A stretch of 64,000 bases of DNA, taken from contig NZ_CADO01000139.1 of NCBI RefSeq assembly GCF_000285275.1, positions 124,001 through 188,000 of the forward strand, in the 5' to 3' direction. Shown piece after piece: positions 1 through 64,000 of this stretch (positions are counted from its first letter, which is position 1; every line of letters begins with the position of its first letter). The notes under the pieces are model-generated. The model ran no database searches. It worked only from the letters and a program-made list of their open reading frames with translations, and was not told where the DNA came from. Made by a program: the position numbers and the translations under genes. Source of the DNA: Acetobacter pasteurianus subsp. pasteurianus LMG 1262 = NBRC 106471 (GTDB taxonomy: Bacteria > Pseudomonadota > Alphaproteobacteria > Acetobacterales > Acetobacteraceae).

Positions 1-366
1 GTAGTTCCACGGTGCGATAATGCCTACAACCCCGATAGGTTGGCGCATCACCCATGCCTTTCCGCACTGGAAATAGGCCGCTATATGCCGACATTCCGGC
101 TTCATCCAGTGCCCGACATGCCGGATCATATAATTGATCGACTGCACAAGCGGGATGAGTTCCACAATGGCGCTTTCCCGTTCCGAGCGCTGGCCAAAAT
201 CGGTTTTCAGAGCACGCACGATGTCAATGCGTCGCTTGAGGATTTCAGCTTTAAGGCGGCGCAGATCAGCACGCCGCTGTTTTAAACTGGGCGGCCCGGC
301 GCGTAGGAACGTGGCGCGTTGGTGATCGAGAATGTCACGCAGATTGGCAGAAGTAACATCAGGCAT
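1..366 (-). CDS. Coniferyl-type aldehyde dehydrogenase, N-terminal part (cut by window edge)
   Basis: This is the first 122 codons of an NAD(P)-dependent aldehyde dehydrogenase on the minus strand; the rest lies left of the window. The visible protein has the helical N-terminal part of the coniferyl aldehyde dehydrogenase branch and reaches the cofactor-fold motif RQPIGVVGIIAPWNY at the edge. The family oxidises aromatic or aliphatic aldehydes to acids. I chose the ATG at 366 because GGAG lies six bases upstream. An in-frame ATG at 378 is possible, but it sits inside an inverted repeat that is probably an operator. The gene is divergent from the TetR gene at 467, which suggests control by that repressor. 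The exact substrate is not certain, since the catalytic Cys region is not in view. Confidence 0.85.
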   Translation of the reverse strand, partial: MPDVTSANLRDILDHQRATFLRAGPPSLKQRRADLRRLKAEILKRRIDIVRALKTDFGQRSERESAIVELIPLVQSINYMIRHVGHWMKPECRHIAAYFQCGKAWVMRQPIGVVGIIAPWNY

Positions 367-375
367 TGTGCGCTC

Positions 376-456
376 CATGTTTACAGGAGAAACTTATACA
401 GGCAGGGTATGAGCCATAATACTTTGGTGTCAATGAAAGTTTCTTCTGTAAACATG
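376..456. promoter_or_regulatory. Inverted repeat in divergent promoter region, probable TetR operator
   Basis: CATGTTTACAGGAGAAAC (376-393) is repeated in inverted form as GTTTCTTCTGTAAACATG (439-456); 17 of 18 positions match as reverse complements. The arms are 45 bases apart and lie between the aldehyde dehydrogenase start and the TetR start. Such symmetry between a divergent TetR regulator and its neighbour is typical of operators. The core TGTTTAC/GTAAACA could be one half-site or a site for one dimer at each end. The function is inferred. Confidence 0.6.
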
Positions 457-466
457 AGCCTCACGA

Positions 467-1093
467 ATGAGTGAAACTACAAACCGCCCTTATCATCATG
501 GTGATTTACGCCATGCCCTGATCGACACAGCACTTGCCATGCTGGCAGCAGACCAGAACTGGACCTTCACTTTGCGGGAAGTGGCACGGCGCACGGGTGT
601 TAGCCACGCGGCCCCTTACAAGCATTTCCGGGATAAGGAGGCGCTTTTGCGTGAACTGGCACGCATCGGCTTTGTTCAGCTTGGGCAGAGCATGGCGCAG
701 GCCATGTCAGCAGATACGTTTTCTGTAAGAGAGAAATTCGTTGCCGCTGCACAGGCTTGTATTGATTTTGCCATCCATAACCCCGGTCTTTACCGCCTGA
801 TGTTCAGTTCCGATGCGGATAAAACGATAGATTCCCAATTGCATGATGCCGCTATGAACACCTTCGGGCTTCTTCTGCGGCTTTTGGAAGAGGGACAGCG
901 GGATGGCAGTTTCCGACCCATTGCCATGAGTGCGCAGGCAGCAGCAAGTTGGGCACAGGTGCATGGTCTGGCCATGCTGGCAATCAATCATCAATTACTT
1001 GAGGAAAAGGTGGGGGTAGCCCCAATTCCTGCCGCGCTGGAGGTGTTGCTGGATGGTATGTGCTGCGGAGTAAGTAACCAGCAGAAGCCATAG
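467..1093 (+). CDS. TetR/AcrR family transcriptional regulator with WHG-type C-terminal domain
   Basis: This is a 208-residue DNA-binding repressor. The N-terminal helix-turn-helix spans about residues 12-55 (FTLREVARRTGVSHAAPYKHF), the usual TetR layout. The C-terminal ligand domain carries W162 and HG at 166-167, the hallmark of the WHG class. It is divergent from the aldehyde dehydrogenase at 366, and a long inverted repeat fills the gap, so autoregulation and control of the dehydrogenase are likely. The inducer is unknown; an aldehyde or aromatic acid would fit the neighbour but is a guess. The ribosome binding site is weak. No terminator was recognised after it; a loose CTGCAA/TTGCAG repeat lies at 1133-1156. 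Confidence 0.9.
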   Translation: MSETTNRPYHHGDLRHALIDTALAMLAADQNWTFTLREVARRTGVSHAAPYKHFRDKEALLRELARIGFVQLGQSMAQAMSADTFSVREKFVAAAQACIDFAIHNPGLYRLMFSSDADKTIDSQLHDAAMNTFGLLLRLLEEGQRDGSFRPIAMSAQAAASWAQVHGLAMLAINHQLLEEKVGVAPIPAALEVLLDGMCCGVSNQQKP

Positions 1094-1283
1094 TCCCCTT
1101 ACGCCGTTTTTATGAGTCCGCATCGTTACATGCTGCAAGTTTCCAAAAATTTGCAGTCTGCATCGTGATATTTGCTTTAGAAACCAGTAGGGTTGTCTTG
1201 CCTTGCTCGGAATCTTGCGTGTTGTATTGAAAGAAACTTATGGGCGGATAAGGTGTTTATACAATCACAGGCAAAGGAAGGGT

Positions 1284-1823
1284 ATGGTGCAGCGCATAAT
1301 TGCCGGAGTGGTGCTTATTGGCCTTCTGTCTTTGAGTGCCAATATTGTGTGTGCTCAGGATACTGGCCAGAATCAGCCAGAAAAACCGCCCACCACCTAT
1401 TACTGGCACAACTGGGCGGATCATAATGGTGTAAGCCATATGACGAAGTGCCCACTTCATCATTACAGCCTCAAGACAATGAACAAGCCTGCGGCTCCTC
1501 AGTGGTCAGACGTGCTTTCCAAAGGAGAGGTGCAAATTATTTCAACAGTGCAGCCGGACCATTGGAACGGCGCATGGCATACCGATCCTAAGGTGCAGTG
1601 GATTATTCCACTGAAAGGCACATGGTTTGTTCAGGCAATGGATGGCACACGTGTTGAAATGGGGCCCGGAGATATATCTTTAGGCGAAGATCAAAGAACA
1701 CTTCCTGATGCGCAGGGGCATAAAGGACACTTGGGCGGGAATGTAACGTCTGGCCCGGTAACGCTGATGGTAATTCAATTGGCAGAAGCGCCTACAGTGG
1801 ATGAGGCATGTCGCTTCAAATAA
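1284..1823 (+). CDS. Secreted cupin-like protein
   Basis: This 179-residue protein has a clear Sec signal peptide (residues 1-24, cleavage after VCA) and a single small beta-barrel cupin-like domain. Cupin signs are the hydrophobic strands around WIIPLKGTWFVQAMDGTRVE, the turn PGD at 128-130, and a His-rich stretch near 146-149. An open frame extends upstream to 1203, but the ATG at 1284 starts the signal peptide and has AAGGAAGG just before it. The conserved metal-binding histidines of classical cupins are not obvious, so enzymatic activity is uncertain. It stands alone between the TetR gene and the accessory patch. Its role is not known. Confidence 0.7.
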   Translation: MVQRIIAGVVLIGLLSLSANIVCAQDTGQNQPEKPPTTYYWHNWADHNGVSHMTKCPLHHYSLKTMNKPAAPQWSDVLSKGEVQIISTVQPDHWNGAWHTDPKVQWIIPLKGTWFVQAMDGTRVEMGPGDISLGEDQRTLPDAQGHKGHLGGNVTSGPVTLMVIQLAEAPTVDEACRFK

Positions 1824-1833
1824 AACATCACGG

Positions 1834-1902
1834 CGTATAGAACACATTTTGGATTTGCGACGTCCGCTGATGGAGGCATGGGCTGCGGAGTGTCGTGAAT
1901 GA
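1834..1902 (+). pseudogene. Possible C-terminal remnant of a phage-type integrase
   Basis: One frame right after the cupin gene reads RIEHILDLRRPLMEAWAAEC and ends RE-stop. The RRPLMEAWA pattern resembles the tail that follows the catalytic tyrosine in P4-like tyrosine recombinases. Only about 22 residues remain and there is no start codon, so this would be a relic. Its position at the left edge of the toxin patch, with a tRNA gene at the right edge, fits an old integration event. The match is short and could be chance. Confidence 0.3.
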
Positions 1903-1933
1903 TCGTCAGCACCATTCAGTATATCGTTTTTGC

Positions 1934-1960
1934 GGTGTTACTGGTGTTATCGGTGTTACC
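1934..1960. repeat. Three tandem 9-base repeats
   Basis: GGTGTTACT, GGTGTTATC and GGTGTTACC stand head to tail. They lie in non-coding sequence between the integrase-like relic and the broken secreted protein gene. The function is unknown; simple slippage is the easy explanation. Confidence 0.7.
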
Positions 1961-2018
1961 GCACATTAAGACCTGCCGAGTGTTATGTTTCCGACTGGAT
2001 CGCCCGGCGCAAAGATCG

Positions 2019-2450
2019 TCACTTGCGATGATGCCGTTTCGGTTCGCACGATAGGAGGGTGATACCATCTGTGGCTTCAAAATCGTCCGGATGCGCCGTG
2101 AGAGGCATGGACACGACATCGTCGCTCCGATGGTCGGCATAGACGAACGTCAAATAGTAAGACTGAGCCTTGGTCCAGGGATCGCCATTAAACATCTTGT
2201 CCTATTCCAGCAGGTCGCGCCGCAGTGCCGATCCGCCGCCACTGCGGGTCCAGACCGCCGACACGCAGGTCGAAACACGCTCGACGCGCACGATCAACCG
2301 CCCATTGAGAAACGCTTTTCCATCAAGCTCCTCGTTGAACATCGTGTTGCCGTTGTAAGACTGCTCCTCCAAAGATTCCGGTTTGGCACCCGCGTGTGCG
2401 GTGCCGCCGATACAGATGGCACAAATCAGGCTCAGGAGAGCACGGATCAT
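2019..2450 (-). pseudogene. Secreted protein gene interrupted by an in-frame TAG
   Basis: The frame starts with ATG at 2450 and encodes a signal peptide (MIRALLSLICAICIGGTAHA). It runs for 82 codons to a TAG at 2204-2202. After the TAG the same frame stays open for 60 more codons to a TGA at 2021-2019, with protein-like composition (DKMFNGDPWTKAQSYYLTFV and onward). The simplest reading is a 143-residue secreted protein with a CAG-to-TAG change. The start overlaps the restored stop of the upstream lysozyme-like gene by one base (TGATG), so the two were translationally coupled. A secreted partner of a peptidoglycan-hydrolase gene could be a periplasmic immunity protein, but I do not recognise the family. 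Confidence 0.6.
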
Positions 2451-2853
2451 CAATATCGTCCTTCCAGCAGAAGCATGGCCTCTCGTCGTACCGTCTCCGG
2501 ACCAAGCCACGCAAGACCTTGCCTTTCGAACGCACCTGCTCCTCGATTATTCTGGCGGCCTTGCGTTTGTTGCCGCTGTTGATAGCAGCACGGATACCCT
2601 GCCAACATCTTCCCGGATTATAGACGAACGAGACGAGGGCGTTGAACTCATTTTGTGTCAGGTAGACATGGATGCCCCGACGAACGATCGCCTCATAGCT
2701 CGGAAGATTGACCTGTAGAAGACGACTTTGCTGATCGTTCGTCAGAGTGACGAGATTTCTGTTATCCTGGACGAACTTCCCAGCCGCTTCACTGCTGCAG
2801 CGAGCATGTAATAATCCAAGAAAAAGTACGAGATAAGCGGCATACTTTCTCAT
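2450..2853 (-). pseudogene. GH24 lysozyme-like protein, C-terminal half only, frameshifted
   Basis: Residues 37-124 match the C-terminal lobe of phage-type (GH24) lysozymes: LTNDQQSRLL, then YEAIVRRGIHVYLTQNEFNA, LVSFVYNPGR and SKGKVLRGLVRRRYDE. The N-terminal lobe with the catalytic Glu and the GYGHT-like motif is absent; a signal-like segment (MRKYAAYLVLFLGLL) stands there instead. After RRRYDE the frame runs into unrelated residues and stays open to 2323. One extra base near 2478-2485 would restore the family ending MLLLEGRY-stop, which overlaps the next gene by one base. So the gene appears to carry a one-base deletion, or is read by frameshifting. Without the catalytic half it should not be an active lysozyme. 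Confidence 0.65.
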
Positions 2854-2876
2854 GTAAGACTAAATGGAACTGTGTC

Positions 2877-2895
2877 TTGAACTTCAAGAGTTCAA
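2877..2895. repeat. Short perfect hairpin between immunity and lysozyme-like genes
   Basis: TTGAACT (2877-2883) and AGTTCAA (2889-2895) form a perfect 7-bp stem with a 5-base loop. It lies between the stop of the immunity gene and the start of the lysozyme-like gene, both read leftward. There is no T-run, so it is not a standard terminator; it may be an operator or an RNA processing site. Confidence 0.35.
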
Positions 2896-2925
2896 ACGTC
2901 CACTATGGTGGCGAACGACCCGCCC

Positions 2926-3309
2926 CTACATACTCGGGTCAATCTCTCTTCCCATCTGCACCTCAGGATCGTTTTCAAAGGCATGCAGAACGGCTGACCA
3001 GAATGCCCGTAGGGTGGGAAAGCTGCCCCAGTTGGGTGGTTCTTCAACATCCGCCGTTGGGTCTATGCCGAGCACAACCCAACTGACGCGCTCAATATCT
3101 TCGTCACTATAGGTCAGGAAATTCCTTAATTCGTTGACTGTCTGCTGTTTGAACGGCAGATCACGAGTTTGTGGTGCATCCTGAACAACTTCACGTAACG
3201 TATCACCGAAGATATCGGCGTCTTCACCGAATGGGCCGCCACCAAGACTTTTTATACGCGGGAACATGTCAAGAATATCATCATTGGTACAGTTTAACAG
3301 TTTGGACAT
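2926..3309 (-). CDS. Probable immunity protein for the RNase toxin
   Basis: This is a 127-residue, strongly acidic cytoplasmic protein without signal peptide or membrane segment. Its start lies inside the last 29 bases of the toxin gene in another frame, the tight coupling seen in toxin-immunity pairs. Acidic character suits binding to a basic RNase domain. It resembles small CdiI-like immunity proteins in size and composition, for example the stretch YSDEDIERVSWVVLGIDP, but I cannot assign a named family. The call rests mainly on position and charge. Confidence 0.65.
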   Translation of the reverse strand: MSKLLNCTNDDILDMFPRIKSLGGGPFGEDADIFGDTLREVVQDAPQTRDLPFKQQTVNELRNFLTYSDEDIERVSWVVLGIDPTADVEEPPNWGSFPTLRAFWSAVLHAFENDPEVQMGREIDPSM

Positions 3310-4243
3310 AATATATCATCCCATTGTATTCTTTTTTGACAATTGTAACTTGAATGCGTCGCGCAGCCTTACGTTGCCGATTGGCATTCTCGATTACGAC
3401 AGCTCCCTTTCCCGAGGAATACCCTTCGACATAGACTGTGCTTCCATTTGCGGCGTTTTTGAGCCAGGTATCAATTTTAGAGGCGTTATCCCTGAGCACT
3501 TTGTGAATAGCACGTTCGGCCTCTTCCTTCGAAGTAAAGAATGAAACGACAGGGCGTTTTTCCTTCGTAAACCGGCGTTCGATATATTCCTCGGTTGGAT
3601 CGACGTGCTTCAGCAAGACATGCCCTTCTGCCTTGCGATTATGTGGGGGTGCCTCATGGCGGTTGAGATTGAGCCGCTTCTGTCGATGGGGTGAGAGAAG
3701 GTTCTGGTTGGTGGGTAGTCTTGGCGGTTGAGGAGACGGCGAAGGCCGGTGGAAGTGCTCCGGGGCGATATCGGCATGCCGGAAGGTTAGTCGGCTTACG
3801 TCCGCTGAAGCCACGCGAATGGCCCGAGTGGCTGCGAAAGACTCTGCTGCATGCAGTAGGCCGCCCGGGATCAGGGCGTCCGCAGCCGCACCTGCCAGAT
3901 TGGCAACAGCGGGGGGCGCATGCGCCTTCAGGGCCGCGGCGCGGACCGCACGTTCGGTCCGGGTTTGCGGTGGCGTGGCGGTGTTCCATGCACGCTGTCC
4001 GGCGGTCATCATGTCAACGCCGTGGGCTGCGAGCGCAATGCCACCTAATTTGCTAAGCAACGGTTCAGGGGCGGCCAGCAGGCTCGTGGCCCCGGCCATT
4101 TCCGCGGCCCCGAAGCCGATCGAGGCCAGACCTTCGGCCCGGTTGATGGTTTGCTGGCTCGGCAGGTAACGTCTGACGATGCTGACGAGCTGATGTTCGC
4201 TCATGACAAAAGTCAGGGCGGGATGCTGGTTGGTATTTGGCAT
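3281..4243 (-). CDS. Polymorphic toxin with C-terminal RNase A-like (CdiA-CT) domain
   Basis: This 320-residue effector has two parts. Residues about 20-150 are Ala-rich with hydrophobic helices (LASIGFGAAEMAGATSLLAA), like the pre-toxin regions of type VI secretion cargo effectors. A Pro-rich linker follows. Residues 205-320 match the bacterial CdiA-CT RNase A domain: GHVLLKHV with the catalytic-type His, EEYIERRF, SFFTSKEEAERAI, and NASKIDTWL. The family degrades RNA in rival cells. No VgrG, PAAR or Hcp gene is in view, so the delivery route is inferred. An alternative start is the ATG at 4204; no good ribosome binding site distinguishes them. The overlapping gene at 3309 is the likely antidote. 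Confidence 0.75.
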   Translation of the reverse strand: MPNTNQHPALTFVMSEHQLVSIVRRYLPSQQTINRAEGLASIGFGAAEMAGATSLLAAPEPLLSKLGGIALAAHGVDMMTAGQRAWNTATPPQTRTERAVRAAALKAHAPPAVANLAGAAADALIPGGLLHAAESFAATRAIRVASADVSRLTFRHADIAPEHFHRPSPSPQPPRLPTNQNLLSPHRQKRLNLNRHEAPPHNRKAEGHVLLKHVDPTEEYIERRFTKEKRPVVSFFTSKEEAERAIHKVLRDNASKIDTWLKNAANGSTVYVEGYSSGKGAVVIENANRQRKAARRIQVTIVKKEYNGMIYYVQTVKLYQ

Positions 4244-4266
4244 GGCGTGTGCTGAAAGGAAGACAC

Positions 4267-4294
4267 AAAAAAAACCCGCCGGTGAGGGCGGGCT
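4267..4294 (-). terminator. Rho-independent terminator, leftward
   Basis: Read leftward, CCCGCC and GGCGGG pair around a short loop and are followed by eight T residues (A-run at 4267-4274 on the plus strand). It lies between the tRNA-Tyr gene and the toxin gene, so it probably ends the tRNA transcript and insulates the toxin. Nothing else is visible in the roughly 300 bases from 4244 to 4546. Confidence 0.8.
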
Positions 4295-4546
4295 TTACGT
4301 GTCGCATGGGTTATCCCAACTGTGCTGTAATGGCTATCAAGGAAATCACCGTTACGTGCCAGCAGGAAGATGCTGACAAGGGCAAGATGTTTGTCATTAT
4401 CCGCAGTGTATTTAATAATTATATTTCTCTCATGCAACAAATAAAATACTGATTTTGTAAGTGTCTATGGTGATTGTTTTAAGAAGGGGAACGCTCAACA
4501 AGCGACCGCTATACTTCTTGTTTCTATTGAATATTTTTAAGGAAAA

Positions 4547-4632
4547 TGGTGGAGGGAGTTGGATTCGAACCAACGTAGGCGTACGCCAGCGGATTTACAG
4601 TCCGCCCCCTTTAGCCACTCGGGCATCCCTCC
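4547..4632 (-). tRNA. tRNA-Tyr (anticodon GTA)
   Basis: The leftward strand folds as a class II tRNA. The acceptor stem GGAGGGA pairs with TCCCTCC, the anticodon loop is CTGTAAA with anticodon GTA, there is a long variable arm, and the T-arm reads GGTTCGAATCC. The CCA end is encoded (4549-4547). Its 3' end faces the toxin patch, and tRNA 3' ends are common integration sites. Confidence 0.97.
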
Positions 4633-4817
4633 GATTTGTTGAGCCGTGATCTAAAGGGTTGGAGAAGTGTTGTCAATGCTTTGAAGGACATTCTTTTTCT
4701 TTTTATGGTTTTGCTCTGTTTCAGGCCGTGGCAGGGCTTGACAGCCGAAGGGGATAGAGGAAAGCTGCCCCCACTTTTTGATCCACGATCCTGAACTGAA
4801 ACAAGGAGAGAATACGC

Positions 4818-5636
4818 GTGAGCAGACCTCAAACAGTCAAGCGGCACACACCGCGATCTTTGGCGGCGCTGGATGCTCCCATCGTGTCTCTTACCGCTTA
4901 TACGGCCCCCATGGCCCGCTTGCTGGATGCACACTGTGATCTGCTGCTGGTGGGGGATTCTGTGGGCATGGTGGTGTACGGCATGGAGTCTACCTTGGCC
5001 GTTACGCCGGAAATGATGATAGCGCATGGTCAGGCTGTTGTGCGTGGCAGCCAGCGGGCCTGTGTGGCGGTGGACATGCCTTTTGGCAGTTATCAGGAAA
5101 GCCCGCAGCAGGCGTTCCGGGTGGCGGCGCAGATTATGGCGCAAACTGGCGCCGGGTGCGTAAAGCTGGAAGGTGGGCAGGAAATGGCCGAGACTATTCA
5201 GTTTTTGGTGCAGCGCGGTATTCCGGTTGTGGGGCATATCGGGCTAAAACCGCAGGCCGTGCATGCGCATGGTGGCTTCCGCACCGTTGGCCGTGGGGAT
5301 GAAGCCGAACAGATTTTGGCGGATGCGCGTGCCGTGCAAAACGCAGGTGCGTGGGCGGTGGTGATTGAAAGCACAATGGAGCCACTTTCCCGCAAGATTA
5401 GCGAGATATTGCATATCCCCACCATTGGCATTGGGGCTTCTCCCGCATGTGGCGGGCAGGTGTTGGTAACCGAAGATATGCTGGGGTTGTTCCCGGACTT
5501 CACGCCCAGGTTTGTGAGAAAATTTGCTGATCTGGGCAAGGAAGTTGAGCAGGCAGCTGCTGCATATGCGCAGGCCGTGCGCAACCGCAGCTTTCCCGGA
5601 CCGGCTGAATGTGTGGGAATGCCAGAGAAAAAATAA
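4818..5636 (+). CDS. panB: 3-methyl-2-oxobutanoate hydroxymethyltransferase
   Basis: PanB transfers a hydroxymethyl group from 5,10-methylene-tetrahydrofolate to 2-oxoisovalerate, giving ketopantoate, the first committed step to pantothenate and CoA. The 272-residue protein shows the TIM-barrel motifs VGDSVGM (45-51, metal-binding Asp), DMPFGSY (86-92), [13 protein letters not shown] and IGIGAS. Length fits the family. The start is GTG with AAGGAGAG ten bases upstream. It appears to be a single-gene unit; panC is not adjacent. A long inverted repeat follows the stop. Confidence 0.96.
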
Positions 5637-5640
5637 GTTT

Positions 5641-5685
5641 CTCACCGTGTTCCGGGCATCTGAGGGAGAGCCCGGAACACGTGAG
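5641..5685. terminator. Long hairpin between convergent genes, probable bidirectional terminator
   Basis: The arm CGTGTTCCGGGC pairs with GCCCGGAACACG, and flanking CTCAC/GTGAG extends the stem with one bulged base. It lies between the convergent ends of panB and the flavin oxidoreductase gene. No long T-run follows, so termination is inferred from position and stem strength. Confidence 0.6.
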
Positions 5686-5695
5686 TAATCTTGCG

Positions 5696-6787
5696 TTACT
5701 GATAACGCGCCAGCCACCACCCGTAAGAAGGTGGCAGAACTTTTCCCGCATCTTTCACGTGCAAAGTGCGTGCGGCTTCATACGGCCAGTGTGGGTTGGC
5801 AAGGAAAGGGCGGCCCAGCGTTGCCAGATCCAGCGCACCTGTGCGGATCAGCGCATCAGCCTGTCGACCTTCGCTAATGTACCATGAAGTTGTAACAGGC
5901 AGCGCAGCTTCCTGTTTTACGCGCTGGGCATACGGGGCCATAAACCCGGCACCCCATGGAATATTGGCGGTGGGGGTGGAAAACCCGATGCTGACATCCA
6001 GAAAATCCAGCCCCACATCTTTCATTTTCTGAACAAGGGCAATGGATTCCGCTAGTGTCTGTTCATCCTGCCCGTCAAATTCAATAACGCCAAAGCGGGC
6101 AGAAAGAGGCAGGTTTTCAGGCCATACGGCACGCACGGCTTCCAGCGTTTCCAGCAAAAAGCGGCCACGGTTTTCAGCAGATCCACCATACTGATCCGTG
6201 CGTTTGTTGGAATGGGTGGACCAGAAACTTTGTGCCAGATAACCGTGGGCAAAATGCAGCATCAGCCATTTAAAACCGGCATCTCGGGCACGTTCTGCGG
6301 CACGCACAAAATCGGCTTTTACACGGGCAATGTCATCCAATGTCATTTCCGTGGGCACGCGGGGCAGGTTAGCCCCAAATGCTACGGGAGAGGGCGCAAT
6401 GGGTTGCCATCCTGCCGGGTCTGATTCCGGAATATGGTCATCACCTTCCCACGGCACGTGTGCGCTGGCTTTGCGGCCTGCATGGGCAAGCTGGATGCCG
6501 GGCACTGCGCCTGCTTTGCTTATAGCCGCTGTAATGGGGGCAAAGGCAGCAGCCTGCTCATCATTCCATAAACCAAGGCAGCCGGGGGTAATGCGCCCTT
6601 CGGGGGAAACGGCTGTGGCTTCCACCACAACAAGCGCTGCACCGCCACGGGCCAGTGTGGGGTAATGCACGCTGTGCCAATCATTCGGCACGCCTTCTTG
6701 CGCTGTGTATTGGCACATGGGGCCAACCACAATACGGTTGCGTAAGGTAATATCTTTAAGGGTATAAGTATCAAACAGTGTCGGCAT
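5696..6787 (-). CDS. Old Yellow Enzyme family NADH:flavin oxidoreductase (YqjM-like ene-reductase)
   Basis: This is a 363-residue FMN-dependent TIM-barrel enzyme that reduces activated C=C bonds of enones, enals or nitro compounds with NAD(P)H. Cys25 in PMCQYTA marks the thermophilic-like YqjM class. The substrate-binding histidines are H178 and H181 in LHFAHGYL, followed by RTDQYGGSAENRGRF, a family hallmark. The C-terminal phosphate loop is GALDLATLGRPFLANP. The gene is divergent from an ArsR-type regulator, with a perfect palindrome in the promoter region, so it is probably derepressed by an electrophile or other stress signal. Confidence 0.93.
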   Translation of the reverse strand: MPTLFDTYTLKDITLRNRIVVGPMCQYTAQEGVPNDWHSVHYPTLARGGAALVVVEATAVSPEGRITPGCLGLWNDEQAAAFAPITAAISKAGAVPGIQLAHAGRKASAHVPWEGDDHIPESDPAGWQPIAPSPVAFGANLPRVPTEMTLDDIARVKADFVRAAERARDAGFKWLMLHFAHGYLAQSFWSTHSNKRTDQYGGSAENRGRFLLETLEAVRAVWPENLPLSARFGVIEFDGQDEQTLAESIALVQKMKDVGLDFLDVSIGFSTPTANIPWGAGFMAPYAQRVKQEAALPVTTSWYISEGRQADALIRTGALDLATLGRPFLANPHWPYEAARTLHVKDAGKVLPPSYGWWLARYQ

Positions 6788-6822
6788 GCGTAGTCTCCGT
6801 TACGGATCAGGTCTGCACGACC

Positions 6823-6848
6823 ATTAGTTCGACTATAATCGAACTAAT
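6823..6848. promoter_or_regulatory. Perfect palindrome over a shared promoter, probable ArsR-family operator
   Basis: ATTAGTTCGA (6823-6832) and TCGAACTAAT (6839-6848) are perfect 10-base arms around a 6-base spacer. A consensus -10 hexamer TATAAT (6834-6839) for the rightward regulator gene lies inside it, and TATAGT is available on the other strand. Repressor bound here would block both divergent genes. The layout strongly suggests the site of the neighbouring ArsR-type protein. Confidence 0.75.
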
Positions 6849-6883
6849 CCTGTAGGCAAGAGTTAAGGGCTCAAGCGCAACCC

Positions 6884-7216
6884 ATGAAGCAGTATGATCA
6901 TCCTGCCCCCGAGGAGTTTCAACTAGCGGGTATTCTGCACGCGCTGGCAGACCCTTTTCGGCTTTCTGTTGTGCAAAAGCTGATGCAGAAGCAGCCTCAG
7001 GCCTGTGCGCCATTGCAGGATGGGCGGCCCAAATCTTCCATCTCGCACCATTTTGCGGTGCTGCGTAAATCTGGTGTGTTGCGCACGGAAGTTGTGGGCG
7101 TGACACATATGAACAGCCTGCGTTTGCAGGATATGGAAGCGCGCTTTCCCGGCCTGCTGGCAGCTATTCTGGCCGCTGCGGAGCAGGGGGAAATGTCTGC
7201 TCCGCAGCCGGCCTGA
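6884..7216 (+). CDS. ArsR/SmtB-type winged-helix regulator
   Basis: This 110-residue regulator has the winged-helix fold of ArsR proteins: ILHALADPFRLSVVQKL at 17-33, and a recognition helix around KSSISHHFAVLRKSGVLRTE. The metal-binding ELCVCDL motif of arsenic sensors is absent, so it likely senses something other than As(III). It is divergent from the ene-reductase and presumably binds the palindrome at 6823-6848, repressing both genes. A Cys at residue 41 could act as a redox or electrophile switch, which would suit an Old Yellow Enzyme target; this is inference. Confidence 0.88.
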   Translation: MKQYDHPAPEEFQLAGILHALADPFRLSVVQKLMQKQPQACAPLQDGRPKSSISHHFAVLRKSGVLRTEVVGVTHMNSLRLQDMEARFPGLLAAILAAAEQGEMSAPQPA

Positions 7217-7231
7217 TATATTGATCTGGGC

Positions 7232-8215
7232 TTAAGGCACCAGCACGGCAGCACCATCAAACCGCCCATGCCGCAAATCATCCAGCGCCTTGTTAGCGTC
7301 CTTTAGGGCATATGTGGTTGTGGTGGTGTGGATGCCAATTTTGGGCGCGATGGACAGAAAATCCAATCCATCCTGACGGGTGAGATTGGCAACGGAAACA
7401 ATTTCACGTTCTTCCCACAAGATATCGTAAGAAAAAGCAGGAATTTCGCTCATATGGATACCTGCGCACACCACGCGCCCGCCTTTACGCAGGGTTTTTA
7501 AGGCTGCCGGCACCAAGGCGCCTACAGGTGCAAAAATAATGGTGGCATCCAGTTGTTCTGGCGGCAGTTCGTCAGAACCTCCAGCCCATGTAGCCCCTAA
7601 CTCACGCGCAAAAGCTTGGGTTTTTGCATCACCGGGGCGGGTAAAAGCGTAAACCTGCTTTTTCTGCCAGACCAGAACCTGCGCAATAATATGGGCCGCA
7701 GCACCAAAGCCATATAGCCCCACTTTTTGCGCGTTTCCGGTTTTTACCAAGGAACGCCAGCCAATAAGCCCGGCACACAAGAGCGGCGCTACTTCTACGT
7801 CTGATCCTTCTTCCCCTAGAGGGAAGGCAAAGCGGGCATCTGCCACAGCCATTGTGGCGTAGCCGCCATCTCGTGTGTAACCGGTAAATACGGGATGGTC
7901 ACACAGGTTTTCATGATGATCGCTGCAATAAAAGCAGTGCCCGCATGTGTGCTCAAGCCACGGAATACCTACGCGCTGCCCAACAGACAAGGAGGTAACG
8001 CCAGAGCCAATTTGGTCAATCCGCCCGACAATTTCGTGGCCGGGAATAATGGGCAGCTTGGGGTGTGTAAGGTCTCCATCCACCACGTGCAAATCTGTGC
8101 GGCATACACCGCAGGCCAGCACTTTTACCCGAATTTCACCGGGGCCGGGCACCGGGTCTGGCACTTCCTCCCATTGCAGGGGTGTTTTGGGCTGGTGCAG
8201 ACGCATGGCAAACAT
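7232..8215 (-). CDS. Zinc-dependent alcohol dehydrogenase (MDR family)
   Basis: This 327-residue medium-chain dehydrogenase interconverts alcohols and aldehydes with NAD(P). Catalytic zinc ligands are C38, H60-E61 and C147; structural zinc is held by C91, C94, C97 and C105. The Rossmann motif GLYGFGAAAH lies near 167-176. The protein is slightly short but complete. It ends 15 bases from the convergent ArsR-type gene. An AAAGG ribosome binding site precedes the ATG. Several such cytosolic enzymes occur in acetic acid bacteria besides the membrane PQQ enzyme. The substrate cannot be told from sequence. Confidence 0.92.
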   Translation of the reverse strand: MFAMRLHQPKTPLQWEEVPDPVPGPGEIRVKVLACGVCRTDLHVVDGDLTHPKLPIIPGHEIVGRIDQIGSGVTSLSVGQRVGIPWLEHTCGHCFYCSDHHENLCDHPVFTGYTRDGGYATMAVADARFAFPLGEEGSDVEVAPLLCAGLIGWRSLVKTGNAQKVGLYGFGAAAHIIAQVLVWQKKQVYAFTRPGDAKTQAFARELGATWAGGSDELPPEQLDATIIFAPVGALVPAALKTLRKGGRVVCAGIHMSEIPAFSYDILWEEREIVSVANLTRQDGLDFLSIAPKIGIHTTTTTYALKDANKALDDLRHGRFDGAAVLVP

Positions 8216-8244
8216 GGAGGTTTCCTTTCTGCGGTATCAAACCT

Positions 8245-8258
8245 TGGTATTTCTACCA
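8245..8258. promoter_or_regulatory. Small inverted repeat upstream of the alcohol dehydrogenase
   Basis: TGGTA and TACCA flank four bases, about 30 bases before the alcohol dehydrogenase start. It may be an operator or a small leader hairpin. Evidence is only the symmetry. Confidence 0.3.
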
Positions 8259-8327
8259 GAACGAAGCCTACCCTGCGCAGGGGAATATGGGCTGTCTTTG
8301 ATCTGTCGCAGTTTAAGGGCGTGTTTT

Positions 8328-9089
8328 TTAGTTCTGGCTTAAAAGGGGCACGGCGCGGCCACCAGGGCCATTGGTGAATGCCTGAACCTGCACACCAATA
8401 ACATGCCATCCAACCTGATCATGAAACAGTAAAGGCGCGCCGCTGCTGCCATGTGTGCCAGCGCAATTATGCACGAGCATGGGGTTTCCGCCACCATCTT
8501 GGGTAATGCTTAAAAAATGGCAGTTCTGATCAGCCGTGATGATATCTGGCTGATTTTGCTCATACCCGCCCAATACAACAGGCATTCCGGGTGTAAGGGC
8601 CTGTTGGGGCGTATTAATATGAAAAACCTCATTCGGTTTGGCGATGGCATGGTCCAGAATAAGCGTGGCATGGTCTAACCCGCCGCTATTGCTTTCTTGA
8701 TCCGTTCTGTAACCGGGGGGAATAATAATTTGCACGGCACGGGCATGGGCCATGTAATGGTCCCCCGTATAGGCGCGTAAAAAATGCACGCTTTCAGGCT
8801 GCACAAACCCGCGCACATGGCTCAGCCACAGGCAGTGCCCGGCCGTTTCCACCACGTTGGGCGCAATCAGAAAACCGGTGCACCGGCTACCCAGTTCTGT
8901 TTGCACGCGCCCCACTGCAGACCAAGGTGGCTGCGTGGCATCCACTCTTTGGCGTGGGTCATGTAGCCCTACACCAGCCAGATGCGTGCGATAAGCTGGG
9001 CCTTCAGCCAAGGCTGCATGACCTGTAAAGGTGGCCTGCATGACAGAGGCAAATGCCACCATGCAGGAAAAAAGAAGGTTACGCGCCAT
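8328..9089 (-). CDS. Secreted trypsin-like serine protease
   Basis: This 253-residue protein has a signal peptide (cleavage near residues 24-29) and a chymotrypsin-fold domain. The catalytic triad appears as His85 in TAGHC, Asp139 in GLDHATL and Ser216 in GSSGAP. Cys70/Cys86 and Cys190/Cys209 could form disulfides. The active-site loop is GSSG rather than the usual GDSG, so the oxyanion region is slightly atypical. I chose the ATG at 9089; it starts the signal peptide and overlaps the galE stop by 11 bases. A longer frame to 9143 would lie inside galE. Export to the periplasm or outside is expected; the substrate is unknown. Confidence 0.85.
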   Translation of the reverse strand: MARNLLFSCMVAFASVMQATFTGHAALAEGPAYRTHLAGVGLHDPRQRVDATQPPWSAVGRVQTELGSRCTGFLIAPNVVETAGHCLWLSHVRGFVQPESVHFLRAYTGDHYMAHARAVQIIIPPGYRTDQESNSGGLDHATLILDHAIAKPNEVFHINTPQQALTPGMPVVLGGYEQNQPDIITADQNCHFLSITQDGGGNPMLVHNCAGTHGSSGAPLLFHDQVGWHVIGVQVQAFTNGPGGRAVPLLSQN

Positions 9090-10065
9090 AGCCCTGTGGG
9101 TGGTTTTTGCGCCAGTTGAAGGCTGTTTCCACAATCCGATCAATATCCGTAAACTCTGGTGCCCAACCGGTTGCTTCCATCAGGCGGGCAGGGCTGGCAA
9201 CCAGGCTGGCCGGATCACCCGCACGGCGTGGGCCTGCCTGCCAGGGCACTTCCAGATTGCTTACGCGGCCAACGGCATCAATAATTTCACGGTTAGAATT
9301 GCCGCGCCCTGTGCCAACGTTAAACACCACGCTTTTATCATTCAGCAAAGGCAATACGGCCAGATGGGCACGTGCCAGATCTGTAACATGCACATAATCA
9401 CGGATACAGGTGCCATCTGGCGTGGGGTAATCTTCACCAAACAGGGTAAGGGCAGGGCGGCGTTTCAGGGCGGCATCAATGACCAGCGGGATTAGATGCG
9501 TTTCGGGGCGGTGATCTTCCCCCGCACGGCCAGCAGGATCAGCCCCGGCAGCGTTGAAGTAGCGCAGGCACGCACTTTTCAGACCATGAATTTTGTCGGC
9601 CCAGTACAGGGCGCGTTCCACCATATATTTGCTCTCACCGTAAGGGGAGCCGGGGTTGATGGGGGCGTCCTCGTTAATCGGGCCTTCTCCGGCGGAACCA
9701 AACAGATTGGCGGTGGAGGAAAACACAAAGCGTTTTACACCGTGGCGCACACAGGCATCAATCAGGCCAAAACCGTAACCTGCATTGGCTGTCATGTACA
9801 TCATGGGGTTCTGCATGCTTTCTCCCACCAAGGAGAGCGCTGCAAAATGCAAAATGCCATCCCACGGGCCGGAGGAAAGAACTTTATCCAGACAGGCAAT
9901 GTCTGAAATATCACCTTGCATAAAAGTGGCCTGATCCGGCACGGCAGCGCGGTGGCCAGTGCGCAGGTTGTCCAGCACAACAACGTCGTGCCCATCATCT
10001 AGCAGGGCAAGAACAACGTGGCTGCCAACATACCCAGCGCCACCGGTTACCAAAAAACGTGCCAT
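9079..10065 (-). CDS. galE: UDP-glucose 4-epimerase
   Basis: GalE interconverts UDP-glucose and UDP-galactose using bound NAD, feeding polysaccharide synthesis. The 328-residue protein opens with the Rossmann motif VTGGAGYVGSH and has the catalytic Ser in FSSTANLFG, YGESK with Tyr and Lys, LRYFNAAGAD and RDYVHVTDLA. These are classic GalE features and the length is right. The downstream protease gene overlaps its 3' end. Other NDP-sugar epimerases share the fold, but the motif set favours GalE. Confidence 0.94.
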   Translation of the reverse strand: MARFLVTGGAGYVGSHVVLALLDDGHDVVVLDNLRTGHRAAVPDQATFMQGDISDIACLDKVLSSGPWDGILHFAALSLVGESMQNPMMYMTANAGYGFGLIDACVRHGVKRFVFSSTANLFGSAGEGPINEDAPINPGSPYGESKYMVERALYWADKIHGLKSACLRYFNAAGADPAGRAGEDHRPETHLIPLVIDAALKRRPALTLFGEDYPTPDGTCIRDYVHVTDLARAHLAVLPLLNDKSVVFNVGTGRGNSNREIIDAVGRVSNLEVPWQAGPRRAGDPASLVASPARLMEATGWAPEFTDIDRIVETAFNWRKNHPQGYGA

Positions 10066-10156
10066 ACTCTCTTTTTGCTCCGTGCAATGTAATTCAAAGT
10101 CTTACCCGGTATTCTTGCAGATAAGTTGGGTAGAATGAGTGTGCCTGATTTATGTT

Positions 10157-12958
10157 TCAGAATGGTTTGAGCAAACGGTCAAGGTAATCCAGTTCCTGCT
10201 GCGGGCGGGTACGGTCTGAATCTCGCCGCCTCAGTTCCTGCTCAATTTCTCTGGCGCGCTGGCGGGCCACGTTATCTGGAATGTGGGTGGAATCATCTTC
10301 GGTCTGATCCTTGCCTTCACCCAGCTTGCGGCCCAGCGGATCGCGCTTGCCGCCCTGTTGGTCTTCTTCCTCCTGATTTTCTGAGGAATCAGACGGTGTG
10401 CCAGAACCATTCTGTCCATCGGATGCACTGCCAGAACCAGAAGATCCATCAGACGGGCTGCCAAGAGCAGGCAAAAAGCTGGGAATGCTGTTTTTGCCAT
10501 TGCCCTTAACCGCATCCTGCATTTGCTGGCGGGTTTTGCGCAGGGCTTCCAATGCTTTTTCTTCCGCATTGGCGGCAGCGGCATCATCCCCATCGGCCAG
10601 TGCCTTGCGGGCATCCTCCATGCTTTTGCGGGCTTCATCAAAAGCGCTGGGGATTTTGCCTGTAAGATCCTTGAATTCGTCTTTCAGCTCATCCAGCGCG
10701 TGTTCCAGTGCATGCTGCGTGGCACGTTCATTGCGGCGGGCCGCTGCCTGTGCCTCTGCTTGGGCAGGGTCGGGCATGGCTGGTGGTGTTTCGGGCTGCG
10801 CAGGCGGAGGGGGTGGCGCAGATGGTGCGTTTTCCGAACCCGGCGGCATGGGCAGGCCTAAACGGCGCAACAGTTCGGATGTTGGCATGTTGGCGTAATC
10901 GGCCTCATCATCACCATCGTCTGCCAGATCACTCTGCTTTTGGGCCTGCGCTTTCAGGTTTTCATCAAGGCGAGATTGCGCATGATCCAACAGGGCGGTT
11001 TGTTTGCTGGCCAGATCATGCAGGGCGGCTGCCTGTTCACGCATTTTCTGCTGCGCCATCATCTGCTGGGCAAGGTTTGCCATATCCTGCGGCGTTGCGT
11101 TGCGCATGCGCTCGGTAGCGTTTTCCATATCCTGCAAACGCTTGAGCGCTTCATCCGCATGGCCATTGGAGGCATCGGATTGCAACTGGCGCATCAGGCG
11201 GGAAAAAGCCTGATTACCCGCGCTGGTAAAGCCCGGAAGGTCAGGAATAACCGTATGATCTTTCATGGCCTGATTGGCTAACGCCTGCATTTTGCGGCTG
11301 ATGGCACTTTGCAGGGTTTTTAGCCTGTCTTCCAGTTCCTGCTGGGCCTGTTGCCCTTGCTGTCCATCCTGATGCATGTGCTGGAGCTGCTGTGCCACGG
11401 CGGCTTGGGCCGCACGCACATCGATAGATGCCTGAGCACTGGCATCATCTCCGTTGCGGCGGTCTTCTATATCCAGCGCCAGATCCCACAGCAGGTTTGT
11501 GGCGCCCGTGCGGGCCGTGGCGGTATCTGTCAGACTGTCATCCAGCATGGCCACCACGCTGCTGAGTGCGAGCAACATGCCGGTATGTTCACGCACAGGG
11601 CCGGGGGCATCGGCCAGTGCTTCCAGATCCGATGCCGCATCCTGCCGGCTTTCCTGCCCCAGAGCGAAGCGTTTGCGTACATCCAGCAAAGCACGGGCAA
11701 TAGGGGAATGAAAGGTGCGTGCGCCCATGCGGAATGTGGCAGAAGCGCTTTTGCCTTCATGCCCACTGACAGAGGTTGCGACCACGCGGCCGATTACGGT
11801 TTCACCCGCCCACGGATCTTCCGACAGATCCGGGCTGATAGCGCCTTTTACAGATTTGGGATGCCCAACAAGTGGCAGGGGAATGGTAAGCACACGTTCC
11901 GGCCCATGTTTGGCATGTGCCAGATGCAGTTCCACCTTAAGGGACGCCAAACCATAGGCATGGCTGGCCTCATACGGCAGAAGTGTGCGCCATTCTTCCT
12001 TGCGGGGAGAACCGGGGTTAGGCCCCCATTTCACGCTAGGGTCTGCATCCGGCAGAACGGTGACGGGCCATTGCGCCAATGTGCGGCCACGGCCTGTAAG
12101 ACGTACGGTGCCAGAATGCTCCAACACCACATCCAGCTTCCAACTATGGGCATCCAGCTTATGGCGTGTGGCATCATGCAGCACCATGTCACCCTGTTCC
12201 CGCAAGGTGGGGTGGGAGGCCATGCCTGTAACAATAGCGGTAAGGTGCGCCCCTTGCGGCGTTTGGGGCGGTGTTTTGAGATTACCCAGAAAAACCGGAG
12301 CATCCGGCGCATAAGCTGGTGGGGTTATCCATGCCTCTACGCGTGGGAAGGGCACATCAGGATCATCCCGCCCCGGAATAAATCCGGCAAGAATACGCCC
12401 CGGCGCGGAGGAACCCGCAAGCCCGGCTGTGCCAGCAAGGGCTGCAACCAATACCCAAGCGCTCATCTGCCGCACGCGGCCTTGGGGCCAAAGGCGTGGC
12501 CAACCTGCCCGCAACGCGCCGAGTGATGCCAGAATGCGCTGTTGATGCGCTTGCCATAAGGTGCTGGAACTTTGCGAGGCTGTGCCTGCAGGGTGGTCCG
12601 TGAGCGTAGCAAGGGGGCGATTGTGAAGGCCCGATGCCTGTTCAATCCGCCGGTCAACCTCGCTGGAGGTAGGGAGCGCAAGGTTTTCAATATCCTTGTG
12701 CAGCCGCCAGCCACATAAGCTCAGCCAACTTGCCACCAGCAGCAACCGTACACCATCTGGCAGGTGCTGAGGAATGCGCAGCAAAGATGCCGCGCAGTAA
12801 ATGCCCAGCAGGGCAAGAGCAGGCTGTAGCGCAGGCCACAGCCTTTCTATCCGCAAAACAATGGCGGCGTGGCGGCGTGCGGTGGCAAGGCGCTCCGCCA
12901 GCGCTCCATCCTCAGCGGTGGAGGCGGTCAGGGATTGGTGCAGACCGCCTTGGTTCAT
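10157..12958 (-). CDS. TIGR02302/DUF4175 family large membrane protein
   Basis: This 933-residue alphaproteobacterial protein has two N-terminal membrane helices (ALLGIYCAASLL and a second near residue 75), another hydrophobic segment near residue 170, and a large periplasmic or exposed region. From about residue 500 it becomes rich in Gln, Ala, Met, Asp and Glu with long predicted coiled coils, a Pro-rich linker (PSAPPPPPAQPETPPAMPDP) and a charged C-terminus. The molecular role of the family is unknown; envelope function is likely. The ATG overlaps the lysA stop by four bases, so it is cotranslated with lysA, a common arrangement in Rhodospirillales. Confidence 0.88.
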   Translation of the reverse strand: MNQGGLHQSLTASTAEDGALAERLATARRHAAIVLRIERLWPALQPALALLGIYCAASLLRIPQHLPDGVRLLLVASWLSLCGWRLHKDIENLALPTSSEVDRRIEQASGLHNRPLATLTDHPAGTASQSSSTLWQAHQQRILASLGALRAGWPRLWPQGRVRQMSAWVLVAALAGTAGLAGSSAPGRILAGFIPGRDDPDVPFPRVEAWITPPAYAPDAPVFLGNLKTPPQTPQGAHLTAIVTGMASHPTLREQGDMVLHDATRHKLDAHSWKLDVVLEHSGTVRLTGRGRTLAQWPVTVLPDADPSVKWGPNPGSPRKEEWRTLLPYEASHAYGLASLKVELHLAHAKHGPERVLTIPLPLVGHPKSVKGAISPDLSEDPWAGETVIGRVVATSVSGHEGKSASATFRMGARTFHSPIARALLDVRKRFALGQESRQDAASDLEALADAPGPVREHTGMLLALSSVVAMLDDSLTDTATARTGATNLLWDLALDIEDRRNGDDASAQASIDVRAAQAAVAQQLQHMHQDGQQGQQAQQELEDRLKTLQSAISRKMQALANQAMKDHTVIPDLPGFTSAGNQAFSRLMRQLQSDASNGHADEALKRLQDMENATERMRNATPQDMANLAQQMMAQQKMREQAAALHDLASKQTALLDHAQSRLDENLKAQAQKQSDLADDGDDEADYANMPTSELLRRLGLPMPPGSENAPSAPPPPPAQPETPPAMPDPAQAEAQAAARRNERATQHALEHALDELKDEFKDLTGKIPSAFDEARKSMEDARKALADGDDAAAANAEEKALEALRKTRQQMQDAVKGNGKNSIPSFLPALGSPSDGSSGSGSASDGQNGSGTPSDSSENQEEEDQQGGKRDPLGRKLGEGKDQTEDDSTHIPDNVARQRAREIEQELRRRDSDRTRPQQELDYLDRLLKPF

Positions 12959-14298
12959 GTGGCTTTGGCAAGGTGGGAGGGCACAGTTTCATCCTGCCAC
13001 AGTTCTTCAACACTCTGCCTTTGGCGTATCACCTGCCACTGGCCATCTTCAACCAGAACTTCTGCGGCAAGCGGGCGGCTGTTGTAAGTGGAGCTCATAA
13101 CCGCACCATACGCGCCTGTATCCAGCAGGGCTATACGTGCATTGCGTGCCAGTGGAGGCAAAAGCCTGTCCCGCGCAAAGGTATCTCCACTTTCGCACAC
13201 AGGGCCAACCACATGGGCCAGAGAAACAGGCTGGCTAAACGCCTGCGGTGCCAGCGGCAGAATGCCATGCCACGCATCATACATGCTGGGGCGCAAAAGT
13301 TCGTTCATGGCGGCATCCAGCACAAGGAAGGGTACATCCATGCCCTGTTCCTTACGCAGGATCACGCTGCTTAGCAGCACACCTGCCGGGCCAATGGGCC
13401 AGCGCCCTGGTTCAATAGCTAGTTTTACGCCCAGATCACCCAGTTCTGCCTTAATGGCGCCCGCAAGGGCTTCGGGCTGACCTTCCGTTTCATTGCGGTA
13501 GCAAATGCCAAGGCCGCCGCCACAATCCACAACGCTTACGGCATTGCCTGCGGCGCGCACGGTACGCACCAGTTCCGCCACACGGGCATAGGCCGCACGA
13601 TAAGGGGTTGTGGTTAAAATCTGGCTGCCAATATGGGTGGCAAACCCAACAGGGCGCACACCGGGAAGGGTGAACGCAAGGGCATACAGTGCTGCAGCAT
13701 CCTGAAACGGAATACCAAATTTGTTGGCGGCCAACCCGGTTGTAATTTTAGCGTGGGTTTTGGCATCCACATCCGGGTTTACGCGCAGCGTAATAGTGGC
13801 CTGCTTGCCCAGCTTGGTGGAAAGTGCTGAAATAGCTTCCAGCTCTTCAGCACTTTCCACGTTAATCTGGCCAATGCCGTAGCTGATGGCCTGTTCCAGT
13901 TCGGCATCTGTTTTGCCAACGCCGGAAAACACAATGCGATCTGCCGGAATGCCCGCCTTTAAGGCGCGCGCCAGTTCACCACCGCTAACAATATCCGCCC
14001 CAAACCCTTCCTGACCGATCAGGGTAAGAATGGCCAGATGGTCATTGGCTTTCACGGCATAGTGGATGGAAACATCCAGCCCGGCATTTCTCATGGCGGT
14101 GTGCATGCGCCGCATACGTGCGCGCAGCGTGCCAGCCCCCAATACCCAACAGGGTGTGCCAACAGAATCAGCTATGGCGTTCAGGGCCACGCCTTCCAGC
14201 ATCAGCCCACAGGTGGGGTCAACCGTAAGCTGTGGGTGCGTTTGTAACAGTTCTGCCAGTGTTGGGTCGGCATCGGTATAAACAGGTGTTTCGGCCAT
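12955..14298 (-). CDS. lysA: Diaminopimelate decarboxylase
   Basis: LysA removes CO2 from meso-diaminopimelate to give L-lysine, using pyridoxal phosphate. The 447-residue protein shows the PLP lysine in HYAVKAND (K83), the HIGSQ motif, the Gly-rich DCGGGLG, EPGRW and the substrate-side Cys in CESGD. The frame extends upstream to a TTG at 14346, but the ATG at 14298 is the more natural start; neither has a strong ribosome binding site. It lies after argH and the small lipoprotein gene and overlaps the DUF4175 gene by four bases. Confidence 0.95.
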   Translation of the reverse strand: MAETPVYTDADPTLAELLQTHPQLTVDPTCGLMLEGVALNAIADSVGTPCWVLGAGTLRARMRRMHTAMRNAGLDVSIHYAVKANDHLAILTLIGQEGFGADIVSGGELARALKAGIPADRIVFSGVGKTDAELEQAISYGIGQINVESAEELEAISALSTKLGKQATITLRVNPDVDAKTHAKITTGLAANKFGIPFQDAAALYALAFTLPGVRPVGFATHIGSQILTTTPYRAAYARVAELVRTVRAAGNAVSVVDCGGGLGICYRNETEGQPEALAGAIKAELGDLGVKLAIEPGRWPIGPAGVLLSSVILRKEQGMDVPFLVLDAAMNELLRPSMYDAWHGILPLAPQAFSQPVSLAHVVGPVCESGDTFARDRLLPPLARNARIALLDTGAYGAVMSSTYNSRPLAAEVLVEDGQWQVIRQRQSVEELWQDETVPSHLAKAT

Positions 14299-14409
14299 GA
14301 GGCGTAAAGGCCCTGATTGCAAAAAAGGAGCAGGAGACCACGCCAAGAAAAACTCGGCATGGCTGGTTACGGAGTGCGGTCTTAAACCAATATGGTGTGC
14401 ATCTTGGCC

Positions 14410-14553
14410 TTATTCATTCGGCGGATACATGCGCGGATAGGTAATTTTATTTTGCGGGCCCGGCTGGTGCGGCGTGCCCTTTTTGCCGCAGGCTGCCAGC
14501 GGCAGAAACAGGATGGTAGCCAGCGCAAGGCCAAAAATCAGGCGGTAATTCAT
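14410..14553 (-). CDS. Small LptM-like lipoprotein
   Basis: This 47-residue lipoprotein begins MNYRLIFGLALATILFLPLA and has a lipobox ending AAC at Cys22, followed by GKKGTPHQPGP and a short Pro-rich tail ending PPNE. It fits the family of short lipoproteins found between argH and lysA (LptM/YifL-like, lipobox then GxKGP-like motif), which in E. coli assists LptD maturation. It starts four bases after the argH stop. Placement, size and the CGKKG motif support the call; function here is by homology only. Confidence 0.85.
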   Translation of the reverse strand: MNYRLIFGLALATILFLPLAACGKKGTPHQPGPQNKITYPRMYPPNE

Positions 14554-14557
14554 GGTT

Positions 14558-16006
14558 TTACTGCCCCGCTGCGGTAGGTTCTGCACCCAGAGCTTTCAGC
14601 CAACGCTGGGCCTGCGCACTGACATTGCCCGGTGCGGTGCCGCCTTCGCTGGTGCGTGAGGCAATGGAAGCATCTACGCTGAGAACCGAATAGATATCAT
14701 CCGTAATGCCGGGTTCTTCTGCCTGCATTTCCTGCAATGTCAGATCTGCCAGACCCACGCCTTTTTCCTCGGCTTTAGCAACCAGACGACCAGTGACGTG
14801 GTGCGCGGTGCGGAAGGGCACTTTCAGCACCCGTACCAGCCAGTCCGCAATATCTGTGGCGGTGGAATAACCGGAGCCTGCCAGCGCACGCATCTGGGTG
14901 GTGTTGGCTGTCATATCCCGCACCATGCCATCACACGCAGCAAGGGAGAGAGCAGCAGCATCCGTGGCTTCAAACACGGGTTCCTTATCTTCCTGCATAT
15001 CCTTGGCGTAGGCCAGTGGCAGGCCTTTCATCACCGTTAGCAGGCTAACAAGGCTGCCGGTAATGCGGCCAGTTTTGGCGCGCACCAGTTCTGCCGCATC
15101 CGGGTTTCGCTTTTGCGGCATGATGGAAGAGCCGGTGGTGAACGCATCTGAAAGGCGGATGAAGGAGAAAGGTGAGGAGCACCAGATGACTATTTCTTCC
15201 GCCATGCGGGAAAGGTGCATGGCCATGATGGACAGCGCAGAAAGATATTCCAGCGCAAAATCACGGTCGGATACAGAATCCAGAGAGTTAGCTGTGGGGC
15301 GGTCAAAATGCAGCAGCTCGGCGGTCATCTTCCGGTCAATGGGGAAGGATGTGCCTGCCAGCGCGGCAGAACCCAGCGGGCATTCGTTCAGGCGCTTGCG
15401 TGTATCTGCCAGACGGCCCCGATCGCGCGCCAGCATTTCCACATACGCCATCAGGTGGTGGCCGAATGTTACGGGCTGTGCGGTTTGCAGGTGGGTAAAG
15501 CCCGGCATGGGGGTGGCAGCGTGTTCCTCTGCCCGGCGGGCGAGGGAGCGCATAAGGGCAGCAACCTGCTGGTCCAGCCCATCAATGGCATCACGCACCC
15601 ACAGGCGAAAATCTGTTGCAACCTGATCATTGCGGGAGCGGGCGGTGTGCAGGCGCTTTCCGGCTTCACCAATCCGGTCAGACAGCCGGGCTTCGATATT
15701 CATGTGAATATCTTCCAGCGCTTCGGAAAAGGGGAAGTTGCCAGCCGCAATTTCCTGCCCGATTTCTGTCAGCCCCTTACGGATGGTGGCTTCATCATTC
15801 TTGGAGATAATGCCCACATGCGCCAGCATGGCGGCATGGGCGAGGGAGCCAGCAATATCCTGCTTCCACATCACCTTATCAAAGCCGATGGAGGCATTGA
15901 TGGCCTGCATGATCTCAGAAGGGCCACCGGCAAACCGCCCGCCCCACTGGACATTGGCGTTTTTCTGGTTTTCCGTTTCCGTGCTGTTCTGGCTGTTCAG
16001 AGACAT
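14558..16006 (-). CDS. argH: Argininosuccinate lyase
   Basis: ArgH cleaves argininosuccinate to arginine and fumarate, the last step of arginine synthesis. The 482-residue protein has the superfamily signature [12 protein letters not shown], the early motif [13 protein letters not shown], and [17 protein letters not shown]. The frame is open to 16102, but the ATG at 16006 gives the normal N-terminus and has AGGG at suitable spacing. It heads the leftward argH-lipoprotein-lysA-DUF4175 cluster and is divergent from the small gene at 16252. Confidence 0.96.
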
Positions 16007-16251
16007 TTTAGGCCCTAATTCCGTCCTGCTGCGTAAGATGTGCTCAGGCGCTGGCTTATACTGCCGCGGCGCGGATGCAAAGATGCCACAGTAATGTTGC
16101 ACGCCCTAGGGCGCAAATGCCGGTTTTGGCAAAGGGCGTGGCAGGGCCGATCCTGCGGCGGGGCTGTTCTGTGCGCTGCGGTGCGGGAAAGGGCTGTGCC
16201 CGGCGGCATTTCTCTGCTTAAAAGCAAGTGAAATTCAGGGAGTTCATGAAC

Positions 16252-16566
16252 ATGACAACACCACACAAGCTTACAACCTTTGCCGTGATTGATCCCGGCC
16301 CGAATGTGCTTTTGGAAGTTATTCGCGCAGAAAGCCCGGTTGTGGCTGTTGAGCGCCTGGAAGGCAAAATGCGTGGGCCAGAATACGTGGCAGCCCGCAG
16401 CTACGATGTTGGCGGCGAAGAATCGCTGGATGGCGCAGATCCGGCCTATCTGGTGTACGAACTGGATGATAGCGGGCTGGATGCAGAAGGCCTGACAGGG
16501 GAAGATGCAGGGCAGGTACGTGCACAGGCCGATCTGGCTGCTGTTGTGGTATCTTCCGCCAAATAA
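16252..16566 (+). CDS. Small conserved-looking hypothetical protein
   Basis: This 104-residue acidic protein starts MTTPHKLTTFAVIDPGPNVL. The ATG at 16252 has AGGGAG nine bases upstream; ATGs at 16246 and 16228 are alternatives with poorer spacing. There is no signal peptide or membrane segment. It looks like a compact alpha/beta protein with an acidic C-terminal half. I do not recognise a family. The 245-base gap upstream, shared with divergent argH, shows no feature I can name. It may be cotranscribed with the amidohydrolase gene 100 bases downstream. Confidence 0.65.
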   Translation: MTTPHKLTTFAVIDPGPNVLLEVIRAESPVVAVERLEGKMRGPEYVAARSYDVGGEESLDGADPAYLVYELDDSGLDAEGLTGEDAGQVRAQADLAAVVVSSAK

Positions 16567-16667
16567 GTTTTCAAACCCGAACAAAAGTGTTCTGCGGCAT
16601 GGCGGAAAGGTAGGGTGTTGTCCTGCTTTTTTGGCACCATGCCGCGCAATGCAGGAGGTGGAAAGGC

Positions 16668-17447
16668 ATGTCTGTTGATCAGGTGCTGATGGCAGAAAGT
16701 TTTGTGGTGCATGGCCGGGATGAAGGTGGCCCCTTTGTGCTGGTAAGTGACCATGCAGGCCGTGCCATTCCGCCTGAACTGGGTGATCTGGGGCTAAGTG
16801 CGCAGGAACGTGCGCGCCATATCGGCTGGGATATCGGCATAGATGGCGTAGGCCGCAAACTGGCTGACCAACTGCCTGCTGTGTTGATTGAGCAGGTTTA
16901 TTCCCGCTTGGTGATAGATTGTAACCGCGCCCCCGGTCACCCAACCTCCATTGTGCAGGTAAGTGATGGCACAACAGTGCCGCGCAACCAGAATATCTCG
17001 GCGCAGGATCGGGCATGGCGGGAGCAGACAATTCTGCACCCCTATCACGCCCGTATCCGGCAGGAACTGGATGCCCATGTGGCCGCTGGCCGCCAGACGG
17101 TGGTTGTGGCGCTACACAGTTTTACGCCATCCATGCACGGTAAACAGCGCCCGTGGCATGCAGGACTTTTGCATAATCATGATTCCCGGCTGGCCCGTAT
17201 CATGATTGCTCTTTTGCAAAAGGATGGCTTGGTGGTGGGGGATAACGAACCCTATGCCCTTACAGATACATCAGATTACACCATTCCCGTGCATGGTGAG
17301 CAGCGTGAACTGCCGCATATTGAAATTGAAATTCGGCAGGATCTGATAGCCGATGATGCTGGGCAGACCGAATGGGCAAACCGTCTGGCCCGCTTGCTGC
17401 CACAGGCATGGCAGCAGTTTTGTGAACAGTATGGAGAAAACGCATGA
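16668..17447 (+). CDS. N-formylglutamate amidohydrolase family protein
   Basis: This 259-residue protein belongs to the N-formylglutamate deformylase (HutG-type) zinc hydrolase family. Visible signs are VSDHAGRAIP near the N-terminus (metal-site His/Asp), DIGIDGVGRKLA, YSRLVIDCNR, VALHSFTPSM and a late His/Glu pair in LPHIEIEIRQD. The family hydrolyses N-formyl or similar N-acyl amino acids. No histidine-degradation genes are near, so the true substrate may differ. Its stop overlaps the aroE start by four bases, indicating translational coupling. The ribosome binding site is GCAGGAGG-like. Confidence 0.88.
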   Translation: MSVDQVLMAESFVVHGRDEGGPFVLVSDHAGRAIPPELGDLGLSAQERARHIGWDIGIDGVGRKLADQLPAVLIEQVYSRLVIDCNRAPGHPTSIVQVSDGTTVPRNQNISAQDRAWREQTILHPYHARIRQELDAHVAAGRQTVVVALHSFTPSMHGKQRPWHAGLLHNHDSRLARIMIALLQKDGLVVGDNEPYALTDTSDYTIPVHGEQRELPHIEIEIRQDLIADDAGQTEWANRLARLLPQAWQQFCEQYGENA

Positions 17448-18310
17448 CCGCCACAGATACAGCCAAGCCGCAGATTATTACGGGCAAGGCCAAGCTGGCG
17501 GGTGTTCTGGGCTGGCCCGTTGCACATTCGCGCTCTCCCGTGCTGCACAATTACTGGTTACGGCGGCATGGTGTGGATGGCGCTTATGTGCCACTGCCGG
17601 TTGAGCCAGATGCGTTTGTGGCGGCCGTTCTGGGCCTACAGGCTGCGGGTTTTCGGGGTGCGAATGTGACCATTCCGCACAAGGAAGCCGCCTTTAAAAT
17701 TGCCGATGTGCTGGACCACTCCGCCCAGCGTGCAGGTGCCGTGAACACACTTGTGTTTGAAGATGACGGCAAAATTCACGGCTATTCAACCGATGGCGCA
17801 GGTTTTGTAGCCAGTATGGAAGCCGCAGGCTTAAACCCGCCCAAACAGGCACAGGCTTTGCTACTGGGTGCTGGTGGCGCTGCGCGATCCGTGGCTGCCG
17901 CGTTGCAGGATTGTGGCCTGCGTGTTGCCGTGACCAATCGCACCCAAGGGCGGGCAGAAGAACTGGCAAAAGCTCTGCCGGGGCTGGATGTGGTGCCGTG
18001 GAATGTATGGGAAGAACGCCTTGGCGCATTTAGTCTGCTGGTCAACACCACGTCTTTGGGTATGGAAGGTGGCCCTGATGCTGGGTTCCGGCCTTCCTTG
18101 GCGCATGCTGCCAAGGAACTGGTGGTGGCAGATATTGTGTATGTGCCCCGCGTAACACCTTTGTTGGCGGAAGCTCAGTCTGCTGGTCTGCGCACTTTGG
18201 GTGGGCTTGGCATGCTGTTGCATCAGGCACGGCTGGGTTTTGAGAAATGGTATGGCGTGAACCCGGAAGTGGATGCCGCCACGGAAGCTTTTGTGCAGGA
18301 AAGTTTCTAA
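17444..18310 (+). CDS. aroE: Shikimate dehydrogenase
   Basis: AroE reduces 3-dehydroshikimate to shikimate with NADPH in the aromatic amino acid pathway. The 288-residue protein contains AHSRSPVLHN, the catalytic Lys in NVTIPHKEAAF, AGAVNTL, the nucleotide motif LLGAGGAARSV and the NRTQGRAEEL stretch that fits NADP preference, plus DIVYVPRVTPLL. Length and order of motifs are standard. It overlaps the upstream amidohydrolase gene by four bases and is followed closely by coaE. Confidence 0.96.
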   Translation: MTATDTAKPQIITGKAKLAGVLGWPVAHSRSPVLHNYWLRRHGVDGAYVPLPVEPDAFVAAVLGLQAAGFRGANVTIPHKEAAFKIADVLDHSAQRAGAVNTLVFEDDGKIHGYSTDGAGFVASMEAAGLNPPKQAQALLLGAGGAARSVAAALQDCGLRVAVTNRTQGRAEELAKALPGLDVVPWNVWEERLGAFSLLVNTTSLGMEGGPDAGFRPSLAHAAKELVVADIVYVPRVTPLLAEAQSAGLRTLGGLGMLLHQARLGFEKWYGVNPEVDAATEAFVQESF

Positions 18311-18326
18311 GGGTTACAGCAAGGGC

Positions 18327-18914
18327 ATGAAAATTCTGGGCCTTACCGGCGGTATGGGCATGGGCAAAAGCACTGTGGCCACATTGTTGCAGCGTGCGGG
18401 CTTGCCGGTGTTTGATGCCGATGCTGAAGTGCGCCGCCTGCAGGCAGATCATGGGGCCGCTTTGCCTGCCATAGCGCAACTGGTGCCGCATGCTGTGCAA
18501 AACGGGCACTTGGATAGAGCCGTATTGCGGCAAGCTGTGATAAAACAACCGGCGTTGCTGAAAAAACTGGAACACATCATCCACCCCATGGTGCGGGCTG
18601 CGCGTGCGCAGTTTTTACGCACGCAACGCTTGCAGGGCGTGCGCTGCGTGGTGCTGGATATTCCGCTGCTGTATGAAACAGGCGCCCAGCGTGAGTGTGA
18701 TGATGTGCTTGTGGTATCTGCCCCACATTGGGTACAGGCGCGGCGCGTGGCCAAAAGGCGGGGCATGCCACCGGCTGAGGCGTGCAAGCTGATAGCCCGG
18801 CAAATGCCAGATGCCCAACGTGTGCGCCAGGCAGGCAAGGTTATCCGCACTGGCGGCAGTATGCGAGAAACAGAACGGCAGGTACGCCAGTTCATCAGGA
18901 GCCTGAGGGCATGA
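18327..18914 (+). CDS. coaE: Dephospho-CoA kinase
   Basis: CoaE phosphorylates dephospho-CoA on the ribose 3' hydroxyl, the last step to coenzyme A. The 195-residue protein begins MKILGLTGGMGMGKSTVATL, a perfect P-loop, then has DADAEVRRL and DIPLLYETG typical of the family. The frame is open upstream to 18273, but the ATG at 18327 gives the family start. It lies 16 bases after aroE, and its stop overlaps dnaQ by four bases; aroE-coaE-dnaQ order is conserved in alphaproteobacteria. Confidence 0.96.
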   Translation: MKILGLTGGMGMGKSTVATLLQRAGLPVFDADAEVRRLQADHGAALPAIAQLVPHAVQNGHLDRAVLRQAVIKQPALLKKLEHIIHPMVRAARAQFLRTQRLQGVRCVVLDIPLLYETGAQRECDDVLVVSAPHWVQARRVAKRRGMPPAEACKLIARQMPDAQRVRQAGKVIRTGGSMRETERQVRQFIRSLRA

Positions 18915-19585
18915 AAAGATCCATTCTGTTTGATACGGAAACCACGGGGCTGGATCCGGCCACGGGCGACAGGGTGATTGAAATTGCGGCCCTTGAGCTG
19001 GTGGGAGACTTGCCAACCGGGCGGAACTTTCACACGCTGATAGACCCTGAGCGCGATGTGCCGGAGGAGGCTTCCCGCGTGCATGGCTTCACGCGGGCGG
19101 ATTTGGAAGGCAAACCCAAATTTGCCGAAATTGCGGATGATTTTCTGGCCTTTGTGGGGGATGACCCCCTTATTGCGCACAATGCCCGGTTTGACTTTGG
19201 CTTTATGAATGCGGAGCTGAAACGCGCTGGCAAGAAAACGCTGGGGCTGGACCGTATGGTGGATACGCTGGATATGGCGCGCGAGCGCTTTCCCGGCATG
19301 CCCAACAGTTTGGATGCCCTGTGCCGCCGCTTTGGCGTAGATCTTTCTGCCCGAACCACCCATAACGCGCTGCTGGACTGCAAACTGCTGGCCGATGTTT
19401 ATGTGGAACTTATGGGCGGCCGCCAGCATGGGCTGGGGCTGATGGCGGAAGATGGGCAACTGCCTTCTGTCATGTATGAAGGCCCCGTGAACCGCAAGGC
19501 TGTGCGTGTGCAGCCAACGGCAGAAGAACTGGCAGCGCATGCGGCATTTGTTGCGGGTTTGAAAGAGCCTATCTGGGAGCTCTGA
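18911..19585 (+). CDS. dnaQ: DNA polymerase III epsilon subunit (proofreading exonuclease)
   Basis: DnaQ is the 3'-5' proofreading exonuclease of the replicative polymerase. The 224-residue protein shows all three exonuclease motifs: FDTETTGLDP (Exo I, residues 6-15), HNARFDFGFMN (Exo II) and HNALLDCKLLADVYVEL (Exo IIIe with catalytic His). The C-terminal tail ends with a segment likely to bind the alpha subunit. It starts inside the coaE stop (ATGA). The frame is open upstream, but the ATG at 18911 is clearly right. Confidence 0.96.
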   Translation: MKRSILFDTETTGLDPATGDRVIEIAALELVGDLPTGRNFHTLIDPERDVPEEASRVHGFTRADLEGKPKFAEIADDFLAFVGDDPLIAHNARFDFGFMNAELKRAGKKTLGLDRMVDTLDMARERFPGMPNSLDALCRRFGVDLSARTTHNALLDCKLLADVYVELMGGRQHGLGLMAEDGQLPSVMYEGPVNRKAVRVQPTAEELAAHAAFVAGLKEPIWEL

Positions 19586-19765
19586 CCGCACATTCAAACC
19601 GTGTCGTCAATTCTTGCGAAAAGGGCTTTGCAGGGGCGGGTGGGTATGCCATCCTTGATTCTACAAAACGTGACGAAATGTACAAAAATGTTTTGTCAGC
19701 CGTTTCCACCGCTTTTCACGCAACGGAAAAGGTAAGTTGTTTCAATGAATTCGGGGAGCCCTTTG

Positions 19766-20263
19766 ATGCGTTCTGCATCCCGCCATTTTGCTGCTGCCTT
19801 GGCGCTGTGCGGAGCATGGTTCATGCCTGCGGGCGCAGAAACCATGCTCGGCCCGGTTACGGCAACAGTTACATTTAATACGCGTTCGGCGGATCTGGGC
19901 GTAGGATATACATGGGGCCGCGGTGTGCTGACATATGGCGGCCGCCCGGATCCGTTCGAAATCAAGGGGGCTTCCGCTATTGCTGTTGGGTATTCCTCTG
20001 GCCACAGTGTGGGCAAGGTATACAACCTCCAGCGTATCGAAGATTTTGAAGGTACGTTCTGGGCACTTTCGGGTGAGGCTACAGTTGGCCGAGGCGTTGG
20101 TGGCCTGCTGATGGAAAATAATGATGGCGTGCGCATCCGGCTGGATGAATGCCGCTCAGGTGGGCGTATTGCGGCATCGCCTTCCCGCCTGACAATTCAT
20201 TTGCTGAATAAGGTCGGCACCCCTGTTGCAACCGCACCAGTTGATCAGAAATCCACTCACTAA
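19766..20263 (+). CDS. Secreted hypothetical protein
   Basis: This 165-residue protein has a signal peptide ending PAGA near residue 24 and a beta-rich mature part with Gly/Val-rich strands (VGYTWGRGVLTYGGRP, then VGKVYNLQRIEDFEGTFWAL). This pattern resembles a widespread uncharacterised group of proteobacterial exported proteins, but I cannot name the family with confidence. The ATG at 19766 has GGGGAG seven bases upstream; an ATG at 19745 in frame is less likely. The 180 bases before it contain a possible promoter but no clear operator. It converges on the glycosyltransferase gene. Confidence 0.75.
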   Translation: MRSASRHFAAALALCGAWFMPAGAETMLGPVTATVTFNTRSADLGVGYTWGRGVLTYGGRPDPFEIKGASAIAVGYSSGHSVGKVYNLQRIEDFEGTFWALSGEATVGRGVGGLLMENNDGVRIRLDECRSGGRIAASPSRLTIHLLNKVGTPVATAPVDQKSTH

Positions 20264-20275
20264 ATACACGCCCCT

Positions 20276-20308
20276 CGCGCCTGCTGGCTTAATGTGTCAG
20301 CAGGCGCG
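20276..20308. terminator. Perfect 11-bp stem between convergent genes
   Basis: CGCGCCTGCTG (20276-20286) and CAGCAGGCGCG (20298-20308) pair perfectly around an 11-base loop. The stop codon of the leftward glycosyltransferase lies in the loop, so the stem uses its last codons. There is no T-run. It probably serves as a terminator or 3'-end stabiliser for one or both genes. Confidence 0.55.
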
Positions 20309-21398
20309 TGGTGGTTTGTAGAATTGTTTTTTCATCAAATAGGCGCAAGGCGCGTTTAAGCCCGGCATCGCCCATACGCTGGCGTAAGGCCGGGTTTTGC
20401 ACCAGTGTTGTAAGGGCTTTTGCCAGTTCTGCCGTGGTGCCGGGCGGCACAAGCAGCCCTGTTTCATGCGGCACAACCTGCTCGCGCGAGCCCCGAATAT
20501 TGGTGGCCACAACCGGCAGGCCGCACAGCATGGCTTCAATAATAGACATGGGCAGGCCTTCAAAATGGCTCGGCAGCACAAAAATGTCCGCTGCCGCCAG
20601 TAAGGCCGGAATATCTGCCCGATAACCAAGGCATTTTAGCTGTGGGCCAAGTACAGCACGTGCTTTGGTAAGGTATTCATCCATATTGGCACCATGGTCC
20701 GATGCCAGTCTTTCCCCCACAATCCATAATTCTGCATCTGGCACCTGTTCCATGGCGGCCAGAAGTTCTGGATACCCTTTGTGGCGCACAAGGCGAGAGA
20801 CAACAATAATGACCGGTGTTTGCGCTGGTGTGCCTAGTTCTATGCGGATACGGGTTCTGGCTTGCGCATCTGGGTGAAAGCGGGCTGGGTTTCGCCCATT
20901 GCCGATGGCAACCGGGTGGGGGTGAATATGCAGGCGTTTGGCATCCTGCGCTTCCTCACGGCTGACAGTGAGGTACACATCAGTTATGCGCCCGCACAGA
21001 ACTTCCAGCACCAATGCCAACCCGCGCCGAAGGCGGGAGCCGGGCTGGTTGAACAAAAAGCCGTGGCACGTATAGGCAATGCGCGGCACACCGCACAACT
21101 TGGCTGCCGCACGCGCCAGAATGCCGCTAATGGGCATATGTGCGTGTATAAGGTCCGGCTTTTCTTTTTTTATAAGCCGAACAAGCGCCCAAAAAGCCCG
21201 TAGCTGCGCGGGTATGGAAAATGAACGCGCAAAGGGCAGTGTTTCAACTCGAAACCCTTCGCTTCTGGGCTGTTGAAGCAAAGGGCCATCTGCACAAACG
21301 CCTATGACTTCGTGCCCCTCTGCCCGTAGTTCCCGCATAAGAGGCAGTAAAAAATGGGTAAGTGAAAAATCGACGTTTGTAATTTCCAGAATTTTCAC
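20289..21398 (-). CDS. Glycosyltransferase family 4
   Basis: This 369-residue GT-B fold enzyme transfers a sugar from a nucleotide donor, probably to a cell-surface glycan. The N-terminal acceptor domain includes HAHMPISG, and the C-terminal donor domain includes VVSRLVRHKGYPELLAAM, the E-x7-E motif in EGLPMSIIEAMLCGLPVVAT and the loop RGSREQV. There is no membrane helix. It stands directly downstream of the heparinase-like gene on the same strand, with a 9-base gap, suggesting joint transcription. The donor and acceptor are unknown. Confidence 0.92.
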   Translation of the reverse strand: MKILEITNVDFSLTHFLLPLMRELRAEGHEVIGVCADGPLLQQPRSEGFRVETLPFARSFSIPAQLRAFWALVRLIKKEKPDLIHAHMPISGILARAAAKLCGVPRIAYTCHGFLFNQPGSRLRRGLALVLEVLCGRITDVYLTVSREEAQDAKRLHIHPHPVAIGNGRNPARFHPDAQARTRIRIELGTPAQTPVIIVVSRLVRHKGYPELLAAMEQVPDAELWIVGERLASDHGANMDEYLTKARAVLGPQLKCLGYRADIPALLAAADIFVLPSHFEGLPMSIIEAMLCGLPVVATNIRGSREQVVPHETGLLVPPGTTAELAKALTTLVQNPALRQRMGDAGLKRALRLFDEKTILQTTTRLLTH

Positions 21399-21407
21399 GT
21401 CAGCCCA

Positions 21408-23195
21408 TTATGCGTTCTTGAGGGAAAGCGACCAGCGGATAGGTGGTTTGCTTGGGGCCTGCGGCACAGGTGGTGGTGGCAGCAAGGTGTTTTCCAAACC
21501 ATGAGCCTCAGCGGTGGAAGGATCAGCCAATAGGCCAGAACCAACTTCTGGCACTGCGGGCATCTGTTCTTCCGGCATATCGGGGGGCGTGGCTAATTCG
21601 GCTTCTTCTTCCGGCGCAATTTCGGGAGAAGAGTGTACATCTTCATCGCTCTGATCAGGCTGCGCTGGGGTAAGCACGAATTGCCGCGTGGGCTCACATT
21701 TTCCCTGCCCCAGATAAACGCTTTCTTCTATTTCGATGTGCGCGTCAGACCAGAAAAACCATGTTTCTTCCGGCGTGTGCAGTAGGTAGCCATCTTCTTC
21801 CTGCTCAATGCTCACATCAGGGTGCAGGTGGAAGCGGATGCAAAGTGGCACCGGAATACTCACATCTTCCAGCTTCTCAATGCCCTGCAAAAGCGTGCCG
21901 TCTTTATCCAGATAAATCTTGCGAGAATACAGGCCACCACCTTGGGGCTTGTAGCCATCATGCGTCATGCTCAGGCAATGCATGCCATCCTGCACGGATG
22001 TCTGGCGTGTGACCTGTGGTTTTTGAGAAATACCGCCATCGGCATCAAACCGCATGGGGGTAAGGTCTGCTAGTTCCAGAACAGAATGTGCAGCCGGGTA
22101 ACGCAAGGCTTCTGCCCAACCGCGCTGGATGCTACTGCCGCAATTTACAATCAGCCGTTGCCTGCCGGATGAAAACTCAAAGGACAACATGCCCGCATGT
22201 GCGCTGCCATCATACCCCGCAGGGGCGGCAGAGGCAGCATCGGCAATCAGCAGGGCGCGCCCGTTGTTCAGGCGTGCAAAGCCAGACTCAGGCAGGCCAG
22301 CCGCCACAACGCGGGTGCGGGATGCACGGCTCAGCACGTGTTCAATAAACTGGGGGTTTTGTTCACAACTGCCATTAAACAGGGCCAGCCCGCCATCTCC
22401 ATGCCGCATGGCGCGCAGGGCCGGGGCGCTGCGGTTGGCGGCATCCAGCACACTGGTGGGCAATGGCACGCGGGCAACCTGCAGAATATACAGCATTTCC
22501 GCCAGTTCGCGCACGCACTGCAACAGGTCTTCCGGGCAGCGGGTAATGTGGCCGCCATCGGGCAAAATCTGTTGGCTAATGGCGGTATCAATCAGGCGCA
22601 GATAACGGGTTAGAAATTCTGGATAATCGGGCAGGGAAACCGCAACAGCCAGCAACCCCTTAAGGGCCGTAAGGGCACGCCAGCCTTTGGCTTCCTCTGG
22701 CATGAGCGCCATGATGGAGCGGGCTTCCATAATTAGCGATGCCATAAGCTGCTGACGGAAGGAATCATCTGCCGATGCAGCAAAAAACTCGTAACAGCCC
22801 AGCCAAGCCGCCAAGCGGGCGCCAGTTATGGATGGGTCTGAAATAGGCCGTTCTGCCGGGGTTTGCTCCATCCACTGCGCCACCAGTGTACGGGCCTTAA
22901 TGCGGGCAGATTCAGCGCCTAGCTCCCGCAGATCCTGCAGCCACGTAAAGCCCTGTAACCAACGGCGATAGGCCTCTGGCCATTGTGGGTTATCCCATTC
23001 CCCTTCAATCAGAGGGCGTTGGGTGCCTTCAAAAAGTGTCTGGTTGCGAACAAGCTGTTCACCCCCAGCAGCGTTTCCGGACCACAGATCCCGCAAAGCA
23101 ACGGCAGGGGCTGCCGGCACGCGGGCAAACCCTCCCAAAGGGTTGCGCATGGCATAGGCAAGGCGGGCTCCGCGGGTCCAGCGACGCAGGGGCAT
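21408..23195 (-). CDS. Heparinase II/III family protein
   Basis: This 595-residue protein has the alpha-barrel N-terminal domain (about residues 30-280) and the beta-sandwich heparinase II/III domain (about 290-530), with motifs such as HAGMLSFEFSSGRQRLIVNCG and HDGYKPQGGGLYSRKIYLDKDG. The family comprises polysaccharide lyases, though many alphaproteobacterial members between rsmB/rpe and cell-wall genes are of unknown substrate. The C-terminal 80 residues are acidic and Pro-rich and look disordered. No signal peptide is apparent, which is odd for a polysaccharide lyase. Confidence 0.87.
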   Translation of the reverse strand: MPLRRWTRGARLAYAMRNPLGGFARVPAAPAVALRDLWSGNAAGGEQLVRNQTLFEGTQRPLIEGEWDNPQWPEAYRRWLQGFTWLQDLRELGAESARIKARTLVAQWMEQTPAERPISDPSITGARLAAWLGCYEFFAASADDSFRQQLMASLIMEARSIMALMPEEAKGWRALTALKGLLAVAVSLPDYPEFLTRYLRLIDTAISQQILPDGGHITRCPEDLLQCVRELAEMLYILQVARVPLPTSVLDAANRSAPALRAMRHGDGGLALFNGSCEQNPQFIEHVLSRASRTRVVAAGLPESGFARLNNGRALLIADAASAAPAGYDGSAHAGMLSFEFSSGRQRLIVNCGSSIQRGWAEALRYPAAHSVLELADLTPMRFDADGGISQKPQVTRQTSVQDGMHCLSMTHDGYKPQGGGLYSRKIYLDKDGTLLQGIEKLEDVSIPVPLCIRFHLHPDVSIEQEEDGYLLHTPEETWFFWSDAHIEIEESVYLGQGKCEPTRQFVLTPAQPDQSDEDVHSSPEIAPEEEAELATPPDMPEEQMPAVPEVGSGLLADPSTAEAHGLENTLLPPPPVPQAPSKPPIRWSLSLKNA

Positions 23196-23295
23196 TGGAA
23201 GTTCAGAACTCCATCAAGGCAGGTGCAGAAAAAAGTTAAGATCGGTTTATGGCAGAATATTCATGCAAGGAATGACTTATTTGCCGGATGTGGCT

Positions 23296-23973
23296 TTATT
23301 TTGGCTTGGCAACATGTGGGCGCAAGGCAGCAATGGCGGCTGCATAGTCCTTTTTGCCATATACGGCGCTTCCGGCAATCAGCACATCGGCGCCGGCTTC
23401 TATGGCCAGTGGGGCGGTTGAGGCGTCTATACCGCCATCCACAGCCAGCCGGATATCGCGCCCGCTTTGGGTAATCATGTCCCGAATGCGACGGATTTTG
23501 GGAAGCTGGCTGGACAGGAACTTCTGCCCGCCAAATCCGGGGTTAACCGTCATCACCAAAATAATATCCACCAAGTCCAGAACTTCACTAATGGCTTCTG
23601 GCGGTGTGGCGGGGCACAGCACAATGCCCGGCTTAGCCCCTAAATCTCGAATGCGCTGTAAGGAACGGTGGGTATGCGGCCCGGCTTCAATGTGGATTAA
23701 AATCTGGTTTGCGCCGGCTTGTGCAAAGGCTTCCAGATACGGGTCCACCGGTGCAATCATCAAGTGCACATCAAATGGCAGATCAGAACAGGGGCGCAGC
23801 GCCTTCACCACAGCAGGGCCGAACGAAATGTTGGGTACAAAATGCCCATCCATTACATCCAGATGCACCCAGTCTGCCCCAGCCTGTTTGAGTGCTGAAA
23901 CTTCTTCTCCCAACCGTGTAAAATCGGCAGCGAGAACACTTGGGGCGATAAGGGGATAAGATACAGGGCGCAT
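23296..23973 (-). CDS. rpe: Ribulose-phosphate 3-epimerase
   Basis: Rpe interconverts ribulose 5-phosphate and xylulose 5-phosphate, a core step of the pentose phosphate pathway on which acetic acid bacteria rely. The 225-residue TIM barrel shows the metal and catalytic motifs HLDVMDGHFVPNISFG, VHLMI, MTVNPGFGGQKF and VDGGID. Length is typical. It lies between rsmB (73 bases upstream) and the heparinase-like gene (100 bases downstream), all on the minus strand. Confidence 0.96.
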   Translation of the reverse strand: MRPVSYPLIAPSVLAADFTRLGEEVSALKQAGADWVHLDVMDGHFVPNISFGPAVVKALRPCSDLPFDVHLMIAPVDPYLEAFAQAGANQILIHIEAGPHTHRSLQRIRDLGAKPGIVLCPATPPEAISEVLDLVDIILVMTVNPGFGGQKFLSSQLPKIRRIRDMITQSGRDIRLAVDGGIDASTAPLAIEAGADVLIAGSAVYGKKDYAAAIAALRPHVAKPK

Positions 23974-24046
23974 ACCCTGTTTATCGGCAATCCTACGCCT
24001 GTGCGCAACAGTATGTTTAGTCTTTTTTCAAACAGTTTTGCAAATG

Positions 24047-25369
24047 TTATGAGCGAATAAAGCGCGCGGCAAAAAATCCATCCATGCTGCCTTTGTCTGC
24101 CCACATTCCGGGGTGGGTGCGCAGCCAGCCTTCGGGGGTTCTGGCTTCTGGCAGAAAGGCCAGTTCTTCTGGCGTAAATGGGTCTGGCACCAGCCCCATG
24201 GCTTCTGCTGCACGGGCGCGGTCTGGCCCTTCTTCCTGCTGCAAGGAGCACACGGCGTAAACCAGCCGGCCACCAGGGCGCAGCATGTTTTTGGCGGCCT
24301 CCAGCAAACGGTCTTGCCCGGCGGTGAGTGTTGTTAAATCACGCGGGCGTTTTACCCACAAAACATCCGGATGGCGGCGTGCTGTGCCTGTGGCGGAGCA
24401 TGGGGCATCCAGCAAAATGGCATCAAGCGGAGCATCGGGTTGCCATGTGCCAGCATCTGCTTGCAGGGTGGTCACATTGCCAAGGCCCAGACGCGCCAGA
24501 TTTTCCTTGAGCCGCGCCATGCGGTTGGGGTTGTTTTCAATAGCAGCAACCTGCGCACCGGTGACAGCAAGCTGTGCGGTTTTGCCGCCGGGTGCTGCGC
24601 ATAAATCTGCGACCTTTTCGCCTTCTTTTACATTCAGGAGGCGCGCAGGGAGAGTAGCTGCTGCATCCTGCACCCAAAAAGCGCCTTCTTCATACCCTGC
24701 CAGATCAGCAACCCGCGTGCCTGCCGGATAACGCACAGACCCGTTGGGCAACACAATGCCTCCCTCTGGGGCCGTGGCGCCGGGGCGTAGGGTAATATCC
24801 AGCGGGGCTTCATGACTGATACCTTCAGCTATGGCGCGGGGCACACCACGGCCTAGCACGCTCCATGAGCTCCATAGCCATGCGGGAATGTTCAGCCGTG
24901 CCTGATCCAGCCCTTCCAGCACATTTTGCCCTTCTGCCGCTACCTTGCGCAGCACGGCATTGGCCAGCCCGGCAAATGGGGCCAGCTTGCGTCGACGCAG
25001 GAGGGAAACAGTGGTGCCAACAGCCGCATGTGGAGGTGTTTCTAAAAACAGAAGCTGCGCGCAGCCAATCATCAGCGCCACACGTACGGGTTCAGGTGGT
25101 TCCTTGCGCAAAAACGGTTCCAGCACAGTGCGCAGCGTGCCCATGTGGCGCAACGTGGCTGCGGCCAAACGGTGCGCTGCGGCTCTGTCTCGCGGTTCGG
25201 CCTTATGTGCCTCGGCAGAGCGGGAAAGGCTGTTTTCCAGCATACGCCGGTGTTCCACCACGCCGCACAGAATATCAAAGGCGATATCGCGCGTAGGATC
25301 AGGCTGCGGAGGGGCAGGGCGGCCTTTTCCACGTTTTGGGGAACGGGGGGCGCGTGCTGGTGTGTTCAT
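24047..25369 (-). CDS. rsmB: 16S rRNA (cytosine-C5) methyltransferase, RsmB type
   Basis: RsmB methylates a cytosine of 16S rRNA (C967 in E. coli) using SAM. The 440-residue protein has an N-terminal NusB-like RNA-binding domain (about 25-160) and a C-terminal SAM-dependent domain with VADLCAAPGGKTAQLA (motif I), the catalytic Cys in LDAPCSATGTARRHPD and a further Cys in AVCSLQQEEG. The first 25 residues are basic and Pro-rich. The 45-base gap to purN upstream suggests that it could be cotranscribed. Confidence 0.93.
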   Translation of the reverse strand: MNTPARAPRSPKRGKGRPAPPQPDPTRDIAFDILCGVVEHRRMLENSLSRSAEAHKAEPRDRAAAHRLAAATLRHMGTLRTVLEPFLRKEPPEPVRVALMIGCAQLLFLETPPHAAVGTTVSLLRRRKLAPFAGLANAVLRKVAAEGQNVLEGLDQARLNIPAWLWSSWSVLGRGVPRAIAEGISHEAPLDITLRPGATAPEGGIVLPNGSVRYPAGTRVADLAGYEEGAFWVQDAAATLPARLLNVKEGEKVADLCAAPGGKTAQLAVTGAQVAAIENNPNRMARLKENLARLGLGNVTTLQADAGTWQPDAPLDAILLDAPCSATGTARRHPDVLWVKRPRDLTTLTAGQDRLLEAAKNMLRPGGRLVYAVCSLQQEEGPDRARAAEAMGLVPDPFTPEELAFLPEARTPEGWLRTHPGMWADKGSMDGFFAARFIRS

Positions 25370-25414
25370 AAGACTGTCAGAACCGTTCAGGAAAACAGAA
25401 AGGGGAAAAACGCC

Positions 25415-26038
25415 TTACCCAACAAGCAGGGCGCACTCTGCCGGAGCAGAAACAGGGCGTTGAAGCAGAAAGTGGCGGAGCACCTGCGGGTAAAGCTGGT
25501 GTTCCTGCCGCAAAACGCGTGCCCCAAGTGTATCTGCGGTATCACCCGGCAGAACAGGCACGGCGGCTTGGCCCAGAATAGGCCCTTCATCCATGCCTTC
25601 TGTTACCAGATGCACGGTGCATCCATGCACGCGCACGCCAGCTTGCAGCGCACGTTCATGCGTATGCAGGCCGGGGAACACAGGCAGCAGGCTGGGGTGG
25701 ATGTTCAACATCCGGCCAGCCCATGCGCCGGTTAAAAATGGCGTAAGCAGGCGCATATAACCCGCAAGGCAGATAGCCTGAGCGCCAGCTTCCGTTAGGG
25801 CTGCGTGCACGGCGCGTTCATGCGCCTCACGGTCCTTGCCAAAATCACGATGGTTAATTGCCAGCGTGCGCAGGCCCGCTTTTTTGGCCATTTCCAGCCC
25901 CGGTGCATCCGGGTTGTTGCTTAAAACAAGGCAAATACGGGCAGGAAAGGAAGGATCTTCACACGCGCGGATCAAGGCCGTGGCATTGCTGCCCCGGCCA
26001 CTGATCAAAATGGCAATGGGTGTTTTTTCAACGCTCAT
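25415..26038 (-). CDS. purN: Phosphoribosylglycinamide formyltransferase
   Basis: PurN transfers a formyl group from 10-formyl-tetrahydrofolate to GAR in purine synthesis. The 207-residue protein has the N-terminal [12 protein letters not shown], the catalytic Asn-His-Asp region around [20 protein letters not shown], then [23 protein letters not shown]. It overlaps the purM stop by four bases (ATGA), the usual purM-purN coupling. Confidence 0.96.
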
Positions 26039-27117
26039 GCTGCGCGAAAATCCGGAGTGGCCTGCATTTTTAGGTCAGGCTTGGCTGTGGGAGAGGCTGC
26101 TTTGGCAATATGGCCAATGCGCACGGCCTGTTCACCCATATCATGCAGGCGGGCCAGAACGGCATCGGGTTCTGGGGTAATCAGGATCATGCCGATACCG
26201 CAGTTGAACACACGCAGCATTTCTTCTGTATCCACATTGCCGGTGCGGGCCAGCCATTTGAACACAGGTGCCACAGGCCATTCCTGATCAATTACCGCAT
26301 CCAGGCCATCAGGCAGCACGCGGGGCAGATTGCCGGGCAAACCGCCGCCGGTAATATGGGCCGCACCATGCAGTAGGCCCGCTTTATGCAGCGCCAGAAC
26401 CGGGCGCACATACAGGCGTGTGGGTTCTAAAAATGCTTCACCAAGGGTTTTGCCCGGCGCAAAGGCTGCGGGGTCTGTCCATGCCAGATGGGCGTCTGCA
26501 ACAATGCGCCGCACCAGAGAGAAGCCGTTGGAATGCACGCCAGAGGATGGCAGCGCAATAAGGGCATCACCTTCTGCAATGCCGGAGGGCAGGAGCGCGC
26601 CGCGTTCTGCCGCACCAACGGAAAAACCAGCCAGATCATAGTGTCCATCGGCATACATGCCGGGCATTTCTGCTGTTTCACCGCCTACAAGGGCGCAGCC
26701 AGACTGTTCGCACCCGGTGGCAATGCCGCGCACAACCTTGGCTGCGCTGTTTACAGACAGGCGGCCCGTGGCGAAGTAATCCAGAAAGAACAGGGGTTCA
26801 GCCCCCTGCACGATCAGATCGTTCACACACATGGCTACCAGATCAATGCCCACGGTTTCGTGCAGGTCATTATCAATGGCCAGTGTCAGCTTGGTGCCTA
26901 CGCCATCTGTGCAGGAAACAAGCACGGGGTCTTTAAAGCCGGCGGCCTTCAGATCAAACAGTGCGCCAAATCCGCCAAGGCCCCCCATTGTGCCGGGGCG
27001 GTCTGTGGCTTTGGCCGCTGGGCGAATGGCATCAACAAGGGCTTCGCCTGCTTCAATGTCCACGCCGGAATCACGGTAAGTGAGGCCGGAGGAAGGGGTG
27101 CTAGGTGAAGACGTCAT
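26035..27117 (-). CDS. purM: Phosphoribosylformylglycinamidine cyclo-ligase (AIR synthetase)
   Basis: PurM closes the imidazole ring in purine synthesis using ATP. The 360-residue protein starts near [18 protein letters not shown] and carries [43 protein letters not shown] and the C-terminal ATP-grasp-like [16 protein letters not shown] motifs. It is divergent from hdaA with a 111-base gap and leads the purM-purN pair. Confidence 0.97.
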
Positions 27118-27228
27118 GCGCGTGCTCTTGGTCCGAATGAGAATAAGGGTCGATGTGCGAGGCAGGGTGGGTTAGGATTCCCGCTCGAGGACAGTCTTTA
27201 CGGCAGGAGAAGCGGCGCGCAAAGCGGC

Positions 27229-27996
27229 ATGACACGGATTGATGAAACAAAAAGCCCCTTAAACGCGCCTTCGGGTGGGCAAAAGCGCCAAAATGAGGCC
27301 AACGAGGCAGAACAGATTGCCTTGCCCTTTGCGCATCGCCCCCGATTCGGAAGGTCGGACTTTGTGGCCGCACCCTCCAATGCGGCGGCACGGGCATGGG
27401 TGTTGGATGCAGAAGCTGCTGCGCGTTGGCCAGAAGGCCGCATGGCCCTGTGGGGAGAAAGTGGCACGGGCAAAACGCATCTTCTTTCCATTTGGGCGGG
27501 CCGTTATGGCGCTCCCATTATGGAAGGCAGCCGCCTGAACACGCATGAAGCCGCAATGCTGTTTGAGGATGGCGGGTTCCGTGCCGCTGCCTTGGATAAT
27601 GCCGATAAAGTACCCAATGAGCGCGATCTGCTGCACCTTATCAATTTAGCGCGGGAAAGGCGTGTGGCTTTATTAATGGCCGCGCGCAGGCCCCCTGCAC
27701 GTTGGCCAGTAGTGCTGCCAGATCTGGCAAGCCGCCTGCGGGCCACAGCTTCCGTGCCGTTAGGTCCGGCGGAGGAGGGGCTGTTGCACCGTCTTTTGCT
27801 GCGGCTGCTGGCTGAACGCCAGATTGTGGTGGGCGCACAGGTTACGGAATGGCTGTTGCGCCGTCTGCCGCGCAGGGCAAGTGCTGTGCGTGATTGTGTG
27901 GCCATGCTGGACCAGGCCGCATTGGAATCGGGAGGGCGCATTACACGCGCCTTGGCGGCCAATGTGCTGGAAAGCCTGCTGGCGCAGGAAGAATAA
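27229..27996 (+). CDS. hdaA: DnaA-related regulatory inactivator HdaA
   Basis: HdaA is an AAA+ protein that, with the DNA clamp, promotes ATP hydrolysis by DnaA and prevents over-initiation. The 255-residue protein has the clamp-binding-like segment EQIALPFAHRP near residues 28-38, Walker A GESGTGKTHLL, a Walker B-like AAALDNAD, and the sensor region PDLASRLRA. It lacks the DnaA DNA-binding domain. In alphaproteobacteria the gene lies next to purM and ppk, as here. The ATG has no strong ribosome binding site at ideal spacing. Confidence 0.92.
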   Translation: MTRIDETKSPLNAPSGGQKRQNEANEAEQIALPFAHRPRFGRSDFVAAPSNAAARAWVLDAEAAARWPEGRMALWGESGTGKTHLLSIWAGRYGAPIMEGSRLNTHEAAMLFEDGGFRAAALDNADKVPNERDLLHLINLARERRVALLMAARRPPARWPVVLPDLASRLRATASVPLGPAEEGLLHRLLLRLLAERQIVVGAQVTEWLLRRLPRRASAVRDCVAMLDQAALESGGRITRALAANVLESLLAQEE

Positions 27997-28157
27997 TGAA
28001 TATATTCGCTTCAAACGTGTTGTGATGTTTCAGTTTTATGACATCATTCATCAGAACGATGAGCTGAACTTTTCGCGCCAGCCGTGTTTGCGTAAAGCTT
28101 TGCTTGCCCCAAGGCGGGAAACGGGGCGCATGATGCAGCACAAGGAAAGGAAGAAAC

Positions 28158-30443
28158 GTGACGGCGCAGGATAAAAAAGAGCAGGCCCCTGTAAAAGCTC
28201 GTTCACCAGCCCGAAAAGCAGCGCCCAGAAAACCTTCTCCCCGCCAACCTCGGCAGAGCAGAAAAACGGCAGAGCGGAAGATTACTCTGGAAATGCCGGA
28301 ACGGTTTATCAACCGCGAACTGTCTTGGTTGGATTTCAACCAGCGTGTGGTGGAAGAGGCCGATAACGCCCGCAACCCTCTGCTGGAACGCCTGCGCTTT
28401 TTATCTATCAGCGCCAGTAATCTGGATGAGTTCTATTCCGTCCGTGTGGCTGGGCTTGTCGGGCAGGTGCGGGAAGGGCTGACCAAACTTTCCCCCGATG
28501 GCCGTACTCCAGCCCAGCAGCTTGAGGCCGTGCGTGAACGCTGCGCCCGCCTGCTGCGTGAACAGCAGCGAATCTGGACAGAACTGCGCGGCCTGCTGGC
28601 AGAAGCTGGCGTAGAGCTGTGTGAGCCAGATGCGCTGACGGATGCTGATAAGGAACATCTGGCCAAGATATTTATGGACAGGGTGTTCCCGGTTCTCACA
28701 CCTCTGGCGGTGGACCCGGCACATCCTCTGCCGTTTATCCCCAATATGGGTTTGGCACTGGGCTTACGCCTGCTTTATGCAGATACGGGCCTGTTCGCCA
28801 TGAACGCCCTTATTCTGCTGCCTGCGCAGATAGAGCGTTTTATTCGTCTGCCATCTCCCACCCCGGCAACGGATGCCGCAACCCCGCCAAAGGTGCGCTT
28901 CTTTCGTCTGGAAGACCTGATTACCCTGTTTATTGACCGTCTGTTTGATGGTCTGGAGGTAGGTGAAAGCGGCGTGCTGCGCGTGGTGCGTGACACCGAC
29001 GTGGAATTTGAGGACGAGGCGGAAGACCTTGTCCGCTCCTACGAAACGGCTCTGAAACGCCGCCGCCGTGGTGTAGTGATCCATCTGGATATGGAAAAGC
29101 GGGTGCCGACGGAACTGGCAGAAGCCATTGCCTCGGACCTTGATTTGCCGCCTGATGAAATTGCCGTGCATTCCGGCATGATCGGCGTGGTGGATCTGAA
29201 GCAGATGATTGTGGATGATCGGCCAGATCTGCTGTTCCCGCCCTACACTCCGCGCTTTCCTGAACGGATCCGGGATTTTAACGGCGATTGTTTTGCGGCC
29301 ATTCGCGCCAAAGACCTGCTGGTGCATCACCCGTTTGAAAGCTTTGATGTGGTGGTGCAGTTCCTGCGGCAGGCTGCGCTGGACCCCAACGTAATTGCCA
29401 TTAAGCAGACGCTGTATCGCACCTCGCGCGATTCACCTATTGTGAAGGCGCTGATTGAGGCGGCAGAGGCCGGTAAATCCGTCACAGCTATGGTGGAATT
29501 GCGCGCCCGGTTTGATGAGGAAGCCAATATCCGCCTTTCCCGCGCGCTGGAAGCTGCGGGCGTGCAGGTGGTGTTTGGTTTTGCGGATTTAAAAACCCAC
29601 GCCAAACTCAGCCTTGTGGTGCGGCGTGAAGGTGGGCTTGTGCGCTCTTACGCACATTTTGGCACGGGCAATTATCACCCCATTACCGCCCGTATTTATA
29701 CAGATCTTTCCTTCTTTACATGTGATCCGGCATTGGCGCGGGATTCCGCACGCCTGTTCAATTACGTAACAGGCTACGCCATGCCTGCGCAGATGGAGAA
29801 AATTGCTTTCTCCCCCATCACAATTCGCAGCACGTTGAAGGAACTGATTCAGGAAGAAATTGATCACGTTAAGGCAGGCAAGCCGGGCAGCATCTGGTTG
29901 AAGATGAATGCGTTGGTGGACCCGGAACTGATTGATTGCCTGTATAAAGCTTCCTGCGCAGGGGTGAAGATTGTGGGTGTTATCCGCGGCATCTGCTGCC
30001 TGCGGCCCGGTGTGCCGGGGCTTTCAGAAAACATCCGCATTAAATCCATTGTCGGGCGCTTTTTGGAACATTCGCGCATTTTTGTGTTTGGTAATGAACA
30101 TCGCCTACCATCGCGTTATGCCAAGGTCTTTATTTCCTCGGCAGACTGGATGACGCGCAACATGGATTGGCGTGTGGAAAGCATGGTGCCCATTACCAAC
30201 CCCACCGTGCACGCGCAGGTTTTGGGCCAGATCATGGTGTCCAACATTCGCGATACCCTACAATCTTGGATGCTGGAACAGAATGGAGAATGGCGGCGCG
30301 TAAACCCTGGAAACCGACCTTTTTCCGCGCATGAATGGTTTATGACACATCCTTCACTTTCCGGACGCGGCTCCGCCGCGCATGACACACCCATCCGGGC
30401 CCCGGCGTCTTTGACTTCTTCACAGGACTTGCTGATAGATTGA
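28158..30443 (+). CDS. ppk: Polyphosphate kinase 1
   Basis: Ppk makes polyphosphate from ATP. The 761-residue protein starts with GTG, preceded by AAGGAAAGGAAG. The first 35 residues are basic and Pro-rich. The PPK domains follow: the N-terminal region begins [15 protein letters not shown], the middle has [14 protein letters not shown], and the phosphorylated His lies in [11 protein letters not shown]. The second catalytic domain has [17 protein letters not shown] and [16 protein letters not shown]. Length is usual apart from the basic leader. It precedes ppx, the enzyme of the reverse reaction. No clear Pho box was found in the 160-base upstream gap. Confidence 0.96.
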
Positions 30444-30540
30444 TGTCTGAAATCATGAGCTTTTTTCTTGCGTCGGGATTATCTCATCCCCGTTGTTCCA
30501 AGCTGCGCAGCCAGTTTTTGCAAACGGGGAGGGGCTTCTG

Positions 30541-32031
30541 ATGGAGGCTGATCAACCGTGCCGTTCCGCAGTGGTGGATCTTGGCTCCAATTCTGTAAGG
30601 CTTGTGGTTTTTGAAGGGCGTTCGCGCAACCCGCTTCCCATTTTCAATGAAAAAGCCGTGCTGCGTTTGGGGCGCGGGCTGACAGAAACCGGGAAGCTGA
30701 ATGAAGAAGGTGTGGAAATGGCCAAGGAAGTGCTCAGCCGCTTCCACGCCATTGCCCGCGCCATGAAGGCCGATCCGTTTGAAATTCTGGCAACCGCCGC
30801 CGTGCGGGATGCCAGCAATGGGCCTGCTTTTGTGCAAACCCTGCGTGAAAGCATGCCGGGTGTGCCCATCCGCATTCTTTCCGGCAAGGAAGAGGCCGAT
30901 CATTCCGCTATTGGCGTAATGTGCGGTATTCCCGGTGCATCCGGGTTGGTGGCCGATGTCGGTGGAGGTTCTCTGGAGCTTATCCACCTTACGCCACAGG
31001 GGCGGCATGATGCCACAACCCTGCCACTGGGCATGATCCGGCTGGCAGACCGTTCTGGCCGGGATCTGGATAAAGCCAAAAATCTGGCGGATAAGGATAT
31101 TGGCGGCGTAGAATGGTTGCCAAAAGTAAAAGGCAGCACGCTTTATCTGGTAGGCGGAGCTTTTCGTGCACTGGCACGGCTCCAGATTGCGCGCACGCAA
31201 TATCCGCTTAACATCGTACACTATTATACAATGGATGTGCAGGAAGCGCGGGAGATGACGGGCTGGCTGCAAAACAGCTCACGCCGCAGTCTGGAGCGTC
31301 TGCCCGGTGCCCCCCGCAAGCGGTTGGATGATACACCTTTTGCCGCCATGGTGTTGCGGCGGCTGATGAAAAAGGTGCAGCCGGATAAAATTGTCTTTTG
31401 CGTGGATGGCCTGCGCGAGGGCTGGTACATGCTTAAGGTTGCGCCGGATATTCTGGCCCAAAACCCGATGGATGTGGTGGCGCGTGAAATGTGTGCCCGT
31501 TTTGGGCGCAGCAATTCACTTCCCTATGCCTTGATGCAGTGGACAGATTTCTTGCGGCCGGAGGAAACGGCAGAAGAAAAATATCTGCGGCATCTGGCGT
31601 GTTATCTGTCTGATATCGGCAGCCACGATCACCCGGAATATCGGGCGGAGCAAACGTACTGGCGTATCCTGCGCGTGCAGAGCGGCGGGTTTGATCACCC
31701 TTCCCGTGCATGGTTGGCGTTGGCGTTGGCTATCCGCTACGCTGCAGATCAGCAGGCACCTTTCCTGGTAACATCTCGTGCATTGTTGAGTGAACAGGAC
31801 TGGAAAAGTGCTGTGGTGCTGGGGCTGGCCCTGCGTCTGGCGTATTCTCTCTCGGGCGGTGCAGGGCGGTTGCTGGAAGGCACATCCCTTGAATGGGAAG
31901 AAGATGCGCTAGTGCTTATTCTGACATCCGCCCGCGTGGCTGTAAAAGGAGAAAGCGTGCGCCGTGGGCTGGAACGTCTGGGGCAGGCCTTGGGTGTTGC
32001 AACACGTTTCGAGATTGAACTGGTCGGCTGA
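30541..32031 (+). CDS. ppx: Exopolyphosphatase (Ppx/GppA family)
   Basis: This 496-residue protein hydrolyses polyphosphate or pppGpp. It shows the ASKHA-fold motifs AVVDLGSNSVRLVVFEG, VKAMKAD-like substrate loop, ATAAVRDASNG, DVGGGSLELIHL (phosphate 2) and GGAFRALARLQ. The C-terminal HD-like region (about 320-490) is present, with HDHPEYR. I took the ATG at 30541, since GGGGAGGGG lies just upstream; an open frame to a TTG at 30493 is less likely. The gene follows ppk by about 100 bases, a conserved pair. Confidence 0.94.
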   Translation: MEADQPCRSAVVDLGSNSVRLVVFEGRSRNPLPIFNEKAVLRLGRGLTETGKLNEEGVEMAKEVLSRFHAIARAMKADPFEILATAAVRDASNGPAFVQTLRESMPGVPIRILSGKEEADHSAIGVMCGIPGASGLVADVGGGSLELIHLTPQGRHDATTLPLGMIRLADRSGRDLDKAKNLADKDIGGVEWLPKVKGSTLYLVGGAFRALARLQIARTQYPLNIVHYYTMDVQEAREMTGWLQNSSRRSLERLPGAPRKRLDDTPFAAMVLRRLMKKVQPDKIVFCVDGLREGWYMLKVAPDILAQNPMDVVAREMCARFGRSNSLPYALMQWTDFLRPEETAEEKYLRHLACYLSDIGSHDHPEYRAEQTYWRILRVQSGGFDHPSRAWLALALAIRYAADQQAPFLVTSRALLSEQDWKSAVVLGLALRLAYSLSGGAGRLLEGTSLEWEEDALVLILTSARVAVKGESVRRGLERLGQALGVATRFEIELVG

Positions 32032-32201
32032 TATGCCCTAGACAGGATACAGGTGCGGGGTGGACAACCCCCATCTATCGGGGCACATTACGGTTTATAC
32101 ATCCTGATATGGTGCGGTGGCGCGGTTGCTTGGCCGGTTTGCTGTAACTGTCTGCCAGAATCAGGTTTTGAATAACCGGTAAAGCAGCGGAACCTTATCT
32201 C

Positions 32202-34520
32202 GTGGCTTCTGAAGAGATCATAGATCCCACAGTCCAGCACGATGCTTCTGTCCGAAGGGTTCTGCTGCACCTTGTTCTGCCATTTGTTGTTACGGTTATG
32301 GCCGTGCTGGCCATTGCGCTGGTAGGTATCAATTCATACCGTACCACCAAGGAGGGTGTTTCTACCCTTACGCACCAGCTTATGGGTGCTGTGCAGCAAT
32401 ATATTGTGCAGCAGGTTACAGATTATATTCTACCGGCTGCTACGGGTAACCTGATTGCCTCTGGCATGATCGAACATGCCCCCGCGCAGGTGGAAGACAA
32501 GGTTTTCTATTCCTACGGCAGCACCATGCTGCGCAAGATCCCGCAGCTTCAGTCCTTTTATCTGGCGGATGATGAAGGGCATTTCATGCTCATCGCCCGT
32601 GCAGCACAAAAGGGCGTGCAGGAACATGTGCGTCTGATTGAAAAAGACGGCCACACCTATTTCCATCACGCGTTCTGGGATGATAACGGGCAGAAAATTT
32701 CCGAAACGGAAGAAGATGCCAAGGGGTATGACCCACGCACGCGTGATTGGTACAAGAATACGGCCGGAACAGATAAGGTAACCTGGACCAAGCCGCATCT
32801 GTTCCCCACCACCAGCCAGTTTGTCATGACCAGTTCTCTGCGGTTCAAGACAGATGCTGGCCATACAATGGTGTTTGCCACCAATATTTCGCTCAACGAA
32901 CTCAGTTCGTATCTGGATCAGATCAAGGTTGGTAAAACCGGCTCCGCCATGATTGTGGATAGCCGGGGCCTGTTTATTGCCGGTAAAAACCTTACGCAGC
33001 AGGCCAAGGCCGCTGGGTGGGACCCGGATAAAATGGTGCTGGACCGCAATGCCTATCCGGTTTTTGCATTGGGGTATGATCACTACCGTGTGCGTGGTGT
33101 TGGGCCACGGCATGTTACGTGGGATGGCACGGATTACATCACCATTGCTGCAGCTTTGCCGCACTATTCCGATAGCTGGATTTTGCTGATGGCTGCGCCC
33201 GAAAGTGATTTCGGGTCTTTCGCGCGCCAAAGCAGCCACCAGAGCTTGCAGTTTTTGGCCATTATCACGGTTTTCTCGCTTGTGCTTGCAGGTCTGCTTG
33301 TGCGGCAGGTGCGGCGCACAGAGTCCAGCACGCGCCTGTTGGTGAAGCAGAAAGAGCAGATTCAGCGTGAAAGTTCTGCGGTGCAGCAGGTGGCCGTTGC
33401 GCCGCGCCTGTTTGACCCCACGGTAGAACCCCTGAGTCTGACAGAGCAGCTAACGCTTGTAACGGGTGCCCGGCGCGCCACGCTTTGGCGCTTCCTGCAC
33501 GATGGCGCTGCCATGGTGTGTGAAGATGCGTATGATCAAACGCAAAACACACATTCCGGCGGGTTTGAAATGGCTCGTACAGAACTGGGGCCATTCTTTT
33601 CTGCCATTGAAGAAGGCAATGCGTTCTCGGTTGAAAATGCAGCGGTAGACCCACGCACCACGCGGTTTGAGCGTTTGACCATGCGTGAACTGGGCACAAA
33701 GGCATTGGCCATTTGCCCCGTGCATGGCCCGCATGGGGTGGAAGGTGCGATTATGCTGGAAGATCCGCATCTTCAGCCGCACCTGTTGTACTTCCTTGAT
33801 CTTATGGCCGGGGTGGTCGCCCTGCGCTTTGCCGCACAGGCGCAACTGCTGAATACGCAAACCGGCAAGATTGTAGATGCCGGGGAGCAGGTTGCCACGC
33901 TGGATGTGCCCGCGCCCAAATCTGATAATATGCTGATGAAGGCACCAGAAGCCTCTGCCGTTAATTCTGCCAGCATTTATCCGTCTGTTGCTGTGTTGGT
34001 TATCACGTTCTCTGACCCCGTGGTGGAAGGAGAAAAAGAAACTGAGGCCCTGATTGAACTCATCAATCAGCTGGCGGCAGACGTGCAGTCCGTCGCGCAG
34101 GAAGAAAAACTGTTTGCCGTGGAAGTGGCCGGTCACCGTATGATCTGCATGGCAGGTTGCCTGCCCACGCCAGATGTTACGGCCATTGTGCGCGTTGCAG
34201 ATGCAGCGCTTAAAATGCGTGAAATCTTTATGGCATCATTGGCTGCTGCAGATCTGGAACCGGTGTTTACCATGGGTATTGATTACGGCCCGGCATTTGG
34301 TGGCGCGGTAGGGAACGAACCCAAGGTGTTCAACCTGTGGGGGCAAACGGTCTCTCTGGCCGAGCTGATGGCACAGGGCGCGGCAGATCCCGGCACCATT
34401 CAGGTAACAGAGCGTGTTTATGGCGTGCTGCGTGACAGATATCTGTTCCGCAGCCGTGGGTCCTTCTTTGCGCCGCATCTGGGGCTGGGGCGTGCCTATA
34501 CATTGGCGGCAAGGCGATGA
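32202..34520 (+). CDS. Membrane receptor: dCache + GAF + degenerate class III cyclase domain
   Basis: This 772-residue protein has a membrane helix (21-43), a periplasmic dCache sensor (about 46-340, with the PDC motif GYDPRTRDWYKNT at 175-187), a second helix (349-367), a short coiled coil, a GAF-like domain (about 412-545) and a C-terminal class III nucleotide-cyclase fold (about 594-770). In the last, the first metal Asp is kept (D605 in FSD). The second is His645 (AGHRMICMAG), the base-selecting Asp is Gln715 (NLWGQTV), the Asn is Ser718 and the transition-state Arg is Leu722. It is therefore probably catalytically dead and acts as a sensor or scaffold. Start is GTG. The stop overlaps the MlaE-like gene by four bases, tying it to lipid transport. 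Confidence 0.85.
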   Translation: MASEEIIDPTVQHDASVRRVLLHLVLPFVVTVMAVLAIALVGINSYRTTKEGVSTLTHQLMGAVQQYIVQQVTDYILPAATGNLIASGMIEHAPAQVEDKVFYSYGSTMLRKIPQLQSFYLADDEGHFMLIARAAQKGVQEHVRLIEKDGHTYFHHAFWDDNGQKISETEEDAKGYDPRTRDWYKNTAGTDKVTWTKPHLFPTTSQFVMTSSLRFKTDAGHTMVFATNISLNELSSYLDQIKVGKTGSAMIVDSRGLFIAGKNLTQQAKAAGWDPDKMVLDRNAYPVFALGYDHYRVRGVGPRHVTWDGTDYITIAAALPHYSDSWILLMAAPESDFGSFARQSSHQSLQFLAIITVFSLVLAGLLVRQVRRTESSTRLLVKQKEQIQRESSAVQQVAVAPRLFDPTVEPLSLTEQLTLVTGARRATLWRFLHDGAAMVCEDAYDQTQNTHSGGFEMARTELGPFFSAIEEGNAFSVENAAVDPRTTRFERLTMRELGTKALAICPVHGPHGVEGAIMLEDPHLQPHLLYFLDLMAGVVALRFAAQAQLLNTQTGKIVDAGEQVATLDVPAPKSDNMLMKAPEASAVNSASIYPSVAVLVITFSDPVVEGEKETEALIELINQLAADVQSVAQEEKLFAVEVAGHRMICMAGCLPTPDVTAIVRVADAALKMREIFMASLAAADLEPVFTMGIDYGPAFGGAVGNEPKVFNLWGQTVSLAELMAQGAADPGTIQVTERVYGVLRDRYLFRSRGSFFAPHLGLGRAYTLAARR

Positions 34521-35416
34521 GTGTGAGCCAGCAGACAGGCGGCCCCAACACCACGCCGTCGGATGATGAACCAGATCTGATTCTGCAAACAGATGCGCAT
34601 AAGCCTGCCAAGCGTATTCCGGTGCATGAATGGATACGCAGGAAGCTGGCATGGATCGGCCGACTTGTGCGCAGGCAAGCCCGGTTTTTCCTGGTTGTTT
34701 TGGGGGCAGGCTGGGGCGTTATTTTTGAGAGCTTCCGCTCTCACGCATGGCGTCGCACCGTGCGGTACGAATTTGTAACCACCATGAACAACATTATCGG
34801 CGGTGGTGTCAGTGCCTCACTGTTTGCCGGTATGCTTACAGGTGTGGCGGCTGTTTCTCAGGTTATTTACTGGTTGGGTCTTACCGGCCTTGCCAAAATG
34901 ACAGGCTCCATTTTGGTGAATGTGGTTATCCGTGAAATTGCGCCCATTCTGGTTGGCATTCTGCTGCTGGGGCGTAATGGCATGCTGTCCGCCACAGAGC
35001 TGGGCTTGCTGACTATTGGCGGGCAGGTGCGCTCCATGCAGTCTGTGGGGATGGACCCATTTTTGATGCTGGTTCTGCCACGCACGCTGGCGTTTACCGT
35101 GGCCGGGTTTACGCTGGGTATTCTGTTCTCCATGTCATCGCTGATCACCGGGTATGTGATGAGCCGTATTTCCGGCGTGATTACCAACCCGATCTGGACA
35201 TTTCTGGATGATGTGGCTGCGGCCATGTCTGTCACGGATTATGCCGTTATTCCGCTTAAATTCATCATGGTTGGTTTTGTGGTGGGGCTTGGCGGCTGCC
35301 TGACGGGCCTGACTGCCACCAATGAAGATTCACTGCGCACCTTGCTGCCACGCGGCTTTTCCCGCGGAATGCTGATTGTGATGATGGTGAGCGTTCTGTT
35401 CAGTCTGGATCTGTAA
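34517..35416 (+). CDS. MlaE-type ABC transporter permease
   Basis: This 299-residue permease belongs to the MlaE/YrbE family, the membrane part of MCE lipid transporters between the inner and outer membrane. After a polar N-terminal 60 residues it has an interfacial helix and five or so membrane segments. The family core RNGMLSATELGLLTIGGQVR and SMQSVGMDPFLMLVLPR contains the cytoplasmic coupling loop with its conserved Glu. It overlaps the receptor gene by four bases and precedes the ATPase-like gene by one base. The coupling loop looks intact, so it should still bind an ATPase subunit. Confidence 0.92.
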   Translation: MSVSQQTGGPNTTPSDDEPDLILQTDAHKPAKRIPVHEWIRRKLAWIGRLVRRQARFFLVVLGAGWGVIFESFRSHAWRRTVRYEFVTTMNNIIGGGVSASLFAGMLTGVAAVSQVIYWLGLTGLAKMTGSILVNVVIREIAPILVGILLLGRNGMLSATELGLLTIGGQVRSMQSVGMDPFLMLVLPRTLAFTVAGFTLGILFSMSSLITGYVMSRISGVITNPIWTFLDDVAAAMSVTDYAVIPLKFIMVGFVVGLGGCLTGLTATNEDSLRTLLPRGFSRGMLIVMMVSVLFSLDL

Positions 35417-35417
35417 G

Positions 35418-36119
35418 ATGGAGACATATTCAGCCGGCCCACTTCTGGAACTGAACAAGGCAGTGCCCTCATTTGAGGATAGCGGCCTGCCGCCGGTACC
35501 CTTCAACATGAAGCTGATGCCCGGCGAATGTATGATTGTGGAAGCGCGAGACCCAAGCCGCGCCACCATGTTTGCAGATCTGTGCAGCGGTATGGTGGAG
35601 CTGGAAAGCGGGCAGGTCAGCTTTATGGGGCTGGATTGGGCAAACCTGCAGGATCGGGAACTCAACGCTTTGCGCGGGCGTATCGGGCGTATTACCCGTC
35701 GCGCCAGTTGGGCGGAGTTCATGCCCACGCATCTGGGTATTATTTTGCAGCAGTTGCACCACACCACCCGCACTTTGGATGATCTGGTGGCAGAGGCTGT
35801 AAGGCGTTCAGAAAGTTTTGGTCTGCCGGGTGTGCCTACAGTAAGCCCATCCCTGCTTTCAGATACGGATCTTACGCGCGTTTCATGCGTGCGGGCTTTT
35901 ATGGGGCAGCCGCATTTGCTGCTTTTGGAAGACCCGCTGGAGGGTGGCCCGCCCGAACTGTACACCTCTTTCCTGTCTTCAATTACAGAGGCGCGGGATA
36001 GAGGGGCAGGCGTAATCTGGCTGGTGCGCAGCAATGCCGTTTGGCAAAGTTACCGGCAGGGTATTACCTCCACATGGCGTCTTGCTGATGATGGCCTAGT
36101 AGCAGTACGGATGGCATAA
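35418..36119 (+). CDS. MlaF-like ABC ATPase fold that has lost its catalytic motifs
   Basis: By position and pattern this 233-residue protein is the MlaF subunit: MPGECMIVEARD, SGQVSFMGLDWANL, LNALRGRIGR, RAFMGQPHLLLLEDP. Yet nearly every catalytic feature is altered. Walker A is EARDPSRAT (42-50), with the Lys replaced by Arg48 and all three Gly gone. The Q-loop Gln is Arg94. The LSGG signature is LSDT (147-150). Walker B reads LLLLED (D and E swapped, 171-172). The switch His is absent (VRSN, 203-206). Reading frame and composition are normal, so it is a conserved-looking pseudo-ATPase, not a decayed gene. It probably cannot hydrolyse ATP; it may be structural or pair with an active ATPase coded elsewhere. 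Confidence 0.8.
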   Translation: METYSAGPLLELNKAVPSFEDSGLPPVPFNMKLMPGECMIVEARDPSRATMFADLCSGMVELESGQVSFMGLDWANLQDRELNALRGRIGRITRRASWAEFMPTHLGIILQQLHHTTRTLDDLVAEAVRRSESFGLPGVPTVSPSLLSDTDLTRVSCVRAFMGQPHLLLLEDPLEGGPPELYTSFLSSITEARDRGAGVIWLVRSNAVWQSYRQGITSTWRLADDGLVAVRMA

Positions 36120-37069
36120 TGTTCCAGCTCCGCTTAAGACAGAAAGTGAAACCTCTTATTTCTCTGCGTTACGCAGATGAATGGGTTGGATTTCTTGTTC
36201 TTCTCAGCCTTGTTATTTTTGCAGGCGCGGTGATTGAAGCCGGTGTGCTGCGAGACTGGCTTACCCCGCCTGCGCGCTTGCGCGTGGTGCTGCCAGCTTC
36301 TGGCGTGGGTGGCCTTACGGTTGGGGGGGATGTGCAGCTTATGGGGGCGCATGCTGGTACCATCCGTTCCATCAAGCTCAATCCGTCAGGCAGTATGTAT
36401 GCGCTGGTGGATCTGGACCCGCAGGCCAAACCGTTCATCCGGCGCGATAGTTCAGCCATTATCCGCAAACAGCTTATTGTAACCGGTGCTGCTTATCTGG
36501 ACCTCAGCCGTGGGCATGGGGAACCTATGGATTGGAGCTACGCTGTTGTAAGTGCAACGCCTGCTCCCAACCCGGCAGACCAGATTACCGCCACACTTAA
36601 CAGTATTCAGGCGGAAATCATGCCCGCACTGGCAAGTGCCCGGCACATGATGGCGCAGCTTGATGGCACCATTAGCGATATGCACGCAGGCAAAGGCACC
36701 GTTGGGCAGTTGATGACGAATGATCAGCTGATCAAGCAGGCCGAAGCCACCATTGTTTCGCTTAATGGAGTGATTGACCGCCTGAAACCGATTGAAAACC
36801 AGATTTCCGGCATTATGAACAAAACCGATGCCACGGTGGCAAACCTGAAAGGGGCCTCGCGCGATCTGAAGGGCGCCACACCGCATCTGCCGGGAATTGC
36901 GGCTAATCTGGATGCCAGCACCGCAGATCTGCCAGCATTGCTGGCGCAGGCGCAAACCACGCTTTACGGGCTGGAAAAACTAACAGACCAACTGCGCGGC
37001 ATGTGGCTGCTGGGGGGACAAAAAGTGGTACGGCATAACCGTCTGTCACCAAAGCAGGTGCGGCCATGA
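36119..37069 (+). CDS. MCE domain protein (MlaD-like)
   Basis: This 316-residue protein has one N-terminal membrane helix (about 22-42) and an MCE domain (about 55-135: LRVVLPASGVGGLTVGGDVQ, then AGTIRSIKLNP and SSAIIRKQLIVTGAAYLDLS). A long helical C-terminal region (about 160-300) follows, likely forming the periplasmic tube or needle of such proteins. MCE rings carry phospholipids across the periplasm. Its ATG overlaps the ATPase-like stop by one base (TAATG), and its own stop overlaps the lipoprotein gene. Confidence 0.92.
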   Translation: MFQLRLRQKVKPLISLRYADEWVGFLVLLSLVIFAGAVIEAGVLRDWLTPPARLRVVLPASGVGGLTVGGDVQLMGAHAGTIRSIKLNPSGSMYALVDLDPQAKPFIRRDSSAIIRKQLIVTGAAYLDLSRGHGEPMDWSYAVVSATPAPNPADQITATLNSIQAEIMPALASARHMMAQLDGTISDMHAGKGTVGQLMTNDQLIKQAEATIVSLNGVIDRLKPIENQISGIMNKTDATVANLKGASRDLKGATPHLPGIAANLDASTADLPALLAQAQTTLYGLEKLTDQLRGMWLLGGQKVVRHNRLSPKQVRP

Positions 37070-38004
37070 GGTATTTTTCTCCCGCTGCGGCTGTTTTGTG
37101 CCTGCCTTTGCTGCTGGCTGGGTGCGGTGGTGCTGCACAGGATAAACCCACCGCGCAGGATGATGCCGCGTGGGATCAGGCCATGACAGCCGGGCGAGAT
37201 TCCTTTGAGCTCGGGCGTTATACCGTAGCCGTTACGCAGTATCGCAAAGCAGCAGATCTGGCTTTGCTGCGAGATGATGCAAGCGCGATAACCGAGGCCG
37301 GGTATGATCTGGCAGTTGCCCAATTAGCCGCAAATACGCCGGATAAAGCGTTGCAAACAGCGCAAGCTACACGGCAGGCCGCTGGTGTGCGTGGGCAAAC
37401 GCAGCTTTATTCGCTTGATCTGGTAGAGGCCGCTGCACATTACAGGCTGGGCCATTACAGTTCGGCCATATCATCTGCCACGCAGGCCATGCAGTCATCC
37501 GATAGTGCATTGGCAGGCAGGGCGGCTTTGGTGCTGGGGCTTGCGGCCGATGCGCAATCCGATAGCGCAAATCAGCAAAAAGCTGCGGCTTATCTTGGCA
37601 GCCTTAAAAAGCCGCTTTCGACCACGCAGCAGGCAGATCAGGCAGAAATTCAGGCCCGTGTGCTGCGCCAATCCGCACCACAGCAGGCGGAAGCTTTGGC
37701 CGTGCAGGCAGCAGATCTACGGCGTAACGATGGCTCCTACCGTGATATGGCGCGCGCACTGGCACTTGCTGCGCGCATTGCTTCTGCTCAGGGTGACCAG
37801 CAAAAGGCCCGTGCGCTGTGGGAGCGTGCAGCACAAAGTGCAGCGGCGCAGTCTAGCGGCTTGAACCGGATGGATGCGCAAACTCTGGCGCATGGTTCCA
37901 TCAACAAAGGCAACTACGTACCGCCCGAAGATGATGCTGCAGCATGGGCGCGGGATGCCGGGGGTGTTTCCCTCCGTCCGTTTGAAGATAAAGACGCACA
38001 GTAA
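37066..38004 (+). CDS. Lipoprotein with TPR-like repeats
   Basis: This 312-residue protein has a signal peptide with lipobox LLAGC (Cys at 20), so it is lipid-anchored in the envelope. The mature part is Ala/Gln-rich and helical. TPR-like units include AGRDSFELGRYTVAVTQYRKA and AHYRLGHYSSAISSATQAM. It starts inside the MCE gene stop (ATGA) and ends the operon. In related systems an outer-membrane lipoprotein (MlaA or ABC-type auxiliary lipoprotein) completes the lipid path; this one is different and may be a scaffold at the far end. No name is assigned. Confidence 0.82.
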   Translation: MRYFSPAAAVLCLPLLLAGCGGAAQDKPTAQDDAAWDQAMTAGRDSFELGRYTVAVTQYRKAADLALLRDDASAITEAGYDLAVAQLAANTPDKALQTAQATRQAAGVRGQTQLYSLDLVEAAAHYRLGHYSSAISSATQAMQSSDSALAGRAALVLGLAADAQSDSANQQKAAAYLGSLKKPLSTTQQADQAEIQARVLRQSAPQQAEALAVQAADLRRNDGSYRDMARALALAARIASAQGDQQKARALWERAAQSAAAQSSGLNRMDAQTLAHGSINKGNYVPPEDDAAAWARDAGGVSLRPFEDKDAQ

Positions 38005-38020
38005 AACGTGTAAGGTGTAA

Positions 38021-39409
38021 GTGGCTGGGGCAATGCAGCGGAACCTGATTATTGCGCGCTGTGGTGCCCACTCCCTGCACCCGGAATGGCTGAAAGGGAG
38101 CGTGCCAGAATGGGATCTGGTTTTATGTCCATTTCAACCTGTAGATATGCAGGGCCTACCCGGCCAGATGGTGCCGGGCCATAAATGGGATGGCCTGTAT
38201 CGTTTTCTAACAGAATGGGATGGCTGGAAGCAGTACGACTATATCTGCTTTCCGGATGATGATTTGCGCGCCACGGCAGAAACGTGGAACCACTTTTTTG
38301 CAGCGTGCAGGCAGTATAACGCCAAACTGGCAGCGCCGGCTCTTACGCCGGGTTCTTTCTGTAGTCATCTTTCCACATTGCAGAATAAAAACTTTGTGGC
38401 GCGTGCCTCTACATTTGCAGAAATCATGGCCCCCTGCATGCAGCGGGTTTTTTTGCATCAGGCACTGCCAACCTTCCGCTTTTCACGCGCAGGCACAGGG
38501 TTTGGGCTGGATCTGCTGTGGCCCATGATGCTTGGTTGGCGCGATATATGGATAATGGATGCCACCCCGGTAGAACATACACGCCCGGTAGGGCAGCAGC
38601 GCTCTTCCGCATTGGGGGAAATCAGTCAGTATGATTTTCGTTTCATTGCGGGTTTGGGCGTGGTTGGGGCTACGTGGTCTTACGGTGGATATACCCAGCA
38701 AGGCACGTATCTGGATTATCATGATAGTCGTTTTGCTGAACTTTATCGGCAAGGCTATGCCTATGTACAGCAGCACTATCCGCAATATTGGGCGGAGGTT
38801 TGTGCGTTTCAGCCAAGTGCACCTCCGCAACTGAGTACGCAGGCGCTTGATAAGCTGGAACAGGCCTTGTTTCATTTAAACAAGGATGCCGGGAATATTC
38901 TTTCTCGCCACCGGCCCGCCATGTTGTCCACCGTATCTCAATGGTCATGGTCTCATGATGCCGCGCGTGAAGCCTCTGGTGGCAACGATGGGCTGATAAA
39001 CGGCGGCTACGGTTTTCATACAGATTTTGAAGATGATCCGTGGTGGCAGGTTGATCTGGAGCAGATGTGCAAGGTGCAAGAAGTTGTGCTGTACAATCGG
39101 CTGGATCAAAAAGAATGCTGTGTGCAGCTTGATATTCTTGTTTCGCATAACGGCACGGATTGGCACACGGTTTTTACCAAACGGGATGATACGCATTTTG
39201 GCGGAGCGGATTCCCAGCCTTTGCATGTGGTTTTGTCCAAACCTGTTATGGCGCGTTTTGTGCGTGTGCAGGCGCTTGGGCACACGGTGCTGCATCTGGA
39301 TCAGGTAGAAGTGATAGGCACGCCCGGCAGCATGAGGGCGCAAAATGGCTTTTTTGAAAAACTTATCTACAAAACCGCACGTTTTCTAAAAGCAGGGCGT
39401 TCTGAATAA
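38021..39409 (+). CDS. DUF707 glycosyltransferase-like protein fused to an F5/8C (discoidin) domain
   Basis: This 462-residue protein has two parts. Residues 1-260 match DUF707, including RNLIIARCGAHSLHPEWL at the N-terminus, a DxD-like CFPDDDLRAT and GTGFGLDLLWPMML; the family looks like a nucleotide-sugar transferase fold. Residues about 300-440 form an F5/8 type C (discoidin) carbohydrate-binding domain: NDGLINGGYGFHTDFEDDPWWQV is its typical start, then VVLYNRLDQ and RFVRVQALG. I chose the GTG at 38021 with AAGG five bases before it; ATG 38033 is an alternative. A role in surface glycan assembly is plausible but unproven. Confidence 0.82.
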   Translation: MAGAMQRNLIIARCGAHSLHPEWLKGSVPEWDLVLCPFQPVDMQGLPGQMVPGHKWDGLYRFLTEWDGWKQYDYICFPDDDLRATAETWNHFFAACRQYNAKLAAPALTPGSFCSHLSTLQNKNFVARASTFAEIMAPCMQRVFLHQALPTFRFSRAGTGFGLDLLWPMMLGWRDIWIMDATPVEHTRPVGQQRSSALGEISQYDFRFIAGLGVVGATWSYGGYTQQGTYLDYHDSRFAELYRQGYAYVQQHYPQYWAEVCAFQPSAPPQLSTQALDKLEQALFHLNKDAGNILSRHRPAMLSTVSQWSWSHDAAREASGGNDGLINGGYGFHTDFEDDPWWQVDLEQMCKVQEVVLYNRLDQKECCVQLDILVSHNGTDWHTVFTKRDDTHFGGADSQPLHVVLSKPVMARFVRVQALGHTVLHLDQVEVIGTPGSMRAQNGFFEKLIYKTARFLKAGRSE

Positions 39410-39549
39410 AAACTAAGCGTTTTATTATGTTTTTTATGGGAACTTGCAGGGGTTCCATGCAGAAATGTTGAGGCACACGCACGCTGTGCCGTGTATCACC
39501 GCACTATAGGGCGCATCCCCATACCGGGCCGGTGCGTGGAGCGGTGATT

Positions 39550-40566
39550 ATGAAAAGACTATTGCGAAGGTACAGAAAGAAAAGCCAGCTAGATAAGGAA
39601 ATTCGTCACACGCCGCTGGAGGATGTGGGCGGATCTTCCACGGCGCAGAAGAAGAAGGAAGGCGGACGTTTTTCTTTAAGCACGCGTGAAGCCGCCAAGC
39701 GTTTTAGAGCCCACGCGCTGGTGGAAGAAAAAGGCCACCACGATGTTGTGCGTGTGGGGCTGAAGGACAGCGTATGGACAGATCTGTACCATCACGCCCT
39801 TACAGCAAGCTGGCCCGCATTTACGGCTGTGGCTGTGTTTTCTTACCTGCTTATCAATTTTATATTTGCGCTGCTGTATATGGTGGCACCTGACCAGATT
39901 ACGAGTGATGGTCAGCATACTCTGCTTTCACTGTTCTTTTTTAGTGTGCAAACGCTTTCCACCGTGGGTTACGGGGGCATGACACCCGTTGGCATTTATG
40001 CCAATGCCATTGTCTCGTTGGAAGTGTTTATCGGCATGATGCTGACAGCCGTGGCAACGGGTTTGCTTTTTGCCCGTTTTGCACGCCCACGTGCGCGTAT
40101 CATGTTCAGTAATACCGCTGTTGTCAGCAGTGAAAGTGGTATTCCCGCACTGTGTATTCGCATTGCCAACTTGCGTGTTAGCGTCATTCTTTCAGTGGAT
40201 GTAGAAGTAGCGCTTTCCCGCTTGGTTATGGGGGAAAATGGGCATCTGGTGCGCAAGTTTGACCAGCTCCTGCTTGTGCAGTCTCATGTGCCAGTGCTGC
40301 GGTTTGCTTTTGTTATGGCGCATGTAATCGGCCCAGATAGCCCCTTACACGGCAAGACAATGGCGGAACTGGAAGCCGAAGAAGCCGAAATTATTGTAAC
40401 AGTTACCGGCACGGATGAAGCCTTGGGCCAAACCGTATTTGCCAGAACGGCGTACAGGTTTGACCGCGTGCGCAATAACCATCGGTTTGTAGATATTGTG
40501 GTTTCCCGCCCAGATGGCCGTATTGCAGTGGATTATACGCGCTTCCATGATGTGGAGCAGCACTAG
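39550..40566 (+). CDS. Kir-type (KirBac) potassium channel
   Basis: This 338-residue protein has a basic cytoplasmic N-terminus, an outer helix (about 88-112), a pore helix, the selectivity filter TVGYG (138-142) and an inner helix (about 152-176). A C-terminal immunoglobulin-like cytoplasmic domain follows, with RIMFSNTAVVSSESGIPALC and VTVTGTDEALGQTV typical of inward rectifiers. Two membrane helices and the filter place it in the KirBac family. The ATG at 39550 has GTGGAG upstream; an upstream GTG is less likely. It converges on the FUSC gene with a gap of only three bases. Confidence 0.92.
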   Translation: MKRLLRRYRKKSQLDKEIRHTPLEDVGGSSTAQKKKEGGRFSLSTREAAKRFRAHALVEEKGHHDVVRVGLKDSVWTDLYHHALTASWPAFTAVAVFSYLLINFIFALLYMVAPDQITSDGQHTLLSLFFFSVQTLSTVGYGGMTPVGIYANAIVSLEVFIGMMLTAVATGLLFARFARPRARIMFSNTAVVSSESGIPALCIRIANLRVSVILSVDVEVALSRLVMGENGHLVRKFDQLLLVQSHVPVLRFAFVMAHVIGPDSPLHGKTMAELEAEEAEIIVTVTGTDEALGQTVFARTAYRFDRVRNNHRFVDIVVSRPDGRIAVDYTRFHDVEQH

Positions 40567-40569
40567 GGT

Positions 40570-42774
40570 TTAGGCCGCTAACTGATCTGGGGCGTTGGTA
40601 AGATGAAAGCGCCGGGTCACATCCATAAATGTGGCATGGGCTGTAAACTCATGCCGCAATACTTCCAGCGCCCCAATAGCCCGCACAAGGTCTATTTGCC
40701 GAGAGAGATTTCGTTCTGCCATGGCAGCCGGTAAAAGGGCTTGCATAGCTTGGGCAGAAGCAAGGGCAGGGGCCTGTGTGTAGCCTTTTATGTGGCTGAT
40801 TGTTTCCAACACATGTGTAATCTGCTGGTGTTGATTGGCAGATAAAAGCTTGTGAGACAGCACATTGTGCAGGCGTAAAATCAGCAGGCCGGTTGTCATC
40901 GCGCTCATGGCGCCTGTCAGATAGGCTTCCACCAAAGCGTTTGGGTGCGTGCCAGCATGGCGAATAATCTGCGCAAGCCTGTCTCCCGAACGGGCAATCC
41001 ACTGGGCAGATGTAAATGTTAGGCGGCCTTTGGCCATCAGGCGCAGATCATGCACCATTCTGCGGCGGAGCCTCCAGCGTTCTCCGGCAGGGTCAAACGG
41101 CAACACAAGGCGGAAAGCCCATATTCCCAGACCAATACCCAGAACAACCGCGGGGGTGGTATTAAACCACGTTATTTCATCCATGCGGGTGTGGTTGGCT
41201 GGCCCAACCATAAAGGGCAGGAAGTTGTTATAGGCTGCCGCTGTGCCCGCAATACTGCCGGGCGCGCGCAAAGCCAGCCCACCTACCAGCATGGGAAAAA
41301 AGAGTGAGGCCAGCAATGTTTCCACCCCAGATTGCTGAGGTAGCACCACAAAGCTGAGAATGAACGAAATAACAGCCGCCCATACCGCACCGCGGAAAAA
41401 GCCGCTGGCTGCATGCACAGGGTCTTCAAATGAAGAAAAGCGCGTGGTGGTTACAGCCACAAACATGGCAAGTGTAGAGCCATCGGGCCATGCCGTTACT
41501 TCCCATAACAAACCACCTGCGCAAATGGCGGCTGCGGAGCGGATGCCGTTATTGGTGGCCAGCAGAACATCTTTTTCAGGTGAGCGGTCAAACCGGAAGT
41601 GGTCCGTCCTCTTGGGCATCTGGGTGGCAATAAAGTGCTCCAGAACAAGGTCCAGTTCCATCAGGAGCTTGGCCAAAGCAGATTCCAGAATACGCCCTTC
41701 AAGCAGATCACGCCGTTGCTGTTGGGTGGAAGGGAGATCTTGTTGTTGCAAAATCTGGAACCGTACAAGCCGCTCTATGCCACGTTGTTGGCTGCGGGTG
41801 CGGTAAAGCCGAATTTGAGCGCGCGCCCGTGCTGCCGCAATAAGGGTGGCATCTTGTTCCAGCTCTGTTGGCAATGAGGTAAGAAGCGCGCAGATATCAT
41901 CAATAGCCTGCTGGAAATCTGCGGGAACAGGGGCTGCCGCCTGCATATGAATGTTGAGTGTGATGCCGCGCGCCAAAAAGGCGGAAACAGCATTCAGGCT
42001 GGCGCGTGCGTGGTCTCCCGCATGGTTGTGGGGCCCCATTTCAATTTCACTAAACTCGGTTTGATCTGCCAAAGAGGGAATGCTCCCTAGCAAGGCGCGG
42101 GAGCGTAGCAGCCCATCGGGCTGGTTGCGTAACAACCCCTGCACACCTGCACATGCCCCTTGCAGCGCGCCCAGTAGGCGCTCTCGCATTTCCTGTTGGG
42201 CCACGTGTTCAAGGCGCGGGGCAAACAGGGCGGCCAATAGGCTTTCACACACAATACCAAGTGTAATGTAGGTGGTGCGGGAAAGCGCAATCATAAACAC
42301 GTTGTCAGGCTGGTTGGCAGCACTCAGCACAATAATGGTGGTGGTGAAGGAGACCAGCACTAATGCGTAAGACCGAAAATTGCGCAGAAAGGTTGCAATG
42401 GCACAGCAACCACCTGCCCATATGGCCAGAAAGGGAAAAACAAGCCCCGGCTCCTGCGGAAAAGCCGCCAGAAACGCCACCCCCGCCACCGCACCAATAC
42501 AGGTGCCAATCAACCGCCATTTGGCTTTGGAGAGGCTTTGCCCGCGAGAGTTCTGTGCCACAATCCATGTGGTCATGGCGGCCCATTGGGGGCTGTCCAT
42601 TTCCATCCACAGGGCCAGGCTTAAAGCAATAAAGGCCGCTACGGTGGTGCGCAGAGCAAAACCCAGATCAGCCGGGGCGGGCGCAATCAGCCATGCCAGC
42701 GGAAAGGAAGACCCGCTGTGTATTTTGGCATGCAGGCCGCGATACCATTGTAATGGAAATGAAAATGAAACCAC
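40570..42774 (-). CDS. FUSC family efflux protein (copy A)
   Basis: This 734-residue protein of the FUSC/aromatic acid exporter family has two blocks of about five to six membrane helices (residues about 25-180 and 400-530) separated by cytoplasmic regions. Members such as AaeB export aromatic carboxylic acids. The N-terminal core SPQWAAMTTWIVAQNSRGQS is nearly identical to copy B (DPQWAAMTVWIVAQGSRGES), so the two arose by duplication. Start is GTG. No membrane-fusion partner is adjacent. A 12-base palindrome lies 28 bases upstream, and a terminator separates it from copy B. Confidence 0.9.
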   Translation of the reverse strand: MVSFSFPLQWYRGLHAKIHSGSSFPLAWLIAPAPADLGFALRTTVAAFIALSLALWMEMDSPQWAAMTTWIVAQNSRGQSLSKAKWRLIGTCIGAVAGVAFLAAFPQEPGLVFPFLAIWAGGCCAIATFLRNFRSYALVLVSFTTTIIVLSAANQPDNVFMIALSRTTYITLGIVCESLLAALFAPRLEHVAQQEMRERLLGALQGACAGVQGLLRNQPDGLLRSRALLGSIPSLADQTEFSEIEMGPHNHAGDHARASLNAVSAFLARGITLNIHMQAAAPVPADFQQAIDDICALLTSLPTELEQDATLIAAARARAQIRLYRTRSQQRGIERLVRFQILQQQDLPSTQQQRRDLLEGRILESALAKLLMELDLVLEHFIATQMPKRTDHFRFDRSPEKDVLLATNNGIRSAAAICAGGLLWEVTAWPDGSTLAMFVAVTTTRFSSFEDPVHAASGFFRGAVWAAVISFILSFVVLPQQSGVETLLASLFFPMLVGGLALRAPGSIAGTAAAYNNFLPFMVGPANHTRMDEITWFNTTPAVVLGIGLGIWAFRLVLPFDPAGERWRLRRRMVHDLRLMAKGRLTFTSAQWIARSGDRLAQIIRHAGTHPNALVEAYLTGAMSAMTTGLLILRLHNVLSHKLLSANQHQQITHVLETISHIKGYTQAPALASAQAMQALLPAAMAERNLSRQIDLVRAIGALEVLRHEFTAHATFMDVTRRFHLTNAPDQLAA

Positions 42775-42801
42775 GCAGCCAGACGCCCCAGATTGAAGGG
42801 G

Positions 42802-42813
42802 TTGTTATAACAA
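42802..42813. promoter_or_regulatory. 12-base palindrome upstream of FUSC copy A
   Basis: TTGTTATAACAA is a perfect palindrome 28 bases before the GTG start of copy A, at the position expected for a promoter -10 region or an operator. No regulator gene lies next to it. Confidence 0.4.
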
Positions 42814-42830
42814 TTTCTTGAGCATCTGAC

Positions 42831-42865
42831 AAAAAAAGAGCCGGAACAAAAGCCCGGCTCTTTAA
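42831..42865 (-). terminator. Rho-independent terminator after FUSC copy B
   Basis: AAAGAGCCGG and CCGGCTCTTT pair perfectly around a 9-base loop. Read leftward the stem is followed by a run of T (A-run at 42831-42837). It lies just after the stop of copy B, so the two FUSC genes are separate transcription units. Confidence 0.85.
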
Positions 42866-42885
42866 CAGCTTGATTTGAAGGGTAT

Positions 42886-45072
42886 TTACACGGCCCGATA
42901 GGGCTTGGAGGCATCCAAAAACACAGCGTTGGCGTCCAATTCGTGCGAAACCACAATCAGGTAGGCAATGGCGCGTGTCAGCTCAATACGGGTGGAAATA
43001 TTGGGCTCCATGGCTTCCATACGGCGGAGGGCAGATGTTGCAACCCGCGCAGCATGTGCCGTATGGCCGTATTTGCCGGTAAAGCGGCTCATACGCTTCA
43101 TAACAATTTCAATGGCGCGTTTGGCTGGCGGTGGAATCTGGTTGCGTTTTAGCAGGGTGCGCAAACGGATAATGTTTAGCCCGATGGTCATTGCTGCCAG
43201 CGTGCCCTGCAAACACCCTTCAATAGTGGGGGAAGGCGTGGGGCCAGCGTGGCGGATCAGGCGGGCAAACCTATCAATATTGCGGCCAATCCAGTCTCGC
43301 GTTTCGGGCATAGGCTCGGCAGATGCCAGTGTGCGCAGATCATGCAGCATAATGCGGCGCATGCGCCAGCGTTCTGCATTATTGTTGAAGGGGAGCACGG
43401 CCCGGAAAATCAGCACGGCAAAAAACACGCCCAGCAGTACGGCTGCGGTGGAATTGAACCATCCGATTTCGTTCTGACGCCCTTGGTTAAGGGGATGCAC
43501 AAAGTTGGGCAGCAGCAGCGTATAGGCCGCAGAATGCAGGGCTGTGCCAGCATTACGGGCAGCAAGGCCACCAGCAATCATGGGTATGGCGAGTGAGCCC
43601 ACCAGCATTTCGTAATCTGCCTGCGTGGGCAGTACAAGAAACACCAGAAAGAACGAAACAACAGCCGCCCATATGCCACCCACCATGAATTGTGATGAGG
43701 CGACAACGGGGTTTTCTCGGGTTGCAAACAGCCCGCAAACAATGGCCACAAAGGTAATAAAGCCCAAACCTGCGGGCCACGCTGTACATTCCCACACCAG
43801 CCCGGCAGCCGTAATGGCCACCATGGCGCGCACACCGTTATAAACGGCCTCGCGCTTATCTACGTGGGCTTGCAGGCGGAAGTGGAAGTGATCCCCACGG
43901 ATAAAGTGCTGGCTGGCATCATATTCCCGGATAGCCTGTTCCAGCTCACCCAGCAGTTCATCCAGCGCGTTGTGCAGAATGCGCCCATCCAGCAGAGCGG
44001 GAATATCTGTATCGTTTGCGGGGTTGTCATCAAACGCCGTGTCAATTTCCTGCGAAAGCGCATCCACCACCCGTTGGTGGCATTCAGCCCGCAGTAATTG
44101 CAGATCGTGCAGCAATTCCTGCACGCTTTCATCGGAATCCAGCCGGTTGGGAACGGTTGTCAGAAACTCGCTCACATGGGCTGCGGTCTCACGGAAAGCG
44201 GGCTGGTCTGTCTGCACATATTGCAGGCGCACCGCCATACCCAAACCGCGTGAAAGCAGCACGGAAACGGCAGCCAGCGCAGCGCGTGCGTGGTCCCCTT
44301 CATGCCCGTGGGGGCCCATTTCCACTTCGGAAAATTCGATCTGATCGTTAATCGAAATCAGCGGGCCAAACATGGCGCGGGAACGCACCAGCGCTTCCTC
44401 ATCTCCCGCCAGCAGGCTGGAAACAGAGGTGGACACGTTGGAAAGTGCGGTGCGCAGTTTATCGCGCATGTTGCGGCGGGCTGTTTCGGCCAGATTATGG
44501 GCAAACAGGCCTGCCAGTGTGCCCTCGCACACAATGCCCAGCACAATGTAAGATGCACGGGACATGGCCGTCATAAACACGTTTTCTGGGTGCGGAATGG
44601 CGCCAATGGCAATAATTGCCGTGGTATAACCGGCCAGCACAAGCGCATAGGAACGGAAGTTGCGCACCAATGTGGCCATGGTGCAGCATGTTCCCACCCA
44701 AATGGACAGAATGGGGAAGAACAGCCACGCATTCTGGTTAAAGGCTGAAATCAGGGTGATGGACATCACCACCCCTATGGCGGTGCCCACCAGACGCCAT
44801 CGGGCTTTGGAAAGACTTTCCCCGCGGGAGCCCTGGGCCACAATCCATACGGTCATGGCGGCCCATTGTGGGTCATCCAGTTCCATCCACAGGGCAATCA
44901 CCAATGCCAGCAGGGCAGCGGCAGTGGTGCGCACGGCAAAACCGATGGCAGCAGGTGTGGGAGAGATCAGCCAAGCAAAAGGCAGCTTCCCGCGTTCACC
45001 CGGCCGGTGCAGGGGGCGGAAATTGCGCAGGGGGCCGATCCGGTCAAGGATAAACATAGGGAGACTGGGCAC
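42886..45072 (-). CDS. FUSC family efflux protein (copy B)
   Basis: This 728-residue paralogue of copy A has the same plan: two membrane blocks (about 35-190 and 405-540) with a long cytoplasmic linker and C-terminal domain. Shared stretches include ARWRLVGTAIGVV-like and RNFRSYALVL segments. A leading GTG at 45072 is given; an ATG five codons later (45057) is equally possible, with no good ribosome binding site for either. The substrate class is inferred as aromatic or other weak organic acids. Such exporters would suit an acid-tolerant bacterium. Confidence 0.9.
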   Translation of the reverse strand: MPSLPMFILDRIGPLRNFRPLHRPGERGKLPFAWLISPTPAAIGFAVRTTAAALLALVIALWMELDDPQWAAMTVWIVAQGSRGESLSKARWRLVGTAIGVVMSITLISAFNQNAWLFFPILSIWVGTCCTMATLVRNFRSYALVLAGYTTAIIAIGAIPHPENVFMTAMSRASYIVLGIVCEGTLAGLFAHNLAETARRNMRDKLRTALSNVSTSVSSLLAGDEEALVRSRAMFGPLISINDQIEFSEVEMGPHGHEGDHARAALAAVSVLLSRGLGMAVRLQYVQTDQPAFRETAAHVSEFLTTVPNRLDSDESVQELLHDLQLLRAECHQRVVDALSQEIDTAFDDNPANDTDIPALLDGRILHNALDELLGELEQAIREYDASQHFIRGDHFHFRLQAHVDKREAVYNGVRAMVAITAAGLVWECTAWPAGLGFITFVAIVCGLFATRENPVVASSQFMVGGIWAAVVSFFLVFLVLPTQADYEMLVGSLAIPMIAGGLAARNAGTALHSAAYTLLLPNFVHPLNQGRQNEIGWFNSTAAVLLGVFFAVLIFRAVLPFNNNAERWRMRRIMLHDLRTLASAEPMPETRDWIGRNIDRFARLIRHAGPTPSPTIEGCLQGTLAAMTIGLNIIRLRTLLKRNQIPPPAKRAIEIVMKRMSRFTGKYGHTAHAARVATSALRRMEAMEPNISTRIELTRAIAYLIVVSHELDANAVFLDASKPYRAV

Positions 45073-45243
45073 GGCGACTATTTTATCCTGACAACGAAAA
45101 ACAGGGAGGAACGCCGCACAGGGTAGCCTGATTCCCTGCTTTTTCCTTGTGGGTTCAGACGCATATCAGCTATCAGTCTTCCGGCGATGAACGCGCGTGG
45201 GATCAGAAATTATTTATAAATCTTGCGCATATAAGCTATCATG

Positions 45244-45284
45244 TTCCCAGATAGAAAAATACTGTGAATATACTATGCTCACAG
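45244..45284 (+). promoter_or_regulatory. Probable promoter with inverted repeat, for the YidB-like gene
   Basis: An AT-rich stretch holds TATACT (45269-45274) as a possible -10 element. It lies inside CTGTGA (45262-45267) and TCACAG (45279-45284), inverted 6-base arms 11 bases apart. The arms recall half-sites of CRP/FNR-type proteins, but the spacing is wrong for CRP. The remaining bases of the 241-base gap show no other feature. Confidence 0.3.
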
Positions 45285-45313
45285 TTGAGGTAAGATAAAC
45301 GAAAGTAGGCGCG

Positions 45314-45688
45314 ATGTCTGATTTCCTTCAAAACATTCTTGGTAAAGTAGAAAGCGCTCTGGGCGTGGATGTGCAGGGGGCATTGCAGCAGCAGTTGCAG
45401 TCTTTGTTGCAGCCGCAGAATCTGGAAGCACTGCTTACGCGGGCAGATCAGGCCGGGCTGGGTGATAAAGTGCGTTCATGGGTAAGCCAGGGCGGCAACG
45501 TGCCCGCCACTCCAGATGAAATTCGCACCATTCTGGGCAGCGATATGGTGCATAATCTGATTGAAAAAACCGGCCTGCCAGCAGATACCGTGCTGACAGC
45601 TCTGGCACATTTTCTGCCAGCCGCCGTAGATAAGCAGACCCCACAGGGCGTGCTTCCAGAAACAGGCGCAGAAACCAAACAGGCGTAA
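45314..45688 (+). CDS. YidB-like DUF937 family protein
   Basis: This 124-residue protein matches the YidB/DUF937 family: MSDFLQNILGKVESALG, a Gln-rich helix, QAGLGDKVRSWVSQGGNVPA and a final NLIEKTGLPADTVLTALAHF-type helical part. The function of the family is unknown; it is small, soluble and often stress-linked. The C-terminus ends with a polar Gln/Thr tail. An upstream inverted repeat covers its likely promoter. Confidence 0.85.
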   Translation: MSDFLQNILGKVESALGVDVQGALQQQLQSLLQPQNLEALLTRADQAGLGDKVRSWVSQGGNVPATPDEIRTILGSDMVHNLIEKTGLPADTVLTALAHFLPAAVDKQTPQGVLPETGAETKQA

Positions 45689-45761
45689 CATTTCCTGCAC
45701 GCCTGCAATGCGCATGTGTTGAAGGCGTGCATCCTGCGTATGAATCCGGTAGAATTACGCC

Positions 45762-46289
45762 ATGGATTTGGGCGAACGCATTAAACGCATGGATAGCTGG
45801 CTGCTGGATGAAGTCTGCCAGCCTTTGGCAGATAAGCTGCCAGAACGTCTGACCGCTTTTGAAGTGGGCATGAGCTGCCAGCTCGGCTCTTTGCTGTTAT
45901 CTGCCGTTTCCATCATTGCCGTGTTTGTTGTGACGGGCATGAACGATTTTGGAAACATGATCTTCAATGTGCTGGTCTGGGCATTGTGCGTGACGTTTTT
46001 TATTGGGTTGGGCCGCCTGCGCGTGCTGGTGCAGCCGGGCAAAGCCAACCCCTTGCGCTACATGCTGATTAGTGTGCGCATTATTTCTATTCCGTTTACA
46101 TTTTACGTGATTTATCAAGCCATTACATCGCCGGTCACGTTTAGTTCGGCAATGTGGTTTAACGCGTTTTCCAATATTGTTTTTGTAGTGGGGCTGTATT
46201 TTATTTCCTGTCAGCCCCGTCCGCCCCAGCGCCGGGCGAAGGAAGAAATCTGGGGCCGTGTTATGGCCCCAGAAGGCAGCGGTCTTTAA
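45762..46289 (+). CDS. Small integral membrane protein, function unknown
   Basis: This 175-residue protein has a polar N-terminal 40 residues (DLGERIKRMDSWLLDEVCQP) followed by four likely membrane helices at about 42-60, 65-86, 100-122 and 130-148, and a basic C-terminal tail. I do not recognise a family. It lies 73 bases after the YidB-like gene and ends 27 bases from the convergent ccm operon. Confidence 0.75.
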   Translation: MDLGERIKRMDSWLLDEVCQPLADKLPERLTAFEVGMSCQLGSLLLSAVSIIAVFVVTGMNDFGNMIFNVLVWALCVTFFIGLGRLRVLVQPGKANPLRYMLISVRIISIPFTFYVIYQAITSPVTFSSAMWFNAFSNIVFVVGLYFISCQPRPPQRRAKEEIWGRVMAPEGSGL

Positions 46290-46316
46290 CGATTAAAATG
46301 TAATGGGGAACAGCGA

Positions 46317-47048
46317 TCAGGGGTTATCCTGATCGTGCTCTCCCTGTGCAATGCGTGCCTGCACGGCACTGCGCCATGTTGCATCCTGCGGGGCGGCATC
46401 TAGCGCCTTGCGGAAAAGTGCTAGCGCTTGCGGCGTAACCTGATGATTGGTGCGCGTAATGGCTTCTGCTGTGCGGGCAGCCAGTTCGGCATCAAAACCC
46501 ATATCTAAAGCGTGGTTCCACGCATCTGCGGCTTCAGCGTAATGCTCGCGGGAGGCCTCAACCTGCCCAAGTAGCAGATACCCTTGGCGCAAAGCAGGAT
46601 CACCCGGCGGCAGTGTGGCCAATGTCTGCTTTAGGCGTGCCACCAGCATATCATTTTTTGTGTCCTGCATATGCTCAGCAGCAAGGCGTGGGCCAAGTGG
46701 CTGCGCAGGCAGAGAAGGCACGCCGTTTGTCAGATACAGCCCCACTGCCAGCACAGGGGCAAGCCCAAGGCCAATCCAGCCCACTGTGGCCGCGCGGGAA
46801 GTATCGGCGGAGGATGGTGCCTTATCAGCCGCCAGAATACGGCGCTGAATTTCCAGCCGTGCAATTTCATGCTCCGCCGGGGCTATCAGCCCGATTGTGA
46901 GGTCACGATCCACCTCAGCCAACTGAGCTTCGTGCAAGGCAAGGGCGGCGCTGCGTTCATCCCGCACGGTGCGGGTGCGTTTCCATAAAGTGGCGCAGGC
47001 AGGGGCCAGAGCCAGCAGGCTGAGCAGGGCAATGGAAAGCCAGATCAT
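46317..47048 (-). CDS. ccmI: Cytochrome c maturation protein CcmI (CycH)
   Basis: CcmI holds apocytochrome c for heme attachment. The 243-residue protein has two N-terminal membrane helices (residues 3-15 and about 85-105) with a leucine-zipper-like loop (LHEAQLAEVDRDLTIGLI) and a C-terminal TPR region (GYLLLGQVEASREHYAEAADAW). It is the last gene of the ccm operon and overlaps ccmH by four bases. The periplasmic TPR part is shorter than in E. coli CcmH fusions but usual for alphaproteobacteria. Confidence 0.88.
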   Translation of the reverse strand: MIWLSIALLSLLALAPACATLWKRTRTVRDERSAALALHEAQLAEVDRDLTIGLIAPAEHEIARLEIQRRILAADKAPSSADTSRAATVGWIGLGLAPVLAVGLYLTNGVPSLPAQPLGPRLAAEHMQDTKNDMLVARLKQTLATLPPGDPALRQGYLLLGQVEASREHYAEAADAWNHALDMGFDAELAARTAEAITRTNHQVTPQALALFRKALDAAPQDATWRSAVQARIAQGEHDQDNP

Positions 47049-47536
47049 GGGGCGTTATCCTTATCCTTTGTCAGCTGGGCCAGCCGGTTTTTTTCTTCTT
47101 CTGTCAGCGGAGGAGGAGAGGGCGGGGCAGCCGCGCGACGGCGATAAAAGATAAAGGCCGAAGCAAGCCCCAGCAGCAGCGTCAGAACAGGCATGCACCA
47201 CAACAACAAGGTGCTGAATGAGAATGCTGGTTTCAGCCGGATGAAGTTGCCATAGCGGTTTACCATCCAGTCCATGATCTGCTGGTTGTTTTCACCCTTG
47301 GCAACGTGTTCACGCACCACGCGGCGCAGGTCTCGCGCCAAGCCAGCACTACTGTCCTCAATGGATTCATTTTGGCAGACAAGGCAGCGCAGTTGGGAGC
47401 CAATGGCCTCGGCCCGTGCTTCATCCTTGGGGTTAGGCAGCATTTCCATGGGGTCATCTACCGCCAGCACCAGCGCAGGTGCGGCAATGAGGGAGAACCC
47501 AACGCAGGAGGCTGCCAGAAAACGGCGCATGTTCAT
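47045..47536 (-). CDS. ccmH: Cytochrome c maturation protein CcmH (CcmL-type)
   Basis: CcmH is a periplasmic thiol protein that keeps the apocytochrome CxxCH cysteines reduced. The 163-residue protein has a signal segment, the redox motif LRCLVCQNESIEDS (LRCxxCQ is the family hallmark), VNRYGNFIRLKP and a C-terminal membrane helix (about 110-130). It overlaps ccmG and ccmI by four bases each. Confidence 0.95.
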   Translation of the reverse strand: MNMRRFLAASCVGFSLIAAPALVLAVDDPMEMLPNPKDEARAEAIGSQLRCLVCQNESIEDSSAGLARDLRRVVREHVAKGENNQQIMDWMVNRYGNFIRLKPAFSFSTLLLWCMPVLTLLLGLASAFIFYRRRAAAPPSPPPLTEEEKNRLAQLTKDKDNAP

Positions 47537-48114
47537 GGCGTTTTCAACTTTTCAACCAAAGGCAGGAGTGTCTGGTTCAGAATGTCATCTGTAAGAGGGG
47601 CTGCTGTGTGCCAGCGGATAACGCCGCCGGGGCCGATCAGGAAGGTTTCCGGCACGCCAGAAATACCCCATTCAATCCCCACACGGCCTTCATGGTCACT
47701 TCCAAGGCGGGAGAACGGGTTGCCGGAATGCTTGAGAAAGTTTTCTGCGTTTTCTGGCCTGTCCTTGTAGGCAATGCCCCACATGGTCAGCTTGTCTTTC
47801 AGCGTCATCAGGGTAGGCATTTCCGCAAGGCAGGGAATGCACCATGATGCAAAAAAGTTCACCAGCACAGGCTGTGTCAGGTTGCGTAAGTCCTGCGTGT
47901 TAAAACCCTGCATGGGGGGCTGATCTGGCAGCGTAAAATCCGGCACAGGTCGGTTCAGCACTGGCGCATTGATATCATGCGGGTTGAAGGAGCCATGCTC
48001 CATGCCGGAAAGCATTTTCCAAAACGCAACGCCAACAACGCCAGCCCCCGCCAATGGCAAAGCCATAAGCAGGCGACGGCGGGATGCATTGGGGGGTGTT
48101 TCTGAATTGCTCAT
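47533..48114 (-). CDS. ccmG: Thiol:disulfide interchange protein CcmG (DsbE)
   Basis: CcmG is the membrane-anchored thioredoxin-fold reductant for cytochrome c assembly. The 193-residue protein has one N-terminal helix after RRRLLMALPLAGAGVVGVAF, the active site FASWCIPCLAEMP, and GVPETFLIGPGGVIRW with the conserved cis-Pro and Glu. It is in the middle of the ccm operon with four-base overlaps on both sides. Confidence 0.95.
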   Translation of the reverse strand: MSNSETPPNASRRRLLMALPLAGAGVVGVAFWKMLSGMEHGSFNPHDINAPVLNRPVPDFTLPDQPPMQGFNTQDLRNLTQPVLVNFFASWCIPCLAEMPTLMTLKDKLTMWGIAYKDRPENAENFLKHSGNPFSRLGSDHEGRVGIEWGISGVPETFLIGPGGVIRWHTAAPLTDDILNQTLLPLVEKLKTP

Positions 48115-50096
48115 GATGCTGCACTCATTTCGGCAGAAGATTTGGCACGCTGCGGCGCACCCACACGCACACGACGGTCAGATAGCGAAAGCGCGCCACC
48201 AAACGCCATGACCAGAGCCCCCAGCCACATCCACGGGGCCAGCGGGTTGTAATGCAGGCGCAGCACGTAGGTGGGGTTATTATCCGGCCCGTGTTTGTCA
48301 CCCAGAACACCATACAGATCTGCCAGCAGGTTGGTATGGATGGCAACATCCGTTGTGGTCTGGTTTTGCGTATTAAAGCTGCGTTTGGAAGGGTGCATGA
48401 CAGTAATAAGGTGCCCGTTACGCCGCACTTCCAACGTGCCCACCATAGCGATGTAGTTTGGCCCCGGTTCCTGCTTTACGTTTGTCAGCGTCCAGTCATA
48501 GCCAGCCAGATGTTCTGTGGTGCCAATAGGCACTTCCACAATTTTATGCTGGGCCTGAGACATAGCGGAAAGCCCAAGCACCGTAATGCCCACGCCAATA
48601 TGCGCAATGGCCGTGCCAATAATGGCGCGTGGCAACATGCGCGCACGCTGCACACTTGTGGCAAATGGTGCGCGGAACAGGCGCACACGTTCCACAACAT
48701 CCGTAATGGTGGATGCAATAATCCAGATAGCCGCTGCTGCGCACAGAATGGGCAGAACGCCAGAAAGGCGGAAGGCCGCAATGGCGCAGGCAATGGCGGT
48801 GATAACAGCCGCTACCCACAGCTTTTGCAAAATGGGCCAAAGCTGCGCGCGCTTCCACGGCAGCATGGGGCCAAAGCCCATGAAGATGAACAGCGGCAAC
48901 GCCAGCGGAATGGTGGTGGCATCAAAAAACGGTTTGCCCACAGAAATGGTGCGGTCAAACAGCAGGGACATAAACGGCGGATACATTGTGCCCGTGAGCA
49001 CCACGGCACAGAGCGAACACAGCAGAATATTGTTCAGCACCAATGCCCCCTCGCGCGAGACCGGGGCAAACAGCCCGCCGGAAGTGAGGGATGGGGCACG
49101 ATAGGCAAACAGCGCCAAAGAACCGCCAATCACTACCGCCAGCAGGCCCAGAATAAACACGCCACGTGCGGGGTCATTCGCAAAGGCATGCACGGAATTC
49201 AGAATGCCTGAACGCACAAGGAAGGTGCCGGAAAGCGAGAACGAGAACGTGCCAATAGCCAGCAGCACGGTCCAGATTTTAAGGGCTTCGCGCTTTTCCA
49301 CCACAATGGCGGAGTGAATAAGGGCGGTGCCTGTCAGCCACGGAATGAGCGAGGCATTTTCCACCGGGTCCCAAAACCAGTAACCGCCCCAGCCCAGCAC
49401 GTAATAAGACCACCAGGACCCCATGGCGATCCCGCAGGTGAGGAAGCACCAAGCGGCCACGGCCCAAGGGCGTACCCAGCGGCCCCATGCGGCATCCACC
49501 CGGCCTTCCAGCAGGGCGGCAATGGCAAAGGCAAACGGCACGGCAAAGCCCACATAACCCGTGTACAGAATAGGCGGATGAAAAGCCAAGCCGGGGTCTT
49601 GCAGCAGGGGGTTCATGCCCTGCCCATCCATGGGGGCAGGCCAGATGCGGGCAAACGGATCAGACGTGGTCAGGCAGAACAGCTCAAACCCGGTAGCCAC
49701 CAGCCCCAGCACGCCAATAACGCGGGCGCGCAAAGCGGAAGGCAGGTTACGCCCAAAAGCCGCAACAGCCGCGCCGCACAGGCCCAGAATAAGCGCCCAT
49801 AAAAGAATGGAGCCTTCGTGGTTCCCCCATACGCCGGTAATCTTATACAGCAGCGGTTTGGAAACCGCGCTGTTGGCCGCAATGTTCTGGACAGAAAAAT
49901 CATCCGTAACGGCAGCGTAAACCAGACAGAGGAAAGAGGTTAGCAGCGCAATAAGCTGACCAATGGCAAGGCCGGGGGCCAGTGCCATCAGCCGCACATC
50001 GCGGCGGCGTGCACCCATAAGGGGGAGAATACCTTGTATGGCAGCAAGCACGCAGGCCAGCGCAAGGGCGTAGTGTCCGAGTTCGGGGCTCAGCAT
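48111..50096 (-). CDS. ccmF: Cytochrome c heme lyase subunit CcmF
   Basis: CcmF attaches heme from CcmE to apocytochrome c. The 661-residue membrane protein has many helices and the tryptophan-rich heme-handling motif GWGGYWFWDPVENASLIPWL, with conserved histidines nearby. Length fits the family. A 37-base gap separates it from ccmE. A plus-strand frame of 319 codons opposite it is only a shadow. Confidence 0.96.
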   Translation of the reverse strand: MLSPELGHYALALACVLAAIQGILPLMGARRRDVRLMALAPGLAIGQLIALLTSFLCLVYAAVTDDFSVQNIAANSAVSKPLLYKITGVWGNHEGSILLWALILGLCGAAVAAFGRNLPSALRARVIGVLGLVATGFELFCLTTSDPFARIWPAPMDGQGMNPLLQDPGLAFHPPILYTGYVGFAVPFAFAIAALLEGRVDAAWGRWVRPWAVAAWCFLTCGIAMGSWWSYYVLGWGGYWFWDPVENASLIPWLTGTALIHSAIVVEKREALKIWTVLLAIGTFSFSLSGTFLVRSGILNSVHAFANDPARGVFILGLLAVVIGGSLALFAYRAPSLTSGGLFAPVSREGALVLNNILLCSLCAVVLTGTMYPPFMSLLFDRTISVGKPFFDATTIPLALPLFIFMGFGPMLPWKRAQLWPILQKLWVAAVITAIACAIAAFRLSGVLPILCAAAAIWIIASTITDVVERVRLFRAPFATSVQRARMLPRAIIGTAIAHIGVGITVLGLSAMSQAQHKIVEVPIGTTEHLAGYDWTLTNVKQEPGPNYIAMVGTLEVRRNGHLITVMHPSKRSFNTQNQTTTDVAIHTNLLADLYGVLGDKHGPDNNPTYVLRLHYNPLAPWMWLGALVMAFGGALSLSDRRVRVGAPQRAKSSAEMSAAS

Positions 50097-50133
50097 GTCA
50101 GGGGGTAGGCTCCCGCTTTTTCAGGTCTGTATA

Positions 50134-50664
50134 TTAGTTGGAGGCAGGCTGGGTGGCGGTGTTTTTGCGGGCATCCTGCACCGTCATTTTATTCCAGCTA
50201 TCCGCACTGGGGGGCGGGCCAAATCGAGGGTCCCACTTCCCGGCCTTTTTCAGGGCCTCGGCCACTTCCTTGGGCATGTAGGTTTCATCATGCTTGGCCA
50301 GCACTTCGGTGGCGGTAAAATCATGCGAGGGCTGAACCGTGCCAATGGCCACAACGCTTTGGCCTTCACGGAACAGGTCTGGCAAAATGCCTTCGTAATG
50401 CACGGTTACTGCGGCTTGGCCATCGGTGACGTTAAACGTGGCAACAGGTGTTTCACCCCTGCGTTCACGGTGGACAGAACCGGCCACCACCATGCCGCCC
50501 AGCTTGACGGTTCTATCCTTGGGCGGAGGGGAGGCCATAACCTGCGAAGGCGTTACAAAAAACACGATATCGGAAGAAAAAGCCCGCAGGATCAAAGCTG
50601 CGGCGGTGCCAAGGCACGCCACGCAGGCAATGACAAGCCAGAGGCGACGGGTTTTGCGGGTCAT
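50134..50664 (-). CDS. ccmE: Heme chaperone CcmE
   Basis: CcmE binds heme covalently in the periplasm and passes it to CcmF. The 176-residue protein has an N-terminal membrane helix (about 8-28), an OB-fold (LGGMVVAGSV, then VTVHYEGILPDLFREGQSVV) and the heme-binding motif VLAKHDETYMPKE with His and Tyr. Its start overlaps ccmD (ATGA). Confidence 0.96.
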   Translation of the reverse strand: MTRKTRRLWLVIACVACLGTAAALILRAFSSDIVFFVTPSQVMASPPPKDRTVKLGGMVVAGSVHRERRGETPVATFNVTDGQAAVTVHYEGILPDLFREGQSVVAIGTVQPSHDFTATEVLAKHDETYMPKEVAEALKKAGKWDPRFGPPPSADSWNKMTVQDARKNTATQPASN

Positions 50665-50822
50665 GATTGTGGAGCGGCTCCTGCCTTGCGGGGGGCTTTT
50701 TGTTCAAGGGTGGCCAGCCGGATGCGGTCGCGCTTCAGGCGCAGGGCAGCGCCAACGGAAAACACAAGCGCCATAATGGCAAACAGGCCGTAGCTGGCGG
50801 CAATATAAGGCAGATGGGTCAT
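50661..50822 (-). CDS. ccmD: Heme exporter protein CcmD
   Basis: CcmD is a tiny membrane protein that helps release heme-loaded CcmE from CcmC. The 53-residue product starts MTHLPYIAASYGLFAIMALV, has one membrane helix and a basic cytoplasmic tail (LRLKRDRIRLATLEQK). It overlaps ccmC and ccmE by four bases each. Position, size and the YIxxSYG-like motif support the call. Confidence 0.92.
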   Translation of the reverse strand: MTHLPYIAASYGLFAIMALVFSVGAALRLKRDRIRLATLEQKAPRKAGAAPQS

Positions 50823-51592
50823 GCAGCGTTGCCTCTGCGGCGGGGGGAGGACAGCAGGGCGCGAATACGGCTTTCCATTACGGCGGCGCGGGTGCGGGCC
50901 ACAACAATAGCAGCAAAGCCAAGCCCCATGCCCAAGGCAGACAAGGCCAAAGGCCACAGCATGGAAGAAGACATGGTGGGCGCACCCGTAAGGGTAATGC
51001 TGTCTGGCTGGTGCAGGGTGTTCCACCATTGCACGCTAAACTTGATAATGGGCAGATCTACCGCACCTGCAAGGGCCAGAATGGCGGCGGCCTTGTAGCC
51101 ACGCTGCGGATCATCAAACGCGCGAATAAGCGCAATATGCCCCAGATACAGGAAAAACAGCACCAGAACGGAGGTCAGCCGTGCATCCCACACCCACCAT
51201 GTGCCCCACATGGGCTTGCCCCAAAGAGACCCCGTAGCAAGGCAAAGTGCGGTGATGGAAGCGCCCACAGGGCCAATTTCCACCGCTGCCAAGTCAGCCA
51301 AGGGGTGCCGCCATACAAGTGAGAGCAGGCCACATATGGCCAAACCGGCATATCCGGCAGAAGCCAGCATGGCCGCAGGCACATGCACATACATAATGCG
51401 CACGGAATCGCCCTGCTGCCAGTCTGCGGGGGAGAAAAACAGCCCCCAGCCCAGCCCTGTAAGGGTAAGGAGTATGGCAGGCCATGTAAGCCACGGCTGA
51501 AGGCGTGCCCCCAGCTTAAGAAACTGGCCGGGATTGGCATACCGATGGAAAAAATTGCCGGTACGCGCGACAAAGGTCGGAGAGGCGCTCAA
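50819..51592 (-). CDS. ccmC: Heme exporter protein CcmC
   Basis: CcmC delivers heme to CcmE. The 257-residue protein has six membrane helices and the tryptophan-rich motif WGTWWVWDARLTSVLVLFFL, with conserved histidines in MYVHVPAA and IKFSVQWWNTLHQP. It is the first gene of the visible ccm run; ccmA and ccmB, which often precede it, are not adjacent. The promoter must lie in the 170-base gap shared with the divergent YciI-like gene. Confidence 0.95.
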   Translation of the reverse strand: MSASPTFVARTGNFFHRYANPGQFLKLGARLQPWLTWPAILLTLTGLGWGLFFSPADWQQGDSVRIMYVHVPAAMLASAGYAGLAICGLLSLVWRHPLADLAAVEIGPVGASITALCLATGSLWGKPMWGTWWVWDARLTSVLVLFFLYLGHIALIRAFDDPQRGYKAAAILALAGAVDLPIIKFSVQWWNTLHQPDSITLTGAPTMSSSMLWPLALSALGMGLGFAAIVVARTRAAVMESRIRALLSSPRRRGNAA

Positions 51593-51763
51593 AAGTCAGT
51601 CCGTTCCATCTGTATCTGGTTCAATCCTGTGGTCTTCCTCTTTCACTGCCATTGCGGAAGTGGGAAAAGGACTACCTGTGTCCCCTTTTACAACATTCCG
51701 TGCCTCTTGACACGATGCAGTTGTTCATGGGCGTGTTGCCCACACAACACAACGGAGGAAATT

Positions 51764-52057
51764 ATGCTGTTTGCCATTACCTGTACGGATCGCCCCGGCG
51801 CGCTGGAACTGCGCAAGGCCACACGTGCGCAGCATCTGGCATTTCTGGAAGCCCATAAAGACGGTATCCTTTTTGCAGGTCCGCAGTTGGATGCCAACGG
51901 CAACCCCTGTGGCAGCCTTGTTCTGCTAGAAGCACCAGACCGCGCTACGGCAGAAGGTTTTGCGGCGGCAGACCCGTATGCAAAGGTAAACCTGTTTGAA
52001 AGTGTGATTATTCGCCCGTTGCGGACCGTGTTCCGTGATGGCCAGATGGCTGAATAA
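51764..52057 (+). CDS. YciI-like protein
   Basis: This 97-residue protein has the ferredoxin-like YciI fold, with TRAQHLAFLEAHKD containing the conserved His, and ADPYAKVNLFESVIIRPLRTV. The family is linked to small-molecule hydrolase or dehalogenase-like chemistry, but no reaction is firmly assigned. The ATG at 51764 has GGAGGA at good spacing; longer upstream frames are not real. An inverted repeat GTGTTG/CAACAC (51733-51750) lies just upstream. Two bases separate it from the EVE gene. Confidence 0.9.
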   Translation: MLFAITCTDRPGALELRKATRAQHLAFLEAHKDGILFAGPQLDANGNPCGSLVLLEAPDRATAEGFAAADPYAKVNLFESVIIRPLRTVFRDGQMAE

Positions 52058-52059
52058 TC

Positions 52060-52479
52060 ATGGCCTACTGGCTGGTGAAAAGTGAGCCTGATGCCTTTAG
52101 CTGGGATGAGCAGGTGGCCAATGGCGTGGAGCCATGGACAGGCGTGCGCAACCATCAGGCTAAAAAGAACCTGGCGGCCATGAAGGCGGGAGACCGCGCT
52201 TTTTTCTACCATTCCAACGTGCAGCGCGCCATTGTTGGCGTGGTGGAAGTGGTGCGTGAAGGTTACCCGGACCCAACGGCAGAAACCGATAAATGGGTAT
52301 GTGTGGATGTAAAAGCCATAGCCCCTATGCCCACACCGGTAACACTGGCGCAGATTAAGGCAGAACCTACGCTGGAAGATCTGGCTTTGGTGCGGCAGTC
52401 CCGCTTGTCTGTCTGCCCCGTATCGGCAGAACACTGGCAGATTTTGTGTGACATGGGTGGGTGGCAGGAACCAGCCTGA
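52060..52479 (+). CDS. EVE domain protein
   Basis: This 139-residue protein is a stand-alone EVE domain: MAYWLVKSEPDAFSWDEQ at the start, then GVRNHQAKKNL, DRAFFYHSN and VGVVEVVREGYPD. EVE domains bind modified bases in nucleic acids. Bacterial stand-alone EVE proteins are linked to tRNA or RNA modification pathways. It is probably cotranscribed with the YciI-like gene two bases upstream. A terminator follows. Confidence 0.92.
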   Translation: MAYWLVKSEPDAFSWDEQVANGVEPWTGVRNHQAKKNLAAMKAGDRAFFYHSNVQRAIVGVVEVVREGYPDPTAETDKWVCVDVKAIAPMPTPVTLAQIKAEPTLEDLALVRQSRLSVCPVSAEHWQILCDMGGWQEPA

Positions 52480-52532
52480 AACCCAGCCCGTGTTCACGAT
52501 ATTTTGTAGTTTGTGGGTAAATACAAACCAAC

Positions 52533-52566
52533 AAAAAAGGCCGCTCCATAAAGGGCGGCCTTTTTT
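52533..52566. terminator. Bidirectional Rho-independent terminator
   Basis: GGCCGC and GCGGCC form the core stem, with A6 before and T6 after, so it can serve both strands. It lies between the convergent EVE gene and the phosphatase-like gene. Confidence 0.88.
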
Positions 52567-52587
52567 GCAAGCAGCGCAGCGCAGGAA

Positions 52588-52923
52588 TTAGCTCTGCGTT
52601 GCCAGTGTCCATGCCTGAGCAGAGCGGTTGCCAGAACGGCAATAAGCAAAAATCGGGCCCGGCAGGGTGTTAATGGCTTCCTGCGTTTCAATCACGGCAT
52701 CGGAAGAAGGCGTGAGCGGTGCAGAAACCGGAATGGCAATAAAGGAAAGGCCGGCCTTGCGTGCGGCTTCACCAATGGTTTCAGCGGAAGGCTGACCAGC
52801 TTCTTCGCCATCCGGGCGGTTGCAGATAATGGTTTTGAACCCTGCATCCCGAATAAGCGGAATATCTTCCAACGTAATCTGGGGGGAAACTGCAAAATCG
52901 GGAGAAACAGAATGATACTGCAT
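52588..52923 (-). CDS. TIGR01244/DUF442 family phosphatase-like protein
   Basis: This 111-residue protein has a tyrosine-phosphatase fold with the loop FAYCRSGNRSAQAW (Cys and Arg four residues apart), plus SPQITLEDIPLIRDAGFKTI and NRPDGEEAGQPS. This is the Blh/DUF442 group, in other bacteria fused to a sulfur-oxidising beta-lactamase fold enzyme. Here it stands alone. Roles in sulfide metabolism have been proposed for the family. Confidence 0.88.
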   Translation of the reverse strand: MQYHSVSPDFAVSPQITLEDIPLIRDAGFKTIICNRPDGEEAGQPSAETIGEAARKAGLSFIAIPVSAPLTPSSDAVIETQEAINTLPGPIFAYCRSGNRSAQAWTLATQS

Positions 52924-53034
52924 GGGACTATATATCCTGAAAGCTAAAAAGAACTGCCGCAGAATGCGGCTTTTGGGCCTGAATGCAAGATCAAAGCAGC
53001 CAGACCCAAAAGCATAGGCACCGGGGTATCTGTT

Positions 53035-53712
53035 TTAGCGGTGAATGAAGTACATATCGGAATACAGGTTTTTCAGCGCAGCATGGTCTGCCAGGCAGTG
53101 GCGCACCAGCACGGCGCGCAGGCTGATAGCGGCCTGCTGCACGGCTGGGTCTGTGCTATCTGGGTGCAGGGCTGGGTAATGCTGCATGCAGGATTTAAGC
53201 GTGGGGTTGTTCATATCCACGCCAGAGCGGATCTTTTCTTTCAGCTCGTTATAGTAATCGGAAACTTCTTTATCAGAATCCCACAGCGGCACGGAGGTAT
53301 CCACCTTACCGTTGTGCATGAAGTAAGCCACCGTGAAAAAGCCTGTTTCAGGCGCAGCCGTGCCGGATTGAACTGTCATGCGGCAAGCGCGTTGTGAATA
53401 TGGCGGAAAGCTTACATCCGGCATGGCGGAAGAAGCTTGCACCTGTATGGCTGGCGCAGGCGTGTTAGGGTTGGGAGAGGCATCTTCAACATCTGCCCCA
53501 CCGGCTTCATGTGCCTTTTCCCATGCTTTTGCCACAAGAACGTGGAAACGGTCAGACTGGCACAGATCAGGTGCAGTGCGTGCTTCAGCCAGCCGGGTTT
53601 CATATGTCTGTTCCTGCGGGGTGGCGCAGGCTGCAGTTGCCACAATAGCCGCCAGCGGTGCCAGCCGCAGAAAGCGCCGTACAGAACGCTGGATGGGTGA
53701 AGGATCGGTCAT
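53035..53712 (-). CDS. Putative lipoprotein, function unknown
   Basis: This 225-residue exported protein has a basic N-terminus and a hydrophobic segment ending ATAACATPQ; Cys29 could be lipidated, but the lipobox is not perfect. The mature part has several Cys (in LCQSD, RACRM, KSCMQHYP and RHCLADH) that could form disulfides. I do not recognise a family. It is transcribed leftward; the 250-base gap to the EcsC gene shows no clear element. Confidence 0.75.
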   Translation of the reverse strand: MTDPSPIQRSVRRFLRLAPLAAIVATAACATPQEQTYETRLAEARTAPDLCQSDRFHVLVAKAWEKAHEAGGADVEDASPNPNTPAPAIQVQASSAMPDVSFPPYSQRACRMTVQSGTAAPETGFFTVAYFMHNGKVDTSVPLWDSDKEVSDYYNELKEKIRSGVDMNNPTLKSCMQHYPALHPDSTDPAVQQAAISLRAVLVRHCLADHAALKNLYSDMYFIHR

Positions 53713-53962
53713 ATCAGGATACTCCGCAATAAGGTGTGCGCCTGGGTGGAGAACGGTATTTCTGCTTTGGAGTGTCTAAGGGCTTTATGCAAGCCTTACA
53801 ACGGCGCGGGCCGCGTATGCAGGGCGGATAAGGTGCTGGGTGCTGTTTTTCGTGCCCTGTGCCTGTTATGATTACAACGGAATAGAGAAAAATAAGGCGC
53901 CAGAGTGCGTCGCTGCTTCGTTCGCAAACGGGCGTGGCATGCAGCAGGCAGGAGAGGCACGG

Positions 53963-54796
53963 ATGAGCACACAAAAAACAGCAGGGAATGCCCTGGCCCC
54001 CATGCTTTTGGATGGGCACGAACTGGCAGAACTGGAACAGGCGCTGGCCGATGTGGAATCTGGCCGGGGCGTTCTGGTGCGTCTGGCAGACCTTATGGGC
54101 GGTGCTGTTGGGCATGCCGCACGTTTGGGCCTGCGCGGTTTGGGCATGGCCCCCAATATGGAAGAAAAAATGCGCGGGCTGGCAGAAACCGCCATTGCGC
54201 GCGCGTTTGATGTGGCCATTGTAGGTATGAAAGGCCCTGCCGATAGCCAGATGGCAGAAGCCCGTTGGCGTGGCCCGGCCTTGCAGGCTGCGGTGGCTGT
54301 TTCTGGCGCAGTGGGTGGCTTTAGTGGTTTGGCCGGCTTAGCCCCGGATATTGGTTTTACAACGCTGACAATCATGCGTGAAATAGCACGCGTTGCGCGG
54401 GAGGAAGGGGAAGATCTGTCAGACCCGGATGCCCGCCGCGCCTGTCTGGAAGTGTTTGCGCTTAAAGCCTTCCCCAACAGCAGAAGCGGGGAAGAAAGCG
54501 AACTGGGTTATTTCTCGGCCCGCGCTGTGCTGCGTGGCCGCCCGGTTGTGATGCTGATTGCTGAAGTGGCCTCTCATTACGGTTTGGCGCTGGGGCAGAA
54601 AATTTCCCTCCAGCTGATGCCTGTGGCAGGTGCGCTGTGTGGGGCTTCTTTGAACACGGCGTTCTTCAACCATTACCGCGCACTTGCCCGTGCGCATTTC
54701 ACCATTCGCCGGCTGGAGCGGGAACATGGGCCGGTTGTGCGTGATACCGCCATGTCCATGCGTGAAGATCTGGCCGAACGTGGGGCAGAAGCCTAA
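53963..54796 (+). CDS. EcsC family protein
   Basis: This 277-residue protein matches the EcsC family by its Gly/Ala-rich hydrophobic middle (AAVAVSGAVGGFSGLAGLAPDIGFTTLTIMREI) and C-terminal helices (LQLMPVAGALCGASLNTAFF). In Bacillus EcsC is linked to the Ecs transporter, but the molecular role is unclear. It is probably membrane-associated. The ATG at 53963 has AGGAGAG six bases upstream; the open frame to 53840 is not likely translated. A terminator follows. Confidence 0.88.
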   Translation: MSTQKTAGNALAPMLLDGHELAELEQALADVESGRGVLVRLADLMGGAVGHAARLGLRGLGMAPNMEEKMRGLAETAIARAFDVAIVGMKGPADSQMAEARWRGPALQAAVAVSGAVGGFSGLAGLAPDIGFTTLTIMREIARVAREEGEDLSDPDARRACLEVFALKAFPNSRSGEESELGYFSARAVLRGRPVVMLIAEVASHYGLALGQKISLQLMPVAGALCGASLNTAFFNHYRALARAHFTIRRLEREHGPVVRDTAMSMREDLAERGAEA

Positions 54797-54826
54797 GCCA
54801 TTTTCAGCTCAGGCTAGAAAGATTGC

Positions 54827-54861
54827 AAAAAAGGCCAGCACCTTTACGGGCTGGCCTTTTT
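54827..54861. terminator. Rho-independent terminator between convergent genes
   Basis: GGCCAGC and GCTGGCC pair around a short loop, with A6 before and T5 after. It can end both the EcsC transcript and the leftward small membrane protein gene, whose stop lies at 54867. Confidence 0.85.
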
Positions 54862-54866
54862 GCTGG

Positions 54867-55043
54867 TCAGGCAGGTTTTTTCTGCACCTTGCGGGGCGGT
54901 TCGCCCTCCAGAAACGTGGTGAGAATGGCAAACCCAAGCAGGGTGATGCCAATAACCTTGGCCGCCAGATGGTAATGCGGTGCCCAAAAGGTTACGGCAA
55001 AGCATACCGCAATACCAATCAGGCAAGACAGGCGCATGTTCAT
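54867..55043 (-). CDS. Small two-helix membrane protein
   Basis: This 58-residue protein begins MNMRLSCLIGIAVCFAVTFW and has two hydrophobic helices (about 4-20 and 27-46) and a basic tail (PPRKVQKKPA). AAGGAGC lies upstream at workable spacing. It starts 15 bases after the hydroxyacid dehydrogenase stop on the same strand. Composition and layout look real, but I do not recognise a family. Confidence 0.7.
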   Translation of the reverse strand: MNMRLSCLIGIAVCFAVTFWAPHYHLAAKVIGITLLGFAILTTFLEGEPPRKVQKKPA

Positions 55044-55058
55044 GGCAAAAGCGGCTCC

Positions 55059-56033
55059 TTACGGCGTAACGGGAGAAGGCATGGGCAAGCCTTTTGCCAA
55101 AGCCTCTACATTGTCTAGCGCCAGCATGCACATGGCGGTGCGCGTTTCTATGGTGGCGCTGCCTGCGTGCGGTGTCATGAAGATATTGGGCAGCGCTGTC
55201 AGCCGTGGGTTGGGGTTTGGTTCCTGCCGGTAAACATCAAGCCCGGCCCCAAACAGATGGCCAGATTCCAAGGCCTCTATCAGCGCATCTTCATCCACCA
55301 AGGAGCCGCGTGCCGCATTTACAAACACACTGCCCTTGGGCAGCAGGGAGAATGTCTGGCTGTTCATGAGAGGCGGCGCGGAAGGTGAGCCCGGCATGTG
55401 CAGGGTGAGCACATCGCAATGGGGCAGCATGTCTTCCAGCTTTTCAAAATAGGTGGCGCCAGCTTCTTCTGCTGCAGAAAGGCGGCTGCGGTTGTGGTAG
55501 AGAATAGTCATATCAAAGCCGCGCGCACGCTTTGCCACGGCCTGCCCAATGCGGCCCATGCCCACAATGCCCAGACGCTTGCCGGTAACACGGTGGCCCA
55601 ACATGCCGCCCATACCAAGGCCATGATGCCAGCCGTTTTTCATGAGCGTATAATATTCGGCAGCCCTACGGCAGGCGGCCAGAATCAGCATCATGCTTAA
55701 ATCGGCATTACAGTCTGTCAGCACATTTGGGGTGTTGGAAACCGCAATGCCGCGTTCATGCAGGGCAGGAAGATCCAGATGGTCCAGCCCAACGCTTACG
55801 GTAGATACCAGTTTTACGCAGTCTGGCAGCGTCTCCACATCCTTGCCTTTAAGGGGGGCGTTGTTGGTAAGCACAACAGCAAAAGGCTGAAATTCCTTGG
55901 CGAGTTCCAGAAGTGCCGGTGTTTTCAGGCTTCTTTCTGGCGGGGGCGGGGCTGTAAATTCTGCTTTAATACGATCTTCCGCAGCATCTAACAGGCGGAT
56001 GGAGCGGATAAGGCGAGGTGCTTCTGTGCTCAC
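55059..56033 (-). CDS. 2-hydroxyacid dehydrogenase (D-isomer specific)
   Basis: This 324-residue NAD(P)-dependent enzyme reduces 2-oxoacids such as glyoxylate or hydroxypyruvate. The NAD motif is GIVGMGRIGQAVAKRA; catalytic residues are Arg in NAARGSLVDE, Glu in LDVYRQEPNPN and His in TPHAGSAT. The HNRSRL segment after the second strand suggests NADPH preference. I chose the GTG at 56033 because GGAG lies six bases upstream; a TTG two codons earlier is unlikely. The substrate cannot be fixed by sequence alone. Confidence 0.93.
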   Translation of the reverse strand: MSTEAPRLIRSIRLLDAAEDRIKAEFTAPPPPERSLKTPALLELAKEFQPFAVVLTNNAPLKGKDVETLPDCVKLVSTVSVGLDHLDLPALHERGIAVSNTPNVLTDCNADLSMMLILAACRRAAEYYTLMKNGWHHGLGMGGMLGHRVTGKRLGIVGMGRIGQAVAKRARGFDMTILYHNRSRLSAAEEAGATYFEKLEDMLPHCDVLTLHMPGSPSAPPLMNSQTFSLLPKGSVFVNAARGSLVDEDALIEALESGHLFGAGLDVYRQEPNPNPRLTALPNIFMTPHAGSATIETRTAMCMLALDNVEALAKGLPMPSPVTP

Positions 56034-56210
56034 AGGCAACTCCGTAGGCTGGTGAGTCGGTGGTTGTCTGGCGCAAGTTTGTGCCCAATGCGGTGTGGCA
56101 TCAAGCGGGGGCAGACAACATATGGGCTATGACACTCCATAACGGCATGCAAAGCCAGAGGTTGCCTTGGCGTGCAGAATGATGAGTTGCAGGAAGGGAA
56201 CACGCAGCAG

Positions 56211-56852
56211 ATGACACAGGAACTTACCCCCCAGATCATGCTGGGTGCATACGCGGCGGGGCTGTTCCCTATGGCGTCTGATGCAACGGATACCACCTTA
56301 CGGTGGTATGACCCGGACCCGCGCGGCATTCTGCCGTTGGATGGTTTTCATCTCCCGCGCCGCTTGCGCCGCACTGTGTTGTCTGACCAGTTTGACGTAT
56401 GGGTGGATCGGGATTTTCCCGCCGTTATGCGCGCTTGTGCAGCCCCCGCGCCAGGGCGAGAAACCACTTGGATAAATAGCGAGATCTACCGTCTGTTCTG
56501 CGCCCTGCATGACATGGGCTTTAGCCACAGTGTGGAATGCTGGCAGAACGGTGAACTTGTGGGGGGCCTGTACGGCGTAGCCCTTGGCGGCGCGTTTTTT
56601 GGAGAAAGCATGTTCAGCCGCACAACAGATGCTTCCAAAGTGGCTTTGGTGCATTTGGTGGCACGCTTGCGCTTGTGCGGGTTTGTTGTGCTGGACACAC
56701 AATTTGGCACCGAACACCTTGCCCGCTTTGGGGGAGAGGAAATACCGGCAGCCGAATATAAAGCTATGCTGGAAAAGGCCGTAAGCATGCAGCCGCGCTG
56801 GCAGCAGAATATTCCGGCTGATGTGCTGGAAGCAGAAATCCGAAACATGTAA
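56211..56852 (+). CDS. aat: Leucyl/phenylalanyl-tRNA-protein transferase
   Basis: Aat adds Leu or Phe from tRNA to proteins with N-terminal Arg or Lys, marking them for ClpAP. The 213-residue protein shows GAYAAGLFPMA, WYDPDPRGILPLDGFHLPRR, HSVECWQNGELVGGLYGVAL and FGGEEIPAAEY, all family hallmarks. The frame extends upstream to GTG 56172, but the ATG at 56211 fits the family start; the ribosome binding site is weak in both cases. Confidence 0.95.
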   Translation: MTQELTPQIMLGAYAAGLFPMASDATDTTLRWYDPDPRGILPLDGFHLPRRLRRTVLSDQFDVWVDRDFPAVMRACAAPAPGRETTWINSEIYRLFCALHDMGFSHSVECWQNGELVGGLYGVALGGAFFGESMFSRTTDASKVALVHLVARLRLCGFVVLDTQFGTEHLARFGGEEIPAAEYKAMLEKAVSMQPRWQQNIPADVLEAEIRNM

Positions 56853-56966
56853 GTAACTGCCATATTCCGGCCCGTGGCATGCCCTAGGGTTGCAGCATGT
56901 TGGTTGCGCCCAAGGTAAATAGCCAAGCGTGGGCCTGTAATTTGAATGACTGGAATGGATGATATC

Positions 56967-57758
56967 ATGAGCACACGCCTGTATGGTCGTATGCGTTTTT
57001 TTTGCCTGATGGGTGTTCTGGGGGCGGCTGTGCCTGTTGTGGGCACGGTATGTTCCGAGCAGGCACAGGCACAGGTTGCGCTGGACCATCCGCGTTTAAC
57101 GCCAGCGCGTGATGCCATTATTGATTACAGCTTTCAGCCCCAGCCCACAGCGCAGGATTTGCAAAACGGCGCCAAGCCGGACACCCCCGTGCCAACGCGC
57201 CATGTGCAGGTGATGTTCTCTGGCGATGGCGGGCTTATGCGCATCAACTACATGACTAGCATGGAAGGTGATGAAAGCCGCGGGGCCGTGATTATCAATC
57301 GTGCTTCACAGGAAGTGCTGGTGCTTTTGAATGATCGGCACATATACACCCGCCTTGTGCAGCAGGAAGGTATTCGCAACCCGTTTCTGCTTGATCTGTC
57401 CATGCAGTTTACGCGCAAAGGCAGCGATGTTGTGGCCGGGCAGCCATGCACCGTTTGGGCTGCGCAATCTGCCCAAGGGCAGGCCACGGCCTGCGTAACA
57501 GATGATGGCTTTATTCTGTCTCAAACCGGTATTGATGTAGATGGGCTGAACGGCCGTATCCGCGCCATGAAGGTATCTTACGAGCCTGTGCCAGATAGCG
57601 TGTTTCAGCCACCTGCAGGTTTTCAGGAAGTTAACCCGCATAGTGGGAACAAGAATAGCGGAGGTTCGGCAGGTGCTGCACCGGCGCAGCCTGCAGCCCC
57701 TGCTGGCGTAGGGCCGATGATATCTACCCCCACTAATGGTACGGAAGGAACCCCGTAA
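56967..57758 (+). CDS. Secreted protein (DUF4412-like), paralogue of the next gene
   Basis: This 263-residue exported protein has a signal peptide ending near AQAQ, a beta-rich domain and a disordered Pro/Ala/Gly tail (GAAPAQPAAPAGV). The core VVAGQPCTVWAAQS, GQATACVTDDGFIL and VPDSVFQPPAGF is repeated in the next gene (VVAGEQCTLW, CYTPDGLLL, QPDSVFAIPSG), so the two are paralogues. The pattern resembles DUF4412-type periplasmic proteins; this is a weak family call. The two Cys probably form a disulfide. ATG 56967 is preferred over 56946. Confidence 0.72.
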   Translation: MSTRLYGRMRFFCLMGVLGAAVPVVGTVCSEQAQAQVALDHPRLTPARDAIIDYSFQPQPTAQDLQNGAKPDTPVPTRHVQVMFSGDGGLMRINYMTSMEGDESRGAVIINRASQEVLVLLNDRHIYTRLVQQEGIRNPFLLDLSMQFTRKGSDVVAGQPCTVWAAQSAQGQATACVTDDGFILSQTGIDVDGLNGRIRAMKVSYEPVPDSVFQPPAGFQEVNPHSGNKNSGGSAGAAPAQPAAPAGVGPMISTPTNGTEGTP

Positions 57759-57759
57759 G

Positions 57760-58383
57760 ATGGTTGCAAAACGCTTGCTTGCAGGTGTGGGGTTTGTGCT
57801 GATGGCGGCTTCCGGCACTGTGGCCCACGCCCAGATACAGCCCCAAACACCAGAACCAACACAGATAAGCCCAGCCGATGCACCAGTAGTGACGCCATCG
57901 GTTGATGCAGATGTGTTGTATGAGTTGAATTCCGCCCAAGGTGATGCGCATACCCAGCAGCGTATGCGCTGGCAGGTCAGTTCTCTACGCCAACGGCTGG
58001 ACCCGCAGAATTCTGACGTGTTCATGATTACATCATGGACAGATCACACTCTTACGGTGGTGGATACCGCACGCAAGCGTGCCAGTGTAATGCCCGTGCC
58101 CGGCCCACAGCAGATTACCCCCCCAGGGCAGCCCGCAGCGGCTGGCACCTATGCACGATTGGGGAATTCCGTTGTGGCGGGTGAACAGTGCACATTATGG
58201 CGCACAACGGATGCCGATGGGCACCCAACAGATGCATGCTATACGCCAGACGGCCTGCTTTTGCAGGTTGCACAGCAGGGGCAGGTAACGGTGCGCGCGC
58301 TGAGTGTAAGCCGAGCCACCCAGCCAGATAGCGTGTTTGCCATTCCGTCCGGGCTGAAGCGGGAAGCCCCTGCGCACCCATAA
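57760..58383 (+). CDS. Secreted protein, paralogue of the preceding gene
   Basis: This 207-residue exported protein has a signal peptide ending TVAHA (cleavage before QIQP), a short Pro-rich segment and the same core as its neighbour: two Cys flanking about 18 residues, then PDSVF near the C-terminus. The ATG at 57760 comes one base after the previous stop, with AAGGAA upstream, so the two genes are cotranslated. Function is unknown; envelope location is likely. Confidence 0.75.
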   Translation: MVAKRLLAGVGFVLMAASGTVAHAQIQPQTPEPTQISPADAPVVTPSVDADVLYELNSAQGDAHTQQRMRWQVSSLRQRLDPQNSDVFMITSWTDHTLTVVDTARKRASVMPVPGPQQITPPGQPAAAGTYARLGNSVVAGEQCTLWRTTDADGHPTDACYTPDGLLLQVAQQGQVTVRALSVSRATQPDSVFAIPSGLKREAPAHP

Positions 58384-58429
58384 GGTTTGATGTTTCGGGC
58401 GGCAAAAAACGGAAAAAGAGAACGTCGCC

Positions 58430-58981
58430 ATGAAAATCCGCCCCAGCATTGCACTTTTTTATCTGTTTTTAGCTGGGGTGAGCCTGCCTGTATTTGCGCA
58501 GGCGGATGATGGAAGTTCCGGCACAGTTTCCGTATGTTTGCGCACAGATATTGCGCAACCGGCTCAAGCCATGCAGGTGGTGGCATCTGGCACTGTGTTT
58601 ACAGCACAAACTAAAGCCGGTGGCCGCAAGGGCGGGGAAGAAAATGAGGCGCTGGTTACCACCGAAACCGTAACCCTCACCCATATGCAACCGTGTATGG
58701 ATGCAGATGCTTCCTCCGTTATCTCGCACACGCGGCACTGGCTGGTTTCCCCCGTGCAGCCGCAGTCTGGCGTGGTGTTTCATGCTGTGGGAGAAGTCAG
58801 CGGCAATGGTCTGGACACCGCGTTTGATGATGAAGGCACATCTTTTCGCGATATCGTGCGGGCAGGGGGCATTACCGCCACAGTGCACAACCCGCTAACA
58901 GATGCCGTATCCCTGATGGAAGGGGCAGCTGATCTTCCCCCCAATGCGGATGGAGAAGACCCCGCTATTGATGATAAATAA
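58430..58981 (+). CDS. Secreted hypothetical protein
   Basis: This 183-residue protein has a signal peptide (cleavage after VFAQA near residue 25) and an acidic mature part with a disordered acidic tail (PPNADGEDPAIDDK). Two Cys (in VSVCLRT and MQPCMDA) could pair. It follows the paralogue pair by 46 bases on the same strand and may share their transcript. I recognise no family. Confidence 0.7.
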   Translation: MKIRPSIALFYLFLAGVSLPVFAQADDGSSGTVSVCLRTDIAQPAQAMQVVASGTVFTAQTKAGGRKGGEENEALVTTETVTLTHMQPCMDADASSVISHTRHWLVSPVQPQSGVVFHAVGEVSGNGLDTAFDDEGTSFRDIVRAGGITATVHNPLTDAVSLMEGAADLPPNADGEDPAIDDK

Positions 58982-59010
58982 CGCAGCCTTCTAAAGGGGC
59001 TGCCACCGGG

Positions 59011-62000
59011 TTAAAAAATCCGGCGCAGCGCCCCGGGCAGGAAGATGGAATAGGGGTTTACGTGTAGGGAAGGATTGTTCATCTGCCCAGCCACGCCAAA
59101 CGTTACGGCAACAAGCCCGCCATCTTTTTCCGGGCTGAACATCCAGCCAATACCCGGCAGCTTTCCGGGCAGTTTGTTAATGGCAAAAATAGGCACCACA
59201 GTGCCGTGTAAATCTATGCTGTTTTTATCCAGATTTACATCGCCTTCAAGCGTTGCGCCCAGCGCGTTGTTACCGGTTCTGCCATCATGAATATTCAGCA
59301 CGCCATCTTTGAATGTTACGGGTAGCACAAGGTGTGTCACCATGAATTCTGATGTCTTGTGTGCAGCCAGCCAACCGTAAAACGAGATATTTCGCGCCAT
59401 ACGCAAGGCCGTTGGGGCTTTTTTGAACACAAATGGCGTAACGGTTATGCGGCCATTAAACGGAGCAGAGGCTTCCGTATCATCAAAAGATCCGCTGAGA
59501 ACGGCATGGCCACCTTCAATATCTGGCAGAATGTTGAAGTCAGACAAAAATGCGCCCATGTCTGGAATGGAAACGCGCAGGTCTCGCCCCGCACCTTTGG
59601 GCGTAAGTGTCATGCTGACGGGGGTTGGCCCGTGCATGGCAAAGTACATTTTTTCCAGCCGCTGACCGTTATCCTCAAAATAGGCTTTGACAGCTTTTAA
59701 GGAGGGTTTATCCGGGTTGTAGCGCAGTGTGTTGGCTGTCAGATCAATCGCCCAAGCCGTTCCCGGCGGGCCGTGTAGCTTGCCTGTTGCAGCTTCTGGC
59801 ACATGGTAGCCAGTGCTGGCGGGCTGCGCGGGTTTGGGGTCTGATGGATCACCCGTCACCAAGGGGGAAAGATCCAGCATGTCTGCATATACGCCAACAT
59901 GAATAACCGAGCCCGTTACACCTTTTTGCGGCAGTTCCAGCATGGCGTGGCCGGTGGAATTGGCAACGCGGAAGGATGATATAATCAGTTGGGGCGCATG
60001 GTTGGGGCGCAGGCGGGCCTTGCCGCGTACATCCAGATCCGGCCCTGTGGCCAGAATACGATCCACCGCAACAATCTGCCCATTCTTTAGCCCCAGCGTG
60101 GCATTGGCCTGCGCTGCCCGCCCCGGTGCCTTGTGCCAGAGCGGAATACGGATTTGGGAGTTCCTGAGGTTGAGGTTGATATCCACCAACCCGTGGTGAT
60201 CTCCATACTGGCGGTAATCCACCACGGCATCAGCCGAACCACCAAAGTGGTCTCCCGTTGCAAAACCGGCGGCTGTTGCGGTTTGCGGCGTGATGCGGGA
60301 TGTCAGATGCGCCTGTTCCAAAAGCCCGGTAGGCGGTACGTGCCGGAAATCTGTTGAATAGGAGATATTGGAGGGCAAGCCACCCAATACGCCATGCCCG
60401 GCAAGGGAGAGCCCATCTGCCGTAGCATCCAGCTTGATATCAGCACGCCGTACACCACGCCCCGCCACCACATTATCAAGCGATGCCTGTGTAATATCGG
60501 CATGGCCCTTAATTTCCATGTCATCAATGCTGACATCGTCTTTCAAGGGCAGGCTGAGCATGAGCTGAAGTTTGGCACGCCCACGCGGGTTGCGAATATC
60601 CAGCGGGTGGCGGGAAAGCAGATGTAGGCGCGGTTCGGCCAGAAGGGCCATAACATCCTGCAACTTGCCATCCAGCTGCGTGTTGATAATGCCGGTCTGG
60701 TCTTTTTTGGTCAGGCCCACAATGTCCATGCTGCCGGGGCCTGCGGCAATGCGGCCCGTGCCATTCTGGCCCACATTTTTGCCAGCACGGTCAACAAGCT
60801 GATAGCCGTGGTCAAACTTGATGCTCAGCTTGTCCAGCCCATCCACATCCATATGGGCATCCATACCCCGAAGCGGAGAAATGGGCCGCAGCCAGTGGAT
60901 GGTCAGCCCCTTGGCATCCAGCCCGCCAGCAATGTTGCTTACATCCACACCATTCCAGCCCGTTTTGCTGGAGAGGGAAACAACGGTGTGCAGGTTGTAG
61001 GCCACACCATCTGTAATATTCTTGGTTACCCACTTTTTGCCGCCCTTGGCGGCCTTGTCTGGCCAGTAATAAACCAGATCAGGAAAGTACACCTGCGGAA
61101 TATCGGCAATAATCTGCCCGGAAACAGTGGTGGGGTTTATCAGATCCGTAGCATCTACCTGCCCGGATACAGCCAGATTAAGCCCTCTGGTTTCATCTTC
61201 CGGAAGGTCTGGATTGCGCAGGTTTGCGGTAATGTTGTGGACAATAATATGCGCAGGTGTGCTGCCATCCTTAAGATGGTCCAGCCGCAGGGTAATATTG
61301 GCAGACCCTCCGTTTAAAAAGTAACGCGCCCCGGCGGCGGTTACCTTGCCGCTTTGTGCATCTGCATGCAGGTCCATCGCCCCTGGCATCAGCCAATCCG
61401 AACCCGGCGCAGGCAGGAAATTAACATCAGACGTGACTGATATAGGCGTTCTAATGTGTTGCAGATCATGCGAGATATGGGAAAAGCTGGAAGGCTTAAC
61501 GGCATTGGTTGCCAGATGCCATGTAATGCCCTTGCCATTTGAATCTGGCAGGCTGTTGGCTTTTACCTCTATGTGGCAATCAGGGTTTTCTTCCCCCGTT
61601 ACGGCAAATTGCACGGCACCTGTCAGGCCCTTTTTGCCTTGGGCCGAGGCCATGTGCAGCGTGGCATCTAGCGGAGAAGCCACCCAATGCGTGCCAGTCA
61701 ACTGGTCATTCATGCGCACAATGGCGTGGGAGATAACGGCACGGTCCAGCCCGGCGGCATCCACACTTCCGCTATCACTTGCTCCAGCAGAAGGCGGGGT
61801 ATCAAAATCAAACCCCACAGCCCCGTTTTTACCACGGCGGAGGGCAAGGTTTACGCCCTCCAATTCTACAGCGCGCAGGGCAATGCCGCCGTGCACCAAG
61901 GCCAGTGTATCCAGCGTAACATGGGCCTCGTGCACGGTATCAACAACTGTGCGGTCCGGCCCTTTAACAGCAATATCCTGCAGAACAAGCATGAGCGGAG

Positions 62001-62274
62001 ATGTGAAGCCATCGCGCACACCGTTCCATTCCAGATAAGCGCGGCTAAGCCCCAATGTGGCGACAGGAGGCTGCTTTTTGCCGCCAGAAATAACGGTAAC
62101 CGGTAAAAAAGGGCGCACCAGCGGCGTAACATTAATTGGCCCCAGCGCCATGCACGCAAACAGCAAGGCTGTGCCCACAAGCGGCAGGCCAACCATGGCA
62201 TAGGCACCATAGACCAGAAATCGCCGGGTTTTTGTGCGCCGTGGGCGCGTGGTGTCTTGACCGTTGGAAGTCAA
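59011..62274 (-). CDS. AsmA/YhdP-like large envelope protein (DUF3971)
   Basis: This 1087-residue protein has a basic cytoplasmic N-terminus, one membrane helix (about 20-42) and a very long periplasmic part built of repeating beta strands, as in the AsmA-like/YhdP family whose members bridge the periplasm to carry phospholipids. The C-terminal domain includes ITVTPFVFKKAPTALRMARN, SIDLHGTVVPIFAINKLPG and LPGIGWMFSPEKDGGLVAVT, close to the YhdP C-terminus. The start appears to be TTG, 38 bases from the divergent glnE start. It is the second lipid-bridge type system in this window, after the MCE operon. Confidence 0.88.
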   Translation of the reverse strand: MTSNGQDTTRPRRTKTRRFLVYGAYAMVGLPLVGTALLFACMALGPINVTPLVRPFLPVTVISGGKKQPPVATLGLSRAYLEWNGVRDGFTSPLMLVLQDIAVKGPDRTVVDTVHEAHVTLDTLALVHGGIALRAVELEGVNLALRRGKNGAVGFDFDTPPSAGASDSGSVDAAGLDRAVISHAIVRMNDQLTGTHWVASPLDATLHMASAQGKKGLTGAVQFAVTGEENPDCHIEVKANSLPDSNGKGITWHLATNAVKPSSFSHISHDLQHIRTPISVTSDVNFLPAPGSDWLMPGAMDLHADAQSGKVTAAGARYFLNGGSANITLRLDHLKDGSTPAHIIVHNITANLRNPDLPEDETRGLNLAVSGQVDATDLINPTTVSGQIIADIPQVYFPDLVYYWPDKAAKGGKKWVTKNITDGVAYNLHTVVSLSSKTGWNGVDVSNIAGGLDAKGLTIHWLRPISPLRGMDAHMDVDGLDKLSIKFDHGYQLVDRAGKNVGQNGTGRIAAGPGSMDIVGLTKKDQTGIINTQLDGKLQDVMALLAEPRLHLLSRHPLDIRNPRGRAKLQLMLSLPLKDDVSIDDMEIKGHADITQASLDNVVAGRGVRRADIKLDATADGLSLAGHGVLGGLPSNISYSTDFRHVPPTGLLEQAHLTSRITPQTATAAGFATGDHFGGSADAVVDYRQYGDHHGLVDINLNLRNSQIRIPLWHKAPGRAAQANATLGLKNGQIVAVDRILATGPDLDVRGKARLRPNHAPQLIISSFRVANSTGHAMLELPQKGVTGSVIHVGVYADMLDLSPLVTGDPSDPKPAQPASTGYHVPEAATGKLHGPPGTAWAIDLTANTLRYNPDKPSLKAVKAYFEDNGQRLEKMYFAMHGPTPVSMTLTPKGAGRDLRVSIPDMGAFLSDFNILPDIEGGHAVLSGSFDDTEASAPFNGRITVTPFVFKKAPTALRMARNISFYGWLAAHKTSEFMVTHLVLPVTFKDGVLNIHDGRTGNNALGATLEGDVNLDKNSIDLHGTVVPIFAINKLPGKLPGIGWMFSPEKDGGLVAVTFGVAGQMNNPSLHVNPYSIFLPGALRRIF

Positions 62275-62312
62275 CGCAGCAAGCCTTTATTGTTCACAGC
62301 ACGGGCCAGATC

Positions 62313-64000
62313 ATGACGCAGGCAGACCATTCCCTTTTTCGAGACGTAAGGCAACCTAGAGGGCATGGTTCCCGCATGTGGCCAGATGCAGACTGGCCCG
62401 CTCCGGCTGATAAACGTGCGGCCGAACTTTTTACGCAGGATATGCTGGCCCTGGCGCAGGAAGCGGGTGTTGCAGAATCTGTCATGATACAGCCCGGCGC
62501 GCGGGAGCTGCTGGCCTGCCTTGGGGGCAACAGCCCGTATCTGGCTGATTTGGCGCGTGAAGATGTTCTGGCCTTTGCGGCCCTGCTGGAACAGGGGCCG
62601 GATATTTGTGTGCAGGATGCGTTTGCAACATGCGCGGAGTTTGACACAACATCGGGGCGAGAGTGTGTCGCGGCTTTTTTGCGGCATACAAAAAAACGCA
62701 TAGCTTTTATTTGTGCTGTGGCAGACTTGGGCGGCTTCTGGTCTTTGGAAGAAGTCACGCATGCTCTCAGCCGTTTGGCTGATACCGCGCTGGATCTGGC
62801 TGTCAGGCATTTGCTGTGGTGTGCCTTTCAGGCAGGGCAGCTGGCTTTGCCAAACCCGGAACAGCCTGCGCAGGGCTGCGGCTTTGTAATTCTGGCCATG
62901 GGCAAGCTGGGCGCGCGGGAGCTGAATTTTTCATCCGATATAGACCTGATGGTGCTGTATGATCCCACAGCGTACCCTCAGTCGGACACAGTGCGGCGTG
63001 TGTTCGTGCGTATGACTAGCGATCTTGTGAGCCTGATGGAAGCACGAGATGCCAATGGATACGTTTTTCGCACAGATTTAAGATTACGGCCCGATCCATC
63101 CTCCACCCCTCCGGCGGTTACGGTGCAGGCGGCCACCCTGTATTATGAAAGCCTCGGCCAAACGTGGGAACGCGCGGCCATGACAAAAGCGCGCCCTGTG
63201 GCGGGGGATCTCACACTGGGGCGGCGTTTTCTGGCGGCCATTCGCCCTTTCATCTGGCGCAGACACTTGGATTTTGCGCTGATTGATGACCTGCATGACA
63301 TGAAAGCCCGGATTGACCGTTACCGTAAGGCGGGCCGCACAGATTTAAGCACTCTGCCAGATGCCGTGCTGGCAGATCCTTCCGCCAGCATAGAATGGCT
63401 GCTGGGCCATAACCTCAAGCTGGGGCAGGGCGGTATTCGTGAAATTGAATTTATCGCGCAGGCCATGCAGCTTGTCTGGGGTGGGCGCGAGCCCGCGTTG
63501 CGGGATAAAACTACCTTTGGTGCGCTCAAAAAACTTGTGGGTTCAGGCCGTCTGCCGCGGGAAGAGGCCGAGGTGCTGGCCCGTACCTATCGCTTTTTGC
63601 GCGATGCAGAGCACCGCTTGCAAATGCGGGCAGACCATCAAACCCACAGCCTGCCAGATACGCGGGAAGGGTTTGAGGCTTTTGCCATCTTCATGAATTA
63701 CCCAGATGCCGAAGTTCTGGCGCTGGATATGTTGCCCCGTATGCGTGAGGCACGGCGTATTTTTGAACGCCATTTTGTGCTGCATTCCGCCCAGCCGGAA
63801 GAAGTGGAAGGCAGTGTTCTGGTGCCCGGCCCGGAAGATGGGCAAACGGCAGAGCTGTTGCAAAAACACGGTTTCCCGCCCGAACAGGTGGAGGAAGCCA
63901 CACAGGTTCTCACCCGTTGGCGTGGTAACGGCTTGCGGGCGCTGCGGTCTGAGCGCGCACATGCGTTGTTGCGTGTGTTGTTGCCGACATTGCTGGCCAG
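62313..64000 (+). CDS. glnE: Glutamine synthetase adenylyltransferase/deadenylase, N-terminal part
   Basis: GlnE adds and removes AMP on glutamine synthetase in response to PII. The first 562 codons are in view; the gene runs off the right edge. The N-terminal deadenylase half shows AMGKLGARELNFSSDIDLMV with the paired Asp, DLRLRPDPSSTP, HNLKLGQGGIREIEFIAQAM and RDAEHRLQM. The ATG at 62313 is the first good start after the divergent YhdP-like gene. The C-terminal adenylylase half is expected outside. Confidence 0.93.
   Translation, partial: MTQADHSLFRDVRQPRGHGSRMWPDADWPAPADKRAAELFTQDMLALAQEAGVAESVMIQPGARELLACLGGNSPYLADLAREDVLAFAALLEQGPDICVQDAFATCAEFDTTSGRECVAAFLRHTKKRIAFICAVADLGGFWSLEEVTHALSRLADTALDLAVRHLLWCAFQAGQLALPNPEQPAQGCGFVILAMGKLGARELNFSSDIDLMVLYDPTAYPQSDTVRRVFVRMTSDLVSLMEARDANGYVFRTDLRLRPDPSSTPPAVTVQAATLYYESLGQTWERAAMTKARPVAGDLTLGRRFLAAIRPFIWRRHLDFALIDDLHDMKARIDRYRKAGRTDLSTLPDAVLADPSASIEWLLGHNLKLGQGGIREIEFIAQAMQLVWGGREPALRDKTTFGALKKLVGSGRLPREEAEVLARTYRFLRDAEHRLQMRADHQTHSLPDTREGFEAFAIFMNYPDAEVLALDMLPRMREARRIFERHFVLHSAQPEEVEGSVLVPGPEDGQTAELLQKHGFPPEQVEEATQVLTRWRGNGLRALRSERAHALLRVLLPTLLA

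Follow-up and report, generated by a model that had tools for sequence, protein, structure and literature searches.

A conserved five-gene MlaE-MCE operon in Acetobacter pasteurianus with a pseudo-MlaF protein and a dCache-GAF receptor that has lost its cyclase catalytic residues

The window is a 64,000-nucleotide stretch of an Acetobacter pasteurianus contig, and it contains five plus-strand open reading frames at 32202-38004 that encode, in order, a receptor, an MlaE permease, an MlaF-like protein, an MCE protein and a lipoprotein (Table 1). The layout of overlapping or nearly touching genes given in the initial annotation is correct, and all five reading frames were recovered. Neighbouring genes either overlap or lie 1 base apart. 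The receptor and MlaE genes share a 4-base ATGA overlap, the MlaF-like frame starts one base past the end of MlaE, the MlaF-like and MCE genes overlap by 1 base, and the MCE and lipoprotein genes overlap by 4 bases. In 30 of 35 loci MlaE could start at a codon overlapping the receptor stop, the pattern expected for translational coupling.

Table 1. Coordinates in the window of the five genes and of the domains and former motifs within them
Feature	Position	Strand	Basis
Receptor, dCache-GAF-class III cyclase	32202..34520	+	Pfam dCache_1 (7e-13), GAF (1e-6), Guanylate_cyc (PF00211)
dCache periplasmic sensor domain	32334..33230	+	Pfam; VIA-align; amino-acid motif altered
GAF domain	33441..33824	+	Pfam GAF, residues 414-541
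Pseudo-cyclase domain	34035..34466	+	Guanylate_cyc 1.4e-16, residues 612-755; catalytic residues lost
MlaE permease, divergent	34517..35416	+	Pfam MlaE 3.7e-32
Pseudo-MlaF, ABC nucleotide-binding-domain fold without catalytic motifs	35418..36119	+	NCBIfam, motif reading, AlphaFold model
Former Walker A, ARDPSRATM, residues 43-51	35544..35570	+	No position of residues 41-50 conserved at 90% (n=73)
Former ABC signature, LLSDTDLTR, residues 146-154	35853..35879	+	Motif reading, 73 sequences
Former Walker B and D-loop start, LLLLEDPLEG, residues 167-176	35916..35945	+	Asp to Glu in 69 of 73
MCE protein	36119..37069	+	Pfam MlaD (PF02470) 7.3e-11, residues 55-132
TPR-like lipoprotein	37066..38004	+	TPR_2 9.7e-6; lipobox LLAGC

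The receptor features an N-terminal transmembrane segment, a periplasmic dCache domain (approximately residues 45-343), a second transmembrane segment, a linker, a GAF domain and a C-terminal cyclase domain. The cyclase fold is recognisable, and PF00211 was matched in all 36 members of set A2. The catalytic residues (two metal-binding Asp, a substrate-specifying pair, and a transition-state Asn and Arg) are substituted at five of the six positions in the window protein (K to E, D to H, D to Q, N to S and R to L), and the first metal Asp is ambiguous, as MAFFT aligns D and phmmer aligns T. Among 42 receptors, the second metal Asp is retained in one, the transition-state Asn in one and the Arg in three; one possible metal Asp is present in 24, and both are present in a single relative. 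The receptor is the sole PF00211 match in the genome, with no second class III cyclase, so the pseudo-cyclase is without an active class III partner. A role as partner of an active class III enzyme is thus ruled out for this genome. In the structure model of the receptor the pseudo-cyclase part is poor, with pLDDT mostly below 65, and VIA-align is informative on this model for residues 45-343 only.

The dCache_1AA motif, in PctA numbering, consists of Y121, R126, W128, Y129, Y144 and D173 (available portion of PMC10104139). The window receptor has Y, R, W, Y, H and N at these positions, so that Y144 is replaced by His and D173 by Asn and the full motif is absent, unlike in the dCache_1AA and dCache_1AM sensor domains of PctA and PctD. 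Across the 42 receptors the pocket is mostly retained, with W128 in 40 and Y144 in 38. The position of D173 is divided between two clades and is Asp in 14, Asn in 25 and Ser in three receptors.

The MlaE protein of the window has an N-terminus about 35 residues longer than that of the genome's intact MlaE on contig C116. In an alignment of the three MlaE proteins of the genome it has lost a QIDAL-type sequence, presumably the coupling helix, that the other two have in common. The MlaF-like protein is matched by Pfam ABC_tran at only 0.0084, under the cut-off of that model, and by NCBIfam ABC ATP-binding families at up to 7e-10, with the matches listed all under their cut-offs. Its AlphaFold model (mean pLDDT 86) matches ABC nucleotide-binding domains, with E. 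coli MlaF (6xbd_I) at rank 11. The H-switch position is occupied by Arg. Two of the five genes had been described as enzymes with replaced active sites, and the alignments bear this out: the complete set of six cyclase residues occurs in 0 of 42 receptors, and neither the Walker A Lys nor an intact Walker B DE occurs in any of 73 MlaF-like proteins. The conserved part of pseudo-MlaF surrounds the Q-loop and the helical subdomain, with 20 positions at 90% within residues 79-145; this is the region through which MlaF contacts MlaE in known structures. The nucleotide side is little conserved, and the P-loop has no position at this level. Loss of the known motifs falls short of proving that nucleotide binding is absent.

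The MCE protein appears by eye to have an N-terminal transmembrane segment and a helical C-terminal part, and it carries one MCE domain. The Pfam matches of the lipoprotein are TPR models, of which TPR_2 scores 25.8 bits, slightly under its cut-off of 27, and one weak ARM-repeat match; the ABC-auxiliary (DUF330) domain is absent. Automatic detection placed a lipobox-bearing frame of at least 150 amino acids immediately 3' of the MCE gene in 29 of 34 relatives.

The five genes are inherited together in a fixed order. The MCE profile was matched in 121 of 200 genomes of the order, the pseudo-MlaF profile in the identical 121 and the receptor in 119. Each of the 119 receptors shares contig and strand with the MCE gene and is located 1025-1813 bp ahead of it, and the pseudo-MlaF gene is directly 5' of the MCE gene in all 121 genomes, the ends of the two matches being separated by -9 to 84 bp. 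The MlaEFD-type machine occurs in 29 of 51 sampled genera of the order. A receptor without the transporter was found in none of the 200 genomes; among 120 genomes of the family two receptor-only matches were obtained (G091 and G108), and both end at contig edges. The flanking genes vary: ppk and ppx lie upstream in many Acetobacter loci, yet they are absent at one locus of the same genus. At 13-15 of loci L067-L100, the upstream genes, on the opposite strand, resemble hisI and ygfZ by eye, and a gene resembling bioB follows downstream. With 119 of the 121 MCE-bearing genomes sharing it, the block is more than a chance occurrence; chance adjacency or a shared neighbourhood is ruled out, as the flanking genes change and the block is constant. 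The five-gene block is a real, conserved unit, and the earlier proposal that the receptor and transporter genes form a single functional unit is supported: receptor genes beside unrelated genes in most relatives would have counted against it, whereas all 119 receptors found in the 200 genomes lie next to the transporter. Outside the family of the window, the sole match among 289 genomes of the class was in one genome of another family, and the five-gene unit is rare beyond the order.

Two genomes of one genus, G218 and G251, keep the MlaE, pseudo-MlaF, MCE and TPR genes, and a receptor match is absent both nearby and elsewhere in the genome. These genomes indicate that the receptor is not strictly required and that the dead ATPase is independent of it. 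They count against an obligate gate, and receptor gating is dispensable in some genomes.

No intact ATPase partner is encoded in the operon; the genome has two further MlaEF sets elsewhere (L101 and L102), both with their Walker motifs intact. The intact MlaF of one of these sets could power the window MlaE, with or without pseudo-MlaF as a partner, much as several mce operons of mycobacteria depend on one Mkl/MceG ATPase. Such borrowing is unlikely, since it is at odds with the loss of the QIDAL-type sequence from the window MlaE and with the invariable position of the pseudo-MlaF gene before the MCE gene. Additionally, both sites of a mixed dimer would be defective, because pseudo-MlaF lacks Walker A and the signature.

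All five genes have dN/dS values of 0.016-0.051 against A. pomorum, the lowest being that of the MCE gene (0.016). These values are close to those of ppk (0.018) and ppx (0.024), and a decaying operon is ruled out. Decay does occur in genome G124: there, both the receptor and the MCE gene give split matches, and those of MlaE and pseudo-MlaF are short. The rates indicate that both dead enzyme folds are under strong purifying selection. Within the receptor, the pseudo-cyclase has the highest mean information of the three domains and also the shortest tree (22 sequences; tree lengths of 2.29 for the cyclase, 2.75 for the Cache and 5.85 for the GAF domain). However, in a single close pair its dN/dS is the highest of the three (0.044, against 0.027 for Cache and 0.020 for GAF, all of them low), which counts against the pseudo-cyclase as the best-kept receptor domain. 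Receptor domains and transporter genes covary weakly in rate; the strongest correlation among the 21 pairs, cyclase-MlaE (r = 0.43, 41 branches), fails correction for that number of pairs.

Two further explanations were considered. In one, ATP, cAMP or another nucleotide is bound but not hydrolysed by pseudo-MlaF, the pseudo-cyclase or both; the system thereby responds to the energy state of the cell or to a second messenger, and the receptor adds to this. GAF domains bind small ligands, the GAF domain has the lowest close-pair dN/dS and one cyclase metal Asp is kept in over half of the receptors; however, the GAF tree is the longest of the three, and Walker A has been lost with no family-conserved substitute at residues 41-50, which makes this explanation improbable. 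In the other, an ATP-free transporter runs constitutively and the receptor serves in assembly or positioning, and the dCache signal has no control over lipid flow. The death of both enzyme folds, the altered amino-acid motif of the window receptor and the two genomes without a receptor are in keeping with a scaffold of this kind. The dCache domain and the cyclase part, however, evolve at similarly slow rates, and the pocket of the former is mostly kept, which suggests that a ligand still matters, and a purely structural receptor is considered rather unlikely.

The direction of signalling could also be reversed, with the MlaE-MCE complex sensing the lipid state of the envelope and the receptor acting as the output. 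ABC-type sensors of the BceAB type provide a precedent, and the co-inheritance of receptor and transporter would be the same. However, the only cytoplasmic Pfam domains of the receptor are GAF and the dead cyclase, and none of the five proteins has a Pfam match to a kinase, GGDEF, EAL or DNA-binding output; reversed signalling is accordingly very improbable.

The operon resembles several known systems in part. MlaFEDB of E. coli and the minimal MlaEFD of Veillonella parvula likewise combine MlaE, an MCE protein and an ABC-fold MlaF-like protein in one operon (available portion of PMC10665443). As in the minimal MlaEFD core, no MlaA, MlaB or MlaC was found among the five genes by Pfam, and the five proteins gave no STAS (MlaB-type) match at E up to 10. 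Unlike these systems, the window system has lost the ATPase motifs (73 of 73 sequences), has a changed QIDAL sequence and carries the additional receptor and TPR lipoprotein genes. PqiABC and LetAB are likewise MCE systems without an ATPase gene, and PqiABC also has an outer-membrane lipoprotein; the drive of PqiA is discussed as passive, dependent on proton-motive force or due to an unknown ATPase (available portion of PMC10897342). In contrast to PqiABC and LetAB, the membrane partner in the window is MlaE (its sole Pfam match) rather than PqiA or LetA, and there is a single MCE domain. The lipoprotein is TPR-like, whereas that of PqiABC has the ABC-auxiliary (DUF330) fold. Class III adenylate and guanylate cyclase receptors share the Cache-TM-GAF-cyclase layout and the recognisable cyclase fold, but the receptors described here lack the catalytic set and are genetically tied to a transporter. 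No description of the operon was found in titles and abstract starts of open-licence PMC literature, among the matches listed, and in two knockout studies of Gluconobacter oxydans (PMC8602642 and PMC12041372) the available portions of the main text had no match to mla, cyclase or MCE gene terms.

Since both catalytic sites are lost, at the motor and at the cyclase end, the transporter probably dispenses with the usual ATP engine, both in its operation and in its control. The favoured reading, held tentatively at a little under even confidence, is that the five genes encode an ATP-independent MlaE-MCE lipid conduit with a built-in sensor, in which the dead MlaF serves as scaffold and the receptor as regulator. 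To the observed gene content, loss of both active sites, selection and fixed-order co-inheritance, this model adds a putative complex with its stoichiometry, docking and gating, a presumed lipid cargo and a predicted direction of flow. An MlaE dimer and an MCE hexamer would form the lipid path through the inner membrane and periplasm, and the long MCE tail and the TPR lipoprotein would extend it toward the outer membrane. Pseudo-MlaF would burn no ATP and would be retained as a folded clamp or docking scaffold on the cytoplasmic face of MlaE. The dCache domain would detect a small periplasmic molecule, and the resulting change would be relayed through the GAF domain to the pseudo-cyclase, a putative non-catalytic protein-binding module that would sit on the MlaE/pseudo-MlaF base and set the conduit open or closed. 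A more specific and more doubtful version is a ligand-gated envelope lipid conduit whose parts are all non-catalytic, in which the dCache receptor would open or close a bridge of MlaE and MCE through the docking of a dead cyclase on a dead ABC domain, no nucleotide chemistry takes place, and lipids move down a gradient or by proton-motive force.

The operon bears on what drives MCE systems that lack an ATPase and on how Mla-type transporters are regulated. In it, an MlaEFD-type machine has been stripped of its ATPase motifs, the protein has been kept under selection and a sensor has been tied on, in a form spread over more than half of the sampled genera. It raises testable questions, namely what role an MlaF fold plays once it no longer burns ATP, and whether contact alone is enough for a cyclase fold to signal, in hosts that are tractable, harmless and of industrial use. 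The system also provides a candidate for outer-membrane regulation in bacteria whose habitat contains acetic acid and ethanol.

The five open reading frames of the operon that the initial annotation named are genuine, lie on a common strand and overlap or sit 1 base apart. Its domain assignments were borne out by the domain search, with dCache_1, GAF and Guanylate_cyc in the receptor, followed by MlaE and MlaD/MCE; the ABC_tran match of the pseudo-MlaF protein is weak, as are the TPR matches of the lipoprotein, which features a lipobox. The window belongs to the genus Acetobacter: its MCE protein shares 99% identity with the A. pomorum one, in a comparison from which the window's own or very near genome records were possibly excluded.

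Positions of the operon genes and of the other features discussed
Feature	Sequence	Position	Strand
Receptor (dCache-GAF-dead class III cyclase)	window	32202-34520	+
MlaE	window	34517-35416	+
Pseudo-MlaF	window	35418-36119	+
MCE protein	window	36119-37069	+
TPR lipoprotein	window	37066-38004	+
Protein with C-terminal F5/8 type C domain, between operon and channel gene	window	38021-39409	
Kir-type inward-rectifier potassium channel, downstream of operon	window	39532-40566	
Further MlaEF set	L101 (host genome)	7254-8824	
Further MlaEF set	L102 (host genome)	7982-11473	
Insert separating receptor and MlaE	L069 (G013)	8404-9393	
Insert separating MCE and TPR match	L069 (G013)	11958-12853	
Broken receptor match	G158, C5	25695-28030	

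Conservation was studied in relatives, meaning genomes assigned to the window's family or order. Among 120 genomes of the family, the receptor is found in 38 and the MCE gene in 36, and the order receptor-MlaE-pseudo-MlaF-MCE on one strand is seen in 35 of 37 fetched loci, the remaining two ending at contig edges. Among 200 genomes of the order, MCE and pseudo-MlaF occur in the identical 121 and the receptor in 119; all three are absent from 79, and no genome has the receptor without the transporter. Every one of the 119 receptors shares contig and strand with MCE, 1025-1813 bp upstream of it, and the pseudo-MlaF match ends -9 to 84 bp ahead of the MCE match. A class-wide search covered 289 genomes; for the ABC-rich ones, only the best 9 first-look candidates entered the scoring in one run and only the best 7 in another, and the same five matching genomes came out both times. 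Just one of these (G298, from another family) lies outside the window's family, and it carries all five genes. The genes flanking the operon differ between loci. It is almost certain that the five proteins share one function.

The named loci are almost all from Acetobacter, the exceptions being a Gluconobacter MAG and a record with Limnobacter in its title; the receptor is present in 25 of 28, the other three being truncated by contig ends. In the Limnobacter MAG record (L171, 4176 bp), an MCE gene with 42% identity to its counterpart in locus L095 precedes a TPR match; the betaproteobacterial name of the record would reflect a binning error or a transfer. The Kir-type channel gene recurs in many Acetobacter loci. 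The F5/8 type C protein, whose N-terminal 300 residues have no Pfam match, occupies the same position in A. pomorum (L145) and is unmatched in the other loci compared.

Against A. pomorum, dN/dS is 0.040 for the receptor, 0.051 for MlaE, 0.038 for pseudo-MlaF, 0.016 for MCE and 0.040 for the TPR lipoprotein, with 0.018 for ppk and 0.024 for ppx as comparison genes; three remoter pairs, which bring the total to four, give 0.07-0.28 across all genes.

The replaced MlaF-like active site claimed initially is found in all relatives read. The alignment held 73 pseudo-MlaF sequences including the window's, plus two intact MlaF proteins of the host genome, with duplicates and sequences below 200 aa dropped. 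The Walker A lysine is missing from all 73, with no lysine within two columns of its place, and so is the Walker B DE; Glu replaces the Walker B Asp in 69 and the H-switch His is kept in 2. The ABC fold is retained: the AlphaFold model (27-sequence input) has a mean pLDDT of 86.4 (five models: 86.4, 80.2, 79.6, 41.3 and 39.8), and Foldseek matched it to ABC nucleotide-binding domains, including MlaF. The P-loop region is generally the best-conserved part of a functional ATPase. In unweighted counts over the 73 sequences (31 from Acetobacter), this region has no position at 90% conservation, compared with 20 such positions in residues 79-145, which lie around the Q-loop and helical subdomain. 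The operon MlaE retains the family fold and has lost the QIDAL-type sequence of the host genome's two other MlaE proteins, which would fit a base uncoupled from ATP. ATP hydrolysis by pseudo-MlaF is very improbable. The host genome's two further MlaEF sets have intact Walker motifs, and one features a longer MlaE (385 aa) followed by an MCE-like protein and a lipoprotein, both identified by eye.

The cyclase site is likewise replaced in all 42 receptors (36 + 6) aligned against an active cyclase. No receptor keeps all six catalytic residues and the best keep three, judged by eye. The second metal Asp is found in 1, the transition-state Asn in 1 and the Arg in 3; a D aligns at the first metal Asp in 24, a position where the phmmer alignment differs. 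Only the receptor of L078 (G045) has both metal Asp aligned as kept, making it a candidate intermediate towards the dead state. A whole-genome search of the host found the receptor as the sole PF00211 match. Over 22 sequences the pseudo-cyclase has the shortest tree of the three receptor domains, with a length of 2.29 compared with 2.75 (Cache) and 5.85 (GAF); the ppx tree measures 2.50. Mean information over the 42 sequences is 2.40 bits for the pseudo-cyclase versus 2.20 and 2.11 for the other two; the closest pair alone reverses the order (dN/dS of 0.044 for cyclase, 0.027 for Cache and 0.020 for GAF). On balance, the dead domain is conserved about equally to the remaining receptor, or better, and this conservation in a catalytically dead domain points to a binding function. 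At the position of D173 in the amino-acid sensor motif of the chemoreceptor PctA, 14 of the 42 receptors (L064-L138) have Asp and 28 have Asn or Ser, and these states divide them into two well-supported clades, which looks like a single change of sensor specificity.

Two genomes of one genus, G218 and G251 (L132 and L137), feature MlaE, the dead MlaF, MCE and TPR genes with no receptor match next to the transporter or elsewhere in the genome, and are a natural receptor-less variant; two other genomes of this genus have neither MCE nor receptor. The Walker motifs are also gone in L132 and L137, so the ATPase loss is independent of the receptor. The initial proposal of a receptor acting as a non-catalytic gate is plausible and is the best single reading, but its strict form is opposed by these receptor-less loci. 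In G158 the receptor match is broken by a stop codon near residue 385, and in G124 (L139) the operon is fragmented; other genomes of the same genera have whole receptor matches (e.g. G032 and G046). The two inserts in L069 are ~0.9-1 kb long, and some of their translated stretches look alike by eye, as if derived from one repeat.

In the best-supported reading, MlaE and MCE would form a lipid conduit that lacks an ATP engine, pseudo-MlaF would serve as its scaffold and the receptor would regulate it. Regulation of the transporter by the receptor is probable; that it proceeds through direct pseudo-cyclase contact is a more tentative proposal. For PqiA, a drive that is passive, PMF-based or due to an unknown ATPase is under discussion (PMC10897342). 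No publication on this operon was found among open-licence PMC papers, and one may nonetheless exist. The operon is conserved and unusual, and is a variant within the MCE/MlaEFD systems and not a separate kind of system.
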